A stretch of DNA of 64,000 nt from an uncultured Bacteroidota bacterium (GTDB taxonomy: Bacteria > Bacteroidota > Bacteroidia > B-17B0 > Aurantibacillaceae). The stretch's first letter is position 1. Each line of letters starts with the position of its first letter. Below are positions 1 through 64,000 of the stretch, one piece after another. The notes under the pieces were generated by a model. That model saw only the letters and a list, made by a program, of their open reading frames with translations, was not told the DNA's origin and made no database searches. Made by a program: the position numbers and the translations under genes. The DNA is taken from NCBI GenBank assembly GCA_937873155.1, contig CALMVZ010000003.1, positions 1 to 64,000 of the forward strand, read 5' to 3'.

Positions 1-410
1 GGCCTTCTTTTTTATGGATCGTTTACCGATATTGAATCCCTATGGGATAAGTTTTCTTTTTTGGTAATTAGATTTCAATGTCCCTTTAGGTATTAAATAG
101 AGGTAACGCAACTACAACTAACGGGTATAGAATCCTATAGCGATTCGACAGTTAAATCCCTAAGGGATTTGGCCTTCTTTTGTATGGATCTTTTACCGAT
201 ATTAAATCCCTATGGGATAAATTTTCTTTTTGGTAGTTAAATTTCAATGTCCCTTTAGGGACAAAATATCGGTAACACTTACTTCCAACAACCAATTTTT
301 ACCCCATAGGGGTTAAACCTTGCTGAATCTCTTAGGGATCCGAATGGTTCTTTGTTATCGGATTTACAGGCATTTGATCCTGCGGGATAGAAACTCCCGG
401 ATTTATTCGA
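1..410. repeat. Array of short palindromes with a ~120-bp direct repeat
   Basis: No coding sequence is visible in the first 444 bases. Positions 1-120 and 171-290 are two diverged copies of one unit, both opening GGCCTTCTTTT. The region carries many small dyads: ATCCC-TAT-GGGAT at 36-48 and again about 206-218, AAATCCCT-A-AGGGATTT at 154-170, TGTCCC-TTTA-GGGACA at 248-263, ACCCC-ATA-GGGGT at 301-313, and ATCC-TGC-GGGAT near 374-385. The recurring core is ATCCC followed by GGGAT, also present at 5039-5126. The unit looks like a dispersed Bacteroidetes REP-type palindrome; this is inference. No transposase is nearby. Confidence 0.8.
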
Positions 411-432
411 TTCTTGTACTGAAAAGAAATCT

Positions 433-440
433 TAAATTTG
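433..440 (+). promoter_or_regulatory. -7 promoter element of the FAH gene
   Basis: TAAATTTG matches the Bacteroidetes -7 consensus TAnnTTTG and lies only 4 nt before the ATG at 445. Transcription would start at or next to the start codon. Confidence 0.55.
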
Positions 441-444
441 CTTT

Positions 445-1053
445 ATGAAAATTATCTGTATTGGCCGTAATTATGCTGAGCACGCTAAAGAAATGAAAAG
501 CGATGTTCCTACTGAGCCTGTTTATTTTATGAAACCCGATACTTCTTTATTGAGAGAGGGTGATTTCTATATTCCTGATTTCACTAAAGACCTGCATCAC
601 GAGATCGAATTGGTTTTAAAGATATCGAAAGCGGGTAAAAGCATTGAAGAACAATTCGCACACAAGTATTACGATGAGATCGGTTTAGGAATTGATTTTA
701 CAGCCCGCGACATCCAGGCGAAATGTAAAGAAAAAGGCCTGCCTTGGGAAAAAGCAAAAGCTTTTGATAATTCAGCACCTATTGGGAATTTTGTGAAGAA
801 GGAAGAGCTTGGTGACCTTAAAAACATAAACTTCGAATTAAAAATTAACGGTGAAAGCCGCCAGATTGGGAATTCAAAAGATCTTATTTTCAGTTTCGAT
901 AAAGTCGTCTCTTATATCTCACGCTTCGTTACACTAAAAACAGGTGATTTGATATATACCGGTACGCCTGAAGGTGTCGGTCCTGTTAAAATAGGCGACA
1001 AAATGGAAGGTTTTATTAATGGAAAGTCATTTTTAACACTGAATGTTAAATGA
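445..1053 (+). CDS. Fumarylacetoacetate hydrolase (FAH) family protein
   Basis: 202-residue single-domain FAH-fold hydrolase, similar in length and start ([13 protein letters not shown]) to the acylpyruvase/FAHD1-like group that cleaves or decarboxylates small beta-keto or enol acids using Mg2+. The expected acidic metal ligands are visible as the ExE pair in HHEIELVL (about residues 52-59) and the Asp of GIDFTARD; the C-terminal TGTPEGVGP is the family signature. The exact substrate cannot be read from sequence (fumarylpyruvate, acylpyruvate or oxaloacetate decarboxylase activity are all possible). Its stop overlaps the yidD start by 4 nt (ATGA), so the two are co-transcribed and probably translationally coupled. 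Confidence 0.9.
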
Positions 1054-1271
1054 GAAAGGGGCTTAAAATAATTCCGATCTTCTTTATCAAGTTCTACCAG
1101 TATTCTATTTCTCCGTTACTCCCAAATTCCTGTCGTTACACTCCAACCTGTTCTCAATACAGTATTGATGCTATTAACAAATATGGCGTCATCAAAGGGA
1201 TATGGTTAGGCTTCAAACGGATCATCAGCTGCCACCCGTGGGGCGGACACGGATATGATCCTGTTAAATAG
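1050..1271 (+). CDS. yidD: Membrane protein insertion efficiency factor YidD
   Basis: 73-residue YidD, a small membrane-associated protein that helps YidC insert inner-membrane proteins. The family hallmarks are present: [10 protein letters not shown] near residues 28-37, the A-x5-G-x5 spacing that follows, and the C-terminal [16 protein letters not shown]. An N-terminal amphipathic stretch ([16 protein letters not shown]) is typical. Length is normal. It overlaps the upstream FAH gene by 4 nt. In many bacteria yidD sits with rnpA and yidC; here it does not, which is common in Bacteroidetes. Confidence 0.95.
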
Positions 1272-1332
1272 GAACTCAATAGTGTGTATATTTCCTTGCT
1301 GTTTTTATCTCTATTTTCATTAAATTTATAGA

Positions 1333-2085
1333 ATGCAAAAAAGCGTTTTTCTTGTTTTTACCCTGTTAGTTTTCTTGTCCTGTAAAAAGGATCCTGAGAT
1401 CAAACAACCTGAAATTGTTGTTACTAATGATGTTGATGTGAATGTTACCAATGTTGTTGGAGCAATGCCTCTTGCGCTGAATACACAAACTTATATTAAT
1501 GCTAACCAGGATACATTCACGGTATCCTTGTTTAAATATTATATCAGCAACATAAGATTATACAGGCAGGATGGTTTTATTTTTGAAGAAGCGGAGAGTT
1601 ATCATCTGGTATCAGAAGATGATAGTATCAGCAGGAATTTCAGAATAAAAAATGTTCCCGTTGGGAATTATACAGGTATCGAATTCATTATAGGTGTAGA
1701 TAGTTTGCGGAATTGCAGCGGTGCACAGAGTGGCGCGCTTGATCCATTGAACGATATGTTCTGGGATTGGTCGCAGGGATATATTTTTGCAAAATTGCAG
1801 GGAACTTATAGTTATAATAATTTAAGTTACACACATCATGTGGGTGGTTTCATCGGACAGTGGAGTGCTATTGTAAGATCCAATCCTACTCTTGGCAGTA
1901 ATACTTTAGTTGTAGGAACAGCTCATTCCCCGAAAATTTTAATGAAAGCGGATGTTCTTGAGTGGTTCGTGAATCCGACTGTGATAGATCTTCAGGGTTA
2001 TGCTTCGTTGGCCATTGGTAAAAAGTCTCATGAAGTAGCCGAGAATTATGCGGATATGTTCTCCGTCTCATCAATTCAGAATTAG
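1333..2085 (+). CDS. MbnP-like copper-binding lipoprotein
   Basis: 250-residue lipoprotein: a hydrophobic signal ends at a lipobox (FLSC, lipidated Cys17) followed by KKD. The body matches the MbnP-like family: FKYYISNIRL near 67-76, GVDSLRN at 121-127, GALD, and a Trp-rich MFWDWSQGY at 142-150. In Methylosinus, MbnP is a periplasmic copper protein in which the partner diheme enzyme MbnH oxidises a conserved Trp to kynurenine, creating the copper site. The partner gene follows directly (stop at 2083-2085, next ATG at 2088), so function as a copper chaperone or store is a reasonable inference. Metal binding is not proven by sequence. Confidence 0.8.
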   Translation: MQKSVFLVFTLLVFLSCKKDPEIKQPEIVVTNDVDVNVTNVVGAMPLALNTQTYINANQDTFTVSLFKYYISNIRLYRQDGFIFEEAESYHLVSEDDSISRNFRIKNVPVGNYTGIEFIIGVDSLRNCSGAQSGALDPLNDMFWDWSQGYIFAKLQGTYSYNNLSYTHHVGGFIGQWSAIVRSNPTLGSNTLVVGTAHSPKILMKADVLEWFVNPTVIDLQGYASLAIGKKSHEVAENYADMFSVSSIQN

Positions 2086-2087
2086 TG

Positions 2088-3122
2088 ATGCGTATTTGGA
2101 TAGTTTATATAGTCTTGTTTGTCTTAATTTCGTGTAAAAGAGATGCTGAGATAATTGAACCTGTATCTTCAACTCCGGATACATATGCTCCTGTTATACC
2201 TGCCGGCTGGCCAAATCCTGTTTATGATTTTACGGGGAATGAAGTTACTTACGATAAATTTACTTTAGGCAGACATTTGTTCTATGAGCCAATGTTATCG
2301 GTTGACAGTACAGTTTCGTGCGGGAGTTGTCATATGCAAACTTTTGGTTTTTCTAACGGGCCAAGCCACGCGGTTAGTCATGGTGTAAATGATCTGGTTG
2401 GTAAGCGGAATTCACCTGCATTGTTTAATCTGACATGGCAGACTAAGATCATGTGGGATGGGGGAGTAAGTAATTTGGAGAATCAGCCAATAGGCCCTAT
2501 TCAAAATCCTATTGAAATGAATTTGAGTCTGGGAAATGCGCTGACAAGGATAGCAGCATCTCCAAAATACAAAGCATTGTTTGAGAAAGCTTATGGTGAT
2601 ACGGTTGTGACATCGCAGCGCTTTTTGAAAGCATTTGCCCAGTTCATGGGATTAATGGTGTCGTATAACAGTAAGTATGATAAAGTAAAGAATGGTAATG
2701 ATGTTTTTACAACGGCCGAAAATAACGGATATGCAGTTTTCAAGAGCAAGTGTGCTTCATGTCATAGCGAGCCTTTATTCAGCGATTATACTTTCCGTAA
2801 TAACGGGATACCGGTTAATTCTTACCAGGATAGCGGCAGGTATAGAATAACATTAGATCCGAATGATATTTATAAGTTTAAAGTTCCATCGTTAAGAAAC
2901 CTGGCGTTCTCTGCACCTTATATGCACGATGGAAGGTTCAATACACTTGCGCAAGTTTTAAATCACTATTCAATGGGGATAGCGCCAATGCAAAATTTAG
3001 ATCCGTTATTAAGCACCGGCATTCCACTGAACAACCAGGAGAAAAGTGATCTGTTAAACTTTTTAGCTACGCTTAACGATTATACTTTCATTAACGATAC
3101 CCGCTTTAAGGAAATACATTAA
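2088..3122 (+). CDS. MbnH/MauG-like diheme cytochrome c peroxidase family lipoprotein
   Basis: About 344 residues. Signal sequence with a lipobox (LISC) predicts a lipid-anchored periplasmic protein. Two c-type heme sites are visible: CGSCH near residues 78-82 and CASCH near 222-226. Other family features are GKRNSPALFN, MWDGG, IQNPIEM and KFKVPSLRNLAFSAPYMHDG. The family includes bacterial diheme cytochrome c peroxidases, MauG and MbnH; the upstream MbnP-like gene favours the MbnH role (post-translational Trp oxidation) over peroxide detoxification. ATG 2088 is chosen; a GTG at 2085 overlaps the upstream stop and is the alternative start. Confidence 0.85.
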   Translation: MRIWIVYIVLFVLISCKRDAEIIEPVSSTPDTYAPVIPAGWPNPVYDFTGNEVTYDKFTLGRHLFYEPMLSVDSTVSCGSCHMQTFGFSNGPSHAVSHGVNDLVGKRNSPALFNLTWQTKIMWDGGVSNLENQPIGPIQNPIEMNLSLGNALTRIAASPKYKALFEKAYGDTVVTSQRFLKAFAQFMGLMVSYNSKYDKVKNGNDVFTTAENNGYAVFKSKCASCHSEPLFSDYTFRNNGIPVNSYQDSGRYRITLDPNDIYKFKVPSLRNLAFSAPYMHDGRFNTLAQVLNHYSMGIAPMQNLDPLLSTGIPLNNQEKSDLLNFLATLNDYTFINDTRFKEIH

Positions 3123-3143
3123 TGCAAATCCGCAAAATTTCAT

Positions 3144-3151
3144 TAAATTTG
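3144..3151 (+). promoter_or_regulatory. Candidate -7 promoter element for the 3168 lipoprotein gene
   Basis: TAAATTTG fits TAnnTTTG, 16 nt before the ATG at 3168. It suggests that the lipoprotein gene has its own promoter rather than depending only on read-through from the diheme gene. Confidence 0.45.
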
Positions 3152-3167
3152 GGAAAATCAAATTGTT

Positions 3168-3548
3168 ATGAAAAATCTTAAATACATTGTTCTGTTCATT
3201 CTGGCTTTAAGTTTCTTTGGCTGTAAGAAAAATCAATTAGGAGGTAAATCGAACATTAAAGGAAAAGTAATGCACCATGAGACTCCGATCCCGAATGCAA
3301 GGGTATATATAAAATTCAACGCAACTGAATTCCCGGGAGAAGATGTAAGTGTTTATAATACGTTTGTTGATGCTGATCATAACGGTAATTTTTTGATCCC
3401 GAATATCTACCGCGGTAAATATTATTTCTATGCTGTTGGTGTTGATCCTGCGATCGGAATCACTAATAATATTGTAAAAGGCGGAATAGCCCTTAAAGTG
3501 AAAATGCTTAAAGAAATTACGGGATTTGAAGTTCCGGTGGTTGAATAA
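3168..3548 (+). CDS. Small lipoprotein with carboxypeptidase-regulatory-like (Ig-type) domain
   Basis: 126 residues. Signal peptide with lipobox (FFGC, then KKN) predicts an outer-membrane or periplasmic lipoprotein. The rest (NIKGKVMHHETPIPNARVYIKF... DADHNGNFLIPNIYRGKYYFYAVGVD, quoted in part) has the pattern of a carboxypeptidase D regulatory-like beta-sandwich: GKV, PIPNARVYI, GNFLIPN, GKYYFY. Such domains are structural or ligand-contact modules; no enzyme residues are visible. It lies between the MbnH-like and TlpA-like genes on the same strand with its own candidate promoter. A role linked to the copper pair is possible but unsupported. Confidence 0.65.
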   Translation: MKNLKYIVLFILALSFFGCKKNQLGGKSNIKGKVMHHETPIPNARVYIKFNATEFPGEDVSVYNTFVDADHNGNFLIPNIYRGKYYFYAVGVDPAIGITNNIVKGGIALKVKMLKEITGFEVPVVE

Positions 3549-3587
3549 ACCATGTAACTTATCATATATTCCTGCGTTATCAGTTTG

Positions 3588-5024
3588 ATGCCACACAATT
3601 TTAAAACGATCCTGCTTTTAGTGTTCCTGCTAGGCGGGATCTTTTGTTTTTCACAGAATGTTAAGATAAGAGGCAAGGCCCATTCTTCACATAAGGGCAA
3701 AGCCATTAGCTTGTTAGCATACAGTGATCTTATCACGTATACCCGCGTTCGGGAAGCGACTGATACTATAGGTGATGATGGATATTTTGAGTTACAACTG
3801 CAGGTCGATAACACCCAGCCGGTACAATTGCAGATCGATAATTTATTCGGCAAACTTTATATACAGCCGAATTATGTTTACGGCGTTACTTATCCCGGAT
3901 TAGATTCAACACTTGACATAAGGGGAGGAACAGAGACCAGTATCGATATCGGGATCATTTCGGGTGATACAACTGAACTGAATACATTGATCATCGATTT
4001 CAATAAAGTATACAATTTGGTTTTTAAGAATGCAGAGACACAATTCTTAAACAGGACCCGTATCTTTCAGAAACTCGATACAGTAAAAATGATAAGTAGT
4101 TTCAGATACAAAAAGAACAAGAACGCTTATTTTAAAAGCTATATTGAATACAATATTGCTGAACTTAATTCGAATGCTTCGAGGAGCAAAGCTTTCCTGT
4201 CCTCAAATTACCTGCTGAATAAACCTGTTCAATCGGAGCAATATGAATACATGACCTTCTTTAATGCTTTTTTTAAGGGATATCTTGAAGCGTATTCTAC
4301 TGGAAAAGCAGGCGAGAACATCCATCATTTGATCAATACCACCGGACAATACAAAGACATAAAAGCGTTTGTGAAAAATGACCCATTGCTGGCAAATGAT
4401 ACTTTATGTGAACTGGTGCTTATTAAAACTTTCTGGGATTGTTATTTCAGTCCGCAATACGACAGGGGGCAGGTAGTAGCTATTGTTGAACAGTTCTTTG
4501 AGGCAACAAAGATCCCTGCACATAAAAAGATAGCGGGAAATATTTTGCAAATAGCAAATCAATTAAGTGTTGGTTCTACGGCACCGGTATTTTCAGCCAC
4601 TGATCGGGCCGGAAAAATGTTCAATCTTTCAGATATTAAAAAACGATATATCTACCTGAATTTTTTCTCTACCAAGGACATAGGAAGTATGAAGGAAATG
4701 CCGAAGCTTGCTGAGTTGGTTAAGAAGTATGGGGATAAAGTGGTATTTATTAGTATCTGTACCGATGATAGTCTGAAAACCTATAAGAATTATCTAAAAG
4801 CCAATCCAAAATACAATTGGACCATTTTATTCAATAATTCGGTTCCAAAAGGGAGTACGGCCCGCGACCTGTATAATGTAAAAGGATTACCTGCCTTTTT
4901 CTTTATTAACCAATTCGGGAATCTGGCTCAATCGCCCGCCAAGAGCCCAACCCAGGGTTTTGAGTTCAAGCTAAAGGCGCTGTTCAAGCCTAAGAAAAGC
5001 GATACCAAAATAGGAATACGTTAA
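3588..5024 (+). CDS. TlpA-like thioredoxin-fold protein lacking the CXXC motif
   Basis: 478 residues, exported (signal peptide ending near FCFSQN). The N-terminal part (about 25-120) resembles the DUF4369-type beta domain common in Bacteroidetes TlpA proteins; a helical middle follows; the C-terminal 150 residues form an AhpC/TlpA thioredoxin fold beginning GSTAPVFSATDRAGKMFNLSDI. Where a redox thioredoxin has WCxxC, this protein has STKDIGSMKEM, with no Cys. The cis-Pro loop (KGLPAFFFI) is kept. It is therefore probably not a thiol oxidoreductase and may be a binding or scaffold protein. ATG 3588 is preferred over a TTG at 3585. Confidence 0.75.
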   Translation: MPHNFKTILLLVFLLGGIFCFSQNVKIRGKAHSSHKGKAISLLAYSDLITYTRVREATDTIGDDGYFELQLQVDNTQPVQLQIDNLFGKLYIQPNYVYGVTYPGLDSTLDIRGGTETSIDIGIISGDTTELNTLIIDFNKVYNLVFKNAETQFLNRTRIFQKLDTVKMISSFRYKKNKNAYFKSYIEYNIAELNSNASRSKAFLSSNYLLNKPVQSEQYEYMTFFNAFFKGYLEAYSTGKAGENIHHLINTTGQYKDIKAFVKNDPLLANDTLCELVLIKTFWDCYFSPQYDRGQVVAIVEQFFEATKIPAHKKIAGNILQIANQLSVGSTAPVFSATDRAGKMFNLSDIKKRYIYLNFFSTKDIGSMKEMPKLAELVKKYGDKVVFISICTDDSLKTYKNYLKANPKYNWTILFNNSVPKGSTARDLYNVKGLPAFFFINQFGNLAQSPAKSPTQGFEFKLKALFKPKKSDTKIGIR

Positions 5025-5301
5025 AGTGTTTATCCTAAATCCCGAAGGGATGATACAATTATAGAGAAACAGCCATTATGAAACAAAACCTTAAAGGGGT
5101 GAAATTAAACGTAATCCCTTCGGGATTTGGAACGAATATGCATCAATCTCTATAATACTTTCAGTCCCCAGGACCTTTATTATTATTTAAACCCTAAAGG
5201 ATGGTCATAAATGCTAACAGTTTTCAAAACCTATTAACATTGTTTTTTAACCCCCTGAATTTTACCGACCTTTACATTTTAGAATTCAAGTTCTAAAAAA
5301 C
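5025..5301. repeat. Intergenic palindromic repeats with interleaved inverted arms
   Basis: 277 bases without a gene. ATCCC-GAA-GGGAT at 5039-5051 and ATCCC-TTC-GGGAT at 5114-5126 are each dyads and are also reverse complements of each other. A second pair, TTATAGAGA at 5059-5067 and TCTCTATAA at 5147-5155, is interleaved with the first. Related degenerate pieces (CCTTAAAGGGG near 5090, CCCTAAAGG near 5194) lie around them. The ATCCC/GGGAT core is shared with 1-410. The last 60 bases should hold the carA promoter; TACATTTT near 5273 is an imperfect -7 match. Confidence 0.75.
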
Positions 5302-6429
5302 ATGCAACTGAAATACCACCAAAAGCAAAAAGCTATACTTTTATTGGAAGACGGAAAGGTTTTTGAAGGAAAAGCCGCCGGAAAAATCGGAACCACTACA
5401 GGCGAGATCTGTTTTAATACAGGCATGACCGGTTACCAGGAAATTTTCACAGATCCATCCTACTTCGGACAAATTATCGTGATGAACAATGTTCACGTCG
5501 GAAATTATGGGATTGAAGAAACCGAAGTAGAAAGTAACAGTGTTAAAATTTCAGGTATGATCTGCAAAAAATTCAATGAGGGTTTTTCGCGTAAACGCGC
5601 ACAGCAATCATTACAGGATTATTTCGAAAAGAATAATGTGGTATCGATCAGCGATGTGGATACACGCGCTATTGTTAGATATATCAGGGATAAAGGCGCA
5701 ATGAATTGTGTGATCTCTTCTGAGAACACAGATATTGATTCGCTTAAAAAAATATTAGCTAAAGTTCCGAAAATGGAAGGGTTGGAGTTATCTTCTAAAG
5801 TAGCAACAACAAAACCATTTGAAATGGGAGATAAGAACTCAAAATTCAAAGTGGCTGTTGTTGATTTCGGAACTAAAACGAACATCTTGCGTTCTCTAGT
5901 TGAAAGAGGGTGTTATTTAAGAGTTTTCCCAATGAAAACAGCTTTAAAAGAAATGCTCGAATTCAATCCGGATGGTTTCATGTTGACTAATGGTCCCGGC
6001 GATCCCGGAGTTATGAAAGATGAAATTGCTTTAGTGAAAGAAATTGTAAATACAAGCAAACCGGTTTTCGGAATTTGTTTCGGGCATCAATTATTAGCAG
6101 AATCGCAAGGCATCAAAACTTATAAAATGCATGCCGGTCATCGTGGTATCAATCATCCTGTAAAAAACCTGATCAGCGGTAAATGTGAAGTGACTTCCCA
6201 GAACCATGGTTTCAGCGTGAAAGCTGAAGATGTAAAAAGCAATCCGAATATTGAGATCACTCATGTTAATCTGAATGATGGAACTATTGAAGGCATCCGT
6301 TTAAAAGATAAACCTGCGTTCTCAGTCCAACATCACCCTGAAGCTTGTCCCGGCCCTTACGACAGCCGTTATCTCTTCGATGAGTTCGTTGAGAATATAG
6401 TAAAGAGTAAGAAGCAGGTACTTGCCTGA
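5302..6429 (+). CDS. carA: Carbamoyl-phosphate synthase small (glutaminase) subunit
   Basis: 375 residues, normal length. CarA releases ammonia from glutamine for the large subunit CarB, giving carbamoyl phosphate for citrulline and pyrimidines. The N-terminal CPSase domain has FNTGMTGYQEIFTDPSY; the class I glutaminase domain has MLTNGPGDP, the nucleophile Cys259 in GICFGHQ, and the His-x-Glu of QHHPEACPGP. carB is not in the window. The gene faces argH tail to tail with only 4 nt between the stop codons and no recognisable terminator between them. Confidence 0.97.
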   Translation: MQLKYHQKQKAILLLEDGKVFEGKAAGKIGTTTGEICFNTGMTGYQEIFTDPSYFGQIIVMNNVHVGNYGIEETEVESNSVKISGMICKKFNEGFSRKRAQQSLQDYFEKNNVVSISDVDTRAIVRYIRDKGAMNCVISSENTDIDSLKKILAKVPKMEGLELSSKVATTKPFEMGDKNSKFKVAVVDFGTKTNILRSLVERGCYLRVFPMKTALKEMLEFNPDGFMLTNGPGDPGVMKDEIALVKEIVNTSKPVFGICFGHQLLAESQGIKTYKMHAGHRGINHPVKNLISGKCEVTSQNHGFSVKAEDVKSNPNIEITHVNLNDGTIEGIRLKDKPAFSVQHHPEACPGPYDSRYLFDEFVENIVKSKKQVLA

Positions 6430-6433
6430 TCTT

Positions 6434-7618
6434 TCAATTGATCTTCATGGCAATTTCTTTATATGCTTCCCTGAAAGGAATGCCTTTCATTACTAATTCG
6501 TTCACAGCATTGACACTATACATATGCTTGTAAATTTCTTCTTCTGAGCATTGTTCATTCACCTGAATGTTCGGAAGAACATGAATAAGCACATCCAGAC
6601 AATCTTTTATTTGTTCTATTGCCGGAAAGATCAATTCTTTGGTCAACTGCATATCCCTGTGATAACCGCTTGGTAAATTATTAGTGAGAAGACTTAATTG
6701 ATTTGGTAATCCTTGAAGGATATTACACTTTGCTCTTATTAATTCAAAAACATCAGGATTTTTTTTATGCGGCATGATGCTGCTGCCGGTTGTGAATTGT
6801 TCCGGAAACGAAATGAAATTAAAATTCTGGCACAGATACAAACAGATGTCGTAAGAAAATTTTGAAAGTGTGTGAGCAAGGGATGAAATTGCCATTAAAG
6901 TTACCTTCTCAGATTTTCCCCGCGTCATTTGTGCATACACGTCGCTTTTATTATAAGAAGCGAATCCCATTTCTTTGGTGGTGAATTCTTTGTCAATGTT
7001 AAAGTTTGTTCCGTAGCCAGCAGCGCTGCCTAAAGGATTTTTGTCGCAGATCTTATAAGCTGCGTCAATAAGTTCTATATCATCTTCGATACTTTCAGAA
7101 TAAGCAAGGAACCATTGTCCGAATGAAGAAGGCATGGCTACTTGAAAATGTGTATAGCCGGGCAAGATAATGTTTTGATGCTTGGCAGATAATTCATTAA
7201 GTACAGATTGTAATTCAATGCTTTTTGATCTTATAACAGCAAGTTCATGTTTTAAATATAACTTAATGGCAGTTAACACCTGGTCGTTTCGCGACCGTGC
7301 AGTGTGTATCTTTTTTCCGGTTTCACCGAATCTTAAGGTTAAGTAAAATTCTATTTGTGAATGAATGTCTTCGATCCCGTCATTGATCGTGAATTTACCT
7401 TCCCTGATCATCGTTCCGATCTCGTTCAAGCCTTGTAAAAGTTGTTTAAGTTCTTCTTCCGAGATCAAACCGATCGCTTGCAGCATTTTCGCATGCGCTT
7501 TCGAGGCGATCACATCGTATGGCGCAATGAAAAGATCCATGGTCTTATCATTACCGACCGTGAATTTCTCGATAAGCTTATCTGTTTTAATTTCTTTTTC
7601 CCAAAGTTTTGTTTTCAT
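6434..7618 (-). CDS. argH: Argininosuccinate lyase, short at the C terminus
   Basis: 394 residues. Last enzyme of arginine synthesis: argininosuccinate to arginine plus fumarate. The fumarase/aspartase-superfamily signature GSSIMPHKKNP is intact, as are HTARSRNDQV and the catalytic TH in LPGYTHFQ. From family knowledge ArgH is usually about 430-460 residues; this one stops soon after GIPFREAYKEIAMKIN, where homologues continue for some tens of residues. The missing tail coincides with the abutting 3' end of carA, suggesting an old deletion. ATGA overlap with argE. Last gene of the operon. Confidence 0.93.
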   Translation of the reverse strand: MKTKLWEKEIKTDKLIEKFTVGNDKTMDLFIAPYDVIASKAHAKMLQAIGLISEEELKQLLQGLNEIGTMIREGKFTINDGIEDIHSQIEFYLTLRFGETGKKIHTARSRNDQVLTAIKLYLKHELAVIRSKSIELQSVLNELSAKHQNIILPGYTHFQVAMPSSFGQWFLAYSESIEDDIELIDAAYKICDKNPLGSAAGYGTNFNIDKEFTTKEMGFASYNKSDVYAQMTRGKSEKVTLMAISSLAHTLSKFSYDICLYLCQNFNFISFPEQFTTGSSIMPHKKNPDVFELIRAKCNILQGLPNQLSLLTNNLPSGYHRDMQLTKELIFPAIEQIKDCLDVLIHVLPNIQVNEQCSEEEIYKHMYSVNAVNELVMKGIPFREAYKEIAMKIN

Positions 7619-8703
7619 ACTATTTTCTTTAATAATTTGATATATAATTCAATTCCTTCTTTTATTTCTTCTGTGTAGATGAATTCATCTGCGGTATGAC
7701 TTCGGGCACTATCTCCCGGACCAATTTTCAAGGTAGGGAAGGGCATAAGGGCTTTGTCACTTGTAGTTGGCGAGCCGTAGGTTGATCTTCCCAGTTCCAA
7801 TCCGCTTTTAATTACCGGATGGTTTAAAGAAATAGAAGAAGATCTCATTCTCAGACTTCTTGGTTTTATTTCGCAAGTCACATGCTGATCTATTTCATTC
7901 AGTATTTCTTCAAAAGAGTATAATTCGTTTACCCTGATATCCACTACAAATTTGCACTGTGCAGGAACAACATTGTGTGCTTTGTTCTCGGTTTCAATAC
8001 TTGTGACGCTCATCTTGACCGGTCCGAGTAGGTTGGAAACTTTCCCGAACTTATAATTCCTGAACCACTCGATATCTTTCAATGAGTGATAGAGGGCATT
8101 ATCTCCCTCGTTTCTTGCGGCATGCCCCGCTTTCCCGTAATTCCTGCAATCTAAGACAAGCAGGCCTTTTTCAGCCACTGCCATATTCATTAATGTAGGT
8201 TCCCCAACGATTCCAAACTCTATTTTATCTAAGTCCGGTAATAGAGCCTCGATCCCGTTGGTACCTGAGATCTCTTCTTCTGCGCTCACTGCAAAAATGA
8301 TATTGTAGTTTAGATTTTCTTTTGTATAAAAGTATAGGAAGGTAGTCATCAATGAAACTAATGCTCCGCCGGCATCATTGCTTCCTAAGCCAAATAATTT
8401 TCCATCTTTTTGAAGAGCTTCAAACGGATCTATTGTGTATCCTTTGTTTGGTCTTACAGTATCGTGGTGGGAATTTAAAAGCAATGTCGGTTTTGTTGCA
8501 TCAAATTTTTTGTTCTTCACCCACAGATTATTTAAATATCTTTGAACCGGAATTCCTTTTTTAAAGAAAAAATCTTCAATGATCTCCGCCGTTTTATGCT
8601 CTTCCGTGCTGAAACTTGGAGTTTCGATCAGTTTACAGAGCAGATCAATGGCTTCTTCCTGCAATAAATGAATTGGATTAGTTTGTAATTCTTGTACCTG
8701 CAT
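7615..8703 (-). CDS. argE: M20-family N-acyl-citrulline/ornithine deacylase (ArgE-type)
   Basis: 362 residues, M20 zinc peptidase family (ArgE/DapE/CPG2). Metal-ligand motifs are present: NSHHDTV, GLGSNDAGG, catalytic SAEEEISG, GEPT, and ARSHTADEFI near the C terminus. In a pathway with an acyl-ornithine transcarbamylase the expected reaction is removal of the N-acyl (probably succinyl) group from N-acyl-citrulline, not from acetylornithine. Its start lies 26 nt inside argB and its stop overlaps the argH start (ATGA), so it is firmly in the operon. Exact acyl specificity is inferred from context. Confidence 0.88.
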   Translation of the reverse strand: MQVQELQTNPIHLLQEEAIDLLCKLIETPSFSTEEHKTAEIIEDFFFKKGIPVQRYLNNLWVKNKKFDATKPTLLLNSHHDTVRPNKGYTIDPFEALQKDGKLFGLGSNDAGGALVSLMTTFLYFYTKENLNYNIIFAVSAEEEISGTNGIEALLPDLDKIEFGIVGEPTLMNMAVAEKGLLVLDCRNYGKAGHAARNEGDNALYHSLKDIEWFRNYKFGKVSNLLGPVKMSVTSIETENKAHNVVPAQCKFVVDIRVNELYSFEEILNEIDQHVTCEIKPRSLRMRSSSISLNHPVIKSGLELGRSTYGSPTTSDKALMPFPTLKIGPGDSARSHTADEFIYTEEIKEGIELYIKLLKKIV

Positions 8704-9445
8704 TTTGATTTAGTATTTGAGATGAATTTGTAATTACTACTTCTTTTACTCCTTTTCTGATGGAGAGAAAGGCGTTATCTAATTTTGGGATCATGCCATC
8801 AGTTATTATCTTTTCTTTTTTTAGAAGATCATATACCGACGGATTTATGACCCCGATCACTTTTTCGCCATTCAGAACGCCATCTTTTTCGAAGCTATAG
8901 ATCAATTTCACTTCATAGAGGGTTGATAGGGCAACAGCCAATGCAGATGCTATTGTGTCTGCATTTGTGTTTAATAATTGCCCGGTGTAATCGGAAGTGA
9001 TAGGTGCGACGACGGGAACAATATTGTTAGTTAGGATCAATTCCAGGAATTTGGTATTTATTTTACTTTCCAAAACCTCCCCCACAAAACCGTAATCAAC
9101 GTTTGTTTTTTTTCTTTTTTCTGAAGGGATCAAAAGCAGATCTGCTCCACACAAACCAATGGACTCACAATTTTTAGAGTTCAGTGCTGCTGTAATGGAT
9201 TTATTGATCCAACCGGCATAGACCATTGTTGCGACTTTTAAGGTTTCCGCGTCAGTTATTCTTCTACCATCCACCATTTTGGTCTCAAAACCTAATTGTG
9301 AGGAAAGCTGGGTAGCAATTTTACCGCCGCCATGGACCAATATTTTATTTCCGCCTATTTTTGCAAAAGACGAGAGAAACTGACTTAATGTTCTTTCATC
9401 ATCAATTACGTTTCCTCCGATCTTTATTATTGTTAGTTTTTTCAT
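8678..9445 (-). CDS. argB: N-acyl-glutamate (acetyl/succinyl-glutamate) kinase
   Basis: 255 residues, amino-acid-kinase fold. Phosphorylates the gamma carboxylate of N-acylglutamate. Typical motifs: IKIGGNVID near the N terminus, HGGGKIATQ, and the NTNADTIASALAVAL block; KLDNAF precedes the end. Length matches the short, E. coli-like class without the N-terminal helix that usually mediates arginine feedback inhibition in hexameric enzymes. It overlaps argF' upstream by ATGA and argE downstream by 26 nt. Confidence 0.95.
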   Translation of the reverse strand: MKKLTIIKIGGNVIDDERTLSQFLSSFAKIGGNKILVHGGGKIATQLSSQLGFETKMVDGRRITDAETLKVATMVYAGWINKSITAALNSKNCESIGLCGADLLLIPSEKRKKTNVDYGFVGEVLESKINTKFLELILTNNIVPVVAPITSDYTGQLLNTNADTIASALAVALSTLYEVKLIYSFEKDGVLNGEKVIGVINPSVYDLLKKEKIITDGMIPKLDNAFLSIRKGVKEVVITNSSQILNQNAGTRITN

Positions 9446-10437
9446 GCTTCTTCTAAACTCAGAGCGTGAATATTGGTTTGTTTGGAGGGTAATTTCATTA
9501 GAATTGTTTTTAATACAGCTTGAGCTGAATACACCCTGTTCGCAGCTTGTTGTTGGATCAAGCTTTTTGGATGATCAATGAGTTTGCTGCTTAATTCAAC
9601 ATCTCTTCTCACAGGTAAACAATGCATAATCCTTGCGGAATTAGTTAATTGATATTTATTCAGATCCATCATCCAATTCTCTTTTACCTCAGGCGTTTTG
9701 CCGTAATCGTTGTAAGCTGACCAGTTCTTTACATAAATGAAATCAGCATCTTTCAAAGCCTTTTCCTGATCGTACTCAATTGTTGCCCCCCTTGTATAAT
9801 CTTTACACAATTCATAACCGTGAGGGTGAGTAATGGTCAGATCAACATCAAGTTTCGTTATCCATTCTGCAAACGAATTTGGAACGGCTTGTGGTAAAGC
9901 TTTGATGTGTGGCGCCCAGGTTAGGACTACTTTTGGTTTGTAATTTTGCTTCCAATTTTCTTTAATGGTTACCGCATCTGCTAAGCTTTGCAATGGATGT
10001 AATGTGGCAGATTCGAGACTAACAACAGGAACATTGCAATACTTCATTAACTGAATTAATATTTTTTCACTATAATCCAATTTTTTATCAGTAAGGGTGG
10101 GGAAGCATCTTATTCCAATGATATCACAATAAGTACCTAGTACTCCTGCAGCATCTTTAATGTGTTCAACGGAATTGCCGTTCATGATAACATCATCATT
10201 CCATTCAATGGCCCAGCTTTCTTTATCTAAATTCATTACCATCACTTCCATGCCTAACGATCTGGCAGCTTTCTGTGTACTCAGCCTTGTTCTTAAACTT
10301 GGGTTCATGAAGATGAGCCCGATTGTTTTTCCTTTTCCTAATTCAGAAAAAGCAAGAGGGTTTTGTTTGAGTTGTATAGCCTCCTCAATTATTTTATTGT
10401 GGTCAGGCACATCGTATATGGTTGTAAAATGTTTCAT
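9442..10437 (-). CDS. argF': N-succinylornithine (acyl-ornithine) carbamoyltransferase
   Basis: 331 residues, transcarbamylase. Carbamoyl-phosphate site SLRTRLSTQ (about 47-55), HPLQSLAD, and HCLPVRR are present; SLRTR instead of the STRTR of classical OTCase, with the proline-rich TWAPHIKALPQAVPNSF segment, marks the acyl-ornithine class found in Xanthomonas (acetyl) and Bacteroides (succinyl). The published specificity switch is residue 90 (Pro in B. fragilis SOTCase; the equivalent is Glu92 in AOTCase). Here residue 90, just before Glu91-His92, is Val, with no Glu, which fits the succinyl type. Product: N-acyl-citrulline. Confidence 0.88.
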   Translation of the reverse strand: MKHFTTIYDVPDHNKIIEEAIQLKQNPLAFSELGKGKTIGLIFMNPSLRTRLSTQKAARSLGMEVMVMNLDKESWAIEWNDDVIMNGNSVEHIKDAAGVLGTYCDIIGIRCFPTLTDKKLDYSEKILIQLMKYCNVPVVSLESATLHPLQSLADAVTIKENWKQNYKPKVVLTWAPHIKALPQAVPNSFAEWITKLDVDLTITHPHGYELCKDYTRGATIEYDQEKALKDADFIYVKNWSAYNDYGKTPEVKENWMMDLNKYQLTNSARIMHCLPVRRDVELSSKLIDHPKSLIQQQAANRVYSAQAVLKTILMKLPSKQTNIHALSLEEA

Positions 10438-10439
10438 GT

Positions 10440-11588
10440 TTAATTGTTTGATGGTTGTAGTTGTTTGCTTAGTGATATTGCGAGTGCTTCATTAAATAAT
10501 TCGATCTCCTTTGCTTTTACGGTTAATGCCGGAAGTAAACGGATCACATTTTTATTGGATGCAGTTCCGACCAAAATATGATATTCGTTTGTTAATGTGT
10601 TTTTTAATTCCGTGATAGGAAAATCAAATTCGACCCCGATCATCAGACCTTTTCCTCTCACATCTTTTATGCCTTCAATGGTTTTCAGTTGTTTCATCCA
10701 TTTTTCACCTAAAGCAAAAGCTGACTCCATTAAATTTTCTTCTTTGATCACATCCAGTACTGAAATTGCAGCAGCGCAGGCTAAGTGATTACCGCCAAAG
10801 GTTGTTCCCAATAAACCGTATTTCGCTTTAAAATCCGGACTTATCAAAACGCCTCCGATAGGAAAACCATTTCCCATTCCTTTAGCTGTAGTGATCAGAT
10901 CCGGTTTGACCCCCGAATATTGATGAGCAAAGAATTTTCCTGACCTACCGTAACCCGATTGTACTTCATCTAAAATTAAAACAGCTCCTGTTTCATCACA
11001 CTTTTTTCTTAGAAGTTGAAGAAAGGAATTTGTTGGGGTGTGGATCCCGGCAACACCCTGAATACCTTCAATGATAACTGCGCAAACTGAATCGTCGATC
11101 GTATCTGCAAAAACCTCTTCGTTATTCAAAGGAAGGAAAACAACTTCATGCGTTTTGTTGATCTCAGCCTGGATCGATGTGTCGTTTGTTCCGGCAACGG
11201 CTAATGAAGTTCTGCCATGGAAACTTTTTTGAAAGGCAATGATCTTCTTCCTTTCGTTCTTAAATGAAGAAAGTTTCAGAGCATTCTCATTTGCTTCGGC
11301 ACCTGAGTTGCACAGAAATAAATTATGATCAGGATAGCCGCTAAGTTCTCCAAGTTTATAAGCTAATTCTTCCTGTAATGGATTCAATACTGAATTAGAA
11401 TAAAAAGCAATGTTGTTAAGTTGCCTGGTGATCTTTTCAATATAATAAGGATGACTATGCCCGATCGAAATAACGGCGTGGCCTCCGTACAGGTCAAGAT
11501 ATTTTTCTTTCTTATTATCCCACAACCAGGAGCCTTCAGCTCGTACAGGTGTAATGGGTGTTAATGGATATACGTTAAATGTTTTCAT
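10440..11588 (-). CDS. argD: Acyl-ornithine aminotransferase
   Basis: 382 residues, class III PLP aminotransferase. Converts N-acyl-glutamate semialdehyde to N-acyl-ornithine with glutamate as donor. Visible: LYGGHAVISIGHSHP, NSGAEANENALK, the FHGRTSLAVAGT segment, LILDEVQSGYGRSGKFFA, and the PLP lysine in TTAKGMGNGFPIGG. Length is typical of bacterial ArgD. It is separated from argC upstream and argF' downstream by 2 nt each. Close relatives include ornithine and GABA aminotransferases; operon position decides the call. Confidence 0.94.
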   Translation of the reverse strand: MKTFNVYPLTPITPVRAEGSWLWDNKKEKYLDLYGGHAVISIGHSHPYYIEKITRQLNNIAFYSNSVLNPLQEELAYKLGELSGYPDHNLFLCNSGAEANENALKLSSFKNERKKIIAFQKSFHGRTSLAVAGTNDTSIQAEINKTHEVVFLPLNNEEVFADTIDDSVCAVIIEGIQGVAGIHTPTNSFLQLLRKKCDETGAVLILDEVQSGYGRSGKFFAHQYSGVKPDLITTAKGMGNGFPIGGVLISPDFKAKYGLLGTTFGGNHLACAAAISVLDVIKEENLMESAFALGEKWMKQLKTIEGIKDVRGKGLMIGVEFDFPITELKNTLTNEYHILVGTASNKNVIRLLPALTVKAKEIELFNEALAISLSKQLQPSNN

Positions 11589-11590
11589 AA

Positions 11591-12565
11591 TTAAAATGCT
11601 GATGGTTTTAGTTTTAAGCCTTGTGTTTCGTTCAATCCAAACATTAAATTCATATTCTGAACCGCTTGTCCGGCTGCTCCTTTCAGTAAATTGTCGATCG
11701 CAGAAATAATAATGAGGCTGTCTTTTTCTTTGTGAAGTGAAATAAAGCAGTTGTTTGTGTTAACTACCTGTTTCATGTCAATTTCGAAAGGAACAATATG
11801 TGTGAAAGGTGAGTCCGAATAATAGTTTTCGTAATCTGATTTTACCTTTTCCGGATCATGATCTCCTTTTACATAGGTCACAGCATAAATACCCCTGGTA
11901 AAAGCACCTCTTTGCGGAACGAAGTTCAGGTTAGAAGCAAATGAAGATTGTAATTGTTTTAATGATTCCAATATCTCTGTCTCATGCTGGTGATCTAAGG
12001 TTTTGTAGGTACTATGATTATTATTTCTCCAGGAAAAATGATTTGTGGCAGATAATGTTTGTCCTGCTCCGGTTGAACCTGTTGTTGCGCTCACATGAAT
12101 ATCTGAATTCAAATTTCCATTAGCTGCAAGGGGAAGCAAAGCCAGTTGAATACAAGTGGCAAAACAACCGGGATTAGCAAGATGATCTGCTTTTTTGATC
12201 TTTTCTTTGTTCAATTCGCTTAATCCATATACAAATTCTTTGGAACCTGATCTGTTCTTATCCTTATGTCTGAAATCCTGACTCAGGTCGATGATCTTAA
12301 CGGAATCTGAAATCGGATTCTTTTCTAAAAAAGATCCGGACTCTCCATGGCCTTTACATAAGAACAGAACATCAGCATCTCCGATCACTTCTTGAAAGAT
12401 CAATTCGGTTGCACCAAAGCAATCAGTATGCACTTCATATAATTTTTTACCATGCTGACTTTCGCTTTGCACAAAGTTCAATTCAACGTCAGGGTGATGA
12501 AGTAATAGTCTTGCTACTTCTCCGCCCGTATAACCTGCGGCGCCTATAATTCCTGCCTTAATCAT
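11591..12565 (-). CDS. argC: N-acyl-gamma-glutamyl-phosphate reductase
   Basis: 324 residues. NADPH-dependent reduction of N-acyl-glutamyl phosphate to the semialdehyde. The N-terminal Rossmann motif is GIIGAAGYTGGEVARLL; the catalytic Cys is in LANPGCFATC (the GCFAT signature); the second domain has FVPQRGAFTRGI. Length matches the type 1 family. Its start lies 8 nt inside argG, so the two are translationally linked. Confidence 0.95.
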   Translation of the reverse strand: MIKAGIIGAAGYTGGEVARLLLHHPDVELNFVQSESQHGKKLYEVHTDCFGATELIFQEVIGDADVLFLCKGHGESGSFLEKNPISDSVKIIDLSQDFRHKDKNRSGSKEFVYGLSELNKEKIKKADHLANPGCFATCIQLALLPLAANGNLNSDIHVSATTGSTGAGQTLSATNHFSWRNNNHSTYKTLDHQHETEILESLKQLQSSFASNLNFVPQRGAFTRGIYAVTYVKGDHDPEKVKSDYENYYSDSPFTHIVPFEIDMKQVVNTNNCFISLHKEKDSLIIISAIDNLLKGAAGQAVQNMNLMFGLNETQGLKLKPSAF

Positions 12566-13781
12566 TGGTATTGAGAATTAGATCGGTTTGTAATTCGTTC
12601 ACTTTATAGTAGATCGCTGTTTGGTTCCCAAAGATTTTTGTAAAGCCTTTTACATCTTCTCCCGTAAACGATCTGTTCATTTCACCATACGAACCAAATT
12701 TGTCATTCATGAGATCGTGAGGTGAGGAGATGCCGTCGATCGTAAACCTGAAAGGCATTAATGTTACAAAAACTTCCCCGCTCACATTTTGCTGAGTGTT
12801 TTCAAAAAAGGCTTCCATATCTCTCATCGCCGGATCTAAATACTGGCCTTCGTGTAGCCAATTGCCATACCAGAGCGCTAACTGATCTTTCCAATACAAT
12901 TGCCATTTAGTGAGTACGTGCTTTTCTAAAGCATGATGTGCTTTTATGGTGATCAATGAAGCAGCAGCTTCAAAACCAACTCTGCCTTTAATACCAATGA
13001 TAGTATCTCCTACATGAATATCTCTTCCAATTCCGTAAGGAGCGGCGATCTGAGTTAATGCTTCAATGGCTTCTACAGAACTTTTGTGGTCGACTCCATT
13101 AATTTGTTTCAGTTCGCCTTTTTCAAACAAGAGTTTTAGTTTTTCTGAGCCACTCCTGCTGGTCGAAGTAGGCCATGCATTGTCAGCTAATGGCAGATGG
13201 GATGTGAGCGTTTCTTTTCCACCCACAGAATTTCCCCAGATACCTTTGTTTACGCTGTATAAGGCTTTTTCAAAATTCATATCAACGCCGTTCTTTTTCA
13301 AAAACTCTATTTCATCTTGTCTGGATAGTTTCAGATCCCGGATCGGGGTGATTATTTCCGCTTCGGGTAAAAGGATCTGAAAGGCCATATTAAATCTTAC
13401 CTGGTCGTTACCGGCACCGGTACTACCGTGTGCAATAGCTTTTGCTCCTGATAATTTGGCATAATCGGCAATGGCAAGCGCCTGAATGATCCTTTCAGCA
13501 CTAACGGAAAGGGGATAAGTGTTGTTCTTCAAAACATTCCCAAACACCAGATATTTTATGATCTTATCATAATAAGCTTGTTTGGCATCAATGATCTTGA
13601 AGGAAGCAACGCCTAAATTTTCGGCGTGTTGTTCCAGTTTTAATTTGTCTTCGTTAGTGAACCCGCCGGTATCAACAGTAACAGCGTGTACGTTTAGTTG
13701 TAATTCGTTCTTTAAGTAAATGGCGCAAAAGGTGGTATCTAAACCGCCGCTAAAAGCCAGGATAACGTTATTGTTTTTCAT
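12558..13781 (-). CDS. argG: Argininosuccinate synthase
   Basis: 407 residues. Joins citrulline and aspartate with ATP. The PP-loop is in AFSGGLDTTFCAIYL; other family blocks include HGSTGAGNDQVRFN and PIRDLKLSRQDEIEFL, matching the short bacterial type. Normal length. It overlaps the upstream GNAT gene by ATGA and argC by 8 nt. In this operon order it is the second gene, although its reaction is next to last. Confidence 0.95.
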   Translation of the reverse strand: MKNNNVILAFSGGLDTTFCAIYLKNELQLNVHAVTVDTGGFTNEDKLKLEQHAENLGVASFKIIDAKQAYYDKIIKYLVFGNVLKNNTYPLSVSAERIIQALAIADYAKLSGAKAIAHGSTGAGNDQVRFNMAFQILLPEAEIITPIRDLKLSRQDEIEFLKKNGVDMNFEKALYSVNKGIWGNSVGGKETLTSHLPLADNAWPTSTSRSGSEKLKLLFEKGELKQINGVDHKSSVEAIEALTQIAAPYGIGRDIHVGDTIIGIKGRVGFEAAASLITIKAHHALEKHVLTKWQLYWKDQLALWYGNWLHEGQYLDPAMRDMEAFFENTQQNVSGEVFVTLMPFRFTIDGISSPHDLMNDKFGSYGEMNRSFTGEDVKGFTKIFGNQTAIYYKVNELQTDLILNTND

Positions 13782-14443
13782 AAAAATGTATTTAAAAGTT
13801 CTTCTTTCTTAATAATTAATTTTTTGAGGAATGTGTTCTGTTTGATCCGTAACAAACGTTCCATGACTTTTTTCTTGCTGACGAAGTCAAACCACTTTGG
13901 TTTATTCTTTTCAGCCGGATCATAAAGCATGGCTGTACACAAACAATTCTTCCGCTCTTTACTTTTCAGGATCTCAAAATTCACGCAACTTTGGCAACCT
14001 TTCCAGAATGCTTCGTCCTGAGTAAGCTCCGAATAAGTTACGGGTTCATAACCCAGATCAGAATTGATCTTCATTACGGCAAGTCCGGTTGTTAACCCGA
14101 AAATTTTCGCTTCAGGGTATTTTGCCTTCGATAATTCAAAAATTTTCTTTTTGATATCAGTAGCTAAACCGCTTTTTCTGAATTGGGGTGAAACGATCAA
14201 ACCTGAGTTCGCAACATAATTGCCATGACTCCATGTTTCGATGTAACAAAAGCCGGCCCATTCGCCTTTTTTACTAAGTGCGATCACCGCTTTTCCTTCC
14301 AGCATTTTTTGCCGGATATAGTCAGGAGTCCGTTTAGCAATGCCGGTTCCCCGTGCTCTTGCTGACGACTCCATTTCGTTGCAGATAATATCTGCATGAT
14401 GCAAGTGAAGCTCACTGGCTACCTGCACAACAAAATGTTGCAT
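13778..14443 (-). CDS. GNAT-family acyltransferase, probable N-acylglutamate synthase of the operon
   Basis: 221 residues. GNAT acetyltransferase fold at about 15-140, with the acyl-CoA loop region in VSPQFRKSGLATDIKKKIFEL. First gene of the arginine operon in the position where Bacteroidetes arg clusters typically carry a GNAT gene and no classical argA or argJ is present, so it probably makes N-acyl (succinyl or acetyl) glutamate; this is inference. A Cys cluster, CQSC then CLC about 20 residues later, may bind a metal or sense redox state. The basic C-terminal tail (KKLIIKKEELL) is outside the fold. Confidence 0.75.
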   Translation of the reverse strand: MQHFVVQVASELHLHHADIICNEMESSARARGTGIAKRTPDYIRQKMLEGKAVIALSKKGEWAGFCYIETWSHGNYVANSGLIVSPQFRKSGLATDIKKKIFELSKAKYPEAKIFGLTTGLAVMKINSDLGYEPVTYSELTQDEAFWKGCQSCVNFEILKSKERKNCLCTAMLYDPAEKNKPKWFDFVSKKKVMERLLRIKQNTFLKKLIIKKEELLNTFL

Positions 14444-14834
14444 TTCAAATTAAAATTTGAGAATTATTGAAATAAAAAATAAGAAGACTAACCCTGCAGG
14501 ATCGCAGAATTAATTTTGTGACAGAGAACGGGCTCTAATCAACGTCGGATATAAAAAATGGGGCGTACGGGTAAAACGAACAACAGGTTAGCTGTTGATA
14601 AAAACACACTCTTGCTCAAGGAGCTGATTTTTCTGCCGAAGACAGATGAGCATAGAATGAAATTAAGTGTTTTCATTTTCTGTTTTTGCTCTTGGTGTTT
14701 TTTGTTTTTTAATAATTGTTTCGCAAATATTTCATATTTTTTTTATTAAATCCAAATTTATTTTCCGGAATTGCTCGGCAAAACGATTTAGGAAATTTTT
14801 TTTGAACGGGTTTACCAATGAAACGGGATCAAAA
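14444..14834 (-). promoter_or_regulatory. Arginine operon promoter and long structured leader
   Basis: 391 bases with no established gene. On the minus strand TTTG, 18 nt, then TAAATTTG (-7 at 14760-14753) makes a good Bacteroidetes promoter, giving a leader of about 300 nt. The leader contains three consecutive small hairpins: TCTG/CAGA at 14632-14646, GCTC-AAG-GAGC at 14614-14624, and CAACAG-GTTAG-CTGTTG at 14581-14597. A 45-codon reading frame (14676-14539) ends with two Arg codons. A dyad TCAAATT-AA-AATTTGA lies just before the GNAT start. No clear intrinsic terminator is visible. Confidence 0.5.
14539..14676 (-). CDS. Possible leader peptide of the arginine operon
   Basis: 45-codon frame in the arg leader starting MKTLNFILCSS and ending PVRPIFYIRR then TGA. 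The last two sense codons are CGA CGT. It spans the three hairpins in the leader. Arg codons are only modestly frequent (4 of 45), and no terminator/antiterminator pair can be drawn with confidence, so a role in attenuation is speculative. It could equally be a chance frame. Confidence 0.25.
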   Translation of the reverse strand: MKTLNFILCSSVFGRKISSLSKSVFLSTANLLFVLPVRPIFYIRR

Positions 14835-15101
14835 TTATTTTTTGTAGTGACCCAGAATTTTTTCCAGTTCCGCAGGATTCAAATTGACCAATAATTTTTT
14901 GAAAGGACTGGTTTGTCCTTTTTCTAAAACAAGATCGCGCTTGCTTATTTTAAATTCTTTAGAGAGAAACCTGATCAGGTAAGTATTGGCTGCGCCATTG
15001 ATCGGTTTTTCGCGGATCTTAATGATGAGATTGTTTTCAGTGTCGAAACTGATCTCATCTTTAAAAGAACCCGGTTTTATTTTTACGAACAGGGGAGTCA
15101 T
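14835..15101 (-). CDS. DUF167 (YggU/UPF0235) family protein
   Basis: 88 residues matching the DUF167 family: KIKPGSFKDEI, then the hallmark KPINGAANTYLIRFLSKEF and a final KGQTSPFKKLLV segment. The family is widespread; its function is unknown. In other bacteria it often sits near yggS or yggT; here it stands alone on the minus strand just upstream of the arg promoter region, in the same direction as the operon. Normal length. Confidence 0.85.
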   Translation of the reverse strand: MTPLFVKIKPGSFKDEISFDTENNLIIKIREKPINGAANTYLIRFLSKEFKISKRDLVLEKGQTSPFKKLLVNLNPAELEKILGHYKK

Positions 15102-15133
15102 TTTGTTTTTAAACCAACGTGCTTCTGTTAACC

Positions 15134-15172
15134 TTACCCGTTCACTAAAGTGAACCTTCCTCTCTTATGAGG
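15134..15172. repeat. Solitary copy related to the arm of the 43201-43461 element
   Basis: Two adjacent dyads, GTTCACT-AA-AGTGAAC and CCTCTC-TTATGA-GGAGAGG, follow AACCTTACCC. The layout (AACCC-like lead, palindrome, then a CTCTCC/GGAGAG palindrome) matches the right arm of the element at 43403-43461 although the bases differ. It lies between DUF167 and the CDGSH gene. Confidence 0.5.
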
Positions 15173-15201
15173 AGAGGCGGATTCATCCTGCGAATGGAAT
15201 T

Positions 15202-15393
15202 TTATCCTTTGAAATCTATTTTACGATGAGTGCCATCACAATATGGTTTTGTTGTTGATGCACCGCAACGGCATAAAGCAACCATCTTTTCTTTTGTTTC
15301 AACAGTTCCATTGCTGTGTTTAATTTCGATCGTACCGTGAACTAAGATCGGTCCGTTTGCTGCGATCTCGATTTTGTTTTGATTGTTGTCCAT
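15202..15393 (-). CDS. CDGSH iron-sulfur domain protein
   Basis: 63 residues. The C-terminal half has the CDGSH-type motif CRCGASTTKPYCDGTHRK, whose three Cys and one His bind a redox-active 2Fe-2S cluster. Residues 1-35 (NGPILVHGTIEIKHSNG) are the usual strand lead-in. It lies 2 nt after the 4Fe-4S gene 15396-15617. In many bacteria a divergent 4Fe-4S domain and a CDGSH domain occur in one polypeptide; here they are two adjacent genes. Soluble, probably an electron carrier or cluster-transfer protein; partner unknown. Confidence 0.88.
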   Translation of the reverse strand: MDNNQNKIEIAANGPILVHGTIEIKHSNGTVETKEKMVALCRCGASTTKPYCDGTHRKIDFKG

Positions 15394-15395
15394 AA

Positions 15396-15617
15396 TTAAA
15401 TTTTAGTATCGTAAGTATAACTTAAAGCTTTCGAAGGACATTTGTCGATCTGATCTGTAATTCTTTTTGTGTCCACTGTTCCTGCATTTATCCAGGGGTT
15501 TTCACTTGAATTAAAAACTTCAGGTAAATTGTTCCGGCAAATTTTTGAGCGGCAGCAAAGGGAAGGTTTCCAATTTATTGTGATCTCATCATTTCCGTAC
15601 TTCTTAGTTTCTATCAT
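15396..15617 (-). CDS. Divergent 4Fe-4S mono-cluster protein (Fer4_19 type)
   Basis: 73 residues. Pattern CCRSKICRNNLPEVFN followed by KCPSKALSY near the C terminus; the Cys set (about residues 21, 22, 27 and 60) and the terminal CPxxAL motif are those of the divergent 4Fe-4S family often fused to CDGSH domains. It sits between the nitroreductase and CDGSH genes in the same operon, so it could pass electrons between them; this is inference. Confidence 0.82.
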   Translation of the reverse strand: MIETKKYGNDEITINWKPSLCCRSKICRNNLPEVFNSSENPWINAGTVDTKRITDQIDKCPSKALSYTYDTKI

Positions 15618-15646
15618 TGCGAGAAGGTACGTATAATAAACGGATA

Positions 15647-16225
15647 TTAACGAAGACGTTTTACAATCTCATCCAGAGGCTTTCTTGTTCTTGGAGTCAA
15701 TTCCCTTGTTTTAAATGGTTCGTCGAGTTTTTCAGCTGAATCCAAATATCCCAGTGCGATAAAAACTACCGGTTCTGAAACTTCAGTATTGATATTTAAA
15801 ATCTCAACAGCTTTGCCGGGATCAAAGCCTCCCATCACATGGCCGTATATTCCCATACTGGTGGCTTGCAGCATTAAACTGGTGTTTGCGGCACCGACAT
15901 CATGCTTCGCGGCCCTGTTCTCATGTCCATTATCTAGTTTTTTATGAGCCAGAACTGCCATCAGAACTGCAGCATTTTTTGTCCAAGGCTGATTTCCTCC
16001 TAATAAACAATTATGGAGTTTATCGAAAGCGGCCAAATCATCCTTATGTGCATAAATATACTCCCAAGGTTGTGCATTATTAGCGCTAAAGGCCCAGGAG
16101 GCGGCTTCAAACAGGGTTTCCATATCCGTTTCAGAAATAGCCTTATCTGAAAATGAACGCGCACTCCATCTTTCTTTTATTACATCGATTACTTTGTGTT
16201 TTGTTTTTGCAATCTTTATGCTCAT
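15647..16225 (-). CDS. Nitroreductase-family FMN flavoprotein
   Basis: 192 residues. Nitroreductase fold: RWSARSFSDKAI at about 17-28 supplies the FMN phosphate-binding residues; WAFSANNAQPWEYIYA and the glycine-rich MGGFDPGKAVEIL region follow. These enzymes reduce nitro compounds, quinones or flavins with NAD(P)H. Genes on both sides of the same strand (pirin upstream, 4Fe-4S downstream) point to a quinone or electrophile response. The exact substrate cannot be read. Confidence 0.88.
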   Translation of the reverse strand: MSIKIAKTKHKVIDVIKERWSARSFSDKAISETDMETLFEAASWAFSANNAQPWEYIYAHKDDLAAFDKLHNCLLGGNQPWTKNAAVLMAVLAHKKLDNGHENRAAKHDVGAANTSLMLQATSMGIYGHVMGGFDPGKAVEILNINTEVSEPVVFIALGYLDSAEKLDEPFKTRELTPRTRKPLDEIVKRLR

Positions 16226-16235
16226 ATTTTAAATT

Positions 16236-17078
16236 TTAGTCTTCAATTAAAACACCCATTTTTCCCATTCTGTAATCGCGAAACGCCTCCATGATCTCGG
16301 TTTCAGTGTTCATCACAAAAGGACCATGCGCCACAATTTTTTCGTTAATGGGTTCGCCGCTCATTAATAAAGCACGGGTGTCTTCTAAAGCTTCAAAACT
16401 AATGCTGTCATCATCATTTTTAAATTCGATAAAATTCTTACCGGTAATTTCTTTGCCATCCACCTTCAAAACCCCGTCCAGCAAATATAAAAAAGCATTA
16501 TGTGTTTTAGGTATATTAATTATAATTTTTCCTGAACCCAGAGCATAAATAGTTGCTGAGTTAATAGGAGTAAGAGTAGGTATAGGCCCTTTGATTCCTC
16601 TTAACTCGCCAGTAATCACATTAACGGTTATTTTTCCGTCTTCACTTTTATAAAATGGCGTTTCTTCCTTGGTTAAAGGATGATAATAGGGCTGGTCGTT
16701 TTTGTTCTTAGCCGGAGAATTTATCCACATCTGAATTAATTCCTGTTCAGTTGTTGTTGGACGCTCACTGTGCATGATTCCCATCCCGGCGTTCATCCAT
16801 TGAGTACCACCTTCGTTTACGCTTTTGTTATTACCGCGACTATCCCGATGGTTCACGCCGCCTTTGAACATGAACGTTACAGGCGAAAATCCTTTGTGAG
16901 GGTGCGGACCAACTCCGGCTTGCTTCATATTTTCGTTGGGGTCAGTAAACATGTGCCCATGATGCAATAATACAAACGGGTCGAGATATTCTAATTCTGC
17001 TGACGGTAATGGTTGTCTTACTTTTAATTCGCCCATATTTTGCATGCGGGCCGGAATTATTTTATTTATTGTTCTCAT
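16236..17078 (-). CDS. Pirin family bicupin
   Basis: 280 residues, two cupin domains. The N-terminal cupin has the metal motif GVGPHPHKGFSPVTFMF, with the later His in MGIMHSERP and Glu nearby; the C-terminal cupin includes INIPKTHNAFLYLLDG and HGPFVMN. Pirins bind Fe or Ni; some cleave quercetin-like flavonols and others act in redox signalling. Cytoplasmic: no signal peptide. It is next to a second, differently built pirin and a nitroreductase, 11 nt downstream of the former. Confidence 0.9.
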   Translation of the reverse strand: MRTINKIIPARMQNMGELKVRQPLPSAELEYLDPFVLLHHGHMFTDPNENMKQAGVGPHPHKGFSPVTFMFKGGVNHRDSRGNNKSVNEGGTQWMNAGMGIMHSERPTTTEQELIQMWINSPAKNKNDQPYYHPLTKEETPFYKSEDGKITVNVITGELRGIKGPIPTLTPINSATIYALGSGKIIINIPKTHNAFLYLLDGVLKVDGKEITGKNFIEFKNDDDSISFEALEDTRALLMSGEPINEKIVAHGPFVMNTETEIMEAFRDYRMGKMGVLIED

Positions 17079-17089
17079 TTTTATCCTTT

Positions 17090-17965
17090 CTATCCGATCA
17101 TTGGAACATCCATGATCAGAATTTCTGTATTATCATTGTTACTTGTTATTTCAATTTTATCAGTGCCCCAGATGCCGTAGCCATCCCGCTTATTTACATT
17201 TTGGCCATTTATGGTAGCTTCTCCATTTAATATAAAAAAGTAAGCACCGTTGTTTTTCTTTTTAATGGAATAATCTGTTTTAATTCCTTTATCAAACTTT
17301 CCTAAGTGAAACCAGGCGTCTTGGTGGATCCAGACACCATCATCATCGGCATTTGGAGAAACGATCTGCTGAAATTTATTTTCACGGTCTTTTAAATTAA
17401 GGGTTATTTGATCGTAACGGGGTGTAACGTTCTTCTTATTAGGGAAAACCCAGATCTGAAGAAACTTTACTTCGCTGTCTTTATTTTTATTGTATTCGCT
17501 ATGGGTAATTCCGCTTCCGGCGCTCATCACTTGTATGTCGCCATGCTTAATTACAGAAACAGTTCCCATGCTGTCTTTGTGTTCAAGATCGCCTTCTAAT
17601 GGAATAGAAATGATCTCCATATTATCATGAGGGTGTGTTCCGAATCCCATCCCTGCAGCAACTGTATCATCGTTCAATACACGAAGAACACCAAAATGCA
17701 TTCTGTCAGGGTTATAATAATTCGCAAAACTGAATGTGTGATGTGAGTCAAGCCATCCGTGGTTCGCATGCCCGCGTGAATCGGCTTTATGTAATACTGT
17801 ATTTGCCATAATTTCTGAATTTGTATGTGGTATATGATTAAATCCTACTATTTCTAATTCTTTAAGTTCATCGTTCCGGTTAGCTAACAGTTTTGCTGTG
17901 GCCCCTGAAGTAGCTATGAAGGCCGCACCTAATAATCCTTTCTTTATAAATTCGTCTCTTTCCAC
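17090..17965 (-). CDS. Pirin family protein with Tat-like N-terminal segment
   Basis: 291 residues. About 45 extra N-terminal residues, ERDEFIKKGLLGAAFIATSG, resemble a Tat signal but with Arg-Asp in place of Arg-Arg; the rest is a bicupin with metal motif GFGTHPHDNMEI and SGSGITHSEYN. The start codon is GTG at 17965; an in-frame stop lies just upstream and no ATG fits. An operator-like palindrome TTGTTACAACAA sits 7 nt before the start. Export, anchoring or cytoplasmic location are all open. First structural gene after marR. Confidence 0.85.
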   Translation of the reverse strand: MERDEFIKKGLLGAAFIATSGATAKLLANRNDELKELEIVGFNHIPHTNSEIMANTVLHKADSRGHANHGWLDSHHTFSFANYYNPDRMHFGVLRVLNDDTVAAGMGFGTHPHDNMEIISIPLEGDLEHKDSMGTVSVIKHGDIQVMSAGSGITHSEYNKNKDSEVKFLQIWVFPNKKNVTPRYDQITLNLKDRENKFQQIVSPNADDDGVWIHQDAWFHLGKFDKGIKTDYSIKKKNNGAYFFILNGEATINGQNVNKRDGYGIWGTDKIEITSNNDNTEILIMDVPMIG

Positions 17966-17972
17966 GTTATTA

Positions 17973-17984
17973 TTGTTACAACAA
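17973..17984. promoter_or_regulatory. Operator-like palindrome upstream of the pirin gene
   Basis: TTGTT-AC-AACAA, identical to the 12 bases at 18480-18491 upstream of marR. It lies in the 36-nt gap between marR and the pirin start. Confidence 0.55.
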
Positions 17985-18001
17985 ATGTTCGGCCAATTGT
18001 A

Positions 18002-18454
18002 TTAATCCCTCATTTTGTCAAGGATATCACTTAAAACGCATGCTTCTTTTTCTGACATTGTTCTTTTCATTGCAGATAGTTGTTTTTTCATCGGATCGTT
18101 CAGTTCTTTCAAAAATGTTAGCCCTTTTTCTGTCAGTATAATGTCGATCTTACGTCGGTTACTTTCGCATAAATTTCGTTTTACCAACCCTTTTTTTACT
18201 AATTTGTCTACCAAGCGGGTAACATCATTTCCCTTATCGAGCATCACTTCTTTTATTTCACCAGGCGAGCAGGGGTCGGGATGTTTTCCTTTTATAATAC
18301 GTAAGGCATTATAATGTTGAGGCAATACATCAAATGCCCTGAAAACTTCCATTTGCTGATCACGTAGCCAATTGGCCGTGTAAATAATATTGATGATCGC
18401 TTTTTGGTATGGGCTCTCAAATTTGCTCTGTTTTATTTCCTCTTCCAGTTTCAT
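18002..18454 (-). CDS. MarR-family transcriptional regulator
   Basis: 150 residues from ATG 18454 (MKLEEEIKQSKF). Winged-helix MarR fold: the recognition helix region is SPGEIKEVMLDKGNDVTRLVDKLVKKGLVKR and the wing CESNRRKIDIILTEKG. Longer upstream starts would read through the promoter, so ATG 18454 is chosen. A -7 element (TATATTTG, 18466-18459) lies 4 nt before the ATG, and a palindrome TTGTTACAACAA covers the promoter upstream part, so autorepression is likely. It heads an operon with two pirins, a nitroreductase and two Fe-S proteins, and probably senses an electrophile or oxidant (inference). Confidence 0.9.
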   Translation of the reverse strand: MKLEEEIKQSKFESPYQKAIINIIYTANWLRDQQMEVFRAFDVLPQHYNALRIIKGKHPDPCSPGEIKEVMLDKGNDVTRLVDKLVKKGLVKRNLCESNRRKIDIILTEKGLTFLKELNDPMKKQLSAMKRTMSEKEACVLSDILDKMRD

Positions 18455-18458
18455 AGTA

Positions 18459-18491
18459 CAAATATAGTAATAACAATAGTTGTTACAACAA
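18459..18491 (-). promoter_or_regulatory. marR promoter with overlapping operator-like palindromes
   Basis: Minus-strand -7 box TATATTTG at 18466-18459. Upstream lie TTGTT-AC-AACAA (18480-18491) and an overlapping dyad TAACAA-TAG-TTGTTA (18471-18485), where the -33 contact would be. A repressor bound here would block RNA polymerase. Confidence 0.6.
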
Positions 18492-18512
18492 ATAAAAATG
18501 TTAAAAATACAA

Positions 18513-18533
18513 AAACCCTCTTTTGAAGGGTTT
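18513..18533 (-). terminator. Intrinsic terminator of the 18540-19184 gene
   Basis: On the minus strand AAACCCT, 7-nt loop, AGGGTTT followed by TTGTATTTTT. It separates this gene from marR. Confidence 0.7.
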
Positions 18534-18539
18534 AAATAC

Positions 18540-19184
18540 TTATTTCTTAAGGAGTTTAAATGCGTGACTCCAACGGTTGCCGGTAAAACCGGGAATGCAC
18601 CATAAGATACATAGTGGTTCAATGGCTCTTGCAGCTTCAGCTTTTCCCATATCTTCAGTTTCCCATCCGAATTTGGTAAGGATCTCTTTCACTTCTTCTT
18701 TAGCGCCATCATTATTTCCGCAAATGAACATGGTAGGCGTTATCCCGCCGAAATCGGGATCTACCATGAAGGCACTTCCGACTGAATTAAATGCTTTTAC
18801 AAAATTAGCTTCAGGGTAGGAGGTCTGTAATTGCTCCATGAAAGAACCTTTCAGATCGGTGAAAAAATTCATCACACCATTTACTGCAGGAACTTCCGAG
18901 ATCGGATTAGTGGCATCAATGACCGTCTTTCCTTTTAAATGGGAAACGCCTGCCATGCCTAAAACTTCTCTCGCGGCACTGCCTTTTACAGCAAGAACAA
19001 TTATATCGCCGAATTCAGCGGTATCCTCAAATGTTCCGACTTTTCCTTTTGGATTATGTTTTAGCCATTCGGTTAATTTGGAACTTTCGCGTGTTCCAAC
19101 CATTACTTCATAACCATGTTTAAGAAAACCTGCAGCTAAAACTTTTGCCACAACGCCTGAACCTAATACCCCTACTTTTTTCAT
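18540..19184 (-). CDS. NAD(P)-binding F420-dependent NADP reductase-like oxidoreductase
   Basis: 214 residues. Rossmann start KKVGVLGSGVVAKVLAAGFL, then VMVGTRES, which in relatives contacts NADP; DIIVLAVKG and VIDATNP follow. The family (F420_oxidored, PF03807) includes genuine F420 reductases and many enzymes that do not use F420; Bacteroidetes are not known as F420 producers, so NADPH-dependent reduction of an unknown substrate is more likely. It has its own terminator and is not in the marR operon. Confidence 0.8.
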   Translation of the reverse strand: MKKVGVLGSGVVAKVLAAGFLKHGYEVMVGTRESSKLTEWLKHNPKGKVGTFEDTAEFGDIIVLAVKGSAAREVLGMAGVSHLKGKTVIDATNPISEVPAVNGVMNFFTDLKGSFMEQLQTSYPEANFVKAFNSVGSAFMVDPDFGGITPTMFICGNNDGAKEEVKEILTKFGWETEDMGKAEAARAIEPLCILWCIPGFTGNRWSHAFKLLKK

Positions 19185-19214
19185 AATTAAAATTTAGACA
19201 ATAAAGGTAAAAAA

Positions 19215-19243
19215 ATAAAGGGGACTGAAAGAGCCCCCTTTAT
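19215..19243 (-). terminator. Terminator of the 19264 T9SS cargo gene
   Basis: Stem ATAAAGGGG/CCCCTTTAT with an 11-nt loop; on the minus strand it is followed by TTTTTTT. Confidence 0.8.
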
Positions 19244-19263
19244 TGTAAAGACTCGTTAATTAA

Positions 19264-21996
19264 CTACTGCTTAACAAACTTCTTTACTATTGAACCTTTT
19301 TCAGAATTGATATTTAGGAAATAAACACTGCTGTTGAGATGTTCAATATTGATCGATGTCTGATACAGATCATTGGTTTTAGTTTCCATTATTGTTTTAC
19401 CCAAAATATCTGTAATGCTTACAACACTTTTTCCTAAGTAATTCTCTGATCTGATGTTCAAAATTGAGTTAGCAGGGTTAGGGTAGATGGTTAATTGATC
19501 TTTCCATTCATTTTCTTGTATTCCGATTGCTTTGCCAACACAACTAGGCGCTCCGCTTTTATAAAAGCTGCGGATCTTTCTGGTATCGCTGATTAATTTA
19601 TTTACACTTGCAATAGCAATATTACTTGTTGCTGAACTGTCAACCGACCAAACATAAGCATATTCCACTTCTATATTTCCTTTTGCGGGTAAATTAAACG
19701 GACCAGAAGAAACAAGATATCGTCTGTCAGAAGGTATATTTCCCGCTGATAATTCAGTCCATGTCCCGCATGGGTTGGTAATATGATTACTCCAAGGATA
19801 AACAAATTTAGTTGGCGTTACAAAACCATAACCATTCCCTCCACAAGTAAAGTTTGTGCTGTCTCTCCATTTACCTTGCAAAAGATTATAGTAATGATAT
19901 TTTGTTATTGGATCTCCTGTTGGGCCTGAACCATTATTGTAATAATTAAAAACATTCATTAAACATTCTTCTCCCGGCTCATCAATTATACTATCGTTAT
20001 CATTGTCGATCAGATCATTTAGTGGAGCTAATGGACCTTTTAAGACTGTAGTACCTACAGCAGGAGGAAACTGATCATATCCAGTACCACCGGCCATAAC
20101 TTCATCGTTATCATCTGCGTTATAACAAAACCCTAAATTTTCGTATATACTGCTTCCAATATAGTCGTCGCCGTAATTTCCCAGATCGACATCGTTTTTG
20201 AATCCAATATTTACAGCATGATAATTGGTATTACTCCGGTTATAAATTTTATAGTCATAAAACGTTGTATAAGCTAATTCATTTCTTCCATTCAAAACAC
20301 TTGGGCAACCAAATGCATAAGCCATAGTGTGTACTTCAATCCCAAAAGGCAAACCTCCCGTTTGCCGGTGAGAACTTAAGTTATCATTGAAAATGAAGTA
20401 CAAGGTTTGGTCCCCTTTAATTTTAGGATAATCACCTCCAACCAAAGGGTCATAAACTCCGTTATTATTTACATCGACAAAAGGTGCAAGATTCCTGGAT
20501 TTATTTCCGGTTCCTTTTGCAGGCCAACTTAAAATGTCAGCAGTTGGAGTATAAGTTAAAGGGACATTACCTAAACTAAATTGATATAAAAAAGTATTGA
20601 TATCAACATCACTCACCTTCCAGATCTTATCATAATTAATCGCTGTATTTGTATCTATAAAAGCATTTGTCGTATCTAATGGTCCTGGCCAAAAATCGTT
20701 TCCCGTTTGACGGTATGTTTGTCCTGCTGTATGTAATTGGTTGCTTGCATCAAGCCCGCCTATCCATAATGATGCAGCAAACGCTGAATGTGAACCGCCA
20801 TAGGGACCAATTCCTTTAGGCACTTCATAACTCGTATTTCCGTTTCCTCCCGCTTCCCACCACATGTCGCCGCGATTTAAAATTCCTGCTTTGACACGGT
20901 TTATATCTAAATATTTAAAATTGTCTTTATTTACTCCGCTTCCTGCACCAAGATCAAAAGCTCCGGTCACAGAATAATTGGAATAGTCAAAAGAGTGCAT
21001 TCTAACAATTTGATTTAATGTAGAACTTGTAACGGCGCCGGTCATGAAAATTTTCCCCGAAGGTTCTCTGGCTAAATATCCGCCGATAGCATTATTTGAA
21101 AACAAGATGTTATCAGGAAAATTATAAAGTTTATAATCTCCGGTTGGTAGTAACTCCACTAAACAATTTACAGTGTTAGAATTATTATAAGTCCCAATAA
21201 ACAACACACCGTTGTTTGGACCTTTAGCCAATGAATTTTGACCTATGTCAGAAAAACCTACAAAGTCTTCCGTCTTATAATAAGTGAAATTCAGATTATC
21301 ATATTTAACAATGGCACTTCCAGAACCTACCCATTTATTACCTGAAGGGTCAATGTAGATACCGTAAAGTCCACTTATTGAACTGGTATATGTGGTGCAT
21401 AAAGTAGAAGTAAAGCTGGAGTTGATATAGAATTTTACTAATTTATTTCCTCCGGTAAGCCATAATATGTTTGGAGTTTCCGCTTTTATGTTCCAAATAG
21501 GATTGATCGGAAGCACATAGTTAGTGAAAGTAGTCCCGTCAAATCTTGATAGCACCCCATTAGTACCTATATAAAGCATGTTATTACTGTACTCAAGAGA
21601 ATAAATAAAATTATTCGCCAAACCATTTGCAGTTGTATATAAAGTAAAATTAGAACCATCATATTTTAAAAGACCGTAGCTTGTGCCGATCAAAATATTC
21701 CCTGAATTATCTTGCGCAAAGCATCTAGCGTTGTTAAATTGTAATATTGGAGTTGTTGTTTTGTTCCAAAATGTCCAAGCGCTCGTAGAGTTTGTATAGA
21801 CACCAAAAGCAGCGGGTGAATTAGGTGAACTATTGCTAAAACCTACCCATTTATTTCCGGCGTTATCTATAAAAAAAGCATTTTCGGATCCGGGAGAAAT
21901 AGAACTTGATAAGGCTGTCGAGTAGGTTGTCAACCCATTTTGTGAAATAACATTCTTTGCTGCAAAAAATAATAAGAAGAGTATAAACTTTTTCAT
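19264..21996 (-). CDS. Large T9SS-secreted protein with beta-propeller-like N-terminal repeats
   Basis: 910 residues. N-terminal signal peptide (cleavage near VISQN). Residues about 40-340 contain repeats such as GNKWVGFS, NILIGTSYGLLKYDG, MLYIGTNGVLSRFDG and GNKWVGSGSAIVKYD, the pattern of two-component-regulator/sensor propeller blades. The middle has no recognised domain and includes Asp/Asn-rich DxDxDG-like loops (NDNDSIID, VDVNNNGVYDP). The C-terminal ~75 residues are a type A T9SS sorting domain: LTIYPNPANSILNI, then DILGKT and KKFVKQ at the end. So it is exported and sorted to the surface or released; the substrate role is unknown. Confidence 0.82.
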   Translation of the reverse strand: MKKFILFLLFFAAKNVISQNGLTTYSTALSSSISPGSENAFFIDNAGNKWVGFSNSSPNSPAAFGVYTNSTSAWTFWNKTTTPILQFNNARCFAQDNSGNILIGTSYGLLKYDGSNFTLYTTANGLANNFIYSLEYSNNMLYIGTNGVLSRFDGTTFTNYVLPINPIWNIKAETPNILWLTGGNKLVKFYINSSFTSTLCTTYTSSISGLYGIYIDPSGNKWVGSGSAIVKYDNLNFTYYKTEDFVGFSDIGQNSLAKGPNNGVLFIGTYNNSNTVNCLVELLPTGDYKLYNFPDNILFSNNAIGGYLAREPSGKIFMTGAVTSSTLNQIVRMHSFDYSNYSVTGAFDLGAGSGVNKDNFKYLDINRVKAGILNRGDMWWEAGGNGNTSYEVPKGIGPYGGSHSAFAASLWIGGLDASNQLHTAGQTYRQTGNDFWPGPLDTTNAFIDTNTAINYDKIWKVSDVDINTFLYQFSLGNVPLTYTPTADILSWPAKGTGNKSRNLAPFVDVNNNGVYDPLVGGDYPKIKGDQTLYFIFNDNLSSHRQTGGLPFGIEVHTMAYAFGCPSVLNGRNELAYTTFYDYKIYNRSNTNYHAVNIGFKNDVDLGNYGDDYIGSSIYENLGFCYNADDNDEVMAGGTGYDQFPPAVGTTVLKGPLAPLNDLIDNDNDSIIDEPGEECLMNVFNYYNNGSGPTGDPITKYHYYNLLQGKWRDSTNFTCGGNGYGFVTPTKFVYPWSNHITNPCGTWTELSAGNIPSDRRYLVSSGPFNLPAKGNIEVEYAYVWSVDSSATSNIAIASVNKLISDTRKIRSFYKSGAPSCVGKAIGIQENEWKDQLTIYPNPANSILNIRSENYLGKSVVSITDILGKTIMETKTNDLYQTSINIEHLNSSVYFLNINSEKGSIVKKFVKQ

Positions 21997-22137
21997 AGGA
22001 CGGAGGCTAATTGGTTAGTTCTATACAAGTATACTTCTATAATCGTAAAAAGGTTTACGGCTTTTAACAAGTGGTAGTCTATTCCAAACAAGTGGACACT
22101 AATCGCTAAATCCTAACTCCAATATCCTAAATTCTCT

Positions 22138-22180
22138 TATATTTGTAGTCCAAATTTTAAACGCTCGCGTTTGTAGGCGA
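22138..22180 (+). promoter_or_regulatory. thrS promoter and leader hairpin
   Basis: TATATTTG at 22138-22145 matches the -7 consensus. The 40-nt leader carries a small hairpin, CTCGC-GTTTGTAG-GCGAG, ending 9 nt before the ATG at 22190. No T-box or threonine leader is visible. Confidence 0.5.
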
Positions 22181-22189
22181 GAAACAATT

Positions 22190-24139
22190 ATGATAAAAGT
22201 AACTCTACCCGATGGTTCCGTTCGCGAATATCCAAAAGGAACCACATCAATGCAGGTAGCATTGAGCATCAGCGAAGGATTAGCAAGAAATGTATTATCA
22301 GCAAAAGTGAACGGAGAAGTGATCGATGCTTCACGTCCGCTGAATTCAGATTGTACCTTAAGTTTATTAACATGGAACGATGCTGAAGGAAAAGAAACGA
22401 TGTGGCATTCATCTGCCCATTTAATGGCTGAAGCTATTGAAAGTATTTTTCCCGGAGCAAAATTCGCTATCGGTCCGCCCGTTGAAAATGGTTTTTACTA
22501 CGATATCGATTTCGGAGATAAAGTTTTTTCTACTGATCATTTAGAACAAGTGGAAAAGAAAATGATAGAGCTCGCTTCTAAGAAAAGTGAATACATCAGA
22601 AAAGAAGTATCGAAAGCAGATGCAATAAAATATTTTACCGATAAAGGAGATCCGTACAAATTAGAATTGATCGATGGCCTGGCTGATGGTTCAATTACTT
22701 TTTATACGCAAGGTGATTTCACTGATCTTTGCCGCGGACCACATATCCCCAATACAGGATTCATCAAAGCCGTTAAATTATTACGCGTTGCCGGTGCTTA
22801 TTGGAGAGGTGATGAAAAGAATAAACAGTTAACCCGTGTTTATGGAATTACTTTCCCGAAAGACAAAGAATTAAAAGAATATTTAGTTCTGTTAGAGGAA
22901 GCTAAAAAACGCGATCACAGGAAATTAGGAAAAGAATTAGAGCTATTTACATTCTCGGAAAAAGTGGGAATGGGTTTGCCATTATGGTTACCAAAAGGCG
23001 CGATGTTACGTGAGCGTTTGATCCAGTTCATGCAAAAAGCGCAGTTGAAATCAGGATATCTTCCTGTCGCAACTCCGCACATTGCATTGAAAGATCTTTA
23101 TGTTTGTTCTGGTCACTATGAAAAATACGGCGCAGATTCGTTTCAACCGATCAATACCCCGCAAGAGGGAGAACAATTCTTTTTGAAACCGATGAATTGT
23201 CCGCACCACTGTGAGATTTATAAAGCATCACCAAAGTCATACAAAGATCTTCCTGTTCGGTTAGCCGAATTCGGAACTGTTTATCGTTACGAGCAGCACG
23301 GAGAACTACATGGTTTAACCCGTGTTCGCGGATTTACACAAGACGATGCGCATTTATTTTGCAGACCGGACCAGGTGAAAGAAGAATTCTGTAAAGTAAT
23401 TGATCTCGTACTTTACGTATTCAATGCCTTGGATTTTAAAGATTATACGGCTCAGATATCATTACGTGACCCTGAAAATAAAACCAAATACATCGGAACC
23501 GATGAGAACTGGAAACTGGCCGAACAAGCCATTATCGACTCGGCTAAAGAAAAAGGACTGAAAACTGTTGTAGAATTAGGGGAGGCCGCCTTCTATGGTC
23601 CGAAGCTGGATTTCATGGTAAAAGATGCCCTTGGCCGCAAGTGGCAATTGGGTACAATTCAGGTGGATTATAACCTTCCTGAACGCTTTGAATTGGAATA
23701 TATGGGGTCTGATAATCAGAAACATAGACCTGTGATGATCCATCGTGCGCCATTTGGTAGTTTAGAGCGTTTTATAGCGGTTTTAATAGAGCATTGTGCG
23801 GGTAAATTCCCATTGTGGCTGACCCCTGATCAAGTGGCCATTTTACCTATCAGCGAAAAGTACAATGATTACGCTAAAAAAGTTTCAGATATGCTAAATA
23901 TTTCCGATATTCGCGCCCTCGTTGATGATCGTAACGAGAAGATAGGCAAGAAGATAAGGGACAATGAGTTAAACAAGGTTCCTTACATGTTGGTTGTAGG
24001 TGAAAAAGAAGCTGCCGATGGAACTGTTGCGGTACGTGAACAAGGCAAAGGAGATGTCGGTGTAATGTCGATAGAAAACTTTGCTAAGTTAATTGGAACA
24101 ACGATTGAAAACGATTTTAAAAACAAAAGTATAAACTAA
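22190..24139 (+). CDS. thrS: Threonyl-tRNA synthetase
   Basis: 649 residues, full length. N-terminal TGS domain ([21 protein letters not shown]), editing domain with the HxxxH region [14 protein letters not shown] and ThrRS-type CxGPH ([11 protein letters not shown]), class II catalytic core with zinc-binding [11 protein letters not shown] and ARCDDAH-type [10 protein letters not shown], and C-terminal anticodon-binding domain beginning [13 protein letters not shown]. First gene of thrS-infC-rpmI-rplT, the common bacterial order, ending at the terminator at 25609. Confidence 0.98.
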
Positions 24140-24140
24140 A

Positions 24141-24219
24141 TAGTTCGGAGTTGAGAGTTCGGAATTCGTAGAGAAAAAAAATATCACACTACGAACTACC
24201 AACAACGAACTACAAACTA
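24141..24219. repeat. Word-reiterated inverted repeat between thrS and infC
   Basis: Left arm (24141-24170) reiterates AGTTCGGAGTTGAGAGTTCGG; right arm (24189-24219) reiterates CTACGAACTAC. The arms are roughly complementary. The same word family recurs at 50110-50192. (First quotation spans 21 bases of the arm as two overlapping words.). Confidence 0.5.
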
Positions 24220-24229
24220 ACATAAAAGC

Positions 24230-24242
24230 GGAGGTCACTATT
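24230..24242 (+). promoter_or_regulatory. Strong Shine-Dalgarno and ATT start of infC
   Basis: GGAGGT at 24230-24235, 4-nt spacer, then ATT. Neighbouring genes have no SD. The rare ATT start is the known basis of IF3 autoregulation. Confidence 0.85.
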
Positions 24243-24905
24243 AGTACATTTAAGAAACCGGGACAGAACTTTAACAAACCATTTGTTAAGCCGGGAGTTA
24301 AACCCGGAACAGGTCCTAATACCAATACAAGCGGAGGCACTGGTACGCCACGACCTCCAAGAGGTTTGAAGGCAGGATTTAAAAGGCCTGGTGTTAAAGA
24401 AGAGCAGCATCGTATAAACGAAAAAATTACTGCGGTAAAAGTTCGTTTGGTAGGGGATGGTATCGAGTCCGGGGTTGTAATGATCGGAAGAGCACTTGAG
24501 ATCGCGAGAGAAGCAGGATTGGATTTAGTTGAAATTGCTCCAAATGTTGATCCGCCGGTTTGTAAAGTAATTGACTACGGTAAATTCTTATACGAGCAAA
24601 AGAAAAAAGCTAAGGAGATAAAAGCCAAAGCTGCTAAAGTTGTTGTAAAGGATATTCGTTTTGGTCCGCATACTGATGAGCATGATTATAATTTTAAAAA
24701 GAATCATGCAATGAAATTTTTACAGGACGGATGCAAAGTAAAAGCATTCGTAATGTTCAGAGGACGTGAAATTGTGTTTAAAGAGCAAGGTGAATTATTG
24801 TTGTTGAGATTCGCGAATGAATTAGAAGAGTGGGGAAAGGCAGAACAATTACCGTTGTTAGAAGGAAAGAAGATGTTGATGGTGTTAGCACCAAGAAAAA
24901 AATAA
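24240..24905 (+). CDS. infC: Translation initiation factor IF-3 (ATT start)
   Basis: 221 residues when read from ATT at 24240. A TTG at 24366 would lose the first 42 residues (Pro/Gly/Lys-rich, [11 protein letters not shown]... PRPPRG). The N-domain begins at HRINEKI, then [29 protein letters not shown]; the linker is [13 protein letters not shown]; the C-domain has [16 protein letters not shown] and [21 protein letters not shown] in part. IF3 binds the 30S subunit and rejects non-canonical starts, so a non-canonical start makes its own synthesis self-limiting. N-terminal extensions of this kind are common in Bacteroidetes. Confidence 0.95.
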
Positions 24906-24937
24906 GAGTACTAAAAATAAATATATAAAAACAGAAA

Positions 24938-25138
24938 ATGCCAAAAATGAAAACAAACTCCAGTGCTAAAAAGCGTTTCGCTTTCACTGGTAGCGGTAAG
25001 ATCAAAAGGAAACGTGCTTTCAAGAATCACATCCTTACCAAAAAAGAAAAAGACCGTAAAAGGGCTTTAGGTAAGATGGCTATCGTTAGCAAAGAAGACT
25101 TAGGTAACGTGAAAATGTTACTTTGCTTAGGTAAGTAA
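24938..25138 (+). CDS. rpmI: 50S ribosomal protein bL35
   Basis: 66 residues, very basic. Typical [32 protein letters not shown] (quoted in part: [12 protein letters not shown] and GSGKIKR) with ILTKK. Standard length. 32 nt after infC, A-rich leader and no SD, as usual in this phylum. The 106 nt to rplT has no obvious gene; a ribosomal-protein L20 leader could be there but no structure was convincing. Confidence 0.97.
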
Positions 25139-25244
25139 CCAATTGAAATTATCGAGACGGTAAAAAACAAAACAAATGTTTAACCCGGATTTCAGTAAAA
25201 AGAGCTTAACAGCCACTGAATTCCAAAACTAAAAACAAAAAGAA

Positions 25245-25589
25245 ATGCCAAGAAGTGTCAACCACGAAGCCAGCAGGGCTCGCAGAAAAAAGATCCTGAA
25301 CCTTACAAAAGGGTATTGGGGAGCAAGAGGTAATGTATGGACCATTGCTAAAAACACATTAGAAAAAGGTTTACAGTACGCATACCGTGACCGTAAGAAT
25401 AAAAAGCGTACTATGCGCGGTCTATGGATCCAGCGTATCAATGCAGGTGTTAGAGAGCACGGTATGAGCTACTCTGAATTCATTGGTAAATTAAATGCTA
25501 AAGGATTAAAATTGAACCGTAAAGTTCTTGCTGACTTAGCAATGAACCATCCTGAAGCTTTTAAAGCTGTAGTTAACCAGGTAAAATAG
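25245..25589 (+). CDS. rplT: 50S ribosomal protein bL20
   Basis: 114 residues. Starts [18 protein letters not shown], with [14 protein letters not shown] and the [20 protein letters not shown] block binding 23S rRNA. Early assembly protein. Last gene of the thrS-infC-rpmI-rplT run, followed by a 13-bp terminator 20 nt downstream. Confidence 0.98.
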
Positions 25590-25608
25590 TATACTAAATT
25601 ATATTTAG

Positions 25609-25649
25609 AAGCCCCTGAAGCGTACTTGTTCTGCTTCAGGGGCTTTTTA
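25609..25649 (+). terminator. Terminator after rplT, duplicate core
   Basis: Perfect 13-bp stem AAGCCCCTGAAGC/GCTTCAGGGGCTT, loop GTACTTGTTCT (25622-25632), then a T run. The 29 bases at 25613-25641 are identical to 27033-27061. Confidence 0.92.
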
Positions 25650-25679
25650 TTTCCAATAATTTTAGCCATATTTGTTTAT

Positions 25680-26549
25680 ATGAAGAAACCCATTTTGATC
25701 TTCACTGCAATGCTATTTTTAGCATCCTGCGGTAACGATTCGGCCGATAGCGATAAAGCAGGCCTATCCGATAGTTTAGCAACCGTAAATACTGAAACCA
25801 CAACTCCGGTCGAAGAAGATGGTGATGATGTTGTATTGCCCAGCTCAATGCGTATAGCGAGCATTTTTAAACGTTCAGGATTAAAATTCATTGAATCCAG
25901 TTTAAACTCTTTGGATAATTCTAAGAATTATAAAACGAGTTTTGTTAAAGCCTTGAACCTTGGAGTTTATTCGGCTGATATGGCTTATTGTTTATTGAAT
26001 AAGCAATATGCTTTAAGTAAGAATTATTTAAAGGGCAGTAAAGACATCGGCGGTGAGCTTGGATTGAACAGCGCCTTTGAAGCAAATAATTTAGCAAAAC
26101 GTTTCGAAAGTAATATGAATGCCGGTAAAGATGATTCTTTATTGAGTATCATTTCTGATCTGCAATTAGAAACCGATGTTGTGCTTGAAAAAAGCAATAA
26201 CCAGCATATCTCAACCATTATTTTCGCAGGTGCATGGATCGAAACTTTGTATTCAGCTTCACAGGTTTATAAAAGCGGAGAGCAAAGTATTATTCCTGCT
26301 ATAATAGAACAAGTGAGTCTTGTAGACAACATCCTTGCCGTCCTTGAAAAACAAAAAGGTAATGATGCCGGTATTCCGACATTGATCGCAAGTCTGAATT
26401 CAATAAAAGCTGATTTTAATGCGATCAGTGCTTTAAAGGATAAGGATCTTGATGAACTGGATTATACCAAAACAACTTTCAATAAAGATGAGATAACCAG
26501 GCTCTGCGATAAGATCATTGCTTCACGTAACACAATTGTAAAAGGCTAA
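25680..26549 (+). CDS. Conserved Bacteroidetes lipoprotein of unknown function
   Basis: 289 residues from ATG 25680 (MKKPILIFTAMLFLASC). A longer reading frame upstream would cross the rplT terminator, so the short start is right. Lipobox LASC, then a low-complexity acidic linker (DSADSDKAGLSDS, VEEDGDDVV). The remainder is helical: PSSMRIASIFKRSGLKF, KALNLGVYSADMAYCLLNK, NNLAKRFESNMN. I know of similar lipoproteins across Bacteroidetes but no function. Probably co-transcribed with 26561-27013 (11 nt apart). Confidence 0.75.
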   Translation: MKKPILIFTAMLFLASCGNDSADSDKAGLSDSLATVNTETTTPVEEDGDDVVLPSSMRIASIFKRSGLKFIESSLNSLDNSKNYKTSFVKALNLGVYSADMAYCLLNKQYALSKNYLKGSKDIGGELGLNSAFEANNLAKRFESNMNAGKDDSLLSIISDLQLETDVVLEKSNNQHISTIIFAGAWIETLYSASQVYKSGEQSIIPAIIEQVSLVDNILAVLEKQKGNDAGIPTLIASLNSIKADFNAISALKDKDLDELDYTKTTFNKDEITRLCDKIIASRNTIVKG

Positions 26550-26560
26550 AAGAAAAACGT

Positions 26561-27013
26561 ATGAAACATTCAAAACTATATATAGTATTATTTATTTCGG
26601 CGTTCGCTTTTTCCTTCTACCAGGAAACGCCTGCCGAATGCGATCCTAAAGGATTAAAAGATAAAGCAAAGAATCAATTGGATCCTTATGAGTATGACAG
26701 CAGTAAGATCACGCGTTTAAAACATACTACAAAAGACCAGGTTAAAGAAGTGGAGATCCCAATGTTCATTGGTGAAAAGTATAAACTCGCTTTTAACCTT
26801 GAAGCTTTAAAGAAAACTTTAGAGATCAACATCTATAATAAAGATAAAGAAAGCAAGAACCGTAAGCTGTTGTACTCGAACAAAGATAAATTCGAAAAGG
26901 AGTTTACATTAGAGTTCAGCCGTATGCGCCATGTATTTATCGATTATAGTATTCCTGCCGGAACGAATGGTGAGGATTTGGGTTGCGCTGTGTTTGTATT
27001 AGGGTTTAAGTGA
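26561..27013 (+). CDS. Secreted protein of unknown function
   Basis: 150 residues. Signal peptide MKHSKLYIVLFISAFAFSFYQ with cleavage near AFS. One conserved-looking N-terminal Cys (AECDPK) and one near the end (LGCAVFVLGFK) could form a disulfide. The body has a regular alternating pattern, VEIPMFIGEKYKLAF and RHVFIDYSIPAG, suggesting a beta-sandwich. I do not recognise a family. It shares an operon with the preceding lipoprotein and ends at a terminator that also serves hpf on the other strand. Confidence 0.65.
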   Translation: MKHSKLYIVLFISAFAFSFYQETPAECDPKGLKDKAKNQLDPYEYDSSKITRLKHTTKDQVKEVEIPMFIGEKYKLAFNLEALKKTLEINIYNKDKESKNRKLLYSNKDKFEKEFTLEFSRMRHVFIDYSIPAGTNGEDLGCAVFVLGFK

Positions 27014-27026
27014 TCTGATGTATAAT

Positions 27027-27067
27027 AAAAAGCCCTGAAGCGTACTTGTTCTGCTTCAGGGCTTTTT
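27027..27067. terminator. Bidirectional terminator between 27013 and hpf
   Basis: Stem AAAAAGCCCTGAAGC/GCTTCAGGGCTTTTT with loop GTACTTGTTCT (27042-27052). T runs follow on both strands, fitting the convergent genes. Its core is identical to the terminator after rplT. Confidence 0.88.
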
Positions 27068-27088
27068 TTATGCAGTAAGAATAAAAAC

Positions 27089-27388
27089 TTATTTAACTAA
27101 GTGTTTTTCTTTATGTTTAATGATCTGTGTTTTTAATGCATCGCAAGCTGTATCTACCGCTTCTTCAAATGTTGAGCATTGTTTTTTCGCGAATAACTCC
27201 TGTCCCGGTGTATTCAATTTTATCTCGGCGATCTTATTCTGGTTCTCATCACCTTTTTCCAAACGTAAAATGACATTACTGCTGATGATAGCTTCGTGGA
27301 ATGTTCTCAGTTTTTCAACTTTACCTTCAATGTGTGCAATTAATTTTTTGTCAGCATCGAAATGAATTGACTGGATGTTTGTTTTCAT
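27089..27388 (-). CDS. hpf: Ribosome hibernation-promoting factor, short form
   Basis: 99 residues, HPF/RaiA (S30AE) fold: MKTNIQSIHFDADKKLIAHIEGKVEKL, with HEAIISSNVILRL and the strand-helix end CSTFEEAVDTACDALKTQI. Short HPF lacks the C-terminal dimerisation domain. It binds the 30S decoding region and blocks translation in stationary phase. Order rpsU-xerC-hpf is conserved in Bacteroidetes, but no tRNA cluster or tuf follows. It has a strong SD (AAAAAGGAGG, 8 nt before ATG) and a structured upstream leader, unlike its neighbours. Confidence 0.9.
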   Translation of the reverse strand: MKTNIQSIHFDADKKLIAHIEGKVEKLRTFHEAIISSNVILRLEKGDENQNKIAEIKLNTPGQELFAKKQCSTFEEAVDTACDALKTQIIKHKEKHLVK

Positions 27389-27396
27389 AACCTTGT

Positions 27397-27472
27397 CCTC
27401 CTTTTTATTGGTTTTTAGCCTGTTGGATCTCTATTCGTAGAATCCACACTCCAACATTACGTGAATCCTACG
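27397..27472 (-). promoter_or_regulatory. Possible pseudoknot leader and SD of hpf
   Basis: On the minus strand CGTAGGATTCAC (27472-27461) pairs with GTGGATTCTACG (27447-27436): 12 bp with two G-U pairs, 13-nt loop. Loop bases TGTTGGA (27456-27450) are complementary to TCCAACA (27427-27421), giving a 7-bp second stem. The SD AAAAAGGAGG (27406-27397) follows 14 nt later. Confidence 0.5.
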
Positions 27473-27480
27473 TGTTTTAA

Positions 27481-28374
27481 TTACTCACCCGAACGCGGAT
27501 GAGCTTGTTTGTATGTTTTCTTTAATTTCTCTATAGTGTTGTGCGTGTAAATTTGTGTAGCTGATAAATTCGCGTGGCCTAATAATTCCTTCACTGCATT
27601 TATATCAGCACCGTTATTCAGTAAATGAGTTGCAAAAGTGTGACGTAAAACGTGAGGGCTTTTTTTACCTAAGGTAGTGATCTGAGAAAGATACTTAGTT
27701 ACAAGTTTATATACTTCGGTTTCTCTCAAGGGTTTGTTTTTTAGGGATACGAATAGTGAAGGGTTTGATAGACCCTCCATCTTTTTTACTTCAAAATAAG
27801 CCTCCAGGTTGCGTTTTAATTCTAAAGAGATCGGAATTATCCGTTCTTTATTCCGCTTGCCAAGAACTTTAATAGTAAGGTTGTATAGGTCAAGACTTTG
27901 CTCATTAAGATTAATTAACTCAATTCTTCTTAAACCCGTTTGGTACAGGATGTCTAAAAGAAGTTTATCCCGCATACCGATAAATCCTGCCTCAAATTCA
28001 ACACCTTCAAAAAGTTGTTCCATATTCGTTTCATCAACAAATACGGGCAGTTTTTTTGGTGTTTTAGGAGCAACAATTTTTTGTAAGGGGTTTGTTTTAA
28101 TAAGATCATTGCGGAGAAGATATTTGTAGAATGATTTAAGGCTGGATAATTTCCTGTTCACACTCCTGGCCGCAACACCGTTATCTAATAATTTCGCTAC
28201 CCAGCTCCGAACGATAAGATGATTGATGTTCAGGAGATCCGGATCAGATAATTCTTCCTTCACAAATTCCCGGAATTGTAAGAGATCTGTTTGGTAGGAT
28301 AGGGCTGTGTGTTTAGAGAGCTTCTTTTCGTGGCTGATGTGATCAATGAAATTATCGAGATGATTAACCGCCAT
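27481..28374 (-). CDS. xerC: XerC/XerD-type tyrosine recombinase
   Basis: 297 residues. N-terminal SAM-like core-binding domain, then catalytic domain with Arg (TGLRRIEL), Lys (LGKRNKER), [10 protein letters not shown], the second His ([11 protein letters not shown]) and the nucleophile Tyr in [10 protein letters not shown]. The length is that of chromosomal XerC/D, which resolve chromosome dimers at dif. It lies between rpsU and hpf in a conserved housekeeping order, so I do not read it as a mobile-element integrase. Which of XerC or XerD it is cannot be decided. Confidence 0.88.
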
Positions 28375-28460
28375 GCCTTCCTGAAAATAAAAATTCCTGA
28401 ATCGAAGTTATGTAATTCAATTCAGGAATGCAATATAGGACAATATCTACCTTAGGCAGA

Positions 28461-28658
28461 CTATTTCTCGATCTCTCCGTTTTGAAGCTTTTGCTTGTAA
28501 ACCGCTTTGATGATCTCTTCACGGCGACGAACAGATGGCTTTGTAAATTGTTTACGTGCGCGCAATTGTTTTACAACACCTGTTTTTTCAAACTTCTTCT
28601 TGAATTTTTTTAAGGCCTTTTCAATTGTATCGCCTTCTTTAACTTGTACTATTAACAT
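28461..28658 (-). CDS. rpsU: 30S ribosomal protein bS21
   Basis: 65 residues, basic: LIVQVKEGDTIEKALKKFKKKFEKTGVVKQL then ARKQFTKPSVRRREEIIK. Lies near the 3' end of 16S rRNA; in Flavobacterium bS21 is linked to anti-SD sequestration. Promoter TATATTTG at 28693-28686 gives a leader of about 25 nt. Upstream of the ATG only AAGAGAAACGAA is found, with no GGAGG, whereas rpsU in some relatives keeps an SD. Confidence 0.95.
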   Translation of the reverse strand: MLIVQVKEGDTIEKALKKFKKKFEKTGVVKQLRARKQFTKPSVRRREEIIKAVYKQKLQNGEIEK

Positions 28659-28685
28659 TTCGTTTCTCTTTTAATTTTAGGAACG

Positions 28686-28693
28686 CAAATATA
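28686..28693 (-). promoter_or_regulatory. rpsU -7 element
   Basis: Minus-strand TATATTTG, 27 nt before the rpsU ATG; likely drives rpsU-xerC-hpf. Confidence 0.6.
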
Positions 28694-28794
28694 TTAAATT
28701 TTCCGTATTTCCACAATTTTAAATTTTATAGCGCTATGAGTTCCAATACTTTATGAATTTGATTAAAACTCTGAAAATCAATATCTTATACTAA

Positions 28795-29508
28795 TTAAAA
28801 ATTTGGTTTCAGCAGATATTTGCTATAGAAATCCACAATAACTTTTACAGCCTCATCAGCGGTATCAACAATTGTGAACAAAGCCAGGTCTTCCGGATGG
28901 ATATTACTTTCCTTCTTATGCATGATCTCTTTTATCCATTCAACCAGGCCTTCCCAATAATCCCGTCCAACCAAAACAACCGGAAATGAAGCGATCTTAT
29001 GTGTTTGCACCAGGGTTAACGATTCAAATAATTCATCTATCGTTCCAAATCCACCCGGCATGCCAATAAATCCCTGGGAGTATTTTAAGAAAATAGTTTT
29101 GCGCACAAAGAAATAATGGAAGTCGATGCTCTTATCCCTGTCAATAAAATCATTTGGCTTTTGTTCGAATGGCAATTCAATGTTCAATCCAACTGACTTT
29201 CCTTTGCCGCGCTTCGCTCCTTTGTTAGCAGCTTCCATAATGCCGGGACCGCCGCCGGTGATAACACCGTAACCTTCTTGTGTTAACTTAAAAGCGATCT
29301 CTTCAGCTAAAATATAATATTTGTTATCCGGTTTTGTACGGGCACTTCCGAAAATAGAAACGCAAGGACCGATCTTACTCATTTTATCGAAGCCCTCAAC
29401 GAACTCACTCATAATTTTAAAGATCTGCCAGCTGTCACTCGCTTTTATATCGTTCCAGTCTTTCTCTGCAAAAGCTCTTCTTATTTTGTCATCTTGTCTT
29501 TCAGTCAT
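28795..29508 (-). CDS. LOG-family (TIGR00730) nucleotide phosphoribohydrolase
   Basis: 237 residues, Rossmann-fold LOG family. Has ITGGGPGIMEAANKGA and the signature PGGFGTIDELFE, both characteristic of cytokinin-riboside monophosphate phosphoribohydrolases; bacterial members often cleave AMP-type nucleotides or act in purine homeostasis. It has an N-terminal extension of about 40 residues, KIRRAFAEKDWNDIKASDSW, seen in the long bacterial group. The gene follows ruvX on the same strand with 19 nt between. Confidence 0.88.
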   Translation of the reverse strand: MTERQDDKIRRAFAEKDWNDIKASDSWQIFKIMSEFVEGFDKMSKIGPCVSIFGSARTKPDNKYYILAEEIAFKLTQEGYGVITGGGPGIMEAANKGAKRGKGKSVGLNIELPFEQKPNDFIDRDKSIDFHYFFVRKTIFLKYSQGFIGMPGGFGTIDELFESLTLVQTHKIASFPVVLVGRDYWEGLVEWIKEIMHKKESNIHPEDLALFTIVDTADEAVKVIVDFYSKYLLKPNF

Positions 29509-29527
29509 AATTCTAAAGATACGGATT

Positions 29528-29944
29528 TTATAGTTTAATAAAGTCTAAATAGTTCTGTAAAATAATTGTCGCACTCACCATATCTACGGTTTCTTTATTC
29601 TGGCGCGCTTTCTTTTTTAATCCTCCTAATAACATAGCTTGTTGTGCCATTGCAGAAGTGAAGCGTTCATCATAACGTTCAATTCTCATGTTCGGAAATT
29701 TATTTCTCAGGTGTTTAACAAAAGGTTCAATGAATCTTGCGCTGTCGGATGCTTCGTTACGTAAAGTTTTAGGTTCGCCCACAACAATACATTCCACCTC
29801 TTCTTTTTTTAAATAATCTTCCAGGAATTTGATCACATCTTTGCTGTGTACAGTCGTTAAACCATTAGCGATCATCTTTAACGGATCGGTCACCGCTAAT
29901 CCAACACGTTTACTCCCATAATCTATTGCTATAATGCGTGGCAT
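29528..29944 (-). CDS. ruvX: RuvX/YqgF family RNase H-fold protein
   Basis: 138 residues. YqgF fold: IAIDYGSKRVGLAVTDP with catalytic Asp near residue 7, then VVGEPKTLRNEAS, ERYDERFTSAMAQ and the DMVSATIILQNYL end with Asp. Proposed roles are pre-16S rRNA 5' end processing or Holliday junction resolution. Normal length. Its start is 173 nt from pfkA, across a repetitive intergenic region. Confidence 0.92.
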   Translation of the reverse strand: MPRIIAIDYGSKRVGLAVTDPLKMIANGLTTVHSKDVIKFLEDYLKKEEVECIVVGEPKTLRNEASDSARFIEPFVKHLRNKFPNMRIERYDERFTSAMAQQAMLLGGLKKKARQNKETVDMVSATIILQNYLDFIKL

Positions 29945-29974
29945 ATTGTAAAATTACATGTTTTTGTGGAGAAG

Positions 29975-30100
29975 TTATAAAGTTAGCGGTTATTAGTTAT
30001 AGGTTGTCGGTTATTGGTTATCAGTTACAAATCTCTCTAACCTATTACATCAATAACCTTATAACCTAATAACAAATAACCCTATAACCTAATAAGTTTA
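29975..30100. repeat. Word-reiterated inverted repeat upstream of pfkA
   Basis: Left arm reiterates GGTTATTAGTTATAGG; right arm reiterates TAACCTAATAAC and ATAACCTTATAACC. The two halves are loosely complementary over about 40 nt each. Confidence 0.5.
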
Positions 30101-30105
30101 TAACG

Positions 30106-30113
30106 TATATTTG
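30106..30113 (+). promoter_or_regulatory. pfkA -7 element
   Basis: TATATTTG, 4 nt before the GTG at 30118, predicting a leaderless transcript. Confidence 0.55.
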
Positions 30114-30117
30114 ATTA

Positions 30118-31086
30118 GTGAAAAAAATCGGCATAATTACATCAGGTGGAGATTCTCCGGGCATGAATGCTTGCCTGCGCGCCGTTGTACGGGCAGCTGT
30201 TCATTTCAACATGGAAGTAACGGGTTTTTACAAAGGCTACGAAGGATTGATCGATAACGATTATGTGAATTTGAACACAACTTCTGTTTCCGGAATTATT
30301 CAAAGAGGCGGAACAATTTTAAAGACCGCAAGAAGCAAACGCTTTTTTACTGACGAAGGACAGAATAAAGCCGCACAGCATTTAAAAGATCATGGCATCG
30401 GAGGTTTTGTTGTTATAGGTGGAGATGGAAGTTTTAAAGGCGCAATAGAACTTTCGAAAAAAATAGATATTCCGATCATTGGTTGTCCTGGTACTATCGA
30501 TAATGATCTTATCGGTACAGATTTTACTATTGGTTACGATACAGCTATAAATACGGTTGTTGAAGCTGTAGATAAGATCCGTGATACTGCAGAAAGTCAT
30601 GATAGAATTTTTGTGATAGAAGTCATGGGACGTGATGCAGGTTTAATAGCGATACGTAGTGCAATTGCAAGCGGGGCCGAAGCTTTATTGGTTCCGGAAA
30701 TGAAGAATGATATCGAAGTTCTTATAGGGAAGATCAAAAATTGGAGGACTAGCAAATCAAGTAAAATAGTTATCGTTGCTGAAGGCGAACAATATGGCGG
30801 TGCTTACAAAGTTGCTGAGCTGATCAAAAAAGAATCTCCTGAGTTCGATGTCCGCGTTACAGTTCTTGGTCATATCCAGCGTGGGGGAAATCCAACTTGT
30901 ATGGAACGTGTAAACGCAAGTTTAATGGGCTATAATGCCGTTATCGCTCTCAGAAACGGAAGAAGAAATGATATGGTAGGCATCATCAACAATAAAATTA
31001 CATTCACCCCTTTCGAAAAGTCGGTCAAACATATCGAACAATTAGACCGGAATTTATTAAACATGATAGAAGTACTATCAAGCTAG
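30118..31086 (+). CDS. pfkA: ATP-dependent 6-phosphofructokinase
   Basis: 322 residues, PfkA family. Visible: ITSGGDSPGMNACLRA (ATP), VIGGDGSFKGA, CPGTIDNDL with catalytic Asp, MGRDAGLIA (fructose-6-phosphate), and LGHIQRGGNP. GTG start at 30118 is chosen: the promoter box is just before it and there is no ATG near. Phosphorylates fructose-6-phosphate in glycolysis. 7 nt precede the TPR gene, so they are probably co-transcribed. Confidence 0.96.
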   Translation: MKKIGIITSGGDSPGMNACLRAVVRAAVHFNMEVTGFYKGYEGLIDNDYVNLNTTSVSGIIQRGGTILKTARSKRFFTDEGQNKAAQHLKDHGIGGFVVIGGDGSFKGAIELSKKIDIPIIGCPGTIDNDLIGTDFTIGYDTAINTVVEAVDKIRDTAESHDRIFVIEVMGRDAGLIAIRSAIASGAEALLVPEMKNDIEVLIGKIKNWRTSKSSKIVIVAEGEQYGGAYKVAELIKKESPEFDVRVTVLGHIQRGGNPTCMERVNASLMGYNAVIALRNGRRNDMVGIINNKITFTPFEKSVKHIEQLDRNLLNMIEVLSS

Positions 31087-31093
31087 ATCAATT

Positions 31094-32509
31094 ATGAAAA
31101 GAATAATTTTAATAACCCTGTTATTTGCAGGTAGGCTTGCTGCACAAAATCCTGATGTACGTGATCATTTTCAAACTGCTTTTGATCTTTATGAGCAGGG
31201 AAAATTCCAGGAGTCGATCATCGAATACACGAATTATATCAACACGCATCCGAAAGGAGATACAGCATACTATAACCGCGCCCTTGGTAAATACAGGATG
31301 ACAGATTATAAAGATGCGATCGCTGATTACAATACCGCTATTGAAAAAGGAAGAAAATCTTATGATGTGTATTATGGCCGCGCCCTCTGTAATTTTTACT
31401 TAAAGAAATATAATGAAGCGATAGTTGATTTTGATAAAGCTATCTCTTTAAACCCTCAATACGGAAAATCTTACGTTTACAAGGGAGCAAGTTTGTATAA
31501 TCTTGAAAAATACAAAGAAGCTTTACCTGTTGCGAATAAAGGCTGTGAATTGGCTGCAACTTACGAGTGGGCGTTTTATTACAGGAGTAAAATAAAATTT
31601 CATTTGGATGATCTTGCAGGCGCATTTGATGATGCCGATAAAGCAGTAAAATTAAAACCTAATTCTGATATTTATTTTCAAAGAGGTTACGTGGCCCTGG
31701 AACAGAAAAAATATGAATTTTCTATACAGGATTATGACAGTGTGATCGCACATAGTCATAAAGATGCGGATGCGTATTACAACCGCGGACTTGCTAAATA
31801 TGATCTTGGTTTGTCCGAAAAGGCAAAAATAGATTTTGATAAATCGTTGGAAGTCGATCCGTCGAAATCTGACGCGTATCATAACCGTGGACTTTGTAAA
31901 TATTATTTAGGGTCTTATAAAGATGCGGTCACCGATTTCAATGCAGTAATCGACCTGAATCCTAAATTCTATAAGGCATATACTTTCCGTGGAGCTGCAT
32001 TGTATTTTTTAAAGCAGTATGATGATGCACTTGCTGATCTGAATAAATCGATATCAATGAAAAAAGATTACGAAACCTCATATTATTACAGGGCGATGAT
32101 AAAATATATGCTGGTGAATGATACAGGTGCGATCAATGATTGTAACAAAGCTTTAGCGATCAAAAAACATTACGATACCTATGTTCAGCGTGCCTTAAGT
32201 AAATACCAATTGAAAGATTATGCTGGAGCTCTTGCTGATAACACAGAAGCGATCACCATGAACCCTAAATATTCAAAAGCGTATTACGAAAGGGGTATGT
32301 GTTATTTCGCACAGCAAAATGACGGAAAAGCTATCGAAGATTTTACAAAAGCCATCGAGATCAAACCTACTTATGCTGATGCTTTTTATTACAGGGGATT
32401 ATCAAATAATTATTTAGGTAAAAAGACAGAAGCCTGCGCTGATCTGAAAAAAGCAATTGATAACGGTCACGAAAAAGCTTCAAACAAATTTACGGAACTT
32501 TGTAAATAA
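31094..32509 (+). CDS. Secreted tetratricopeptide-repeat protein
   Basis: 471 residues. Signal peptide (MKRIILITLLFAGRLAAQ) then almost continuous TPR units of 34 residues: about 12 copies, each with the W/Y-x-GxAxYxxxxYxxAIxDFxxAI pattern, such as AYYNRALGKYRMTDYKDAIADY and AYHNRGLCKYYLG. No enzyme domain. The repeat lattice suggests a protein-binding scaffold in the periplasm or surface; in Bacteroidetes such proteins assist envelope assembly, but the partner is unknown. Cys-terminated end (FTELCK). Confidence 0.85.
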   Translation: MKRIILITLLFAGRLAAQNPDVRDHFQTAFDLYEQGKFQESIIEYTNYINTHPKGDTAYYNRALGKYRMTDYKDAIADYNTAIEKGRKSYDVYYGRALCNFYLKKYNEAIVDFDKAISLNPQYGKSYVYKGASLYNLEKYKEALPVANKGCELAATYEWAFYYRSKIKFHLDDLAGAFDDADKAVKLKPNSDIYFQRGYVALEQKKYEFSIQDYDSVIAHSHKDADAYYNRGLAKYDLGLSEKAKIDFDKSLEVDPSKSDAYHNRGLCKYYLGSYKDAVTDFNAVIDLNPKFYKAYTFRGAALYFLKQYDDALADLNKSISMKKDYETSYYYRAMIKYMLVNDTGAINDCNKALAIKKHYDTYVQRALSKYQLKDYAGALADNTEAITMNPKYSKAYYERGMCYFAQQNDGKAIEDFTKAIEIKPTYADAFYYRGLSNNYLGKKTEACADLKKAIDNGHEKASNKFTELCK

Positions 32510-32512
32510 TTG

Positions 32513-32606
32513 TCAGGGCTAAAGTCCTGATTCAAATCCATACTTTAAACCCCGGACTTAAGTCCGGGGTTTTTGCAATATAAAAAGGAAAGGGCTTTAG
32601 CCCTGA
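32513..32606. repeat. 94-bp inverted-repeat element with a perfect 26-bp central palindrome
   Basis: TCAGGGCTAAAGTCCT (from 32513) and AGGGCTTTAGCCCTGA (32591-32606) form arms. The centre is a perfect palindrome 32547-32572 (half AAACCCCGGACTT). It fills the gap between the convergent TPR and gldA genes and may also terminate both. Similar layouts are familiar in Bacteroidetes genomes. Confidence 0.75.
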
Positions 32607-32611
32607 AAGAA

Positions 32612-33514
32612 CTACTTAGTCAATTGCTTGAATACATCTTCCAGTTTCTGTTCCTCTTTGTTCAGGGTCAGAACCGAAAGTTGGTTGCTCACAGCAAAAT
32701 CAAAGATCTCTTTACGGATGTCTTTTTCGATACCTGTTGAGATTTGCCAGGTGGTATCATTCAGTTGAGTGACTTCATTAACACCTTCAATGGTTTTCAA
32801 ACTATTCTTCGAAACAATTTTATCGAATTCAACGGTATATAATTGTTTACTTGTATTTTTCTGAAGTGTTGAGGTGACCTCGTTTGCTACAATTTCTCCT
32901 TTATTGATGATGATCACTTTATCACAAACTGCTTCCACTTCCTGCATGATGTGCGTGCTTAACATCACCGTTTTTTCTTTTCCTAATGTTTTTATCAATG
33001 CACGGATCTCTTCCAATTGATTCGGGTCTAATCCTGTTGTCGGTTCATCCATTATCAATACTTTCGGATCATGAATGATCGCTTGCGCTAAACCAACACG
33101 CTGACGATATCCTTTTGATAAAGCGCCGATCTTTTTCTTTTGTTCAACTTGTAATCCTGTCAGCTCGATCATTTCAGCAACGCGGTTTTTAATGTTCGGT
33201 ATTTTATAAAGGCCCGCAGTGAATTCTAAAAATTCTTTCACATACATATCAAGATAAAGCGGATTGTGTTCCGGCAAATAACCGATTTGCTTTTTGACTT
33301 CAATAGCCTGCTCGATAATATCGAAACCACAAACTTTAACTGTCCCTTGGGTAGGAGGGATGTAGCAAGTGATGATCTTCATCATGGTACTTTTCCCCGC
33401 ACCGTTCGGACCAAGGAAACCTACAATTTGTCCTGTATCTACAGTGAAAGAAACATTGTTCAGCGCTTTTTGCTGGCCGTATAGTTTTGTGATATTATTT
33501 ACAACGATTGACAT
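32612..33514 (-). CDS. gldA: GldA-like ABC transporter ATP-binding protein
   Basis: 300 residues from ATG 33514 (MSIVVNNITKLYG). Walker A GPNGAGKST, signature LSKGYRQRVGLAQ, Walker B VLIMDEPTTGLDP, H-loop STHIMQEVE. C-terminal ~80 residues form the extra domain of the GldA/NatA-like group. In gliding Bacteroidetes GldA works with the membrane proteins GldF and GldG; neither is in the window, so involvement in gliding is unproven. 8 nt after the SpoIIE gene on the same strand. Confidence 0.82.
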   Translation of the reverse strand: MSIVVNNITKLYGQQKALNNVSFTVDTGQIVGFLGPNGAGKSTMMKIITCYIPPTQGTVKVCGFDIIEQAIEVKKQIGYLPEHNPLYLDMYVKEFLEFTAGLYKIPNIKNRVAEMIELTGLQVEQKKKIGALSKGYRQRVGLAQAIIHDPKVLIMDEPTTGLDPNQLEEIRALIKTLGKEKTVMLSTHIMQEVEAVCDKVIIINKGEIVANEVTSTLQKNTSKQLYTVEFDKIVSKNSLKTIEGVNEVTQLNDTTWQISTGIEKDIRKEIFDFAVSNQLSVLTLNKEEQKLEDVFKQLTK

Positions 33515-33522
33515 AGTACATT

Positions 33523-34869
33523 TTAAATTTTGATCCCCATTAAACACACATCATCAATTTGTTCATTCTGTCCTTTCCATTTGATGAATTCAGTGATGAT
33601 ATTATTTTTTTGTTCTGAATGAGACTTAGTATTATTCTGCAAAAGTAATTCTTTTACACGTTTGTACTTATATTTTTTTCCGTCCGGGCCGCCAAACTGA
33701 TCAGCGATCCCATCAGAGAAAAGGTAGATCGCATCACCACTCTTTAAACTTACTTCATGATTAGTGAACGGAACTTTCGATTCAAAGCGGCCTATTGGTT
33801 GCTTGGTGCCTTTGATCTCTTTAAGGTCATTACCCGAATAAACATAAACGGGATTATTCGCCCCTGCATATTCTAATTTATTTGTTGTAGTATCTAAAGA
33901 GCACAAAGCAATATCCATTCCATCCCTCACATCAGAACCGCTTTTCGAAAAAGCTTCTTCAACTAAAGCGCTTAATTTATCGAGGATCTCAGAAGGTTTC
34001 GTAATTCCAAATTCATTGATCACCCGGTTCAAAGCATTTTGTCCGATCACACTCATCATAGCGCCGGGAACGCCATGTCCGGTACAATCCGATACAGCGA
34101 AAAATATTTTATTTCCTTTTTTCTCCACCCAATAAAAATCACCACTCACAATGTCTTTTGGTAAATAAACCACAAACGATTTTGGTAAATAGCTTTCAAT
34201 TAAACGATGTGATGGTAAGATGGCTTTTTGAATACGTTGTGCGTAATTGATACTGTCGGTAACTTCTTTGTTCTTGTGTTCCAATTGAGACCTCTGTTCA
34301 TTAATTGTTCGCTCGGCACTTTTTCTTGTTTTAAGGAATATGAATGTTACGTAGATAACAAGGCACAGTGGAAGCATTATAACATCAGGCGTCATGGGTA
34401 GTTGGTGTTCCGGAGAAAGATCTATTTTTTTAGCCAGGGCTCCGCTTATTCCACCGGTGACCGCCATGATAATAATAAACATGGTGCCCATTTTGATGTC
34501 GAACAGGAAGAAGGAAAAAAGAATGAATAAAGAGATCCAGAACCCGCTGATCATTCCATCCTTTCCATTTTCAATGATGATGCTGAAGCTGCTCACAATG
34601 ATCTGTTGAATGATGTAGATCCAGGCAGCCAGTTTAACGTCCTGTTTATATTTTAGAATAAATGGAATAATCAGTAAAGAGATCATTGCGATCCCTTCGC
34701 TTAAAGCATGAAGATATAATCCTGCAACTACAATGTGGATATAATAAACCATGCCAAGCAGAAAAAATGCAACAGAATAACTGTAAAGAAGCTCAATTTT
34801 AGAGCGCTCAAAAACATCATCGGTCTTCGCCATGTAATCACCAATAAACCACCTTTTGAGTTTTTTCAT
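33523..34869 (-). CDS. Membrane SpoIIE/PP2C-type serine phosphatase
   Basis: About 448 residues. Six to eight hydrophobic helices in the first ~190 residues (for instance SVAFFLLGMVYYIHIVVAGLY, in part), then a short coiled linker (INEQRSQLEHKNKEVTDSIN) and a SpoIIE-type PP2C domain: PKDIVSGDFYW, VSDCTGHGVPGAMMS and LFSDGIADQFGG supply metal ligands. These phosphatases act in partner-switching or stress signalling on phospho-Ser/Thr. A membrane sensor role is inferred; ligand and target unknown. Divergent from rsgA. ATG 34869 preferred; GTG 34872 is the alternative. Confidence 0.85.
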   Translation of the reverse strand: MKKLKRWFIGDYMAKTDDVFERSKIELLYSYSVAFFLLGMVYYIHIVVAGLYLHALSEGIAMISLLIIPFILKYKQDVKLAAWIYIIQQIIVSSFSIIIENGKDGMISGFWISLFILFSFFLFDIKMGTMFIIIMAVTGGISGALAKKIDLSPEHQLPMTPDVIMLPLCLVIYVTFIFLKTRKSAERTINEQRSQLEHKNKEVTDSINYAQRIQKAILPSHRLIESYLPKSFVVYLPKDIVSGDFYWVEKKGNKIFFAVSDCTGHGVPGAMMSVIGQNALNRVINEFGITKPSEILDKLSALVEEAFSKSGSDVRDGMDIALCSLDTTTNKLEYAGANNPVYVYSGNDLKEIKGTKQPIGRFESKVPFTNHEVSLKSGDAIYLFSDGIADQFGGPDGKKYKYKRVKELLLQNNTKSHSEQKNNIITEFIKWKGQNEQIDDVCLMGIKI

Positions 34870-34921
34870 CACCTAAAAGTAACAATTTTTACACAAACTT
34901 TCATTGGTAATGGAATAGCCT

Positions 34922-34929
34922 TAAATTTG
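34922..34929 (+). promoter_or_regulatory. rsgA -7 element
   Basis: TAAATTTG, 6 nt before the ATG at 34936; short or absent leader predicted. Confidence 0.55.
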
Positions 34930-34935
34930 CGGGTA

Positions 34936-35868
34936 ATGACAGGAATTGTAGTAAAATCCACAGGCAGCCGTTATTTGGTGAGAATTGAGAAAGGCGAGGT
35001 GCTGGATTGTGTTTTAAAGGGGAAATTGAGGTTAGATGGGCGTAAAACCACTAATCCTGTTGCTGTTGGAGATAAAGTGGATATTGAGAGAGATGGCGAA
35101 GATACCATTATCAATAACATTCATCCGCGTAAGAATTACATTATCCGGAAATCGATCAACTTATCGAAGCAGGCGCAAATTTTAGCGAGCAACCTAGACC
35201 AGGCTATTTTGGTTGCGACTTTGGTTTCTCCTAGAACAAGTTTAGGATTTATAGACCGGTTTTTAATAACAGCAGAAGCTTATTCAATCCCTGCAAAAAT
35301 TATTTTTAATAAGGCTGATATTCTGGATGAAGAATTATTTAAACTCCAGCAAGAGATTATTGATATTTACACCAAAATTGGTTACGAGTGTATTGTTGTA
35401 AGTGGTGCAAGCGGAAAGAATCTTGAAAAAGTAAAGGATTTGTTGAAGAATAAAACAACGCTCATTTCCGGGCATTCAGGTGTTGGAAAATCAACTTTGA
35501 TCAATGCCATTGAACCCACTTTGAATTTAAAAACAGGAGAAATATCTTCAGCACACTCAAAGGGAATGCATACAACAACATTCGCAGAGTTGCATGAGTT
35601 AAGATTAGGAGGATTTATCATTGATACACCCGGGATAAAGGAATTGGGTCTCGTAGAAATGAAAAAAGAAGAGGTCGGACATTATTTTCCGGAGATAAGA
35701 GAAAGAATGAACGATTGCAAATTCAATAATTGCCTGCATGAGAACGAACCTAAGTGCGCAATAAAAGAGGCGGTAGAAAAAGGTGAGATATCAGAAGAAA
35801 GATATATAAGTTATCTGGGCATTCTGAACGGCGAGGAAATGGATTGGAAGGAATGGGAGGTAAAGTGA
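34936..35868 (+). CDS. rsgA: Ribosome small subunit biogenesis GTPase RsgA
   Basis: 310 residues from ATG 34936, matched by the -7 element just upstream. OB-fold N domain, then a circularly permuted GTPase: NKAD (G4), SGHSGVGKSTL (G1), DTPG (G3), and a C-terminal zinc site CKFNNCLHENEPKC (Cys, Cys, His, Cys). Releases late-stage 30S precursors. A longer reading frame exists upstream but has no family similarity and overlaps the divergent phosphatase gene. Confidence 0.95.
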   Translation: MTGIVVKSTGSRYLVRIEKGEVLDCVLKGKLRLDGRKTTNPVAVGDKVDIERDGEDTIINNIHPRKNYIIRKSINLSKQAQILASNLDQAILVATLVSPRTSLGFIDRFLITAEAYSIPAKIIFNKADILDEELFKLQQEIIDIYTKIGYECIVVSGASGKNLEKVKDLLKNKTTLISGHSGVGKSTLINAIEPTLNLKTGEISSAHSKGMHTTTFAELHELRLGGFIIDTPGIKELGLVEMKKEEVGHYFPEIRERMNDCKFNNCLHENEPKCAIKEAVEKGEISEERYISYLGILNGEEMDWKEWEVK

Positions 35869-35925
35869 TTAGTGGTTAGAGTCTAGTGCTAAGTATTTTT
35901 TTAATATTCTAGCCACTCAAAACGA

Positions 35926-36636
35926 ATGTTAATGCAAAGACTAAAATATATTTTATCCCTGTCATTTTTAATTGGCCATTGTGTGAATGCCCAGAAATAC
36001 AACGATTTCACCGTTTCATTGAACGAAGAAGCCATCAACAAAGTATTTGTAGCAATTGGTGATATTAAAGGGGAAAGTGATTACGAAGTAATGCTGATCA
36101 AAGGGAAGTATCATTGGAAGATCATCAATCCTAAAATAAATTTAAAACCTGACAGCAGCGATTTTACCTGTGACGCGAAAGTGGAAGTGGGGCCTTTTAA
36201 TTATCAAACAGAAGTGGTTGGGAATGTAAAAGTGTTTTACGACAGCAAGAAAAACGAGATCCAGATCAAAATTACCCGGGCTATTTTTGAATTATACACT
36301 GTTATTTTTGAAAAGAAGATCCATATCAAGGATATTCATCTTGAAGAGAAATTCACTGAACCTTTTGTGTTTGAAGGTCCTCGTACTTTGGCGACTGACA
36401 TGGAATTCATGATGCCTGACAGTACCATGAAGAAGATTTACGTGCAGCCAAGTGACTGTGAAATGAAAGTAAAACTGAAGGAAATTTGCACTTATTGTGA
36501 AATTGTGGCCTCTGATAAACCTTTTAAACCGGCCCCAATTAAGTTAAATCCCCCAATACAGGCACCTGATAAAGTAAAAATTACAACTACCAATACGGCT
36601 GTGCCAACAACTACCAATACAGCTCAAAAAAAATAG
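35926..36636 (+). CDS. Exported protein of unknown function
   Basis: 236 residues. Signal peptide LKYILSLSFLIGHCVNAQ. The body resembles a beta-rich lipid-binding or adhesion-like domain: KYNDFTVSLNEEAINKVFVAIGDIKG, DAKVEVGPFNYQTEVVGNVKVFYDSKKNEIQIKI (quoted in parts only), with two Cys in CTYCEI. The tail is Pro/Thr-rich (TTTNTAVPTTTNTAQKK). No family recognised. It precedes capD with 15 nt between, so may be co-transcribed. ATG 35926 or 35932 are both possible. Confidence 0.6.
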   Translation: MLMQRLKYILSLSFLIGHCVNAQKYNDFTVSLNEEAINKVFVAIGDIKGESDYEVMLIKGKYHWKIINPKINLKPDSSDFTCDAKVEVGPFNYQTEVVGNVKVFYDSKKNEIQIKITRAIFELYTVIFEKKIHIKDIHLEEKFTEPFVFEGPRTLATDMEFMMPDSTMKKIYVQPSDCEMKVKLKEICTYCEIVASDKPFKPAPIKLNPPIQAPDKVKITTTNTAVPTTTNTAQKK

Positions 36637-36651
36637 TTAACTTTACCTGAT

Positions 36652-38547
36652 ATGTCAAGGTTACTAAGTTTTTTCTGGAAATATAACTTACCGAGGTGGT
36701 CGATATTAATACTTGACCTGTTGATCTGTGCCTTTTCTTTAACGCTTTCTTTTTTCCTGAGATTTGATTTTAAAAATTATGACGCCATTCCGGAAGCAGA
36801 TAAATTAACATTGCCTTATGCTTATGCCCTTTTGTTAAGTATTCGAGCAGTTTCTTTTTTCTTTGCGAAAATTTATAAGGGAGTTGTCCGTTACACAAGT
36901 TCAAAAGATGCGGTTCGTATATTAACTGTTGTGATCGCCGGAAGTGTTTTAATGTATCTTGCTAATATAATAAGCTACTTTTTTATTTGGGGCTTTTATG
37001 TTTGTTCAACGCAGGTAATTATAACAGATTGTTTGATCACACTTTTTATAATGATCAGCTCCCGTTTGGCCGTGAAAGCAATTTATTTTGAAAGCCGTAA
37101 TCCTGAAAAAAGTAAAATAAATGTATTGATCTATGGTGCAGGTGAAGGCGGGATTATCACCAAACGAACACTTGACCGTGATGCTGCGATCAAATATAAA
37201 GTAGTAGGTTTTGTTGATGATGATGAAAAGAAAAGAGGCCGGAGCCTGGAAGGTGTTTTCGTTTACCCTTTTAGTGAAATTGAAAAATTAGTTCGTGATA
37301 ATGAAGTTGAATCTGTGATCATCTCCATTCAAAATCTATCTCCGGCTAAAAAGAATGAGATCGCCGATTGGTGTTTGAATAATAATGTTCGCTTACTAAA
37401 CGTTCCTCCGGCAACGAAATGGATCAATGGTGAATTAAGCTTTAACCAATTACGTGGTGTGAACATTGAAGATCTCTTAGAACGTGAGCCAATTAAACTG
37501 GATAACGATATCATCAATGCTCAACTCAACAATAAAGTTATTTTAATTACAGGCGCGGCAGGTTCTATCGGCAGTGAGTTATCACGACAATGTGTAAAGT
37601 ATAACCCGTCTAAAATTATTTTATTGGACCAATCCGAAAGCCCGCTACATGATGTTGAATTGGAATTCGGTGATAAATTCAAAAAAGAACAATTTGAAGT
37701 GGTGATAGGCGACGTTCGCAACATTGACAGAATGCGTAACGTTTTCAAAACCTTTAAACCGAATATTGTATTTCATGCCGCTGCATACAAGCATGTCCCG
37801 ATGATGGAGAACAATCCTTCTGAGTCTATTTTAAATAATATTTTGGGAACAAAGAATACTGCTGACCTTTCTGTTGAATTTGGTGTACAAAAATTTGTTT
37901 TCGTTTCTACAGATAAAGCGGTGAACCCAACTAATGTAATGGGCGCTTCGAAGCGTATTGCGGAAATTTACATTCAAAGTTTAGGAAAAAAATCTTCAAC
38001 CAAATTCATTACAACCCGGTTCGGAAATGTGTTAGGTTCGAATGGTTCTGTTATTCCAAGATTCAAAAAACAGATTGAAGCCGGCGGGCCGGTTACAATT
38101 ACAGATCCAAACATCACCCGTTACTTCATGACCATCCCTGAGGCTTGTCAATTAGTGTTGGAAGCAGGAAGTATGGGTAAGGGCGGGGAGATCTTTGTGT
38201 TTGATATGGGTAAATCGGTGAAGATAGTTGATCTTGCCCGCAAAATGATAAAACTATCAGGATTGGAAGAAGGCCGTGATATTAAAATTGTATTTACCGG
38301 ATTGCGTCCCGGTGAAAAATTATATGAAGAATTATTGGCGGACGCAGAGAATACAATGCCAACTCATCATTCCCAGATCTTAATTGGTAAAGTCCGCGAA
38401 TACGAATACGCTGAAGTTTCAAAAGTGATAGAAGAGTTAATTAAATTATTCGATACCCAAAACAATACTAAAATTGTACAATGCATGAAAGAATTAGTTC
38501 CTGAATTTAAAAGCAACAATTCTGTGTTTGAACGCCTGGATAATTAA
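36652..38547 (+). CDS. Polysaccharide nucleotide-sugar epimerase/dehydratase (CapD/PglF/WbpM type)
   Basis: 631 residues. Four N-terminal membrane helices (to about 130), a first Rossmann-like domain (VLIYGAGEGGIIT), then the SDR catalytic domain: VILITGAAGSIGSEL, AAAYKHVPMMENNP, and the catalytic MGASKRIAE (Met replacing Tyr, the mark of this dehydratase class). C-terminal GLRPGEKLYEELL. Probably makes a 4-keto-6-deoxy UDP-sugar for surface glycans. Followed immediately by the DEAD-box gene. Confidence 0.92.
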   Translation: MSRLLSFFWKYNLPRWSILILDLLICAFSLTLSFFLRFDFKNYDAIPEADKLTLPYAYALLLSIRAVSFFFAKIYKGVVRYTSSKDAVRILTVVIAGSVLMYLANIISYFFIWGFYVCSTQVIITDCLITLFIMISSRLAVKAIYFESRNPEKSKINVLIYGAGEGGIITKRTLDRDAAIKYKVVGFVDDDEKKRGRSLEGVFVYPFSEIEKLVRDNEVESVIISIQNLSPAKKNEIADWCLNNNVRLLNVPPATKWINGELSFNQLRGVNIEDLLEREPIKLDNDIINAQLNNKVILITGAAGSIGSELSRQCVKYNPSKIILLDQSESPLHDVELEFGDKFKKEQFEVVIGDVRNIDRMRNVFKTFKPNIVFHAAAYKHVPMMENNPSESILNNILGTKNTADLSVEFGVQKFVFVSTDKAVNPTNVMGASKRIAEIYIQSLGKKSSTKFITTRFGNVLGSNGSVIPRFKKQIEAGGPVTITDPNITRYFMTIPEACQLVLEAGSMGKGGEIFVFDMGKSVKIVDLARKMIKLSGLEEGRDIKIVFTGLRPGEKLYEELLADAENTMPTHHSQILIGKVREYEYAEVSKVIEELIKLFDTQNNTKIVQCMKELVPEFKSNNSVFERLDN

Positions 38548-39792
38548 ATGAAATTCTCATCCTACGATATTGCCCCGCAAATTAAAAGAAGTCTTGAAGA
38601 ATTAGGATTTAAACGTCCGACCGACATTCAATTCAAAGCTATTCCTTCCATTTTGAAATTAGAAGATGTGATGGCCATCGCTCAAACAGGAACTGGTAAA
38701 ACAGCAGCGTTTGCTATCCCTGTGATTGAAATTATTTATCACCGCAAAAGAGATAATCCCGATAAAAAAGGAATCCGTGCGGTTGTAATGGTGCCAACCC
38801 ACGAATTAGCCATGCAGATCACCGATGTATTTAACAAGATAGGCAGATATACTGATGTAACTGCACTCGGTATTTATGGCGGAGTTGATCAGGCACCTCA
38901 AATTGCAAAGTTGCAGGAAGGAGTTGATATCATTGTAGCAACACCTGGACGATTGTTTGATCTTGTGAGTCAGAAGCACATTAAACTCCGCAGTACTGAA
39001 TTTTTAGTTCTTGATGAAGCTGACCATATGCTCGATATGGGCTTTTATGATGATATCAAAGAATTGATCACCTATTTGCCTTTGAACCGACAAACTTTAT
39101 TTTTCTCAGCCACTATCAATGAAGAAATTAAGGACCTTGCTTATTCATTAGTGAAAAATGCGATCCGTATTCAAATTTCACCAAAAGATCCTGTTTCTAA
39201 AAACGTAGATCACTCAGTCATGTTTGTTGAAATGGACGATAAACGTTTTTTCTTAGAACGTTTGGTAAATGAACATCCTGAAAGTAAAATTTTAGTATTC
39301 GTCAGAACTAAAGTCCGTGCTGAGCGGGTTTTTGAGGCGATGAAGCGCGTAAATATTAAAACGATCACCATGCATGGTGGTAAAGATCAGGGCGACCGTT
39401 TAGCTGTAATGGAACAATTCAGAACAGGAGAAATAAAAGTACTCATCGCAACTGATGTTAGCGCACGTGGAATTGATATTCCCGGTGTGAACTATGTAGT
39501 GAATTACGATCTCCCTGATGTAGATGAGAATTATGTGCATAGGGTAGGGCGTACGGGTCGTGGTACTCAAAAAGGACATGCAGTTTCTTTTTGTTCTCCT
39601 GAAGAGAAGCCGATGTTAAAGCAAATAGAAAAATTCCTGCATAATCCGATCAAAGTATTGGAAGTGAAGAAAGATGATTACCGTGAAACACTTTTATTTA
39701 CTGAGGATACTAATGATAATTGGAAATTATTGTTGCGTGAAGCTGAGCGGGATCAAAAAAAATTTAAGAAAAAACCAAACAAAAAGAAATAG
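38548..39792 (+). CDS. DEAD-box RNA helicase
   Basis: 414 residues. Ordered helicase motifs: Q-motif FKRPTDIQFKAIP, AQTGTGKT, PTHELA, DEAD, SAT, VFVRTK, TDVSARGIDIP and HRVGRTGR. The C terminus is short and Lys-rich (KKFKKKPNKKK), similar to RhlE-like helicases of cold and stress RNA metabolism. Begins immediately after the capD stop with no gap. Exact paralog cannot be named. Confidence 0.92.
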   Translation: MKFSSYDIAPQIKRSLEELGFKRPTDIQFKAIPSILKLEDVMAIAQTGTGKTAAFAIPVIEIIYHRKRDNPDKKGIRAVVMVPTHELAMQITDVFNKIGRYTDVTALGIYGGVDQAPQIAKLQEGVDIIVATPGRLFDLVSQKHIKLRSTEFLVLDEADHMLDMGFYDDIKELITYLPLNRQTLFFSATINEEIKDLAYSLVKNAIRIQISPKDPVSKNVDHSVMFVEMDDKRFFLERLVNEHPESKILVFVRTKVRAERVFEAMKRVNIKTITMHGGKDQGDRLAVMEQFRTGEIKVLIATDVSARGIDIPGVNYVVNYDLPDVDENYVHRVGRTGRGTQKGHAVSFCSPEEKPMLKQIEKFLHNPIKVLEVKKDDYRETLLFTEDTNDNWKLLLREAERDQKKFKKKPNKKK

Positions 39793-39793
39793 C

Positions 39794-41410
39794 ATGCGAA
39801 AATTCTTTCTCCTTATACTTACTTCTTACGCCTTTGTCTCTTTTTCTCAAAAGAAAGCACCTAAGCTTGTTGTTGGAATTGTAGTTGACCAGATGCGTAC
39901 CGATTACATTTACCGCTATTGGGATCGTTTTGGTTCAGGTGGTTTTAAACGTTTAGTAAATGAAGGTTTCTTCTGTAAGAATACACATTACAATTATGTC
40001 CCTACTTATACAGGTCCCGGACATTCGAGTATTTACACGGGCGCAGCTCCAAATGTTCATGGGATCATCGCTAATGACTGGTTCGTGAAAGAAACAGGCG
40101 CTAAAACGTATTGCTGTGATGATAAGAATGTAAAACCGGTTGGAACCTCAAATCCGCATTGTATGATGTCTCCGAAAAATCAGTTGACGACTACTTTAGG
40201 CGATGAATTAAAATTATTCTCAAATGGAAAATCAAAAGTTTTTGGAGTTGCTTTAAAGGATAGAAGCTCAATTCTTCCTGTAGGACATGCGGCAAATGCG
40301 GCGATCTGGTATGATTTTGATAAGGGAAATTTCATTAGTTCTGATTGGTATGTAAAGGAATTGCCATCTTGGTTAACGGCTTACAATTCAAAAGGTATGG
40401 TAAGAAAATATCTTGAGCAAGGATGGAATACGTTGTATCCTATTGAATCGTATTCTGCTTCTTTAGCTGATGATAATAAATATGAGAAAGCAGCGAGCGG
40501 AAAACCAAAGCCTGTTTTTCCTTACGATTATAAAACACAATTAGAGAAAAATGATCTTGTAATTCTGCGTTCAACACCATGGGCCAATACAATTACAAAA
40601 GAAATAGCTATTGAGTGTTTAAAGAACGAGGGATTAGGTAAAGATGATGTAAGCGATATGCTTTGCATTAGCTTCTCTAGTCCGGATATTATCGCGCATG
40701 CTTACGGCATTCGTGCTGTGGAAGTGGAAGATGTGTATTTACGTTTAGATAAAGAATTGGAAGAGCTTTTAAAAGTATTTGATACCGAAGTAGGGAAGGA
40801 GAATTATTCTTTGTTCTTAACCGCTGATCATGGTGCGGCAGATGTAGCAGCATATCTGAAAGATCTTAAGATCCCGGCAGGTTATTTGAAGGAAAGTGTT
40901 TACGAAAAGGAGTTAAAAACATTCTGTGTGAAGCAATATGGCGACTCATTGATCGCTAACATCAGTAACCAGCAGATATTTTTCAACATGCAGAAGTTAT
41001 GGAGTTTAAAATTGAGTCAGACTGAAGTTGAGAATACGGTAGCTAATAAATTAATTCAAATGGAAGGAATTTCAGAAGCTTATCCTTCTTCAGCTTTAAA
41101 GTTCGAAGGCTATAGTGGAGATAGCTTTAAAAGTCTGATCGCGAATGGATACAACCATAAACGTAGCGGTAATGTTGCTTTCTCTTATTTACCGGGTTGG
41201 TTGGATATTCCTGAAACAGGAACAACACACGGTTCTGAATTTACTTATGATACCCACGTGCCTCTAATTTTCTTCGGTGCCGGAATTAAAAAAGGAGAAA
41301 GTGTAAAGCCATATTACATCACAGAGATAGCGCCAACCATAAGTATTCTTTTAAATAATCCGTTTCCGAATGGATGTACGAGTAAGCCGATAGAGGAAGT
41401 TTATAAGTAG
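39794..41410 (+). CDS. pafA: PafA-type alkaline phosphatase
   Basis: 538 residues from ATG 39794 (MRKFFLLILTSYAFVSFSQ signal). A longer frame upstream overlaps the helicase and has no signal, so is rejected. Alkaline phosphatase superfamily with Thr nucleophile: YTGPGHSSIYTG; metal ligands in VVDQMRTDY, LTADHGAADV and TTHGSEFTYDTHVPLIF. PafA is a phosphate-insensitive periplasmic monoesterase of Bacteroidetes. It follows the helicase by 1 nt. Confidence 0.92.
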   Translation: MRKFFLLILTSYAFVSFSQKKAPKLVVGIVVDQMRTDYIYRYWDRFGSGGFKRLVNEGFFCKNTHYNYVPTYTGPGHSSIYTGAAPNVHGIIANDWFVKETGAKTYCCDDKNVKPVGTSNPHCMMSPKNQLTTTLGDELKLFSNGKSKVFGVALKDRSSILPVGHAANAAIWYDFDKGNFISSDWYVKELPSWLTAYNSKGMVRKYLEQGWNTLYPIESYSASLADDNKYEKAASGKPKPVFPYDYKTQLEKNDLVILRSTPWANTITKEIAIECLKNEGLGKDDVSDMLCISFSSPDIIAHAYGIRAVEVEDVYLRLDKELEELLKVFDTEVGKENYSLFLTADHGAADVAAYLKDLKIPAGYLKESVYEKELKTFCVKQYGDSLIANISNQQIFFNMQKLWSLKLSQTEVENTVANKLIQMEGISEAYPSSALKFEGYSGDSFKSLIANGYNHKRSGNVAFSYLPGWLDIPETGTTHGSEFTYDTHVPLIFFGAGIKKGESVKPYYITEIAPTISILLNNPFPNGCTSKPIEEVYK

Positions 41411-41511
41411 TTTTTTGTAAGCAATTCAAAAATTTGTACCTTTAACTATCGGTACAATTACCATGACAACAACACCCCTCGAAAAAAGTTAAAAGGAAGT
41501 CTGTGTAACTT

Positions 41512-41844
41512 TTATTTCTTCCAGACTGTTTTGGTGTACCTGGCGTTTGAAAATTCTTCTCCGTCTATTTTTGTGTTGCCTGAGATCCCACCCAGATAGC
41601 CAAGGTGGTTACAATTAGAGCTAATTACTTCAGTGGTCATATCTGCACCACAAGTTCCCGGATCAAAAGCGTAAACCGGATCTCCTTTAAAAACATATTC
41701 TTTAACATTGGCGTCCCCACAAGTTGATGATCTTTCGAAAGATTTGATCTTATCCTGCACACACTTTGGCGCATCGCCCTCACTTTTCTTTTTGCAACTA
41801 AGAAGTGACGCAAAGAGGAATAATGTGAGTGAAAGCTTTTTCAT
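41512..41844 (-). CDS. Small Cys-rich lipoprotein, DUF6970-like
   Basis: 110 residues. Lipobox LLSC, then KKKSEG. Five more Cys in the mature part (CVQDK, STCGD, TCGAD, SNCNH); the pattern EYVFKGDPVYAFDPGTCGAD and GYLGGISGNTKIDGEEF is reminiscent of DUF6970 proteins, but I am not certain. The function is unknown. It ends in a weak AT-rich hairpin shared with the end of pafA. First of three small minus-strand envelope genes. Confidence 0.65.
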   Translation of the reverse strand: MKKLSLTLFLFASLLSCKKKSEGDAPKCVQDKIKSFERSSTCGDANVKEYVFKGDPVYAFDPGTCGADMTTEVISSNCNHLGYLGGISGNTKIDGEEFSNARYTKTVWKK

Positions 41845-41849
41845 TTTAA

Positions 41850-42161
41850 TTAATGGTGAAGTAAAAACAGAACACTATAAAGTAATATTATTCCAAATGG
41901 GATCCCGATAAATAAAGTCAACTTTGTTTTATTTTGACCTTTGTATTTTATAAGAACAAGTTCTCTGACTACAGCTTGTCCAAAAAGAATGACAACAGAA
42001 TAAATTGTCAGCCCAAACCAAAAACCACCCTTATTCAGATCTAAAAATATGGAAGGTCCGTTATCAATAAAAGCCAAAAGAAATATTGTAAAGAAGGAAG
42101 CAATACAATGAAGTAACAGGTTGTCCGATTTTTTGTCTGGAGAAATAGCTGATGCTGTCAT
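41850..42161 (-). CDS. Small integral membrane protein
   Basis: 103 residues with three predicted transmembrane helices: LLLHCIASFFTIFLLAFI, GFWFGLTIYSVVILFGQAV and LTLFIGIPFGIILLYSVLFLL (quoted in part). The connecting loop is basic (ELVLIKYKGQNKTK). No family known; not obviously a transporter. 5 nt after the neighbouring lipoprotein on the same strand, so the two may be an operon, with the 56-residue membrane gene 42222-42392 upstream. Confidence 0.6.
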   Translation of the reverse strand: MTASAISPDKKSDNLLLHCIASFFTIFLLAFIDNGPSIFLDLNKGGFWFGLTIYSVVILFGQAVVRELVLIKYKGQNKTKLTLFIGIPFGIILLYSVLFLLHH

Positions 42162-42221
42162 GTTGTTTTATTTTTAATGCTTAACGTAAATTTTATATAA
42201 GTTATTGTCTACATAATGTTT

Positions 42222-42392
42222 TTATTTCTCTTCGTTGTTTTTTTTCACACCCTTTTTATAGCCACTCTTTTTTAATTTCCACCAAACAACAGAAAAAAGA
42301 ATTATTAGAATGGCCCATGCAAAAGGTCCCAAATATCTTGGCTCGCCTTGGTGAGGATTATATGATATTAGTAAAATGAATAGGGCATGCAT
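42222..42392 (-). CDS. 56-residue small membrane protein
   Basis: Minus-strand frame of 56 codons with ATG and TAA: starts MHALFILLISYNPHQG, with one strong transmembrane helix (GPFAWAILIILFSVVW) ending in a Lys-rich tail (KKSGYKKGVKKNNEEK). A Trp-Trp and Lys cluster after the helix is a typical membrane anchor with the tail inside the cell. It lies 60 nt upstream of 41850-42161 in the same direction. Small size means chance cannot be excluded, but codon pattern and hydrophobicity look protein-like. Confidence 0.5.
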   Translation of the reverse strand: MHALFILLISYNPHQGEPRYLGPFAWAILIILFSVVWWKLKKSGYKKGVKKNNEEK

Positions 42393-42419
42393 GGTTTATT
42401 AAAGATACAAATTTCTAAC

Positions 42420-42442
42420 AAAAAAGCCCCGCATTTGCGAGG
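42420..42442 (-). terminator. Terminator of the transaldolase-like gene
   Basis: Stem AGCCCCGC/GCGAGGCT with a single mismatch and ATTT loop, A run on the plus strand giving a T run on the minus strand. Confidence 0.75.
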
Positions 42443-42463
42443 CTCTTGTTTGTGTGAATTTGA

Positions 42464-43111
42464 TTACTTTTTCGCATCCGCTAAGAACTGAGCAAGTCCG
42501 CTATCAGTTAAAGGGTGTTTTAACAGAGCCGTAATAGCACTCAAAGGACAAGTGGCTACATCTGCCCCTGCTTTTGCGCACTGGATGATATGCATCGGAT
42601 GACGTACTGAAGCCGCTAAAATTTCAGTTTCATATCCGTAATTATCATAGATCTGGCGAATATCTGCGATCAAAGTCATGCCATCTGTACTTACATCATC
42701 CAAACGCCCGATGAAAGGAGAAACGTAAGTCGCTCCGGCTTTAGCTGCTAATAGAGCTTGTCCCGGTGAAAACACTAAAGTACAATTGGTACGGATCCCT
42801 TTTTCAGTAAAATATTTTATGGCTTTAACGCCGTCTTTTATCATTGGTACTTTCACTACAATTTGTTCGTGAAGTTCTGCTAAAGCTTCACCTTCTTTTA
42901 CCATACCGTCAAAATCGGTAGAGATAACTTCAGCACTCACATCACCGGTAACGATCTTGCAGATGTCAACGTAATGTTTTAAGATGTTATCTGTGCCTTT
43001 AATGCCTTCTTTAGCCATTAAGGATGGGTTTGTAGTTACGCCGTCTAGAACACCTAAGTCTTGCGCTTCTTTAATTTGTGCCAGGTTTGCTGTGTCGATG
43101 AAGAATTTCAT
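42464..43111 (-). CDS. fsa: Transaldolase-like fructose-6-phosphate aldolase
   Basis: 215 residues. Short transaldolase subfamily (FSA/TalC): [33 protein letters not shown] (quoted in part: [23 protein letters not shown]), Schiff-base Lys in VVKVPM, and [13 protein letters not shown]. True transaldolase and FSA cannot be separated by these motifs. Promoter -7 at 43138-43131 and terminator at 42420-42442 make it a single-gene unit. Confidence 0.9.
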
Positions 43112-43130
43112 TGTGTGATTTTAGTTTGTA

Positions 43131-43138
43131 CAAAAATA
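43131..43138 (-). promoter_or_regulatory. -7 element of the transaldolase-like gene
   Basis: Minus-strand TATTTTTG, 19 nt before the ATG. Confidence 0.5.
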
Positions 43139-43200
43139 GAATAAGGTAGTTTACTTAACACAAATGTTTATAGAATGTTGATGAAATATTACGCGCTTAG

Positions 43201-43461
43201 CAGCTCTCCGATTTCCCTTCTCCCTTTGGGAGAAGGTGTCTGCCTGTGGCAGACGGATGAGGGTTTAGGATGAAGCGGTTCGATATTAAGATACTTTCTT
43301 TCGGAGCCACGGTTTCGGAAGAAGTTGTTCAATCGTAACAGAATTTCGTTTCAAAACATATCTCTTCGTAGGAAGGTGTTCAATTATTAATGCATTTCGT
43401 TTCTAAACCCTCACCTGTCCGCAAAGCGGACATCCTCTCCCAAAGAGAGAGGAGAGATCTG
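43201..43461. mobile_element. MITE-like non-coding element with long inverted arms
   Basis: Left arm 43201-43268 and right arm 43403-43461 are imperfect reverse complements (CTAAACCCTCA at the inner edge of the right arm against TGAGGGTTTAG of the left). Each arm holds nested dyads: CTTCTCCCTTTGGGAGAAG and GTCTGCC-TGT-GGCAGAC on the left, TGTCCGC-AAA-GCGGACA and CCTCTCCCAAAGAGAGAGG on the right. Inside is a ~30-bp direct repeat (43324-43353, 43376-43404; GTTCAAT...TTTCGTTTC). No transposase. The space between the transaldolase and 43481 genes (369 bases) is mostly this element. Confidence 0.6.
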
Positions 43462-43480
43462 TCCTTCGAAAATAAGTTAA

Positions 43481-44089
43481 TTATTGCCTGCTCTCTACAT
43501 TCTTTATTACCTTTCCGGTGCTGGCATTTATGTAAGCGCTGGTGGTATGGTACATTTCAGCTTCGCATTTTTTGCAAGGTTCGAGGTGGTAAAAATGCCA
43601 GATGAAATAATAATCTTTTTTTGCAGTATCGTAATCAGTAGAGATCTCGCCATATAGTTTATCGCTGTTCTTTTTCAATGTAGTATCAGCTTTCATCGCC
43701 GTTTTTTTGGCCTCCTGGAAAGAAACTACTTTACCACCGTCCTTTTTTATACTGGCAGGTAAACGGGTGTAATTTTTGAATGCGGCATCTTTTATTACAC
43801 CTTTTCCTAATTTATACTCAATTGTAAAAACAACATGACTTTCTTTTACGTTCGGGAAATTAAATGAATAGAAAATAGTGAATGCATGCAAAACATTCTC
43901 TTTGGTGTGAGCGTCACTTTTTATCAAACGTACATTATTTGTGAATGCTTCTTGTCCGATCTCATTGATGATGATCTGATCGCATTTCTTTTTGATGCTA
44001 TCCGGTGCAACAGCTCCGTAAATAGTTTGAGAATAGTTTTGTAAACTAATGCATAAAAGAGCTGCCGATATGATGAGTTTTATGCGCAT
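43481..44089 (-). CDS. Secreted protein of unknown function
   Basis: 202 residues. Signal peptide (MRIKLIISAALLCISLQNYSQ). No recognised domain. Visible: VHHAFTIFYSFNF-like hydrophobic strands, a KKC and CKKCEAEMYHTT Cys pair, and PASIKKDGGKVVSFQEAKKTAMKAD. Cystatin-like or DUF-type folds could fit but I do not claim one. Its promoter was not identified; the SRP RNA gene lies 10 nt upstream on the same strand and its terminator could reach into it. Confidence 0.6.
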   Translation of the reverse strand: MRIKLIISAALLCISLQNYSQTIYGAVAPDSIKKKCDQIIINEIGQEAFTNNVRLIKSDAHTKENVLHAFTIFYSFNFPNVKESHVVFTIEYKLGKGVIKDAAFKNYTRLPASIKKDGGKVVSFQEAKKTAMKADTTLKKNSDKLYGEISTDYDTAKKDYYFIWHFYHLEPCKKCEAEMYHTTSAYINASTGKVIKNVESRQ

Positions 44090-44099
44090 TTTTTAAAAA

Positions 44100-44201
44100 G
44101 ATGGGTAAGCTACTCACATCGCACCGCTACAACCGCCTACCCTTGCTCCGTTCCCGACCTGGGGGATTTGGCAGGAGCTGGTCGTGTAAGACTTACCCAC
44201 C
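44100..44201 (-). ncRNA. ffs: Signal recognition particle RNA (4.5S-type)
   Basis: About 102 nt on the minus strand. Terminal stem of 10 bp pairs GGTGGGTAAG with CTTACCCATC (one G-U), and the conserved Ffh-binding core reads CCCAGGTCGGGAACGGAGCA, close to the CAGGTC-GGAA-GGAGCA pattern of bacterial small SRP RNAs. A -7 element TAATTTTG (44213-44206) is 5 nt upstream of the 5' end, and a T run follows the 3' end. Confidence 0.92.
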
Positions 44202-44205
44202 GCTG

Positions 44206-44213
44206 CAAAATTA
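44206..44213 (-). promoter_or_regulatory. ffs -7 element
   Basis: Minus-strand TAATTTTG, spacing of 4-5 nt to the mature 5' end, which calibrates where this promoter type starts transcription. Confidence 0.6.
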
Positions 44214-44286
44214 ACATTTATTTTAATTTCACGAATAAAATACTAAAATTTGTAAGTAATAATCACGTTATTTGTTCTGTTATAAT

Positions 44287-45240
44287 ATGCAGATTTCCAT
44301 AGTAATACCTTTAAAAGACGAGGCCGAATCACTTCCTGAATTACACGATTGGATCGTAAAGGTAATGACTGCTAACAACTTCACTTACGAGGTACTCTTT
44401 ATTGATGACGGAAGTAAGGACGGTTCCTGGAAAGTGATCGAAAACCTCCGTCAAAAAAATTCAAATGTCCGGGCGATCAAATTCCGTCGCAATTATGGCA
44501 AATCACCGGCACTTTATGTGGGATTTGAAGCTACAAAAGGTGATGTTGTGATCACAATGGATGCCGATCTTCAGGATAGTCCTGATGAGATCCCTGAATT
44601 GTATGCTATGATCACCAAAGATGGTTATGACCTTGTGAGCGGATGGAAACAAAAACGTTATGATAACACAGTAACAAAAAATCTTCCTTCAAAATTATAT
44701 AACTGGACGAACCGGAAAATTTCAGGAATTAAATTGCATGACATGAATTGCGGTTTAAAAGCATACCGTAAAGAAGTAGTGAAGAGTATTGAAGTTTACG
44801 GGGAGATGCACCGTTTTATTCCGGTTCTTGCGAAGAATGCGGGTTTTAGTAAAATAGGCGAGAAGGTTGTTCAGCACCAGGCGAGAAAATACGGTGTAAG
44901 TAAATTTGGCTGGGACCGTTTCATCAATGGATTTTTAGATCTGATGACGATCACTTTCTTGTCAAAATTCGGAAAACGTCCGATGCACTTTTTTGGTTTA
45001 GTTGGGATTATCATGTTCTTCATTGGTTTTGCTGCAGCTTTCTATATCGGTGCAGATAAGTTATACCATGTCTTCAATCATATTGCTGCGCGTAAAGTAA
45101 CAGATCGTCCGCTTTTTTATATTTCACTTACCACAATGGTATTAGGTTCCATGATGTTCCTGACTGGATTTATTGGTGAGCTGATCTTGCGTAATTCATC
45201 AGTTCGTAACAATTATCTTATCGAGCAGGAATTGAATTAA
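44287..45240 (+). CDS. GT2 glycosyltransferase (DPM1/GtrB-like), membrane-anchored
   Basis: 317 residues from ATG 44287 (MQISIVIPLKDEAESL). GT-A fold: FIDDGSKDGSW, TMDADLQDSPDEIPELY and WDRF-FL motifs; then two C-terminal transmembrane helices (FFGLVGIIMFFIGFAAAFYIG and FYISLTTMVLGSMMFLTGFI, in part). This is the undecaprenyl- or dolichyl-phosphate sugar transferase type used to donate sugars across membranes. Overlaps the next gene by 1 nt (TAATG). Acceptor unknown. Confidence 0.9.
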   Translation: MQISIVIPLKDEAESLPELHDWIVKVMTANNFTYEVLFIDDGSKDGSWKVIENLRQKNSNVRAIKFRRNYGKSPALYVGFEATKGDVVITMDADLQDSPDEIPELYAMITKDGYDLVSGWKQKRYDNTVTKNLPSKLYNWTNRKISGIKLHDMNCGLKAYRKEVVKSIEVYGEMHRFIPVLAKNAGFSKIGEKVVQHQARKYGVSKFGWDRFINGFLDLMTITFLSKFGKRPMHFFGLVGIIMFFIGFAAAFYIGADKLYHVFNHIAARKVTDRPLFYISLTTMVLGSMMFLTGFIGELILRNSSVRNNYLIEQELN

Positions 45241-45833
45241 TGGTTCAGGAGACCAATAAGAGACCGCCACGCATTCCTCTTACTCCGGATGAAGTAAAGG
45301 ACTTCATCAGATTGAAAAAACACAAAGAGAAGATCAAACTCGAGCGGTTCAAGCAAACAAAAACTTATAAAGTTCTCAATGTATTCAACATCATATGCAT
45401 TGTCATTTACACGGAGATCGTTTTTGCTTTTTTAGGGTCTTGTAATTTCACTACGCATTATATCAAATCGATGGATTCTTATTACAGTGATGAGATCATT
45501 GGAGGAAAACGTACTTTGAGCAGCATTGTATTTAAAACTGTTAATGATCAGGTTTACGATGTGAGTATACGGGATACCTCTGTTATACCTGAAAGATTTT
45601 CGGGATTAAGAGTTGGTTCAGATTGGTTATTGAAAAAAGAAATTAAAGTACGATTTAAAAAAGGAGGAAAAGATTTTTACATCAAACGGTCTTTCCCTTT
45701 GCTTTTCATTTCAATTCTTTGGGGAATTGTGACCTTTGTGTTATTCGGTTACAATATGAACCAGAATAATTATTCTTTGAATGTGATCACATTCGTGAAC
45801 CTGATAACGATGCTATCGTTCATGTTACTCTAA
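45240..45833 (+). CDS. Membrane protein of unknown function, coupled to the GT2 gene
   Basis: 197 residues. A basic N-terminal segment (KKHKEKIKLERFKQTK), three transmembrane segments (VLNVFNIICIVIYTEIVFAF; LLFISILWGIVTFVLFGY; VITFVNLITMLSFML) and a beta-rich extracytoplasmic loop of about 100 residues between the first two. Start codon shares a base with the GT2 stop, so it is translated with it. It may form a pair with the glycosyltransferase; no family is recognised. Overlaps the YiiX gene at the 3' end by 9 nt. Confidence 0.6.
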   Translation: MVQETNKRPPRIPLTPDEVKDFIRLKKHKEKIKLERFKQTKTYKVLNVFNIICIVIYTEIVFAFLGSCNFTTHYIKSMDSYYSDEIIGGKRTLSSIVFKTVNDQVYDVSIRDTSVIPERFSGLRVGSDWLLKKEIKVRFKKGGKDFYIKRSFPLLFISILWGIVTFVLFGYNMNQNNYSLNVITFVNLITMLSFMLL

Positions 45834-46421
45834 TAGTTCAGAATCGTACATATCTCCCGGCGAGATCATGTTCTCGTTCAAAGGAATATTCTTTCCGTAA
45901 CGTTCAGTCAGTTTTTGTTTCACTGCAGGATGAGTCAGGTCGAAATCTTTTAGCGGACGGAGTTTCCCGATATCAATTCCTAAATTATGTTTGTATAATT
46001 TCCATACAAATTCAGAGCAGTACATTTGATCATCTCCCCAGTTAAAAGCAAGGTCATAATGAACTCCAAGAAGTGATTTAGCTTCTATGAGCATTTTTTT
46101 AAGATTATCTTCTGTTAAAAGGGATTGATCCTTCAGGCGTTTGATGTAATATTTTCCATCCGCGCTCATATCCACAAATTCATTAAATGTATTTTTAGAG
46201 ACCGGTTCAACAGCATGGTAGACCATGGCCTTTCCATTTTCTATCATAACAATCCCAACATGCGTGTATTTTGATTTGGTGGCCAATTGAATGGCCTTTC
46301 CTTGTCCTGATGGATTAACAATAAAGACAATATCGCCATTCTTAAGGGGCTTTTCAGATCTAAAGCCTGTTAAAAACACAAAGGTTAATAGGCTTGATAA
46401 AAACAGGATGTATTTCCGCAT
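45825..46421 (-). CDS. YiiX-like permuted papain (NlpC/P60-fold) hydrolase
   Basis: 198 residues from ATG 46421; a slightly longer frame starts at 46439. Signal peptide RKYILFLSSLLTFVFLTGF. Catalytic features of YiiX-type permuted papain-like enzymes: YTHVGIV (His) before YCSEFVWKLY (Cys). YHAVEPV and the GDMYDSELLE end are also family-like. Such enzymes cleave amide or peptide bonds, often in peptidoglycan or small molecules. Promoter candidate TACTTTTG at 46504-46497. Confidence 0.8.
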   Translation of the reverse strand: MRKYILFLSSLLTFVFLTGFRSEKPLKNGDIVFIVNPSGQGKAIQLATKSKYTHVGIVMIENGKAMVYHAVEPVSKNTFNEFVDMSADGKYYIKRLKDQSLLTEDNLKKMLIEAKSLLGVHYDLAFNWGDDQMYCSEFVWKLYKHNLGIDIGKLRPLKDFDLTHPAVKQKLTERYGKNIPLNENMISPGDMYDSELLE

Positions 46422-46496
46422 AATATTATAATAACACAAACAGGTAACAGTTACGTCTTTAACATATTTAAACTAAAACGTGTTTAGACAATAAAA

Positions 46497-46504
46497 CAAA
46501 AGTA
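46497..46504 (-). promoter_or_regulatory. Candidate -7 element of the YiiX-like gene
   Basis: Minus-strand TACTTTTG; predicts a 70-nt leader that contains a TAAACAC-type dyad. Confidence 0.4.
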
Positions 46505-46563
46505 GTCACGTTGCATTTTGAGGTCTTGTTAATTTTTTATAAATTAGTTTAAAATTATATCTC

Positions 46564-47547
46564 ATGAAAAGGATAGTTTTATTTATCGCATTGGTTTTAA
46601 CGGTAGATTTCGCTGTTGCTCAAACGGACACTTTGTTTTCAGGAAAGAAAGCAATTCCTTGCAAAATTGTTGAGATCAGTGAAAGTGAATTCAAATATAA
46701 AAAAGCAGAGTTGCCTGATGGTCCGACCTACGTTATCGACCGTGCTAAAGTAACCAAGTATACTCTGGTTGGTGGTTTTAGCGAGATCGTAGTTCCGGAT
46801 GAAATGTCTGTTGAACATGAGCATCAGGAAATTTTAGGTAATCGTGAAGTGATTAAGATCCAACCTTTCAGTTTAGCCCTTAATTATATTTCTATCGGAT
46901 ATGAAAGAGTAATTAAAGTGGGAACCAATCTTGATATTGAAGCGGGATATATTAACAACGCGATGACCACTAACCAATCCTTTTATAGTTATGGGATTAA
47001 TAGCGTTAACGATCCTCCTTTTTGTTATGGATTCTATTTTAAACCGGGCATTAAGTTTTTCTTGGGGCAGGATTTTTCGGTTAAAGGTTTAAAGTACGCT
47101 CATCCATTGAAAGGCCGTTATATTAGATTAGATCTGGCAGTTTCTTACCTGAATGTTCAGGAAGTAACACGATATAATTATGTTTCCGGCCCTTATCATG
47201 TGTCTACAAACGGTACAGTTTCAACTGATATTACATCTGTTGCATACGGAGGATTTATAAATTATGGCCGGCAGTTTATTTTAGGTAATGTTTTAACGTT
47301 AGATTACTACCTCGGAATTGGCTTTACTTTCCAGAGCAATTCGTATTCTAATTCTCAATTTCAAACTGCTCCGTTGGCATTTTATCATAGAAGCGATGAT
47401 GCGAAATATATTTCAAGGTATGGTGGATTTGCGAGAGTTCCCGACGTAGGAATTTCTGCAACTGCCGGTTTGAGGATAGGATATATCATTCCTTCTAAAA
47501 AAGCCAACACTTTACCAAAGAAAGCATCTCAGTCTATAAAGAATTAA
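46564..47547 (+). CDS. Secreted two-domain protein, first of tandem paralogs
   Basis: 327 residues. Signal peptide (LVLTVDFAVAQT). Residues about 20-75, LFSGKKAIPCKIVEISESEF and KYKKAELPDGPTYVID, form an SH3-like small barrel seen in Bacteroidetes proteins of the DTIYLKDG type. After it come long alternating segments (INNAMTTNQSFYSYG, FGFYFKPGIKFFLGQDF, RYIRLDLAVSYLN, GGFINYGRQFILGNVLTLDYYLGIG) typical of an 8-strand outer-membrane beta-barrel. 20 nt before its paralog 47567-48568. Function unknown. Confidence 0.7.
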   Translation: MKRIVLFIALVLTVDFAVAQTDTLFSGKKAIPCKIVEISESEFKYKKAELPDGPTYVIDRAKVTKYTLVGGFSEIVVPDEMSVEHEHQEILGNREVIKIQPFSLALNYISIGYERVIKVGTNLDIEAGYINNAMTTNQSFYSYGINSVNDPPFCYGFYFKPGIKFFLGQDFSVKGLKYAHPLKGRYIRLDLAVSYLNVQEVTRYNYVSGPYHVSTNGTVSTDITSVAYGGFINYGRQFILGNVLTLDYYLGIGFTFQSNSYSNSQFQTAPLAFYHRSDDAKYISRYGGFARVPDVGISATAGLRIGYIIPSKKANTLPKKASQSIKN

Positions 47548-47566
47548 GAAATTAAATATAAATTAT

Positions 47567-48568
47567 ATGAAAAAACTGATCATATTTTTAGCATTTATCT
47601 CGTTTGCGAAGATTTCTTTTTCACAAACGGATACATTGTTTTCAGGAAAGAAAGCGATCCCTTGTAAAATTGTTGAGATCAGCGAGAGCGAATTCAAGTA
47701 TAAAAAAGCAGAACTTCCGGATGGCCCGACTTACGTTATCGACCGCAGTAAAGTAACTAAATACACTTTATCAAGTGGTTTTAGTGAGATCGTTGTTCCG
47801 GATGAAATGTCTGTTGAGCATGAGCACAAAGAAATTTTAGGTAACCGTGAAGTATTCAAGATCCAGCCCTTCAGTTTAGCCTTGAATTATATTTCTATTG
47901 GATACGAACGTGTGATCAAAGTTGGAACTAACCTTGATATCGAAGCAGGGTATATGAATAATTCTATGACCACAAACGAAGGGTTTTATACTTACGGAAT
48001 GCGTAGTTATCAAGGTGGAGTGCCGTTTACTTATGGATTTTATTTTAAACCAGGAATTAAATTTTTCCTTGGACAGGATTTTTCTATCAAAGGACTTAAA
48101 TATGCACATCCGTTAAAAGGCAGGTATATAAGGCTTGATCTTGCTTTGTCGTATTTAAATGTTGAGAATGTTACAGGCGCTGTTTATGTTCAGGGGCCTT
48201 ACCCGAATGTATATCCTAGTTATACAACAGTAATTACTGATGTAACCTCACTTGCATATGGTGGATTTATCAGCTATGGCCGTCAGTTTATTTTAGGAAA
48301 TGTGCTCACCTTAGATTATTATTTGGGACTTGGATTTACAGGCCAATCTAATAGCTTTTCTAATGCTGATTATAATAATGTTAGTACCGGTGGTTATGGC
48401 TATTATCGTGATGACGCCAGAAGTTTATATAGATACGGTGGATTTATCCGTATTCCCGGAGTGGGAATTTCAGGAACAGCAGGAATTAGATTAGGATATA
48501 TCATTCCTTCGAAAAAGACTAATGCGTTGCCTAAAAAAGCAGTCGCAGCTACACCGATCAAAGATTAA
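47567..48568 (+). CDS. Secreted two-domain protein, second of tandem paralogs
   Basis: 333 residues. Same plan as 46564-47547: signal peptide (FAKISFSQTD), SH3-like N domain that is nearly identical in protein but has many silent codon changes, then barrel. Differences are in the barrel loops: for example RSYQGGVPFTYGFY versus INSVNDPPFCYGFY and VQGPYPNVYPSYTT versus VSGPYHVSTNGTV. The divergence in loops with conserved core suggests an outer-membrane protein with a diversifying surface. Stop is 1 nt from that of the convergent 48570-49085. Confidence 0.7.
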   Translation: MKKLIIFLAFISFAKISFSQTDTLFSGKKAIPCKIVEISESEFKYKKAELPDGPTYVIDRSKVTKYTLSSGFSEIVVPDEMSVEHEHKEILGNREVFKIQPFSLALNYISIGYERVIKVGTNLDIEAGYMNNSMTTNEGFYTYGMRSYQGGVPFTYGFYFKPGIKFFLGQDFSIKGLKYAHPLKGRYIRLDLALSYLNVENVTGAVYVQGPYPNVYPSYTTVITDVTSLAYGGFISYGRQFILGNVLTLDYYLGLGFTGQSNSFSNADYNNVSTGGYGYYRDDARSLYRYGGFIRIPGVGISGTAGIRLGYIIPSKKTNALPKKAVAATPIKD

Positions 48569-48569
48569 A

Positions 48570-49085
48570 TTATAATTTACTTAATATCTTTTTACAATCG
48601 CGGATCCTAACTGTAAGTGATGGCGGCTGTGGAAATGTGCTTAGTTCTGAAAGTACAAGATCCACTTCATGTTTTAATTCAGGATACATCAGGCAAATTT
48701 GTCCAACCATTGTTATTGAAAAAGCCCTGATAGCGTGAGGTAATGTGGCATTCTTTGTGAAGTTCATGCAGAGATCAAATACTTCACTGCAATATTTTTC
48801 CGGAACTCCGATCTCGTAGAGTATTCGTATCACATTGCGAATTGCGCCTGTATGTTGTTTTTCTTTTCTTAAAAATTTTACCAATGAAGAAATTTCTTTC
48901 CGAATCAATTTAGGATGTTTAAAGCTGATGTGTTGCAAAGCCCATGAAGCGCGCATGGATAAGGTCAGATCTTCTCCTAAAGTCATTTTTACAAGCTCTT
49001 TTACGATCTTTGGATCTTTCTCAACTTCTTTTACAAGCTGCTTTACTTTCGTTAAGCTAAAATATTTTGGATCTTTTATCTCCAT
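48570..49085 (-). CDS. HEAT-repeat-like helical protein
   Basis: 171 residues, all helical by pattern: repeating 35-40-residue blocks (TLSMRASWALQHISFKHP, AIRNVIRILYEIGVPEK, HAIRAFSITMVGQICLMYP) look like HEAT/armadillo repeats. No signal peptide, so cytoplasmic. No enzyme residues. Could be a scaffold or a PBS-lyase-type repeat. Unknown function. It is followed upstream by a repetitive intergenic piece (49095-49141, words GTCTCTTTTATCC and TTAAGTCTC). Confidence 0.6.
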   Translation of the reverse strand: MEIKDPKYFSLTKVKQLVKEVEKDPKIVKELVKMTLGEDLTLSMRASWALQHISFKHPKLIRKEISSLVKFLRKEKQHTGAIRNVIRILYEIGVPEKYCSEVFDLCMNFTKNATLPHAIRAFSITMVGQICLMYPELKHEVDLVLSELSTFPQPPSLTVRIRDCKKILSKL

Positions 49086-49136
49086 TTTATTTTTTGTCCC
49101 CTTAGTCTTTTAAGTCTCTTTTATCCCTTAAGTCTC

Positions 49137-50066
49137 TCAAAATTTATTTCTCCAGATCAGAATTACAACTCCTAAAATAGCAATTAAGCAGGCAAAAACG
49201 GATTGCAAAGTTATTTTTTCTTTGTACACCAAAAGATTCACAGGTAAAACCACAATAGGAAGTAAAGCAAAAATGGTTTGGGCGACAGCCACCTCGATTT
49301 TCTGAATGGCGATCAATGAACAAGTCACACCACAAATTGGTCCCAGAAAAGTTCCGAGCACCATGTAGGGAATGGCGTTGTTTTTATTAGAGAGAACCGG
49401 TTTTGAATTCGAAATTAATTTCATGGTGAGTAGTGAACCTAAGAACGCAGCACTAAAAGCAAATAACAACCGGATCCAAACGGCATGCATGGTTGGGATC
49501 TTATCTGTATAATAATCCATACCGTATTTAGAAAGAACTAATCCTGTACCTTGACAAAGTGCGCCGGTAATTCCTAAAATAATTCCTGTTTTATCTCTCC
49601 TGAATCCTGCTTCTTCTGCAGCCGCCGTATCTTTTTTAGAAAGTGTTAACCAGATCACTCCCCCAATGGTAATAGCAATTCCAAGGATACCGATCAAATT
49701 TATTTTTTCTCCTAAAACCAAAAAACCCATACTAAGCGCAGCCCCAGGTGCAAAGGTGGTGTAAAGACTTCCTAGCTTTGGTCCGAGTAAGGTGAAGGAT
49801 TTGAAACTGCAGTAATCGCCGATAGTAAAGCCGATAATTCCGGAAGCGCCCAAGAAAACGTAATGATAAAGTTGTGGCTGAGAAAAAAGTTCAACAATAT
49901 TTAATGAATTTGTAAAAAATAAAATGATTGAAATTAAAACCCATGCTAATAATAAACGCCATTGATTAACGGGAGCAGTTCCAATTCGTTTAGCTGCTTC
50001 TGTAAAAGGAAAAATACCGAGACTCCAGCAAAGTGTTGTAACGAGTGCAATTAATTCACCGCTCAT
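49137..50066 (-). CDS. EamA/DMT-family transporter
   Basis: 309 residues, ten predicted membrane helices in two EamA halves: TLCWSLGIFPFTEAAKRIGT..., TIGDYCSFKSFTLLGPKLGSL, GITGALCQGTGLVLSKYG and CSLIAIQKIEVAVAQTIFALLP (short excerpts). Drug/metabolite exporters of this type move amino acids or metabolites; the substrate cannot be read. Promoter -7 TAATTTTG at 50154-50147. A 24-codon upstream frame overlaps its start codon (see finding). Confidence 0.9.
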   Translation of the reverse strand: MSGELIALVTTLCWSLGIFPFTEAAKRIGTAPVNQWRLLLAWVLISIILFFTNSLNIVELFSQPQLYHYVFLGASGIIGFTIGDYCSFKSFTLLGPKLGSLYTTFAPGAALSMGFLVLGEKINLIGILGIAITIGGVIWLTLSKKDTAAAEEAGFRRDKTGIILGITGALCQGTGLVLSKYGMDYYTDKIPTMHAVWIRLLFAFSAAFLGSLLTMKLISNSKPVLSNKNNAIPYMVLGTFLGPICGVTCSLIAIQKIEVAVAQTIFALLPIVVLPVNLLVYKEKITLQSVFACLIAILGVVILIWRNKF

Positions 50067-50137
50067 GATAGTTGGTAGTTTCCCGAAAGGCCCACTATGT
50101 GGCGGGTGGGTAGTTCGTAGATGAGGACTGTGATCAT
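50063..50137 (-). CDS. Possible 24-residue upstream peptide coupled to the EamA transporter
   Basis: Minus-strand frame MITVLIYELPTRHIVGLSGN then YQLS and TGA. TGA overlaps the transporter ATG (ATGA). The ATG at 50137 is 9 nt after the -7 box. Much of it is built from the TACGAACTACC intergenic word, so it may be chance. Confidence 0.25.
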   Translation of the reverse strand: MITVLIYELPTRHIVGLSGNYQLS

Positions 50138-50192
50138 ATTTTGCTCCAAAATTATAATAAATCTACGAACTACGAACTCAAAACTACGAACT
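50110..50192. repeat. Inverted repeat of the CTACGAACT word family
   Basis: GTAGTTCGTAGAT (50110-50122) and ATCTACGAACTAC (50161-50173) are perfect 13-bp inverted arms; CTACGAACTC reiterations continue to 50192. The same word is at 24141-24219. Confidence 0.65.
50147..50154 (-). promoter_or_regulatory. EamA promoter -7 element
   Basis: Minus-strand TAATTTTG inside the loop of the inverted repeat. Confidence 0.4.
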
Positions 50193-50852
50193 CTTATAAT
50201 CTCTTTCCCCGAAGATAAGGCTGCCGATCCTTACCATTGTGCTTCCTTCCTCAATTGCAATTTTGTAATCACTGCTCATGCCAAAGGAAAGGGTTGACAG
50301 TTCGGTATTGGTGGTTTGTTGAATTTTAGAATGAAAATCTTTAAGTGACCTAAACTCATGACGAATTTGAGTTTCATCTTCGGTATTGGAAGCCATGGCC
50401 ATAAACCCGCAGATATTAATATTGGGAAGCTTTTGGAACTCCCCTGAAGTTAAAATAGATTGACATTCATCAAAAGCCAATCCGAATTTAGTCTCTTCTG
50501 TAGCTATAAAAACTTGTAACAGGCAATTTATTACTCTGTTGTGTTTTTTGCCTTGTTTGTTTATTTCTTCCAGTAATTTGAAGCTATCTACGCCATGAAT
50601 TAAATGAACGAACGGTGCAATGTATTTTATTTTGTTGCTTTGAAGATGCCCGATAAAATGCCAACGGATATCTTTCGGAAGCTGTTCGTGCTTATCAACC
50701 AATTCCTGGACATAATTCTCACCAAAATCTCTTTGTCCCGCATTATAGGCTTCTAAGATGGCTTCGTTAGGTTTTGTTTTAGAAACTGCAATTAATGTAA
50801 CTCCTGGTGGAATAGAAGATCTCAGATTATGGATATTTGTTGTAACCGTCAT
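50184..50852 (-). CDS. YggS/PLPBP-family PLP homeostasis protein
   Basis: 222 residues. PLP-binding Lys in LIAVSKTKPNEAI; GQRDFGENYVQE, IRWHFIGHLQSNKIKYI, FGMSSDYKIAIEEGSTMVRIG are signature regions. No catalytic activity known; it controls vitamin B6 and amino acid levels. Its start shares one base with the stop of the toxin gene 50852-51190, so it is in the same transcript as a toxin-antitoxin pair, which is unusual. Confidence 0.95.
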   Translation of the reverse strand: MTVTTNIHNLRSSIPPGVTLIAVSKTKPNEAILEAYNAGQRDFGENYVQELVDKHEQLPKDIRWHFIGHLQSNKIKYIAPFVHLIHGVDSFKLLEEINKQGKKHNRVINCLLQVFIATEETKFGLAFDECQSILTSGEFQKLPNINICGFMAMASNTEDETQIRHEFRSLKDFHSKIQQTTNTELSTLSFGMSSDYKIAIEEGSTMVRIGSLIFGERDYKSS

Positions 50853-51190
50853 TAATTTTCAGTTCTTTCTGATTCGTATAGCTCCGGATCTTCTTTGAAG
50901 AACCAGGATGATTCCGGATTTTTCAGAGCGAATCGTACACCATAAATTTCAATAATATTCTTTTCTTCATTAACGACAAAGTGAATTACATATGGAAAAA
51001 CCTTAACTTTTCTCATTCTTACATTATCGTAGCGTAATTCATAAAATGGAAATTCTTTTAATTCCTCTAATGTATTATTAACCTGGAAAAGAAATTTTTT
51101 CCCTAATTCATTCGAAACAAGTTTGTAATAATCAATTCCTTCCTGAATATCCATGATGGCATCAGGGAATAAGAGAATTTTAAATGACAT
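50852..51190 (-). CDS. RelE/ParE-type toxin
   Basis: 112 residues, slightly long for the family. RelE/ParE fold: SFKILLFPDAIMDIQEGIDYYKLVS, LGKKFLFQVNNTLEELKEFP, ELRYDNVRMRKVKVFPYVIHFVV, then EIYGVRFALKNPES (short excerpts). Aromatic and basic residues fit mRNA-interferase or gyrase-targeting activity, which are not separable by sequence. Directly downstream of the antitoxin (antitoxin stop 51191, toxin start 51190). C-terminal acidic tail (EDPELYESERTEN) is atypical. Confidence 0.8.
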   Translation of the reverse strand: MSFKILLFPDAIMDIQEGIDYYKLVSNELGKKFLFQVNNTLEELKEFPFYELRYDNVRMRKVKVFPYVIHFVVNEEKNIIEIYGVRFALKNPESSWFFKEDPELYESERTEN

Positions 51191-51400
51191 TTAACCGAGA
51201 TTAAAAGAATCTTTAATTTGATCCCAATTTTGGCCTAGTTCAGGCTTTGAATTTTTTATCCGGTCGCGGATAAGTTGCTTTTCTTCCTCAGTTACGTTGA
51301 TATCGTTCTTATTGTAAATACGGATAAAATCAAGATTTTTAATGGCTTCGAGAAAAGCATTGTATTTATTGTCAGGTATGTTTAAGAGTATTTGTTTCAT
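51191..51400 (-). CDS. Putative antitoxin of the RelE/ParE-type pair
   Basis: 69 residues. N-terminal strand-helix (KQILLNIPDNKYNAFLEAIKNL) consistent with a ribbon-helix-helix-like DNA-binding unit, then an acidic, Asn-rich region (NVTEEEKQLIRDRI) and a C-terminal toxin-neutralising tail (NWDQIKDSFNLG). Similar small proteins pair with RelE/ParE toxins in Bacteroidetes. It precedes the toxin with no gap, the usual antitoxin-first order. Confidence 0.7.
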   Translation of the reverse strand: MKQILLNIPDNKYNAFLEAIKNLDFIRIYNKNDINVTEEEKQLIRDRIKNSKPELGQNWDQIKDSFNLG

Positions 51401-51443
51401 AAACTAAAATTAGTAAATAAAATTTCGAAAGTCAAGTTAATTA

Positions 51444-52691
51444 TTAATCTTCAAAAGTGTAGATCACCAAACCGCTTCTCATTTTTGGTTCAACCCAGGT
51501 AGATTTTGGCGGCATGATGTTGTTTGTGTCAGCTATCCATTTCAAATGATCCATAGTTACAGGGTATAATCCGAATGCTATCGCAGCTTTTCCTTCATCA
51601 ACTTGTTTCTTTAATTCCTTGCTGCCTTTAATTCCCGGAACAAAACCGATCCGTTTATCAGTTTTCAGGTCATGGATATCAAAAACAGGAGAGAGGATAT
51701 GCTCAGTTAAAATAGCGGCATCTAAACTTCCTACAGGATCTTTTGGATTATAAGTATTCTCTTTTGCTTTCAACGAATACCATTTATTATCGGTATACAT
51801 TGAGATCTCATGTTTAGAAGAAGGTCTGAAATCATCACCTTTTACCTCTGAAACATCGAATTTTGTTTTGAGCTTCTTTATCAATTCGGAAGGCGAGAGA
51901 TTATTAAGATCTTTCACCACACGGTTATAATCGTAAATTTTCAGTTGTGATTCAGGAAAGAAAACGCCTAAATAATAATTGAAAGCTTCTTCTCCTGTAT
52001 AGTTTTTCTTAGTGCTGCGTTTTATTTTACCCAATAGGGCAGAGGAAGCTGAACGGTGATGACCGTCAGCAATATAAATATTAGGTATTAAATTAAATCT
52101 CGAAGCAATAAGTTGCACGGTCTTTTTGTCTTTAACTACCCATAAAGTGTGACGAACCTTATCAGTCGTTGTAAAATCATAATCGGGTTTTTCGTTTATA
52201 GTTTCATTTGTTGTTTTGTCGATCTCTTTATCGTTCGGGTAACAGAACAGAACCGGTTCTGCATTGAATTCACAAACTTCTAAGTAATCTTTTAATTTTT
52301 CCTCACGTGAAGTAATGGTTTGCTCGTGAATTTTGATCACCCCGTTCAGATAATCATCAATACTTGTACACGCGATGATCCCTACATAGGTATTTCCTTC
52401 TTTAACCTGACGATAAATATAATAGCAAGGACTCTCGTCGCGCAGAAATACCTTTTCTGTAATGAATTTTTTGAATCGGTTCTTTACTTTACGTAATCGT
52501 TCTTTTGATCCTGGCTTTGTTTTTATATTATCATCGAAGTCAGGATTTATGACGTGAAGGAATGTGAAAGGATTTCCTGAAAGTTTTTCGCGAAGTTCGG
52601 AAGGATTGTACCCATCAACGGAGCGTGAGGCAACAAGATGAACTTTGTCACTTTCAGGTCTAATTGCACGAAACGGTATAACCTTCGCCAT
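51444..52691 (-). CDS. DUF1015 family protein
   Basis: 415 residues matching DUF1015: KVIPFRAIRPESDKVHLVASRSVDGYNPSE, FLRDESPCYYIYRQVKEG, IADGHHRSASSALLG with two His, and the final SCHPPKSTWVEPK-like ending. Typical of Bacteroidetes, where it is found next to serA and serC, as here. Function unknown; a metal or cofactor-binding role in serine metabolism is inferred from context only. It begins 17 nt after serA. Confidence 0.9.
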   Translation of the reverse strand: MAKVIPFRAIRPESDKVHLVASRSVDGYNPSELREKLSGNPFTFLHVINPDFDDNIKTKPGSKERLRKVKNRFKKFITEKVFLRDESPCYYIYRQVKEGNTYVGIIACTSIDDYLNGVIKIHEQTITSREEKLKDYLEVCEFNAEPVLFCYPNDKEIDKTTNETINEKPDYDFTTTDKVRHTLWVVKDKKTVQLIASRFNLIPNIYIADGHHRSASSALLGKIKRSTKKNYTGEEAFNYYLGVFFPESQLKIYDYNRVVKDLNNLSPSELIKKLKTKFDVSEVKGDDFRPSSKHEISMYTDNKWYSLKAKENTYNPKDPVGSLDAAILTEHILSPVFDIHDLKTDKRIGFVPGIKGSKELKKQVDEGKAAIAFGLYPVTMDHLKWIADTNNIMPPKSTWVEPKMRSGLVIYTFED

Positions 52692-52708
52692 GGTTCTAAA
52701 AGTACAAA

Positions 52709-53659
52709 TTAATTAAGAGCAGCAATAATTTTCTCTGCCAATTCCACTCCAATTCGCTCCTGCGCTTCATTTGTAGCTGCTCCGATGTGAGGCGTGAGAG
52801 AAATTTTCGGGTGTGATAATAATTCTTTCGAAGGCTTTGGTTCATTTTCGAACACATCAAGGCAAGCATGAGAGATCTTTCCGCTATTCAATCCTGCAAC
52901 AAGATCTTTCTCATCAATCACTCCACCACGGGCAGAATTAATTAAAATAACCCCATCTTTCATGGTAGAAATTTCCTTAGCAGTAATTAGTTTCCCTCCC
53001 GGAACGTGGAAGGTGATAAAATCAGCATGTTGTAAAACTTTTTCTAATTCAACAGTATTCACATGTACTTTTACATTGGTATGTCCTTCTATTTCTAATT
53101 CTATCGGTGCATCTTTTACAAACGGATCAAAAGCTAAAACTTTCATGCCCATTCCTAATGCGATCTTACCAACAGATTGGCCAATTCTACCAAATCCAAC
53201 AACACCCATAGTTTTTCCGCGTAATTCAATCCCTTTCGCGTATTTCTTTTTTAATTCTTCGAATTTCGCTTCGCCATTAGCAGGCATTTGCCTGTTACTG
53301 TCATATAAAAAACGAACAGCATTGAATAAATGTGCAAATACTAATTCAGCGACTGAATTCGATGAAGCTGCCGGTGTGTTGATCACATTGATGCCTTTAC
53401 TTTTCGCATATTCCACATCGATATTATCCATACCAACACCACCCCGCGCAATAACTTTTAAATTCGGACACGCATCAATCAGATCTTTACGCACTTTTGT
53501 CGCGCTGCGGACTGTTAATGCTGTATAACCTTTATCATTTATTGCTTTCACAAGATCTTCCTGCGCCACTTTATCAGTGATAACTGTGAATCCCGCTTTT
53601 TCAAGAAGTGCTTTTCCGGTGTTGTCGATGCCATCGTTGGCTAGAATTGTTTTGCCCAT
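52709..53659 (-). CDS. serA: D-3-phosphoglycerate dehydrogenase
   Basis: 316 residues, short type without an ACT domain. D-2-hydroxyacid dehydrogenase fold: GGVGMDNIDVEYAK, MGVVGFGRIGQSVGKIA (NAD), NSARGGVIDEKDL, and catalytic Arg, Glu and His (GLNSGKISHACLDVFENEP; SLTPHIGAAT). First step of serine synthesis. Promoter TATATTTG at 53685-53678. Downstream DUF1015, with serC further upstream. Confidence 0.92.
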   Translation of the reverse strand: MGKTILANDGIDNTGKALLEKAGFTVITDKVAQEDLVKAINDKGYTALTVRSATKVRKDLIDACPNLKVIARGGVGMDNIDVEYAKSKGINVINTPAASSNSVAELVFAHLFNAVRFLYDSNRQMPANGEAKFEELKKKYAKGIELRGKTMGVVGFGRIGQSVGKIALGMGMKVLAFDPFVKDAPIELEIEGHTNVKVHVNTVELEKVLQHADFITFHVPGGKLITAKEISTMKDGVILINSARGGVIDEKDLVAGLNSGKISHACLDVFENEPKPSKELLSHPKISLTPHIGAATNEAQERIGVELAEKIIAALN

Positions 53660-53677
53660 AGTAGTTTATTATGGCAA

Positions 53678-53685
53678 CAAATATA
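53678..53685 (-). promoter_or_regulatory. serA -7 element
   Basis: Minus-strand TATATTTG, 18 nt before the ATG. Confidence 0.55.
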
Positions 53686-53690
53686 AAATA

Positions 53691-53720
53691 AAAAACCGTC
53701 TGCCCGAAGACAGACGGTTC
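53691..53720 (-). terminator. Terminator of the 53769 small gene
   Basis: Perfect 9-bp stem AACCGTCTG/CAGACGGTT (53694-53719), 8-nt loop, T run on the minus strand. Confidence 0.85.
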
Positions 53721-53768
53721 TTATAAAAAACAGCAGTTTTTTTAACCCCTTAGCCAATCTGCCATTCT

Positions 53769-54014
53769 TTATTCCTTAACACGTAATGTTTTTGAGTCCG
53801 AGTAATTATCCTCTGTAAAATCAACCAATTTCCAATTCTTTACTTCTTTATTCGAGGCGATCAATTCTTTATCAGCTCTTACTTTACTTTCTGCTTCACG
53901 TACTATATATGTATGTTTTAATTTTGCTTTTGAATTCAGGTAACCTATAAAAAATGGAGAGCAAATTTCTATTGCGAACATTGCTGCTATTACTATTTGG
54001 ATGAGCGTTTTCAT
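53769..54014 (-). CDS. Small exported or membrane-anchored protein of unknown function
   Basis: 81 residues. N-terminal signal or anchor (MKTLIQIVIAAMFAIEIC) followed by an acidic/basic mixed soluble part: KLKHTYIVREAESKVRADKELIASNKEV. It has its own terminator before serA. No family known. The stretch 54015-54262 upstream has no gene but holds the serC terminator at 54189-54219 and a T-rich segment near 54120-54180 where I see nothing else. Confidence 0.55.
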   Translation of the reverse strand: MKTLIQIVIAAMFAIEICSPFFIGYLNSKAKLKHTYIVREAESKVRADKELIASNKEVKNWKLVDFTEDNYSDSKTLRVKE

Positions 54015-54188
54015 AAATCTTATATTTTTAGGTTTAACAATCTGTCTAAGCTTAGTTACTAATTATTACGGGCAGACCTAAAAAATGGTTTGGTGAAAGT
54101 CTTTCAATTTGGTAAGTGGTAGGTTTTTTGCGCTAACTGGCTGCTTTTTCGGACTGAATCGGCATCTTTTTTGGCTCAGTTTTTCGAT

Positions 54189-54219
54189 AAAAAAAACAGC
54201 GCTGAGTGAAGCGCTGTTT
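54189..54219 (-). terminator. Terminator of serC
   Basis: Perfect 10-bp stem AAACAGCGCT/AGCGCTGTTT (54194-54219), GAGTGA loop, A run on plus (T run on minus). Confidence 0.85.
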
Positions 54220-54262
54220 AGAATGAGTAAATTCCGAAAAGTAATGTTAAAAACTGTAAATT

Positions 54263-55351
54263 TTATCCCTTTTGTTTCTCAAATTCTTTCATGCAATCCA
54301 CTAAAGCCTGTACGCTGTCTAATGGTAAGGCATTATATAAAGAAGCACGGTAACCTCCAACGTCACGGTGTCCGCGGATCCCGCTGATATTTGCTTTTTT
54401 CCAAAGCGCATCAAATTCAGGTTCTAAAGCTACATCTTTTAATAAGAAACAAACATTCATATTACTGCGGTCTTCTTTTACAACTGTACCGACAAATAAA
54501 GAGTTGCGGTCAATCTCATTATATAAAGTATCTGCTTTTTTCTGATTCAGATCCTGGATCCAGCTGATGCCGCCATTTTTCTTTAACCATTGCAAAGTTA
54601 GATATGTAACGTAAATAGGGAACACAGGAGGTGTATTGTACATACTACCGCCTTTAATGTGCACCTGGTAATCTAACATGCTCAGCATTTTTCGGCCTGT
54701 TTTTCCAAGCGCATCTTTTTTTACCATCACCATTGTACTTCCGGCAGGACCCATATTCTTCTGCGCACCTGCATAGATCAATGTAAAATCTTTTGCATTC
54801 ACCTTACTGCTGAAAATATCAGAGCTCATGTCGCAAACTAACGGCACACTTGTTTTTGGGAACGACTTCATTTGTGTTCCGTAAATTGTATTGTTGCTGG
54901 TGATGTGTAAATAATCCAGGTCAGATGGGATATCATATCCTTTAGGGATGTAGGTAAATTTTTTATCTTCTGATGAAGCAAGCACTTTTGTGTTGCCGAT
55001 CATTTTTGCTTCTTTAATGGCTTTGCTGGCCCATACACCGGTGTTCACATAACCTGCAGTTCCACCCTCGCGTAATAAATTATAAGGAACCATCGCGAAT
55101 TGTAAACTCGCACCGCCGCCTAAATACAATACTTCGTATTCGTCACCAACTTCAAATAATTCTTTTACTAACGCGCGTGCTTCGTCCATTACCTTTTCGT
55201 AATTCTTACTGCGGTGAGAGATCTCAAGCAGAGATAAATTCAAATTATCGAAATTGATACAAGCTTCTGATGCTTGTTTTAGAACTTCCGGTGGTAATAT
55301 GCCCGGGCCTGCGCTGAAGTTGTGGACTTTTGTCATGGTTAATGTGCTCAT
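54263..55351 (-). CDS. serC: Phosphoserine aminotransferase
   Basis: 362 residues from ATG 55351 (MSTLTMTKVHNFSAGPGILP). ATG 55336 (MTKVHNFSAGPG) is also possible; a longer frame upstream overlaps the promoter. PLP lysine in YAGAQKNMGPAGSTMVMV; HNFSAGPGILPPEV and CGSLR-type RGHRDVGGYRAS segments are family marks. Second step of serine synthesis. Promoter TAACTTTG at 55376-55369. Confidence 0.95.
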   Translation of the reverse strand: MSTLTMTKVHNFSAGPGILPPEVLKQASEACINFDNLNLSLLEISHRSKNYEKVMDEARALVKELFEVGDEYEVLYLGGGASLQFAMVPYNLLREGGTAGYVNTGVWASKAIKEAKMIGNTKVLASSEDKKFTYIPKGYDIPSDLDYLHITSNNTIYGTQMKSFPKTSVPLVCDMSSDIFSSKVNAKDFTLIYAGAQKNMGPAGSTMVMVKKDALGKTGRKMLSMLDYQVHIKGGSMYNTPPVFPIYVTYLTLQWLKKNGGISWIQDLNQKKADTLYNEIDRNSLFVGTVVKEDRSNMNVCFLLKDVALEPEFDALWKKANISGIRGHRDVGGYRASLYNALPLDSVQALVDCMKEFEKQKG

Positions 55352-55368
55352 GAGGATTTGTTTTTTTT

Positions 55369-55376
55369 CAAAGTTA
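55369..55376 (-). promoter_or_regulatory. serC -7 element
   Basis: Minus-strand TAACTTTG, 17 nt before ATG 55351. Confidence 0.5.
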
Positions 55377-55385
55377 AACAAGATT

Positions 55386-57461
55386 TCAATATAGTTTCAG
55401 GATTTTCTTCGATTTATTTTCTAAGTCTATAACTAAGTGATTGTCTTTAGTGATCTGCCAGCCTTCAACGCCTGTGAGTAGTAACTGCCCTTTAGCATCC
55501 GCCAGTTTATCACCTTCTTCATCTTTTATTAAGTAATAACTTGCGATAGGAGTGATAGTACCGTTTGTTTTCAGAACCGTTTCACCTTTGGTATTGATCA
55601 GCAATGTTTCTTGTTTCAGTGTGCAAATACTCAAGCCATTATTGAAATCGGTAGCAGAATTGTATTTACACGGAATAACCAAAGCTAACTTTCTGTCAAC
55701 AAAACCATATTTGCCTTTGCGTTTAATTCGGATCATGTTATCATGCGCGAAATGCACTTCTTCGTAAGCATCATAATCAATGGAGATCTTCCCATTGATA
55801 TCCATTAAAGCCTGCTTATTCTTTTTGAGTAGTTTGAATAATTTTCCGTTTGTGTAAAATGAAACCGGCAACTCTTTCCTGTAATCAAAATCAATATCCC
55901 CCACAAAACAACCTTTTCCGGAATAGAAGCCGTATTTATTATTTTTCACTGTAATGAAAATATTATTTTCGGCTTTTAAAACAAGGTCATATTGAGGCTG
56001 TAGGATGATACTGTCGTTCTCATTTACCAAACCGAACATATTATTGAGTTTAATGATCGCAATTTTATTCTCATCAAAATCTGAGATCCATTGATATCTT
56101 GCTTTTGACGCTAAACCTGTTTTCGAAACAAAACCGTAAGAACTTCCATTCAGATAATAAGCAAATCCATTCTTAAAATCGCCAAGCCTGTCGTATTGTG
56201 GCGGAATGATACTATTACCGTAAACATCCATTGCGCCATATTTATTATTGAGTTTTATAATGTAAATATTTTCACTTTGTTCCGACAGATCTTCAAAAGG
56301 ACCTCCCGATCTTTGTCCCTGCCTGTTAATTAAGAACCATTGGTCTTTGATGTGAACAGGAGCATTCCCATACACAAAAGAAAAAGCCTCTGTATAAAAT
56401 GCGTTGAATACATTTTGATTTTCTTTATTAATAAAGAATACTGAATCATTTTTTGTCACTACAGATAAACCTTCTTTGAATAAAGTAGCTTCATCGTATT
56501 GTGGTGTGATAACATATTTTCCGGTCGTATCAATGAACCCGATATAATCACTGTCATTCACTATGATCAATACTTTATTATTCAATTCAATTTCTTTATT
56601 GATAGAGGCTTTGAAAGGGAACTCCGGGTAATTTTGAACAAAACTTTGTAACTCTTCATTATTGTAAGATTTTACTGTAAGGGCATATAATAATTTCCAG
56701 GCTTCATTTATAAAATGACTGTTCTTATAATTGGTTACGTAAAAATCCAATCCCTGCAGGTTGTTATTCTTTCTGTAGATCTCAAATAACTCATCCTGCG
56801 CTTGCCCGGTAAATTTATTTTTCGGGAATTTAGCAATGAAAGCATTGTATTGCTCGGCAGTTTTCAGAGGCGTTTGTTCTTCAAAAAGCTGTTTATCATA
56901 AAGTGTGTGGTATTCATCATAAAAAAATGTTTCAGGAAAACGGAGCATAAAAGCCTTTGTACTATCACTGTTGTTATAGGTGAGATTGGTTTTATAATTC
57001 AATTCATCCCGCAGGTAAATAGCATCTGATCTTTGCATTTGGGTACTAAATGGGTTTTGTAAAAGGAACTGTTCATAAATTTTAACAGTGTTCACTTTGG
57101 CAGCCCTCAAAAGTGACTTTTGCCCAATAGAATCAGCCCGGGCCATGATGGTTAAACTATCGACCTTATAGCCAAAATAGGATTCCTGAAGCCTTGTGCA
57201 TTTGTAATAATTCCCGGCCAGAGTTATGTATTTTGAGGCGCTATCGGTATTGGTAAACGGGTTATCAGTTCTGTTAAAAATGGTAGCCAGACCATAGGCG
57301 GCTGCGGCTTTATGGCTCTTTTTCAGTTCCCCGTAAAACAGCTTTTTAGCCTTAAAATAGTCGTAAATGCTCAAGGCCTCATAGGCTTTTTCGATCTTTG
57401 AGGCTTTAAGTCCCGGACTTGTTAATATCAGGTAAAAAATAAGTAGATTTTGAGGCTTCAT
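55386..57461 (-). CDS. WG-repeat protein with helical N domain
   Basis: 691 residues. Signal-like N terminus (QNLLIFYLILTSPGLKA). Residues about 25-300 are helical, TPR-like; the rest contains several WG-type beta repeats: YIGFIDTTGKYVITPQYDEA, KYGAMDVYGNSIIPPQYD, MFGLVNENDSIILQPQYD and KYGFVDRKLALVIPCKYN. Such proteins are common in Bacteroidetes, with unknown function. Promoter -7 TACTTTTG (57476-57469) is back to back with that of the next gene. Ends 34 nt before serC. Confidence 0.82.
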   Translation of the reverse strand: MKPQNLLIFYLILTSPGLKASKIEKAYEALSIYDYFKAKKLFYGELKKSHKAAAAYGLATIFNRTDNPFTNTDSASKYITLAGNYYKCTRLQESYFGYKVDSLTIMARADSIGQKSLLRAAKVNTVKIYEQFLLQNPFSTQMQRSDAIYLRDELNYKTNLTYNNSDSTKAFMLRFPETFFYDEYHTLYDKQLFEEQTPLKTAEQYNAFIAKFPKNKFTGQAQDELFEIYRKNNNLQGLDFYVTNYKNSHFINEAWKLLYALTVKSYNNEELQSFVQNYPEFPFKASINKEIELNNKVLIIVNDSDYIGFIDTTGKYVITPQYDEATLFKEGLSVVTKNDSVFFINKENQNVFNAFYTEAFSFVYGNAPVHIKDQWFLINRQGQRSGGPFEDLSEQSENIYIIKLNNKYGAMDVYGNSIIPPQYDRLGDFKNGFAYYLNGSSYGFVSKTGLASKARYQWISDFDENKIAIIKLNNMFGLVNENDSIILQPQYDLVLKAENNIFITVKNNKYGFYSGKGCFVGDIDFDYRKELPVSFYTNGKLFKLLKKNKQALMDINGKISIDYDAYEEVHFAHDNMIRIKRKGKYGFVDRKLALVIPCKYNSATDFNNGLSICTLKQETLLINTKGETVLKTNGTITPIASYYLIKDEEGDKLADAKGQLLLTGVEGWQITKDNHLVIDLENKSKKILKLY

Positions 57462-57468
57462 CCGTCCC

Positions 57469-57484
57469 CAAAAGTATACTTTTG
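57469..57484. promoter_or_regulatory. Palindromic back-to-back divergent -7 elements
   Basis: CAAAAGTATACTTTTG is a perfect 16-bp palindrome: TACTTTTG on the minus strand (57476-57469) and on the plus strand (57477-57484), with no gap. It lies between the WG gene (7 nt to ATG) and the 57507 gene (22 nt to ATG). Confidence 0.6.
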
Positions 57485-57506
57485 TGCGGTTCTATAAACC
57501 AAAAAA

Positions 57507-57698
57507 ATGTTCACAGGGGGTCGTTTAGCTTTTACACTGGTATTTTTACTCGTTTTTATAGGGTATCTGGTATGGTCGTTCCGGAAGGATAAAGTTATTA
57601 ACAAGACCCATTACCCGAAGGCTTATAAGACCATTTTGGGGCTGATTTTAATATTATTTGCACTTTATCTAATTGTTAAGCTCCGTAAATTCTTGTAA
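57507..57698 (+). CDS. Small two-helix membrane protein of unknown function
   Basis: 63 residues. Two transmembrane helices, LAFTLVFLLVFIGYLVW and ILGLILILFALYLIVK, separated by a basic loop (RKDKVINKTHYPKAYK). Similar small proteins are found in other Bacteroidetes in my recollection; no function is known. Divergent from the WG-repeat gene and possibly controlled in the same step as that gene by the palindromic promoter. Confidence 0.6.
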   Translation: MFTGGRLAFTLVFLLVFIGYLVWSFRKDKVINKTHYPKAYKTILGLILILFALYLIVKLRKFL

Positions 57699-57715
57699 TT
57701 CGAAAATTTTTGCTA

Positions 57716-57723
57716 TATCTTTG
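57716..57723 (+). promoter_or_regulatory. -7 element of the 57764 gene
   Basis: TATCTTTG, 40 nt before the ATG. Confidence 0.45.
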
Positions 57724-57763
57724 TTACTTAAGAAAATAAACCTATTAAATCAATATCAAAGGA

Positions 57764-58546
57764 ATGAAAAGACTGATTATAACTTTTGTTTTATTGTTCT
57801 GCATCAAGTTAAATTTTGCGGCTACATTAGTTGTGGAAGGTAAATACCAAAACAAGAATGTTTATGTACAGAATTTCTTTGGCGGATCAGGAGTTGGTTT
57901 TTGCGCGTTTGAAGTAAAGGTGAACGGTAATATCACTACAGATGAAGTTAACTCGAGCGCTTTTGAAATTGACCTTACCGAGTGGAAATTAAAATACGGC
58001 GATAAAGTTACTATCGAGATCATGCACAAAGACGGTTGTCAGCCAAAGGTGCTTAATATGGAAGACCTGAAACCAAAACCTTCTTTCGAGGTGTTGACCA
58101 TGAATATCACCTCAAGCGGATTATTGAAATGGACCACTAAAAATGAAGCCGGTGCTTTACCATACATTGTAGAACAATTCAAATGGAATAAATGGGTACC
58201 GGTTGGTGAAGTTGATGGTATAGGAACTCCTGAATCCCACGAATATAATTTCCAGGTAACAACCCACAGTGGAGAAAATAAATTCCGTGTGAAACAAGTT
58301 GGTATGGGTGCAACACCGCGTTATTCGAATAATGTTGTTTTGAATTCGATGATAGAGAAACCAAAATTCGAAGTGAAAGACGCTTCTTTGAATTTCTCTT
58401 ATGAAACCGGATTTGAAGTGTATGATTCATACGGATTAGTAGTTAAAAAAGGTTTCGGTAAAGAAGTGAAGATCGATAACCTTGAAAAAGGAAAATATTA
58501 TTTGTGTTACGATAACCAGATCACAGAATTCAGCAAGAAAAAATAA
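57764..58546 (+). CDS. Secreted protein, first of a tandem paralog pair
   Basis: 260 residues. Signal peptide (FVLLFCIKLNFA). Conserved start VVEGKYQNKNVYVQNFFGGSGVGFCAFEVKVNG, DEVNSSAFEIDL and YGDKVTIEIMHKDGCQPKVLN (excerpts of a longer match to its paralog); two Cys are kept in both copies (GFC, DGC or DFC). The last ~140 residues hold a fibronectin-III-like segment (SGLLKWTTKNEAGALPYIVEQFKWNKW) and a short C-terminal piece ending CYDNQITEFSKK. T9SS sorting is not evident. Function unknown. Confidence 0.68.
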   Translation: MKRLIITFVLLFCIKLNFAATLVVEGKYQNKNVYVQNFFGGSGVGFCAFEVKVNGNITTDEVNSSAFEIDLTEWKLKYGDKVTIEIMHKDGCQPKVLNMEDLKPKPSFEVLTMNITSSGLLKWTTKNEAGALPYIVEQFKWNKWVPVGEVDGIGTPESHEYNFQVTTHSGENKFRVKQVGMGATPRYSNNVVLNSMIEKPKFEVKDASLNFSYETGFEVYDSYGLVVKKGFGKEVKIDNLEKGKYYLCYDNQITEFSKKK

Positions 58547-58589
58547 AGCCCCTTAGAAACTATAAACTAAGAAAACGCGAGGAAAGAAA

Positions 58590-59381
58590 ATGAAAAAGTC
58601 AGGTGTTGTACTGGGATTATTATTACTGGTAAACCAAGCTAGATCAGGTGTGTTAGTTGTTGAGGGTAAATTTCAAAATAAGAATATTTACGTTCAGAAT
58701 GCTTATGGCGGATCAGGTGTTGGTTTTTGTGCAGTAGAAGTAAAGGTGAACGGGCATATCACCACCGATGAAGTGAACTCAACTTCATTTGAGATCGATC
58801 TTGTTGCTTTACAATTGAAATACGGTGATAAAGTAACGATCGAGATCGTTCACAAAGATTTTTGCAAACCTTTTGTGTTGAACGCAGAAGATCTTAAGCC
58901 GCGCCCTACTTACGAATTACAAATGATCAATGTAAGTTCAACTGGAATTTTACGTTGGTCGGCAAACAAAGAAAGCGGACCTCTTCCTTATATCATCGAG
59001 CAATACAAATGGAACAAATGGGTGCCGATCGGAACTGTTGACGGATTAGGAACTCCTGAATTGCACGATTACGCTTTTAAAGTAGCATTACATAGCGGTG
59101 AAAATAAATTCCGTGTTAAACAAATCGGTTTAGGTTCATTGCCAAAAATTTCAAGTGCGGTTACCATCAATTCAACAGTTGAAAAACCAAATTATGCTTT
59201 AACTGAGAATTACGATGCGCTTCAATTCACAGCGGAGACCTTCTATGAAGTGTATGATGATTACGGTATCGTGAAAAAAGGTTATGGTAAAGAGATCAGT
59301 TTGAAAGGCATGAAAAAAGGTGTTTATTATTTATGCTACGATAACCAGATCACCGAATTCGAGAAGAAGAAAAAATCATAA
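58590..59381 (+). CDS. Secreted protein, second of a tandem paralog pair
   Basis: 263 residues; about 60-65% identical to 57764-58546 by eye over its length and the same architecture. Signal peptide GVVLGLLLLVNQARSG. N domain VVEGKFQNKNIYVQNAYGGS is almost unchanged; fibronectin-like part is LRWSANKESGPLPYIIEQYK; ends YLCYDNQITEFEKKKK. It is the second gene of the unit, 43 nt after the first, and its stop overlaps the convergent NUDIX gene by 6 nt. The upstream GAGGAAAGAAAATG is a weak SD-like lead. Confidence 0.68.
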   Translation: MKKSGVVLGLLLLVNQARSGVLVVEGKFQNKNIYVQNAYGGSGVGFCAVEVKVNGHITTDEVNSTSFEIDLVALQLKYGDKVTIEIVHKDFCKPFVLNAEDLKPRPTYELQMINVSSTGILRWSANKESGPLPYIIEQYKWNKWVPIGTVDGLGTPELHDYAFKVALHSGENKFRVKQIGLGSLPKISSAVTINSTVEKPNYALTENYDALQFTAETFYEVYDDYGIVKKGYGKEISLKGMKKGVYYLCYDNQITEFEKKKKS

Positions 59382-60005
59382 GCTCTGCAACAAGTGCTTA
59401 AATTCATTTAAGATCATTGCCGTTGCCCCCCAAACTATACGGCCCTCTACATCAAAGTAGGGGGTTTTAAATTTAATGCCGGGCGAAGGTTCAACAACTG
59501 TTTCTTTCACAAGGTGTGGTAACATCAGGTCTTTAAGCGATAATTCCAAAATACTTTTTACTTCTGTGGTATGAGGGCTATAATTGATCTCTTCCCGGTT
59601 TAAAATGCCTACAAACGGATGTACCATGAATTTACTTACGGGAATATAAAGCGGAGAAAGCTCTCCCAGAACTTCAATATTATCTTTTAATCCTATTTCT
59701 TCATAACATTCGCGTAGAGCGGTACGTTCGAGTGTTATATCATCATTATCGAATTTACCTCCCGGAAAACTGACTTGTCCGCTATGCGCGCCATTATAGG
59801 TGTTGCGTTCCGTTAATGGAATATAAAGCTCGTTTCCTTTTTGGATCAATAAAATAAGCACTGCGCTGGTGCGGAATTCTGAGGGATGAAGGTCTTCATG
59901 CTTTAATTTTGCGCGGTTCACATGTGCCATTTCGAACTGGACATCGCTGCCGGGTAAAGGCAATTGCAGGCGTTGTTTAAGCTTAGTTAAAAATGCACTT
60001 TCCAT
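59376..60005 (-). CDS. NUDIX hydrolase, CoA pyrophosphatase type
   Basis: 209 residues. The CoA-specific signature HSGQVSFPGG precedes the Nudix box (GKFDN...RECYEEIGL), with EINYSPHTTEVKSILEL in the C part. Cleaves CoA or acyl-CoA to phosphopantetheine and 3',5'-ADP. The usual first Glu of the box is not clearly present, as in other CoAses. -7 TACCTTTG at 60018-60011 is 5 nt from the ATG. Divergent from ribBA. Confidence 0.88.
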   Translation of the reverse strand: MESAFLTKLKQRLQLPLPGSDVQFEMAHVNRAKLKHEDLHPSEFRTSAVLILLIQKGNELYIPLTERNTYNGAHSGQVSFPGGKFDNDDITLERTALRECYEEIGLKDNIEVLGELSPLYIPVSKFMVHPFVGILNREEINYSPHTTEVKSILELSLKDLMLPHLVKETVVEPSPGIKFKTPYFDVEGRIVWGATAMILNEFKHLLQSL

Positions 60006-60010
60006 TGGTA

Positions 60011-60018
60011 CAAAGGTA
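60011..60018 (-). promoter_or_regulatory. -7 element of the NUDIX gene
   Basis: Minus-strand TACCTTTG, 5 nt before ATG 60005. Confidence 0.55.
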
Positions 60019-60050
60019 GTTCATATTGCTTATAAATGAGCTAAAATCCG

Positions 60051-60058
60051 TACCTTTG
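60051..60058 (+). promoter_or_regulatory. ribBA -7 element
   Basis: TACCTTTG, 4 nt before ATG 60063. No FMN riboswitch fits in the 57-nt gap. Confidence 0.55.
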
Positions 60059-60062
60059 CCTT

Positions 60063-61268
60063 ATGAGCGAGATCAGGCTGAATACCATTGAAGAAGCCAT
60101 CACAGACCTTAAGAACGGTAAAGTAATTATTGTTGTTGATGATGAGGACAGAGAGAACGAAGGCGATTTTTTAACTGCTGCACGTAACGTCACTCCCGAA
60201 GTAATAAATTTCATGGCCACACATGGACGTGGATTGATTTGCGCATCTATTACAGAGCAGAAAGCGAAAGAGCTGGATCTTCATTTAATGGTGACCAGGA
60301 ATACAGCCTCTCACGAAACCGCATTTACTGTTTCCGTTGATCTATTAGGATATGGTTGTACCACAGGGATCTCTGCTTCTGACCGTGCAAAAACAATCCA
60401 GGCATTGATAGATCCGAAAATGAAAGCGGCTGATTTCGGAAGGCCCGGGCATATTTTCCCTCTTATAGCAAAAACCGGTGGCGTGTTACGTCGTACAGGC
60501 CATACTGAAGCTACAATTGATCTTGCAGTCCTTGCCGGATTTGAACCTTGTGGTGCTTTAGTTGAGATCATGAATGAAGATGGAACCATGGCGCGTTTAC
60601 CTGACCTGATGAAGATCGCTGAGAAGTTCAATCTGAAAATTGTTTCTATAAAAGATCTTATCTCTTACCGTTTAGAAAAAGAAAGTATAGTTGAACGTGA
60701 AGTGGAAGTGAATATGCCAACCAATTGGGGTGACTTTAAACTGGCTGCTTATAAAGTGAGCACGACAGGAGAAGAACACATGGCTCTTGTAAAAGGAAGC
60801 TGGAGAAGTGATGAAGAAGTTTTAGTTCGTGTGCACTCTTCTTGCGTAACAGGTGACGTATTCGGAAGCTGCCGTTGCGATTGTGGCCCGCAATTACACG
60901 CTGCAATGGAAATGATCGAGAAAGAAGGTAAAGGTGTTATCGTTTACATGAACCAGGAGGGAAGAGGGATCGGGCTTCTGAATAAATTAAAAGCATACAA
61001 ACTCCAGGAAAAAGGCCGTGATACTGTTGAAGCCAATATTGAATTAGGTTTTAAAATGGATGAGCGTGATTACGGCATCGGGGCACAAATATTAAGGGAT
61101 CTTGGTGTTCACAAAATAAAGTTAATGACCAACAATCCTAAAAAACGTGCGGGCTTAATTGGTTATGGTTTAGAGATCGTGGATAATGTTCCAATCATTA
61201 TTACGCCTAATCCACATAACATAAAATATCTCCAGACCAAAAAGGAGAAAATGGGGCATAGTTTTTAA
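60063..61268 (+). CDS. ribBA: Bifunctional DHBP synthase / GTP cyclohydrolase II
   Basis: 401 residues. N-terminal DHBP synthase with [10 protein letters not shown] (acidic metal cluster), [14 protein letters not shown]-terminal GTP cyclohydrolase II from about 205, zinc Cys in [24 protein letters not shown] and the MTNNPKK region. Both first steps of riboflavin synthesis. The leader is too short for an RFN riboswitch, so FMN feedback must act elsewhere. Its stop is 4 nt from the FG-GAP gene. Confidence 0.96.
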
Positions 61269-61272
61269 GTTC

Positions 61273-63003
61273 TTATTCAATAACCAGTTTACCGTTTCCA
61301 ATTTCTTTTTTGTCCTTAAGGATCACGTAATGGTATACGCCTGTTGCTAATCCTTTAGTAAGTATAGAAGTATTCTTTTGAATTAATTTTTGTTCCAGTA
61401 CTTTCTGACCGACAGAATTTATCAATACTATTTCTCCGTTCTCAATGAAGTTCTTTAATTGAAGGGTAAACGATCCGCTGTTCGGATTAGGATAAATGCT
61501 TATCCCGGAATCGGTGGGTTCATTTTTTTTAATGTTTGTTGTTGTAGCTCCCTCAATATATTGGATGAATTGATTAGTGTTCACATTTGTATAATATTCA
61601 ACTAGTCCTAAAGGCCATTCAATTTTAATAGAGTCAATTCCTGTTGCATTTCCCAAACCGAAATGGGCACGTATATCATTTTGTCCGCAATACGATGTTT
61701 GGGATGAGACCTCGCGCATTTGCCAGACGGGATTGCCCCCTATGATAGCTTTTACTCTTATTTTGGCGCCGATTGCAGCACGATTACTTACGGTTCCGAT
61801 CAGTTTAACAGTGACCCAGTTATTTGAATTGGTATTGTTATGATACAACAAATCGGGATGATCAACTGAATTAAACCTGCAAGTAGCGACAGCTAAATCT
61901 TCAAATCCATCATTATCATAATCTGCAAAAGCACAACCGTAGCTCCATGCAGAATCATTTGCAATTATATCAGTTGTATTTCTTACAAAACTTCCGCTTC
62001 CGGTATTTAAATAGAAAAAGTTCAATTGTTTTTTTGTTGTGCCAAACGAATTGGTTACAAAAAGATCAAGATCACCATCGTTGTCAATATCGCTCCACGC
62101 ACTGCTGAACGAACGTGAAGGTGTTTTAACTACTGTATCAGTTGTGATCTTTGTGAAACTGAAAGCACCGTTATTTCTGAACAAAGCATTAAAGCTCTGA
62201 TCATTTGCAAGGAATACATCAAGATCCCCGTCATTATCCATATCACCCCAACTGCCGCTCATGGTATTTCCGGTATTAGTGAGTAATGGCCCACCGGTTA
62301 ATTTTACAAAAGTTCCGCCACCATCGTTCCTGAAAATACTTTCATTCTGATTAACCTCATTGGTCAGAAAAAGATCAAGGTCATTATCACCATCAATGTC
62401 TGTCCAATTAACACTACGCGAGAGAGGAGGATCATTAACTGCCGGTCCAACAGTTATCTTTGTGAAATTATTTGCTCCGTTATTATGGTATAAGAATTCT
62501 TTTCCGCCACCCCCGCTATTCGTAACGTAAACATCCACTGATCCGTCCTTATCATAATCACCCCAGGCTGCAGTTTCAGAGTAACCGGCATCATTAACGA
62601 TCTTTCCCGTGTCAATCTTGGTGAATGTTCCACTGCCATTATTTAAATAGAACATATTATTCACATTATACCAGTTCACTACAAATCCATCCATGTCACC
62701 ATCATTATCACAGTCTGCAAAACTCGCGCCATCCGACGGTTTCTTATCTGAAACTATAGAATCATTGACAAGCGCTGTAAAGCCGGTACCATTATTATTT
62801 ATGTACAGCATATTGTTTTGACCTGCTGCCGGACCGTTACTGATAAAACAATCTACCCAGCCGTCGTTGTTTACATCCACCCAATTCACGCTTCGGGAAT
62901 CGCCTGCGGTATTAACAAGGGGTCCTGTAGTAATTTTGGAAAAAAATTGTGCATTCAGATTTGTGACCGCAAAAAAAGCTAAGGCTGAATAAAATTGTTT
63001 CAT
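61273..63003 (-). CDS. FG-GAP/ASPIC-UnbV protein with T9SS sorting domain
   Basis: 576 residues. Signal peptide (LAFFAVTNLNAQF). About seven VCBS/FG-GAP units with calcium-like DxDNDGxxD loops: WVDVNNDGWVD, FADCDNDGDMDGF, WGDYDKDGSVDVYV, WTDIDGDNDLDLF, WGDMDNDGDLDVF, WSDIDNDGDLDLF. An ASPIC/UnbV-like tail (NWVTVKLIGTVSNRAAIGAKIRV, excerpt) with HFGLGNA is next, then a type A T9SS domain (ISIYPNPNSGSFTLQL, VGQKV). Surface or released protein; ligand unknown. Confidence 0.9.
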   Translation of the reverse strand: MKQFYSALAFFAVTNLNAQFFSKITTGPLVNTAGDSRSVNWVDVNNDGWVDCFISNGPAAGQNNMLYINNNGTGFTALVNDSIVSDKKPSDGASFADCDNDGDMDGFVVNWYNVNNMFYLNNGSGTFTKIDTGKIVNDAGYSETAAWGDYDKDGSVDVYVTNSGGGGKEFLYHNNGANNFTKITVGPAVNDPPLSRSVNWTDIDGDNDLDLFLTNEVNQNESIFRNDGGGTFVKLTGGPLLTNTGNTMSGSWGDMDNDGDLDVFLANDQSFNALFRNNGAFSFTKITTDTVVKTPSRSFSSAWSDIDNDGDLDLFVTNSFGTTKKQLNFFYLNTGSGSFVRNTTDIIANDSAWSYGCAFADYDNDGFEDLAVATCRFNSVDHPDLLYHNNTNSNNWVTVKLIGTVSNRAAIGAKIRVKAIIGGNPVWQMREVSSQTSYCGQNDIRAHFGLGNATGIDSIKIEWPLGLVEYYTNVNTNQFIQYIEGATTTNIKKNEPTDSGISIYPNPNSGSFTLQLKNFIENGEIVLINSVGQKVLEQKLIQKNTSILTKGLATGVYHYVILKDKKEIGNGKLVIE

Positions 63004-63180
63004 GAGTAAATTTTTTTGTTAAAGTATTGAATAAAGAGCAGCGGTTTTATAATAATATACTAAGAGAGATCAGCGAAGGACGAATAGCAAGAATTATGAT
63101 CGATTTGCAGTTCGTTGGTAGCAAAGCGTCGTTTGTATCTATTTTGTTAATTATTTAGTTTTATTTACAAAATTTGAAGT

Positions 63181-64000
63181 ATGATAAATAAACGGATCGG
63201 ACAACATATTTTATTCTGGACGGTTTATTACTTCATCTGTTTGTATAATGAGCTTTATCTTTCGCCATCATTTTCTGCATATCCGTCGGTCTCATTATTT
63301 ATGCAAGCCATGCTCTCTGTGTTCTTGCTGTTTGCCGTGAAGATCTCAGTGGCTTATTTTATCATGTATAAATTACTGCCGGATTGGGTTGGTGAAAAAA
63401 ACACCGTTCAGTTTTTGGTGTCTGTTGCTCTTACCCTTATCGTGGGAACCGGATTGATGCGATTGATGATGCATTGGGTCATTTGGCCTTTGGTTTATAG
63501 TGAGATTCCCCGATCTATAGAGTTTTCTGCTTTTGTGGCAAGGTTCTTTTACTCGATGCTCGAACTTTTACAGGTGGTGGGAGTTGCAGTATGTATTAAA
63601 CTATATAAGTTAAGAATGGAATCCGTAAAAAAAGAAAAGAGTCTTGTAGCAGAAAAGAGTAGAGCAGAAGTGTTGCATCTGAAATCACAGACCAATCCTC
63701 ATTTTTTATTTAATACACTTAACAGTATTTATTCACTGTCAAGGGCAAAGTCGGAAGCAGCGCCTGATTCGATCATGCGTTTATCAAAGATACTGCGTTA
63801 TACTTTATATGATTCGGATAAACGGACAATTGCTATTGGAGATGAATTAAAAGTAATCCGCGATTATATTGAATTGCAACAATTGAGATTCGGAAAGCGG
63901 ATCGAAATGAAGCTAAGTACGGACCTGGATTCAGAATTTATTCAGATAGCTCCTCTGTTGCTATTGCCACTTGTCGAAAATGCCTATAAGCATTGTGACG
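63181..64000 (+). CDS. LytS/YehU-type sensor histidine kinase, truncated by window end
   Basis: First 273 residues visible; continues beyond 64000. Four N-terminal membrane helices (ILFWTVYYFICLY, MLSVFLLFAVKISVAYFIM, FLVSVALTLIVGTGLM, MLELLQVVGVAVCIKL), a linker of Lys/Glu-rich helix (VKKEKSLVAEKSRAEV), and a His_kinase domain: phospho-acceptor His174 in KSQTNPHFLFNTLNSIY, then LLLPLVENAYKH (N box). Usually paired with a LytTR response regulator directly downstream, which is not in view. Divergent from the FG-GAP gene with 177 nt between. Confidence 0.9.
   Translation, partial: MINKRIGQHILFWTVYYFICLYNELYLSPSFSAYPSVSLFMQAMLSVFLLFAVKISVAYFIMYKLLPDWVGEKNTVQFLVSVALTLIVGTGLMRLMMHWVIWPLVYSEIPRSIEFSAFVARFFYSMLELLQVVGVAVCIKLYKLRMESVKKEKSLVAEKSRAEVLHLKSQTNPHFLFNTLNSIYSLSRAKSEAAPDSIMRLSKILRYTLYDSDKRTIAIGDELKVIRDYIELQQLRFGKRIEMKLSTDLDSEFIQIAPLLLLPLVENAYKHCD

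Follow-up and report, generated by a model that had tools for sequence, protein, structure and literature searches.

Two adjacent genes near the start of a contig from an uncultured Bacteroidota bacterium encode an MbnP-like lipoprotein and an MbnH-like diheme lipoprotein, which together belong to a divergent Bacteroidota subfamily of MbnP/MbnH that is widespread and not an isolated oddity, and which probably build a kynurenine-containing copper site at the membrane. Copper sites with a kynurenine made by an enzyme are known from a small number of characterised proteins of methanotrophs. The pair lies in a window of 64,000 nucleotides (the whole stretch of DNA that was analysed) forming the start of contig C3 in a host genome of 4.85 Mb and 39 contigs, and it is tied to the MbnP/MbnH family by homology and fold, by the residues that are conserved, and by operon structure and co-inheritance. 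The features discussed below are collected in Table 1.

Table 1. Coordinates of genes and motifs at the MbnP/MbnH-like locus, numbered from the first letter of the window.
Feature	Position	Strand	Evidence or remark
mbnP-like lipoprotein gene	1333..2085	+	250 aa; ORF, PF20243, TIGR04052 score, 7l6g match of the model
Met142-Phe-Trp144-Asp-Trp146 (MFWDW)	1756..1770	+	aligns with MAWNW of 7l6g
His169, candidate copper ligand	1837..1839	+	aligns with His of VHVG in 7l6g
mbnH-like diheme lipoprotein gene	2085..3122	+	345 aa; start at GTG 2085 or in-frame ATG 2088
First heme motif CGSCH (residues 79-83)	2319..2333	+	sequence
Second heme motif CASCH (residues 223-227)	2751..2765	+	sequence
Tyr295	2967..2969	+	alignment with Tyr of 6e1c
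Small lipoprotein, our 'LPx' family	3168..3548	+	conserved GG, HH, second GG
TlpA/ResA-like thioredoxin-domain protein	3585..5024	+	PF13905 and PF00578; syntenic neighbour

The first ORF possesses a lipobox up to Cys17 (FLSCKKDPE), a GVDS sequence at residues 121-124 and MFWDW at residues 142-146. It scored 167.1 bits against the Pfam MbnP model PF20243 (curated cut-off 27) and 42.7 bits against the NCBIfam MbnP equivalog TIGR04052, below the cut-off of 140; TIGR04052 matched 51 of 51 sequences of our alignment A2 at E ≤ 0.001. Single-sequence phmmer searches of the PDB returned chance matches only, and profile search and alignment linked the protein to 7l6g, MbnP from Methylosinus trichosporium (M. 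trichosporium), at E 0.001. An AlphaFold2 model built with a 51-sequence alignment as input had a mean pLDDT of 93.2, and with this predicted structure Foldseek returned six PDB chains at E ≤ 0.001, every one from 7l6g, while VIA-align gave 7l6g a Z of 16.9 (rmsd 2.9 over 203 residues) and the second entry 5.2. The ORF is an MbnP-family protein with, as modelled, the MbnP fold. The four-Cys motif named in the 7l6g PDB record is missing from it, as Cys17, the predicted lipid attachment site, and Cys128 are its only cysteines.

The second ORF also has a lipobox up to Cys17 (LISCKRDAE) and is a diheme MauG/MbnH-type enzyme, with two CXXCH hemes and, judged from alignment, a Tyr at the second-ligand position. 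It scored 174.2 bits against PF03150 (cut-off 25.6) and stayed below the NCBIfam cut-offs for both MbnH (TIGR04039; 213.3 bits, cut-off 362.85) and MauG (TIGR03791; 185.4 bits, cut-off 443.85). The PF20243 and PF03150 scores therefore put the identity of the pair far above chance, and its failure to reach TIGR04052, TIGR04039 and TIGR03791 places it outside the curated equivalogs. A structure search with the enzyme model ranked 6e1c first (TM 0.80); next in order of E-value came MauG 3l4m (0.72), with the peroxidase 3o5c (0.71) after it. TM-scores for this model did not separate MauG from the peroxidases (about 0.7), and only 6e1c stood out. 6e1c is a copper-homeostasis MauG-like protein, and its title in the PDB agrees with that of a 2019 MbnH paper to which PMC12607021 refers. 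By sequence the top PDB match was 3o5c with 142.4 bits against 135.6 bits for 6e1c, the alignment spanning residues 50-342 for 6e1c and ending at residue 294 for 3o5c.

Both heme motifs retain their Cys, Cys and His in all 114 paired relatives, Tyr295 is Tyr in 105 of the 114 and Trp124 is Trp in 93. The peroxidases 3o5c and 2c1u have Met in place of the 6e1c Tyr, and the window enzyme, having Tyr295 there, lacks the Met at the electron-transfer heme that is a trait of bacterial cytochrome c peroxidases. From the alignment Tyr295 is expected to be the second axial ligand of a six-coordinate heme; in MauG and BthA that heme has Tyr-His coordination (PMC6405878). A preliminary description of this DNA had asked whether the enzyme aligns with true peroxidases instead; the single best PDB match by sequence is indeed the peroxidase 3o5c, and because 6e1c ranks first by fold and the key ligand is Tyr, the objection does not hold on balance. 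His99, in an SHGV motif (window 2379-2381), lies close to the loop that bears the distal His in peroxidases. It is conserved in 88 of the 114 paired MbnH relatives, 6e1c has Ile there, and it is possibly a distal heme ligand, which would distinguish the subfamily. Its equation with the peroxidase distal His, suggested by the pairwise alignment with 3o5c, is doubtful, as the multiple alignment offsets it by two columns.

The profile alignment (E 0.001) paired Trp144 with the leading Trp of WxW in 7l6g, with the Met and His also aligned. A 2021 PNAS paper reportedly gives Met, His and solvent as the copper ligands of MbnP, with kynurenine close by. Met142 and His169 are candidate copper ligands, and Trp144 is expected by analogy to be the kynurenine precursor. 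Several claims of the preliminary description agree with these results: a WDW/GVDS lipoprotein does directly precede a CGSCH/CASCH diheme lipoprotein, each protein is predicted from its lipobox to be lipidated, and the pair is MbnP/MbnH-like, which the present analysis supports by fold, by the Met-x-Trp-x-Trp and His residues and by a Tyr where two peroxidases have Met. The observation of the pair is hence confirmed, and its interpretation as a membrane-bound modification system is partly supported.

Residue conservation was counted in 80 relatives found by HMM search (84 MbnP places less two contig-edge fragments left 82, and the 80 over 200 aa were used), where W144 was present in 80, M142 in 68, W146 in 67 and His169 in 67. 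The 82 MbnPs of the G-numbered genomes came from this HMM search and so carry no WxW selection bias, whereas WxW conservation in the 80 named loci is biased because the search pattern contained WxW. Across 166 sequences the Met-Trp-Trp-His set was present in 132, among which 106 had MbnH within three genes and 26 had no MbnH within that distance. A Met-Trp-(Trp/Met)-His set was kept in 113 of 123 MbnPs within three genes of MbnH compared with 26 of 43 others (Fisher p 8e-6, kinship left in), which fits a Trp/Met/His site dependent on the enzyme. W144 occurred in 166/166 sequences, counting a few MWFG-like ones with Trp forced into the column by the aligner.

Several MbnP classes could be recognised by their motifs. 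Seven MbnPs of the MAWPxxMGGGYHF class, or close to it (L085, L093, L095, L098, L103, L107 and L108), lack WxW, having changed the second Trp and retained Met, Trp and His, and all seven adjoin MbnH genes with divergent N-terminal regions. In a class with MWFG or a similar motif, Gln or Lys replaces His (L100, L104, L105, L106 and, in part, L110); these genes lie near a small CX4CH-motif protein with no Pfam match, MbnH is absent, and two genomes of the class, G035 and G039, have no MauG-family match. Another MbnP-like gene with MWFG or a related motif and Gln or Lys for His was seen at L114:6812-8523. A MYWxW class of MbnP-MbnH (L063, L073, L074, L075 and others) has operons with a YHYH-protein gene (PF14240 for one family member) alongside genes that resemble, by eye, those for ECF sigma factors, anti-sigma factors and Spy.

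The mbnP stop overlaps the mbnH start (TAGTGATG, 2083-2088), and the median MbnP-MbnH gap over 111 pairs was 0 nt. In a set of 41 genomes (the window's own and 40 relatives) 37 had MbnP and 35 had MauG-family genes. None of the four MbnP-free genomes, one of them only 78% complete, had a MauG-family match, and G035 and G039 had MbnP-family genes with no MauG-family match. Co-occurrence gave a Fisher p of 0.00015, which rose to 0.018 when each family of the outer set was represented by a single genome; both values are rough because the genomes are related and some are incomplete. A MauG-family gene lay within 1.5 kb downstream of 57 of the 84 MbnP matches in the 41 genomes. A scan of 84,980 species genomes recovered at least 505 confirmed relatives, from which the best 80 were kept; these include Chitinophaga, Hymenobacter, Pedobacter, Dyadobacter, Taibaiella and others, and in the best 80 of the at least 505 loci MbnH was no more than three genes away for 63 of 84 MbnPs. 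MbnP and MbnH trees correlated (r 0.75, 0/2000 permutations, 111 of 116 pairs), a correlation that linkage alone could explain.

Linkage is not universal. G017 carries its MbnP gene on contig C1 and an MbnH gene, followed by an LPx lipoprotein gene, on contig C6, and the unlinked MbnH of G015 has paired MbnHs as its nearest tree neighbours. Among the three MauG-family proteins of its own genome, the window enzyme is the sole one whose nearest neighbours are paired MbnHs. This genome has a second MbnP, on contig C26, flanked on both sides by HMA-domain genes and near CopA-ATPase-like and multicopper-oxidase-like genes (by eye); MbnH is absent there, and the His169 position is Asp. At the start of the contig (window 1-430), upstream of an FAA-hydrolase gene, repeated short palindromic stretches such as AATCCCTAAGGGATTT were observed.

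Lipidation of the window MbnP and MbnH is predicted from their N-terminal sequences. Among relatives, 55 of 111 pairs had a match to a simple lipobox pattern in MbnP as well as in MbnH, with the MbnH count inflated because a few heme motifs fit the pattern (5/72), and this indicates that predicted double lipidation is common and not universal. The sequence C-X-K-(D/E)2 acts as a lipoprotein surface-export signal, according to PMC5080379; it is complete in 8 of the 79 lipobox MbnPs of pairs and in 1 of the 72 lipobox MbnHs, the latter a rough count with 5 of the 72 being heme motifs. Surface export of the window lipoproteins was set aside, as the signal is just partly present in them (CKKDPE, CKRDAE).

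Downstream of the pair, the LPx lipoprotein matched no Pfam family above cut-off and is probably the third member of the unit. LPx genes lay within five genes of MbnP, on the same strand, in 26 of 156 loci. Contig C7 of the window's own genome carries an LPx gene with no MbnP; a leader gene and a barrel-like gene of the CACC type come before it, and HMA-like and P-type-ATPase-like genes lie upstream of that cluster (by eye). Membership of the TlpA/ResA-like protein in the unit is uncertain; 16 of the 156 loci have its gene no more than five genes from MbnP, some of them loci with no MbnH.

Related loci encode further neighbours of MbnP, the most frequent being a small leader protein, mostly of 120-150 aa, with an N-terminal hydrophobic segment, a CxN..P..CxGKC motif, three Cys and a C-terminal PP. 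Of the 156 loci, 32 have the leader no more than five genes from MbnP; for a CDICGC barrel-like protein the number is 28 and for an SCO-like protein five. The leader gene is absent from the window; the copy in its own genome is the one on contig C7 (L192:5531-5896, G000:C7), with LPx and with no MbnP. A CDICGC barrel was looked for in the window genome and not found. A model of the N-terminal half recovered 74 leaders from 73 loci, and PP occurred in the last 12 residues of 73 of them against 29 of 1527 other proteins (15/287 at 90-170 aa); the loci behind this count and the MbnP-distance counts were mostly found by the full-length model, including the C-terminal PP, so that the leader set is partly selected for PP. 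C-terminal PP was present in 106 of 107 distinct leader proteins, FHPP or FRPP in 69 and His or Arg before PP in 84, and none had a RAPP-like sequence. The linker columns of the 107 proteins averaged 20% identity, and the distance from Cys to PP was 61-73 residues.

In a draw of genomes across the phylum the leader was present in 62 of 158. MbnP lay within 600 nt downstream of 18 of 70 distinct leader copies, and 50 copies had no MbnP in the fetched stretch, which was often short; several of these 50 precede TonB-receptor-like or barrel-like proteins (by eye), and in G011 a leader gene lies ahead of a TonB-receptor-like gene. The leader family adjoins copper-related genes in many Bacteroidota genomes.

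These leaders resemble the copper-sensing, DUF2946-like leaders CutF/CruR in being small, apparently exported proteins with a Cys motif and a near-C-terminal PP, encoded upstream of copper genes (PMC9426467, PMC9973294), and differ in having no listed PF11162 match, mostly [HR]PP and no RAPP-like sequence. PF11162 (DUF2946) was matched in 0 of 41 genomes and was unlisted at E ≤ 10 for all 15 leaders scanned, a search in which HMMER filters drop many weak matches; homology between leader and DUF2946 was accordingly without support. CutF-like proteins were counted in Bacteroidota at 40% after normalisation and 19% without (PMC9973294), so a wholly new leader was dropped as a claim and the kind is already known. 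The word MbnP is absent from the main text of PMC9973294, and we found no report, in the open-licence papers searched, of this PP leader family heading MbnP operons. RAPP/RGPP leaders of copper genes are reported missing from Bacteroidota in PMC12992588. Regulation headed by a leader, together with the third partner, is a context worth following, and the leader is the most interesting lead.

No MbnB-family gene (PF05114) was found on the window contig, which bears out, for MbnB, the earlier remark that no methanobactin biosynthesis gene is visible. The single PF05114 (MbnB/TglH/ChrH) match of the genome, L286:1462-2298 within the locus L286:196-3708, lies on contig G000:C27 in a separate operon, so that the MbnP/MbnH locus lacks the MbnB-family gene of a methanobactin operon. 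In that locus a Cys-rich possible precursor (repeated GEGKCGEKK) lies upstream of the PF05114 gene, a DUF2063-like partner and a DoxX-like gene follow it, and an ECF-sigma-like gene is found upstream (by eye). This operon resembles those of the bufferin type, for a copper peptide. The bufferin name occurs in PMC13038864. A 2013 paper described MbnP/MbnH pairs in bacteria other than methanobactin producers, with the genes side by side and the lack of methanobactin genes normal for the family (PMC3621798), so that the occurrence of such a pair here is not new.

Compared with M. trichosporium MbnP (7l6g) and 6e1c, the window pair has in common the fold, the Met-x-Trp-x-Trp and His residues and two hemes with Tyr, and differs in that both are predicted lipoproteins below the equivalog cut-offs, an LPx gene lies downstream, the four-Cys set is missing and the contig has no MbnB-family gene. 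CorA/CorB and MopE/SACCP of methanotrophs offer a second comparison, with a copper(I) protein, kynurenine formed from Trp and a co-transcribed diheme peroxidase-like protein (PMC3912023); CorA differs in using two His. MauG of Paracoccus denitrificans (3l4m) and BthA (6nx0) share the diheme fold and the Tyr-His heme (PMC6405878), but MauG acts on pre-methylamine dehydrogenase and the window enzyme is far under the TIGR03791 cut-off.

By analogy with characterised relatives, Trp144 is probably oxidised and copper probably bound. The MbnH-like enzyme would be anchored in the envelope next to its substrate MbnP and would use peroxide and its two hemes to convert Trp144 to kynurenine, which may then complete a copper(I) site with Met142 and His169. 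MbnP would hold copper or hand it on at the membrane surface, where the small lipoprotein probably works with it.

Alternatively, the diheme protein could simply reduce hydrogen peroxide at the membrane, as an ordinary reductase, and MbnP could be a lipoprotein for copper or another metal with no need of Trp oxidation, the two sharing an operon as both answer envelope stress. We consider this unlikely. Peroxidase 3o5c is the best PDB sequence match, MauG and the peroxidases are level by TM-score, some MbnP genes have no MbnH nearby, and His99 (88/114 paired relatives) could be a distal ligand, all of which such a reductase would accommodate; it is at odds with the Tyr, in place of Met, at the second heme, with 6e1c as top fold match, with the lack of any MauG-family match in the four MbnP-free genomes of the 41 and with the first Trp being present in 80 of 80. 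It is very improbable that the enzyme modifies MbnP otherwise, for instance by hydroxylation or by a MauG-like Trp-Trp cross-link within WxW, to yield a redox cofactor in place of a copper site. MauG was second by E-value in the structure search and most members keep the two Trp (W146 in 67/80), but the MbnP fold match is MbnP 7l6g itself, and the seven MAWPxxMGGGYHF sequences swap the second Trp as Met, the first Trp, His and MbnH all stay, indicating that a two-Trp cofactor is not general.

In another reading, which we regard as rather unlikely, the unit is no buffer but a sensing or uptake accessory that handles copper in or out of chelates which outer-membrane receptors take up, and it could not work without the leader protein and the beta-barrel seen at related loci. 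Neither of these is present at the window locus, the leader of this genome sits on contig C7 with LPx and no MbnP, and a search of the genome found no CDICGC barrel; such an accessory is nonetheless suggested by the leader, beta-barrel-like (CDICGC) and SCO-like genes that flank MbnP in relatives and by the leader gene ahead of a TonB-receptor-like gene in G011. The pair may also be part of something larger. It is conceivable, though we hold this tentatively, that the pair is the core of a Bacteroidota envelope copper module in which the leader (CxN..P..CxGKC, mostly [HR]PP) senses copper during its synthesis, ribosome stalling at PP sets the expression of MbnP, MbnH, LPx and the CDICGC barrel, and MbnH is shared, being able to serve MbnPs encoded elsewhere in the genome as well. 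The parts would then be dispersed in the window genome, where MbnP-MbnH-LPx lies in the window, leader-barrel-LPx on contig C7 and the second MbnP in the copper cluster on contig C26.

If this subfamily performs the same chemistry as its characterised relatives, the kynurenine copper site would be common in Bacteroidota, including cultured genera, and the cultured carriers Chitinophaga, Hymenobacter, Pedobacter and Dyadobacter would allow genetic tests. Genomes with unlinked MbnH and MbnP genes may serve as natural experiments, and so may those classes of MbnP in which the Trp/His set is lost and MbnH is missing. The leader offers a testable regulatory hypothesis in a phylum reported in PMC12992588 to be without RAPP/RGPP copper leaders.
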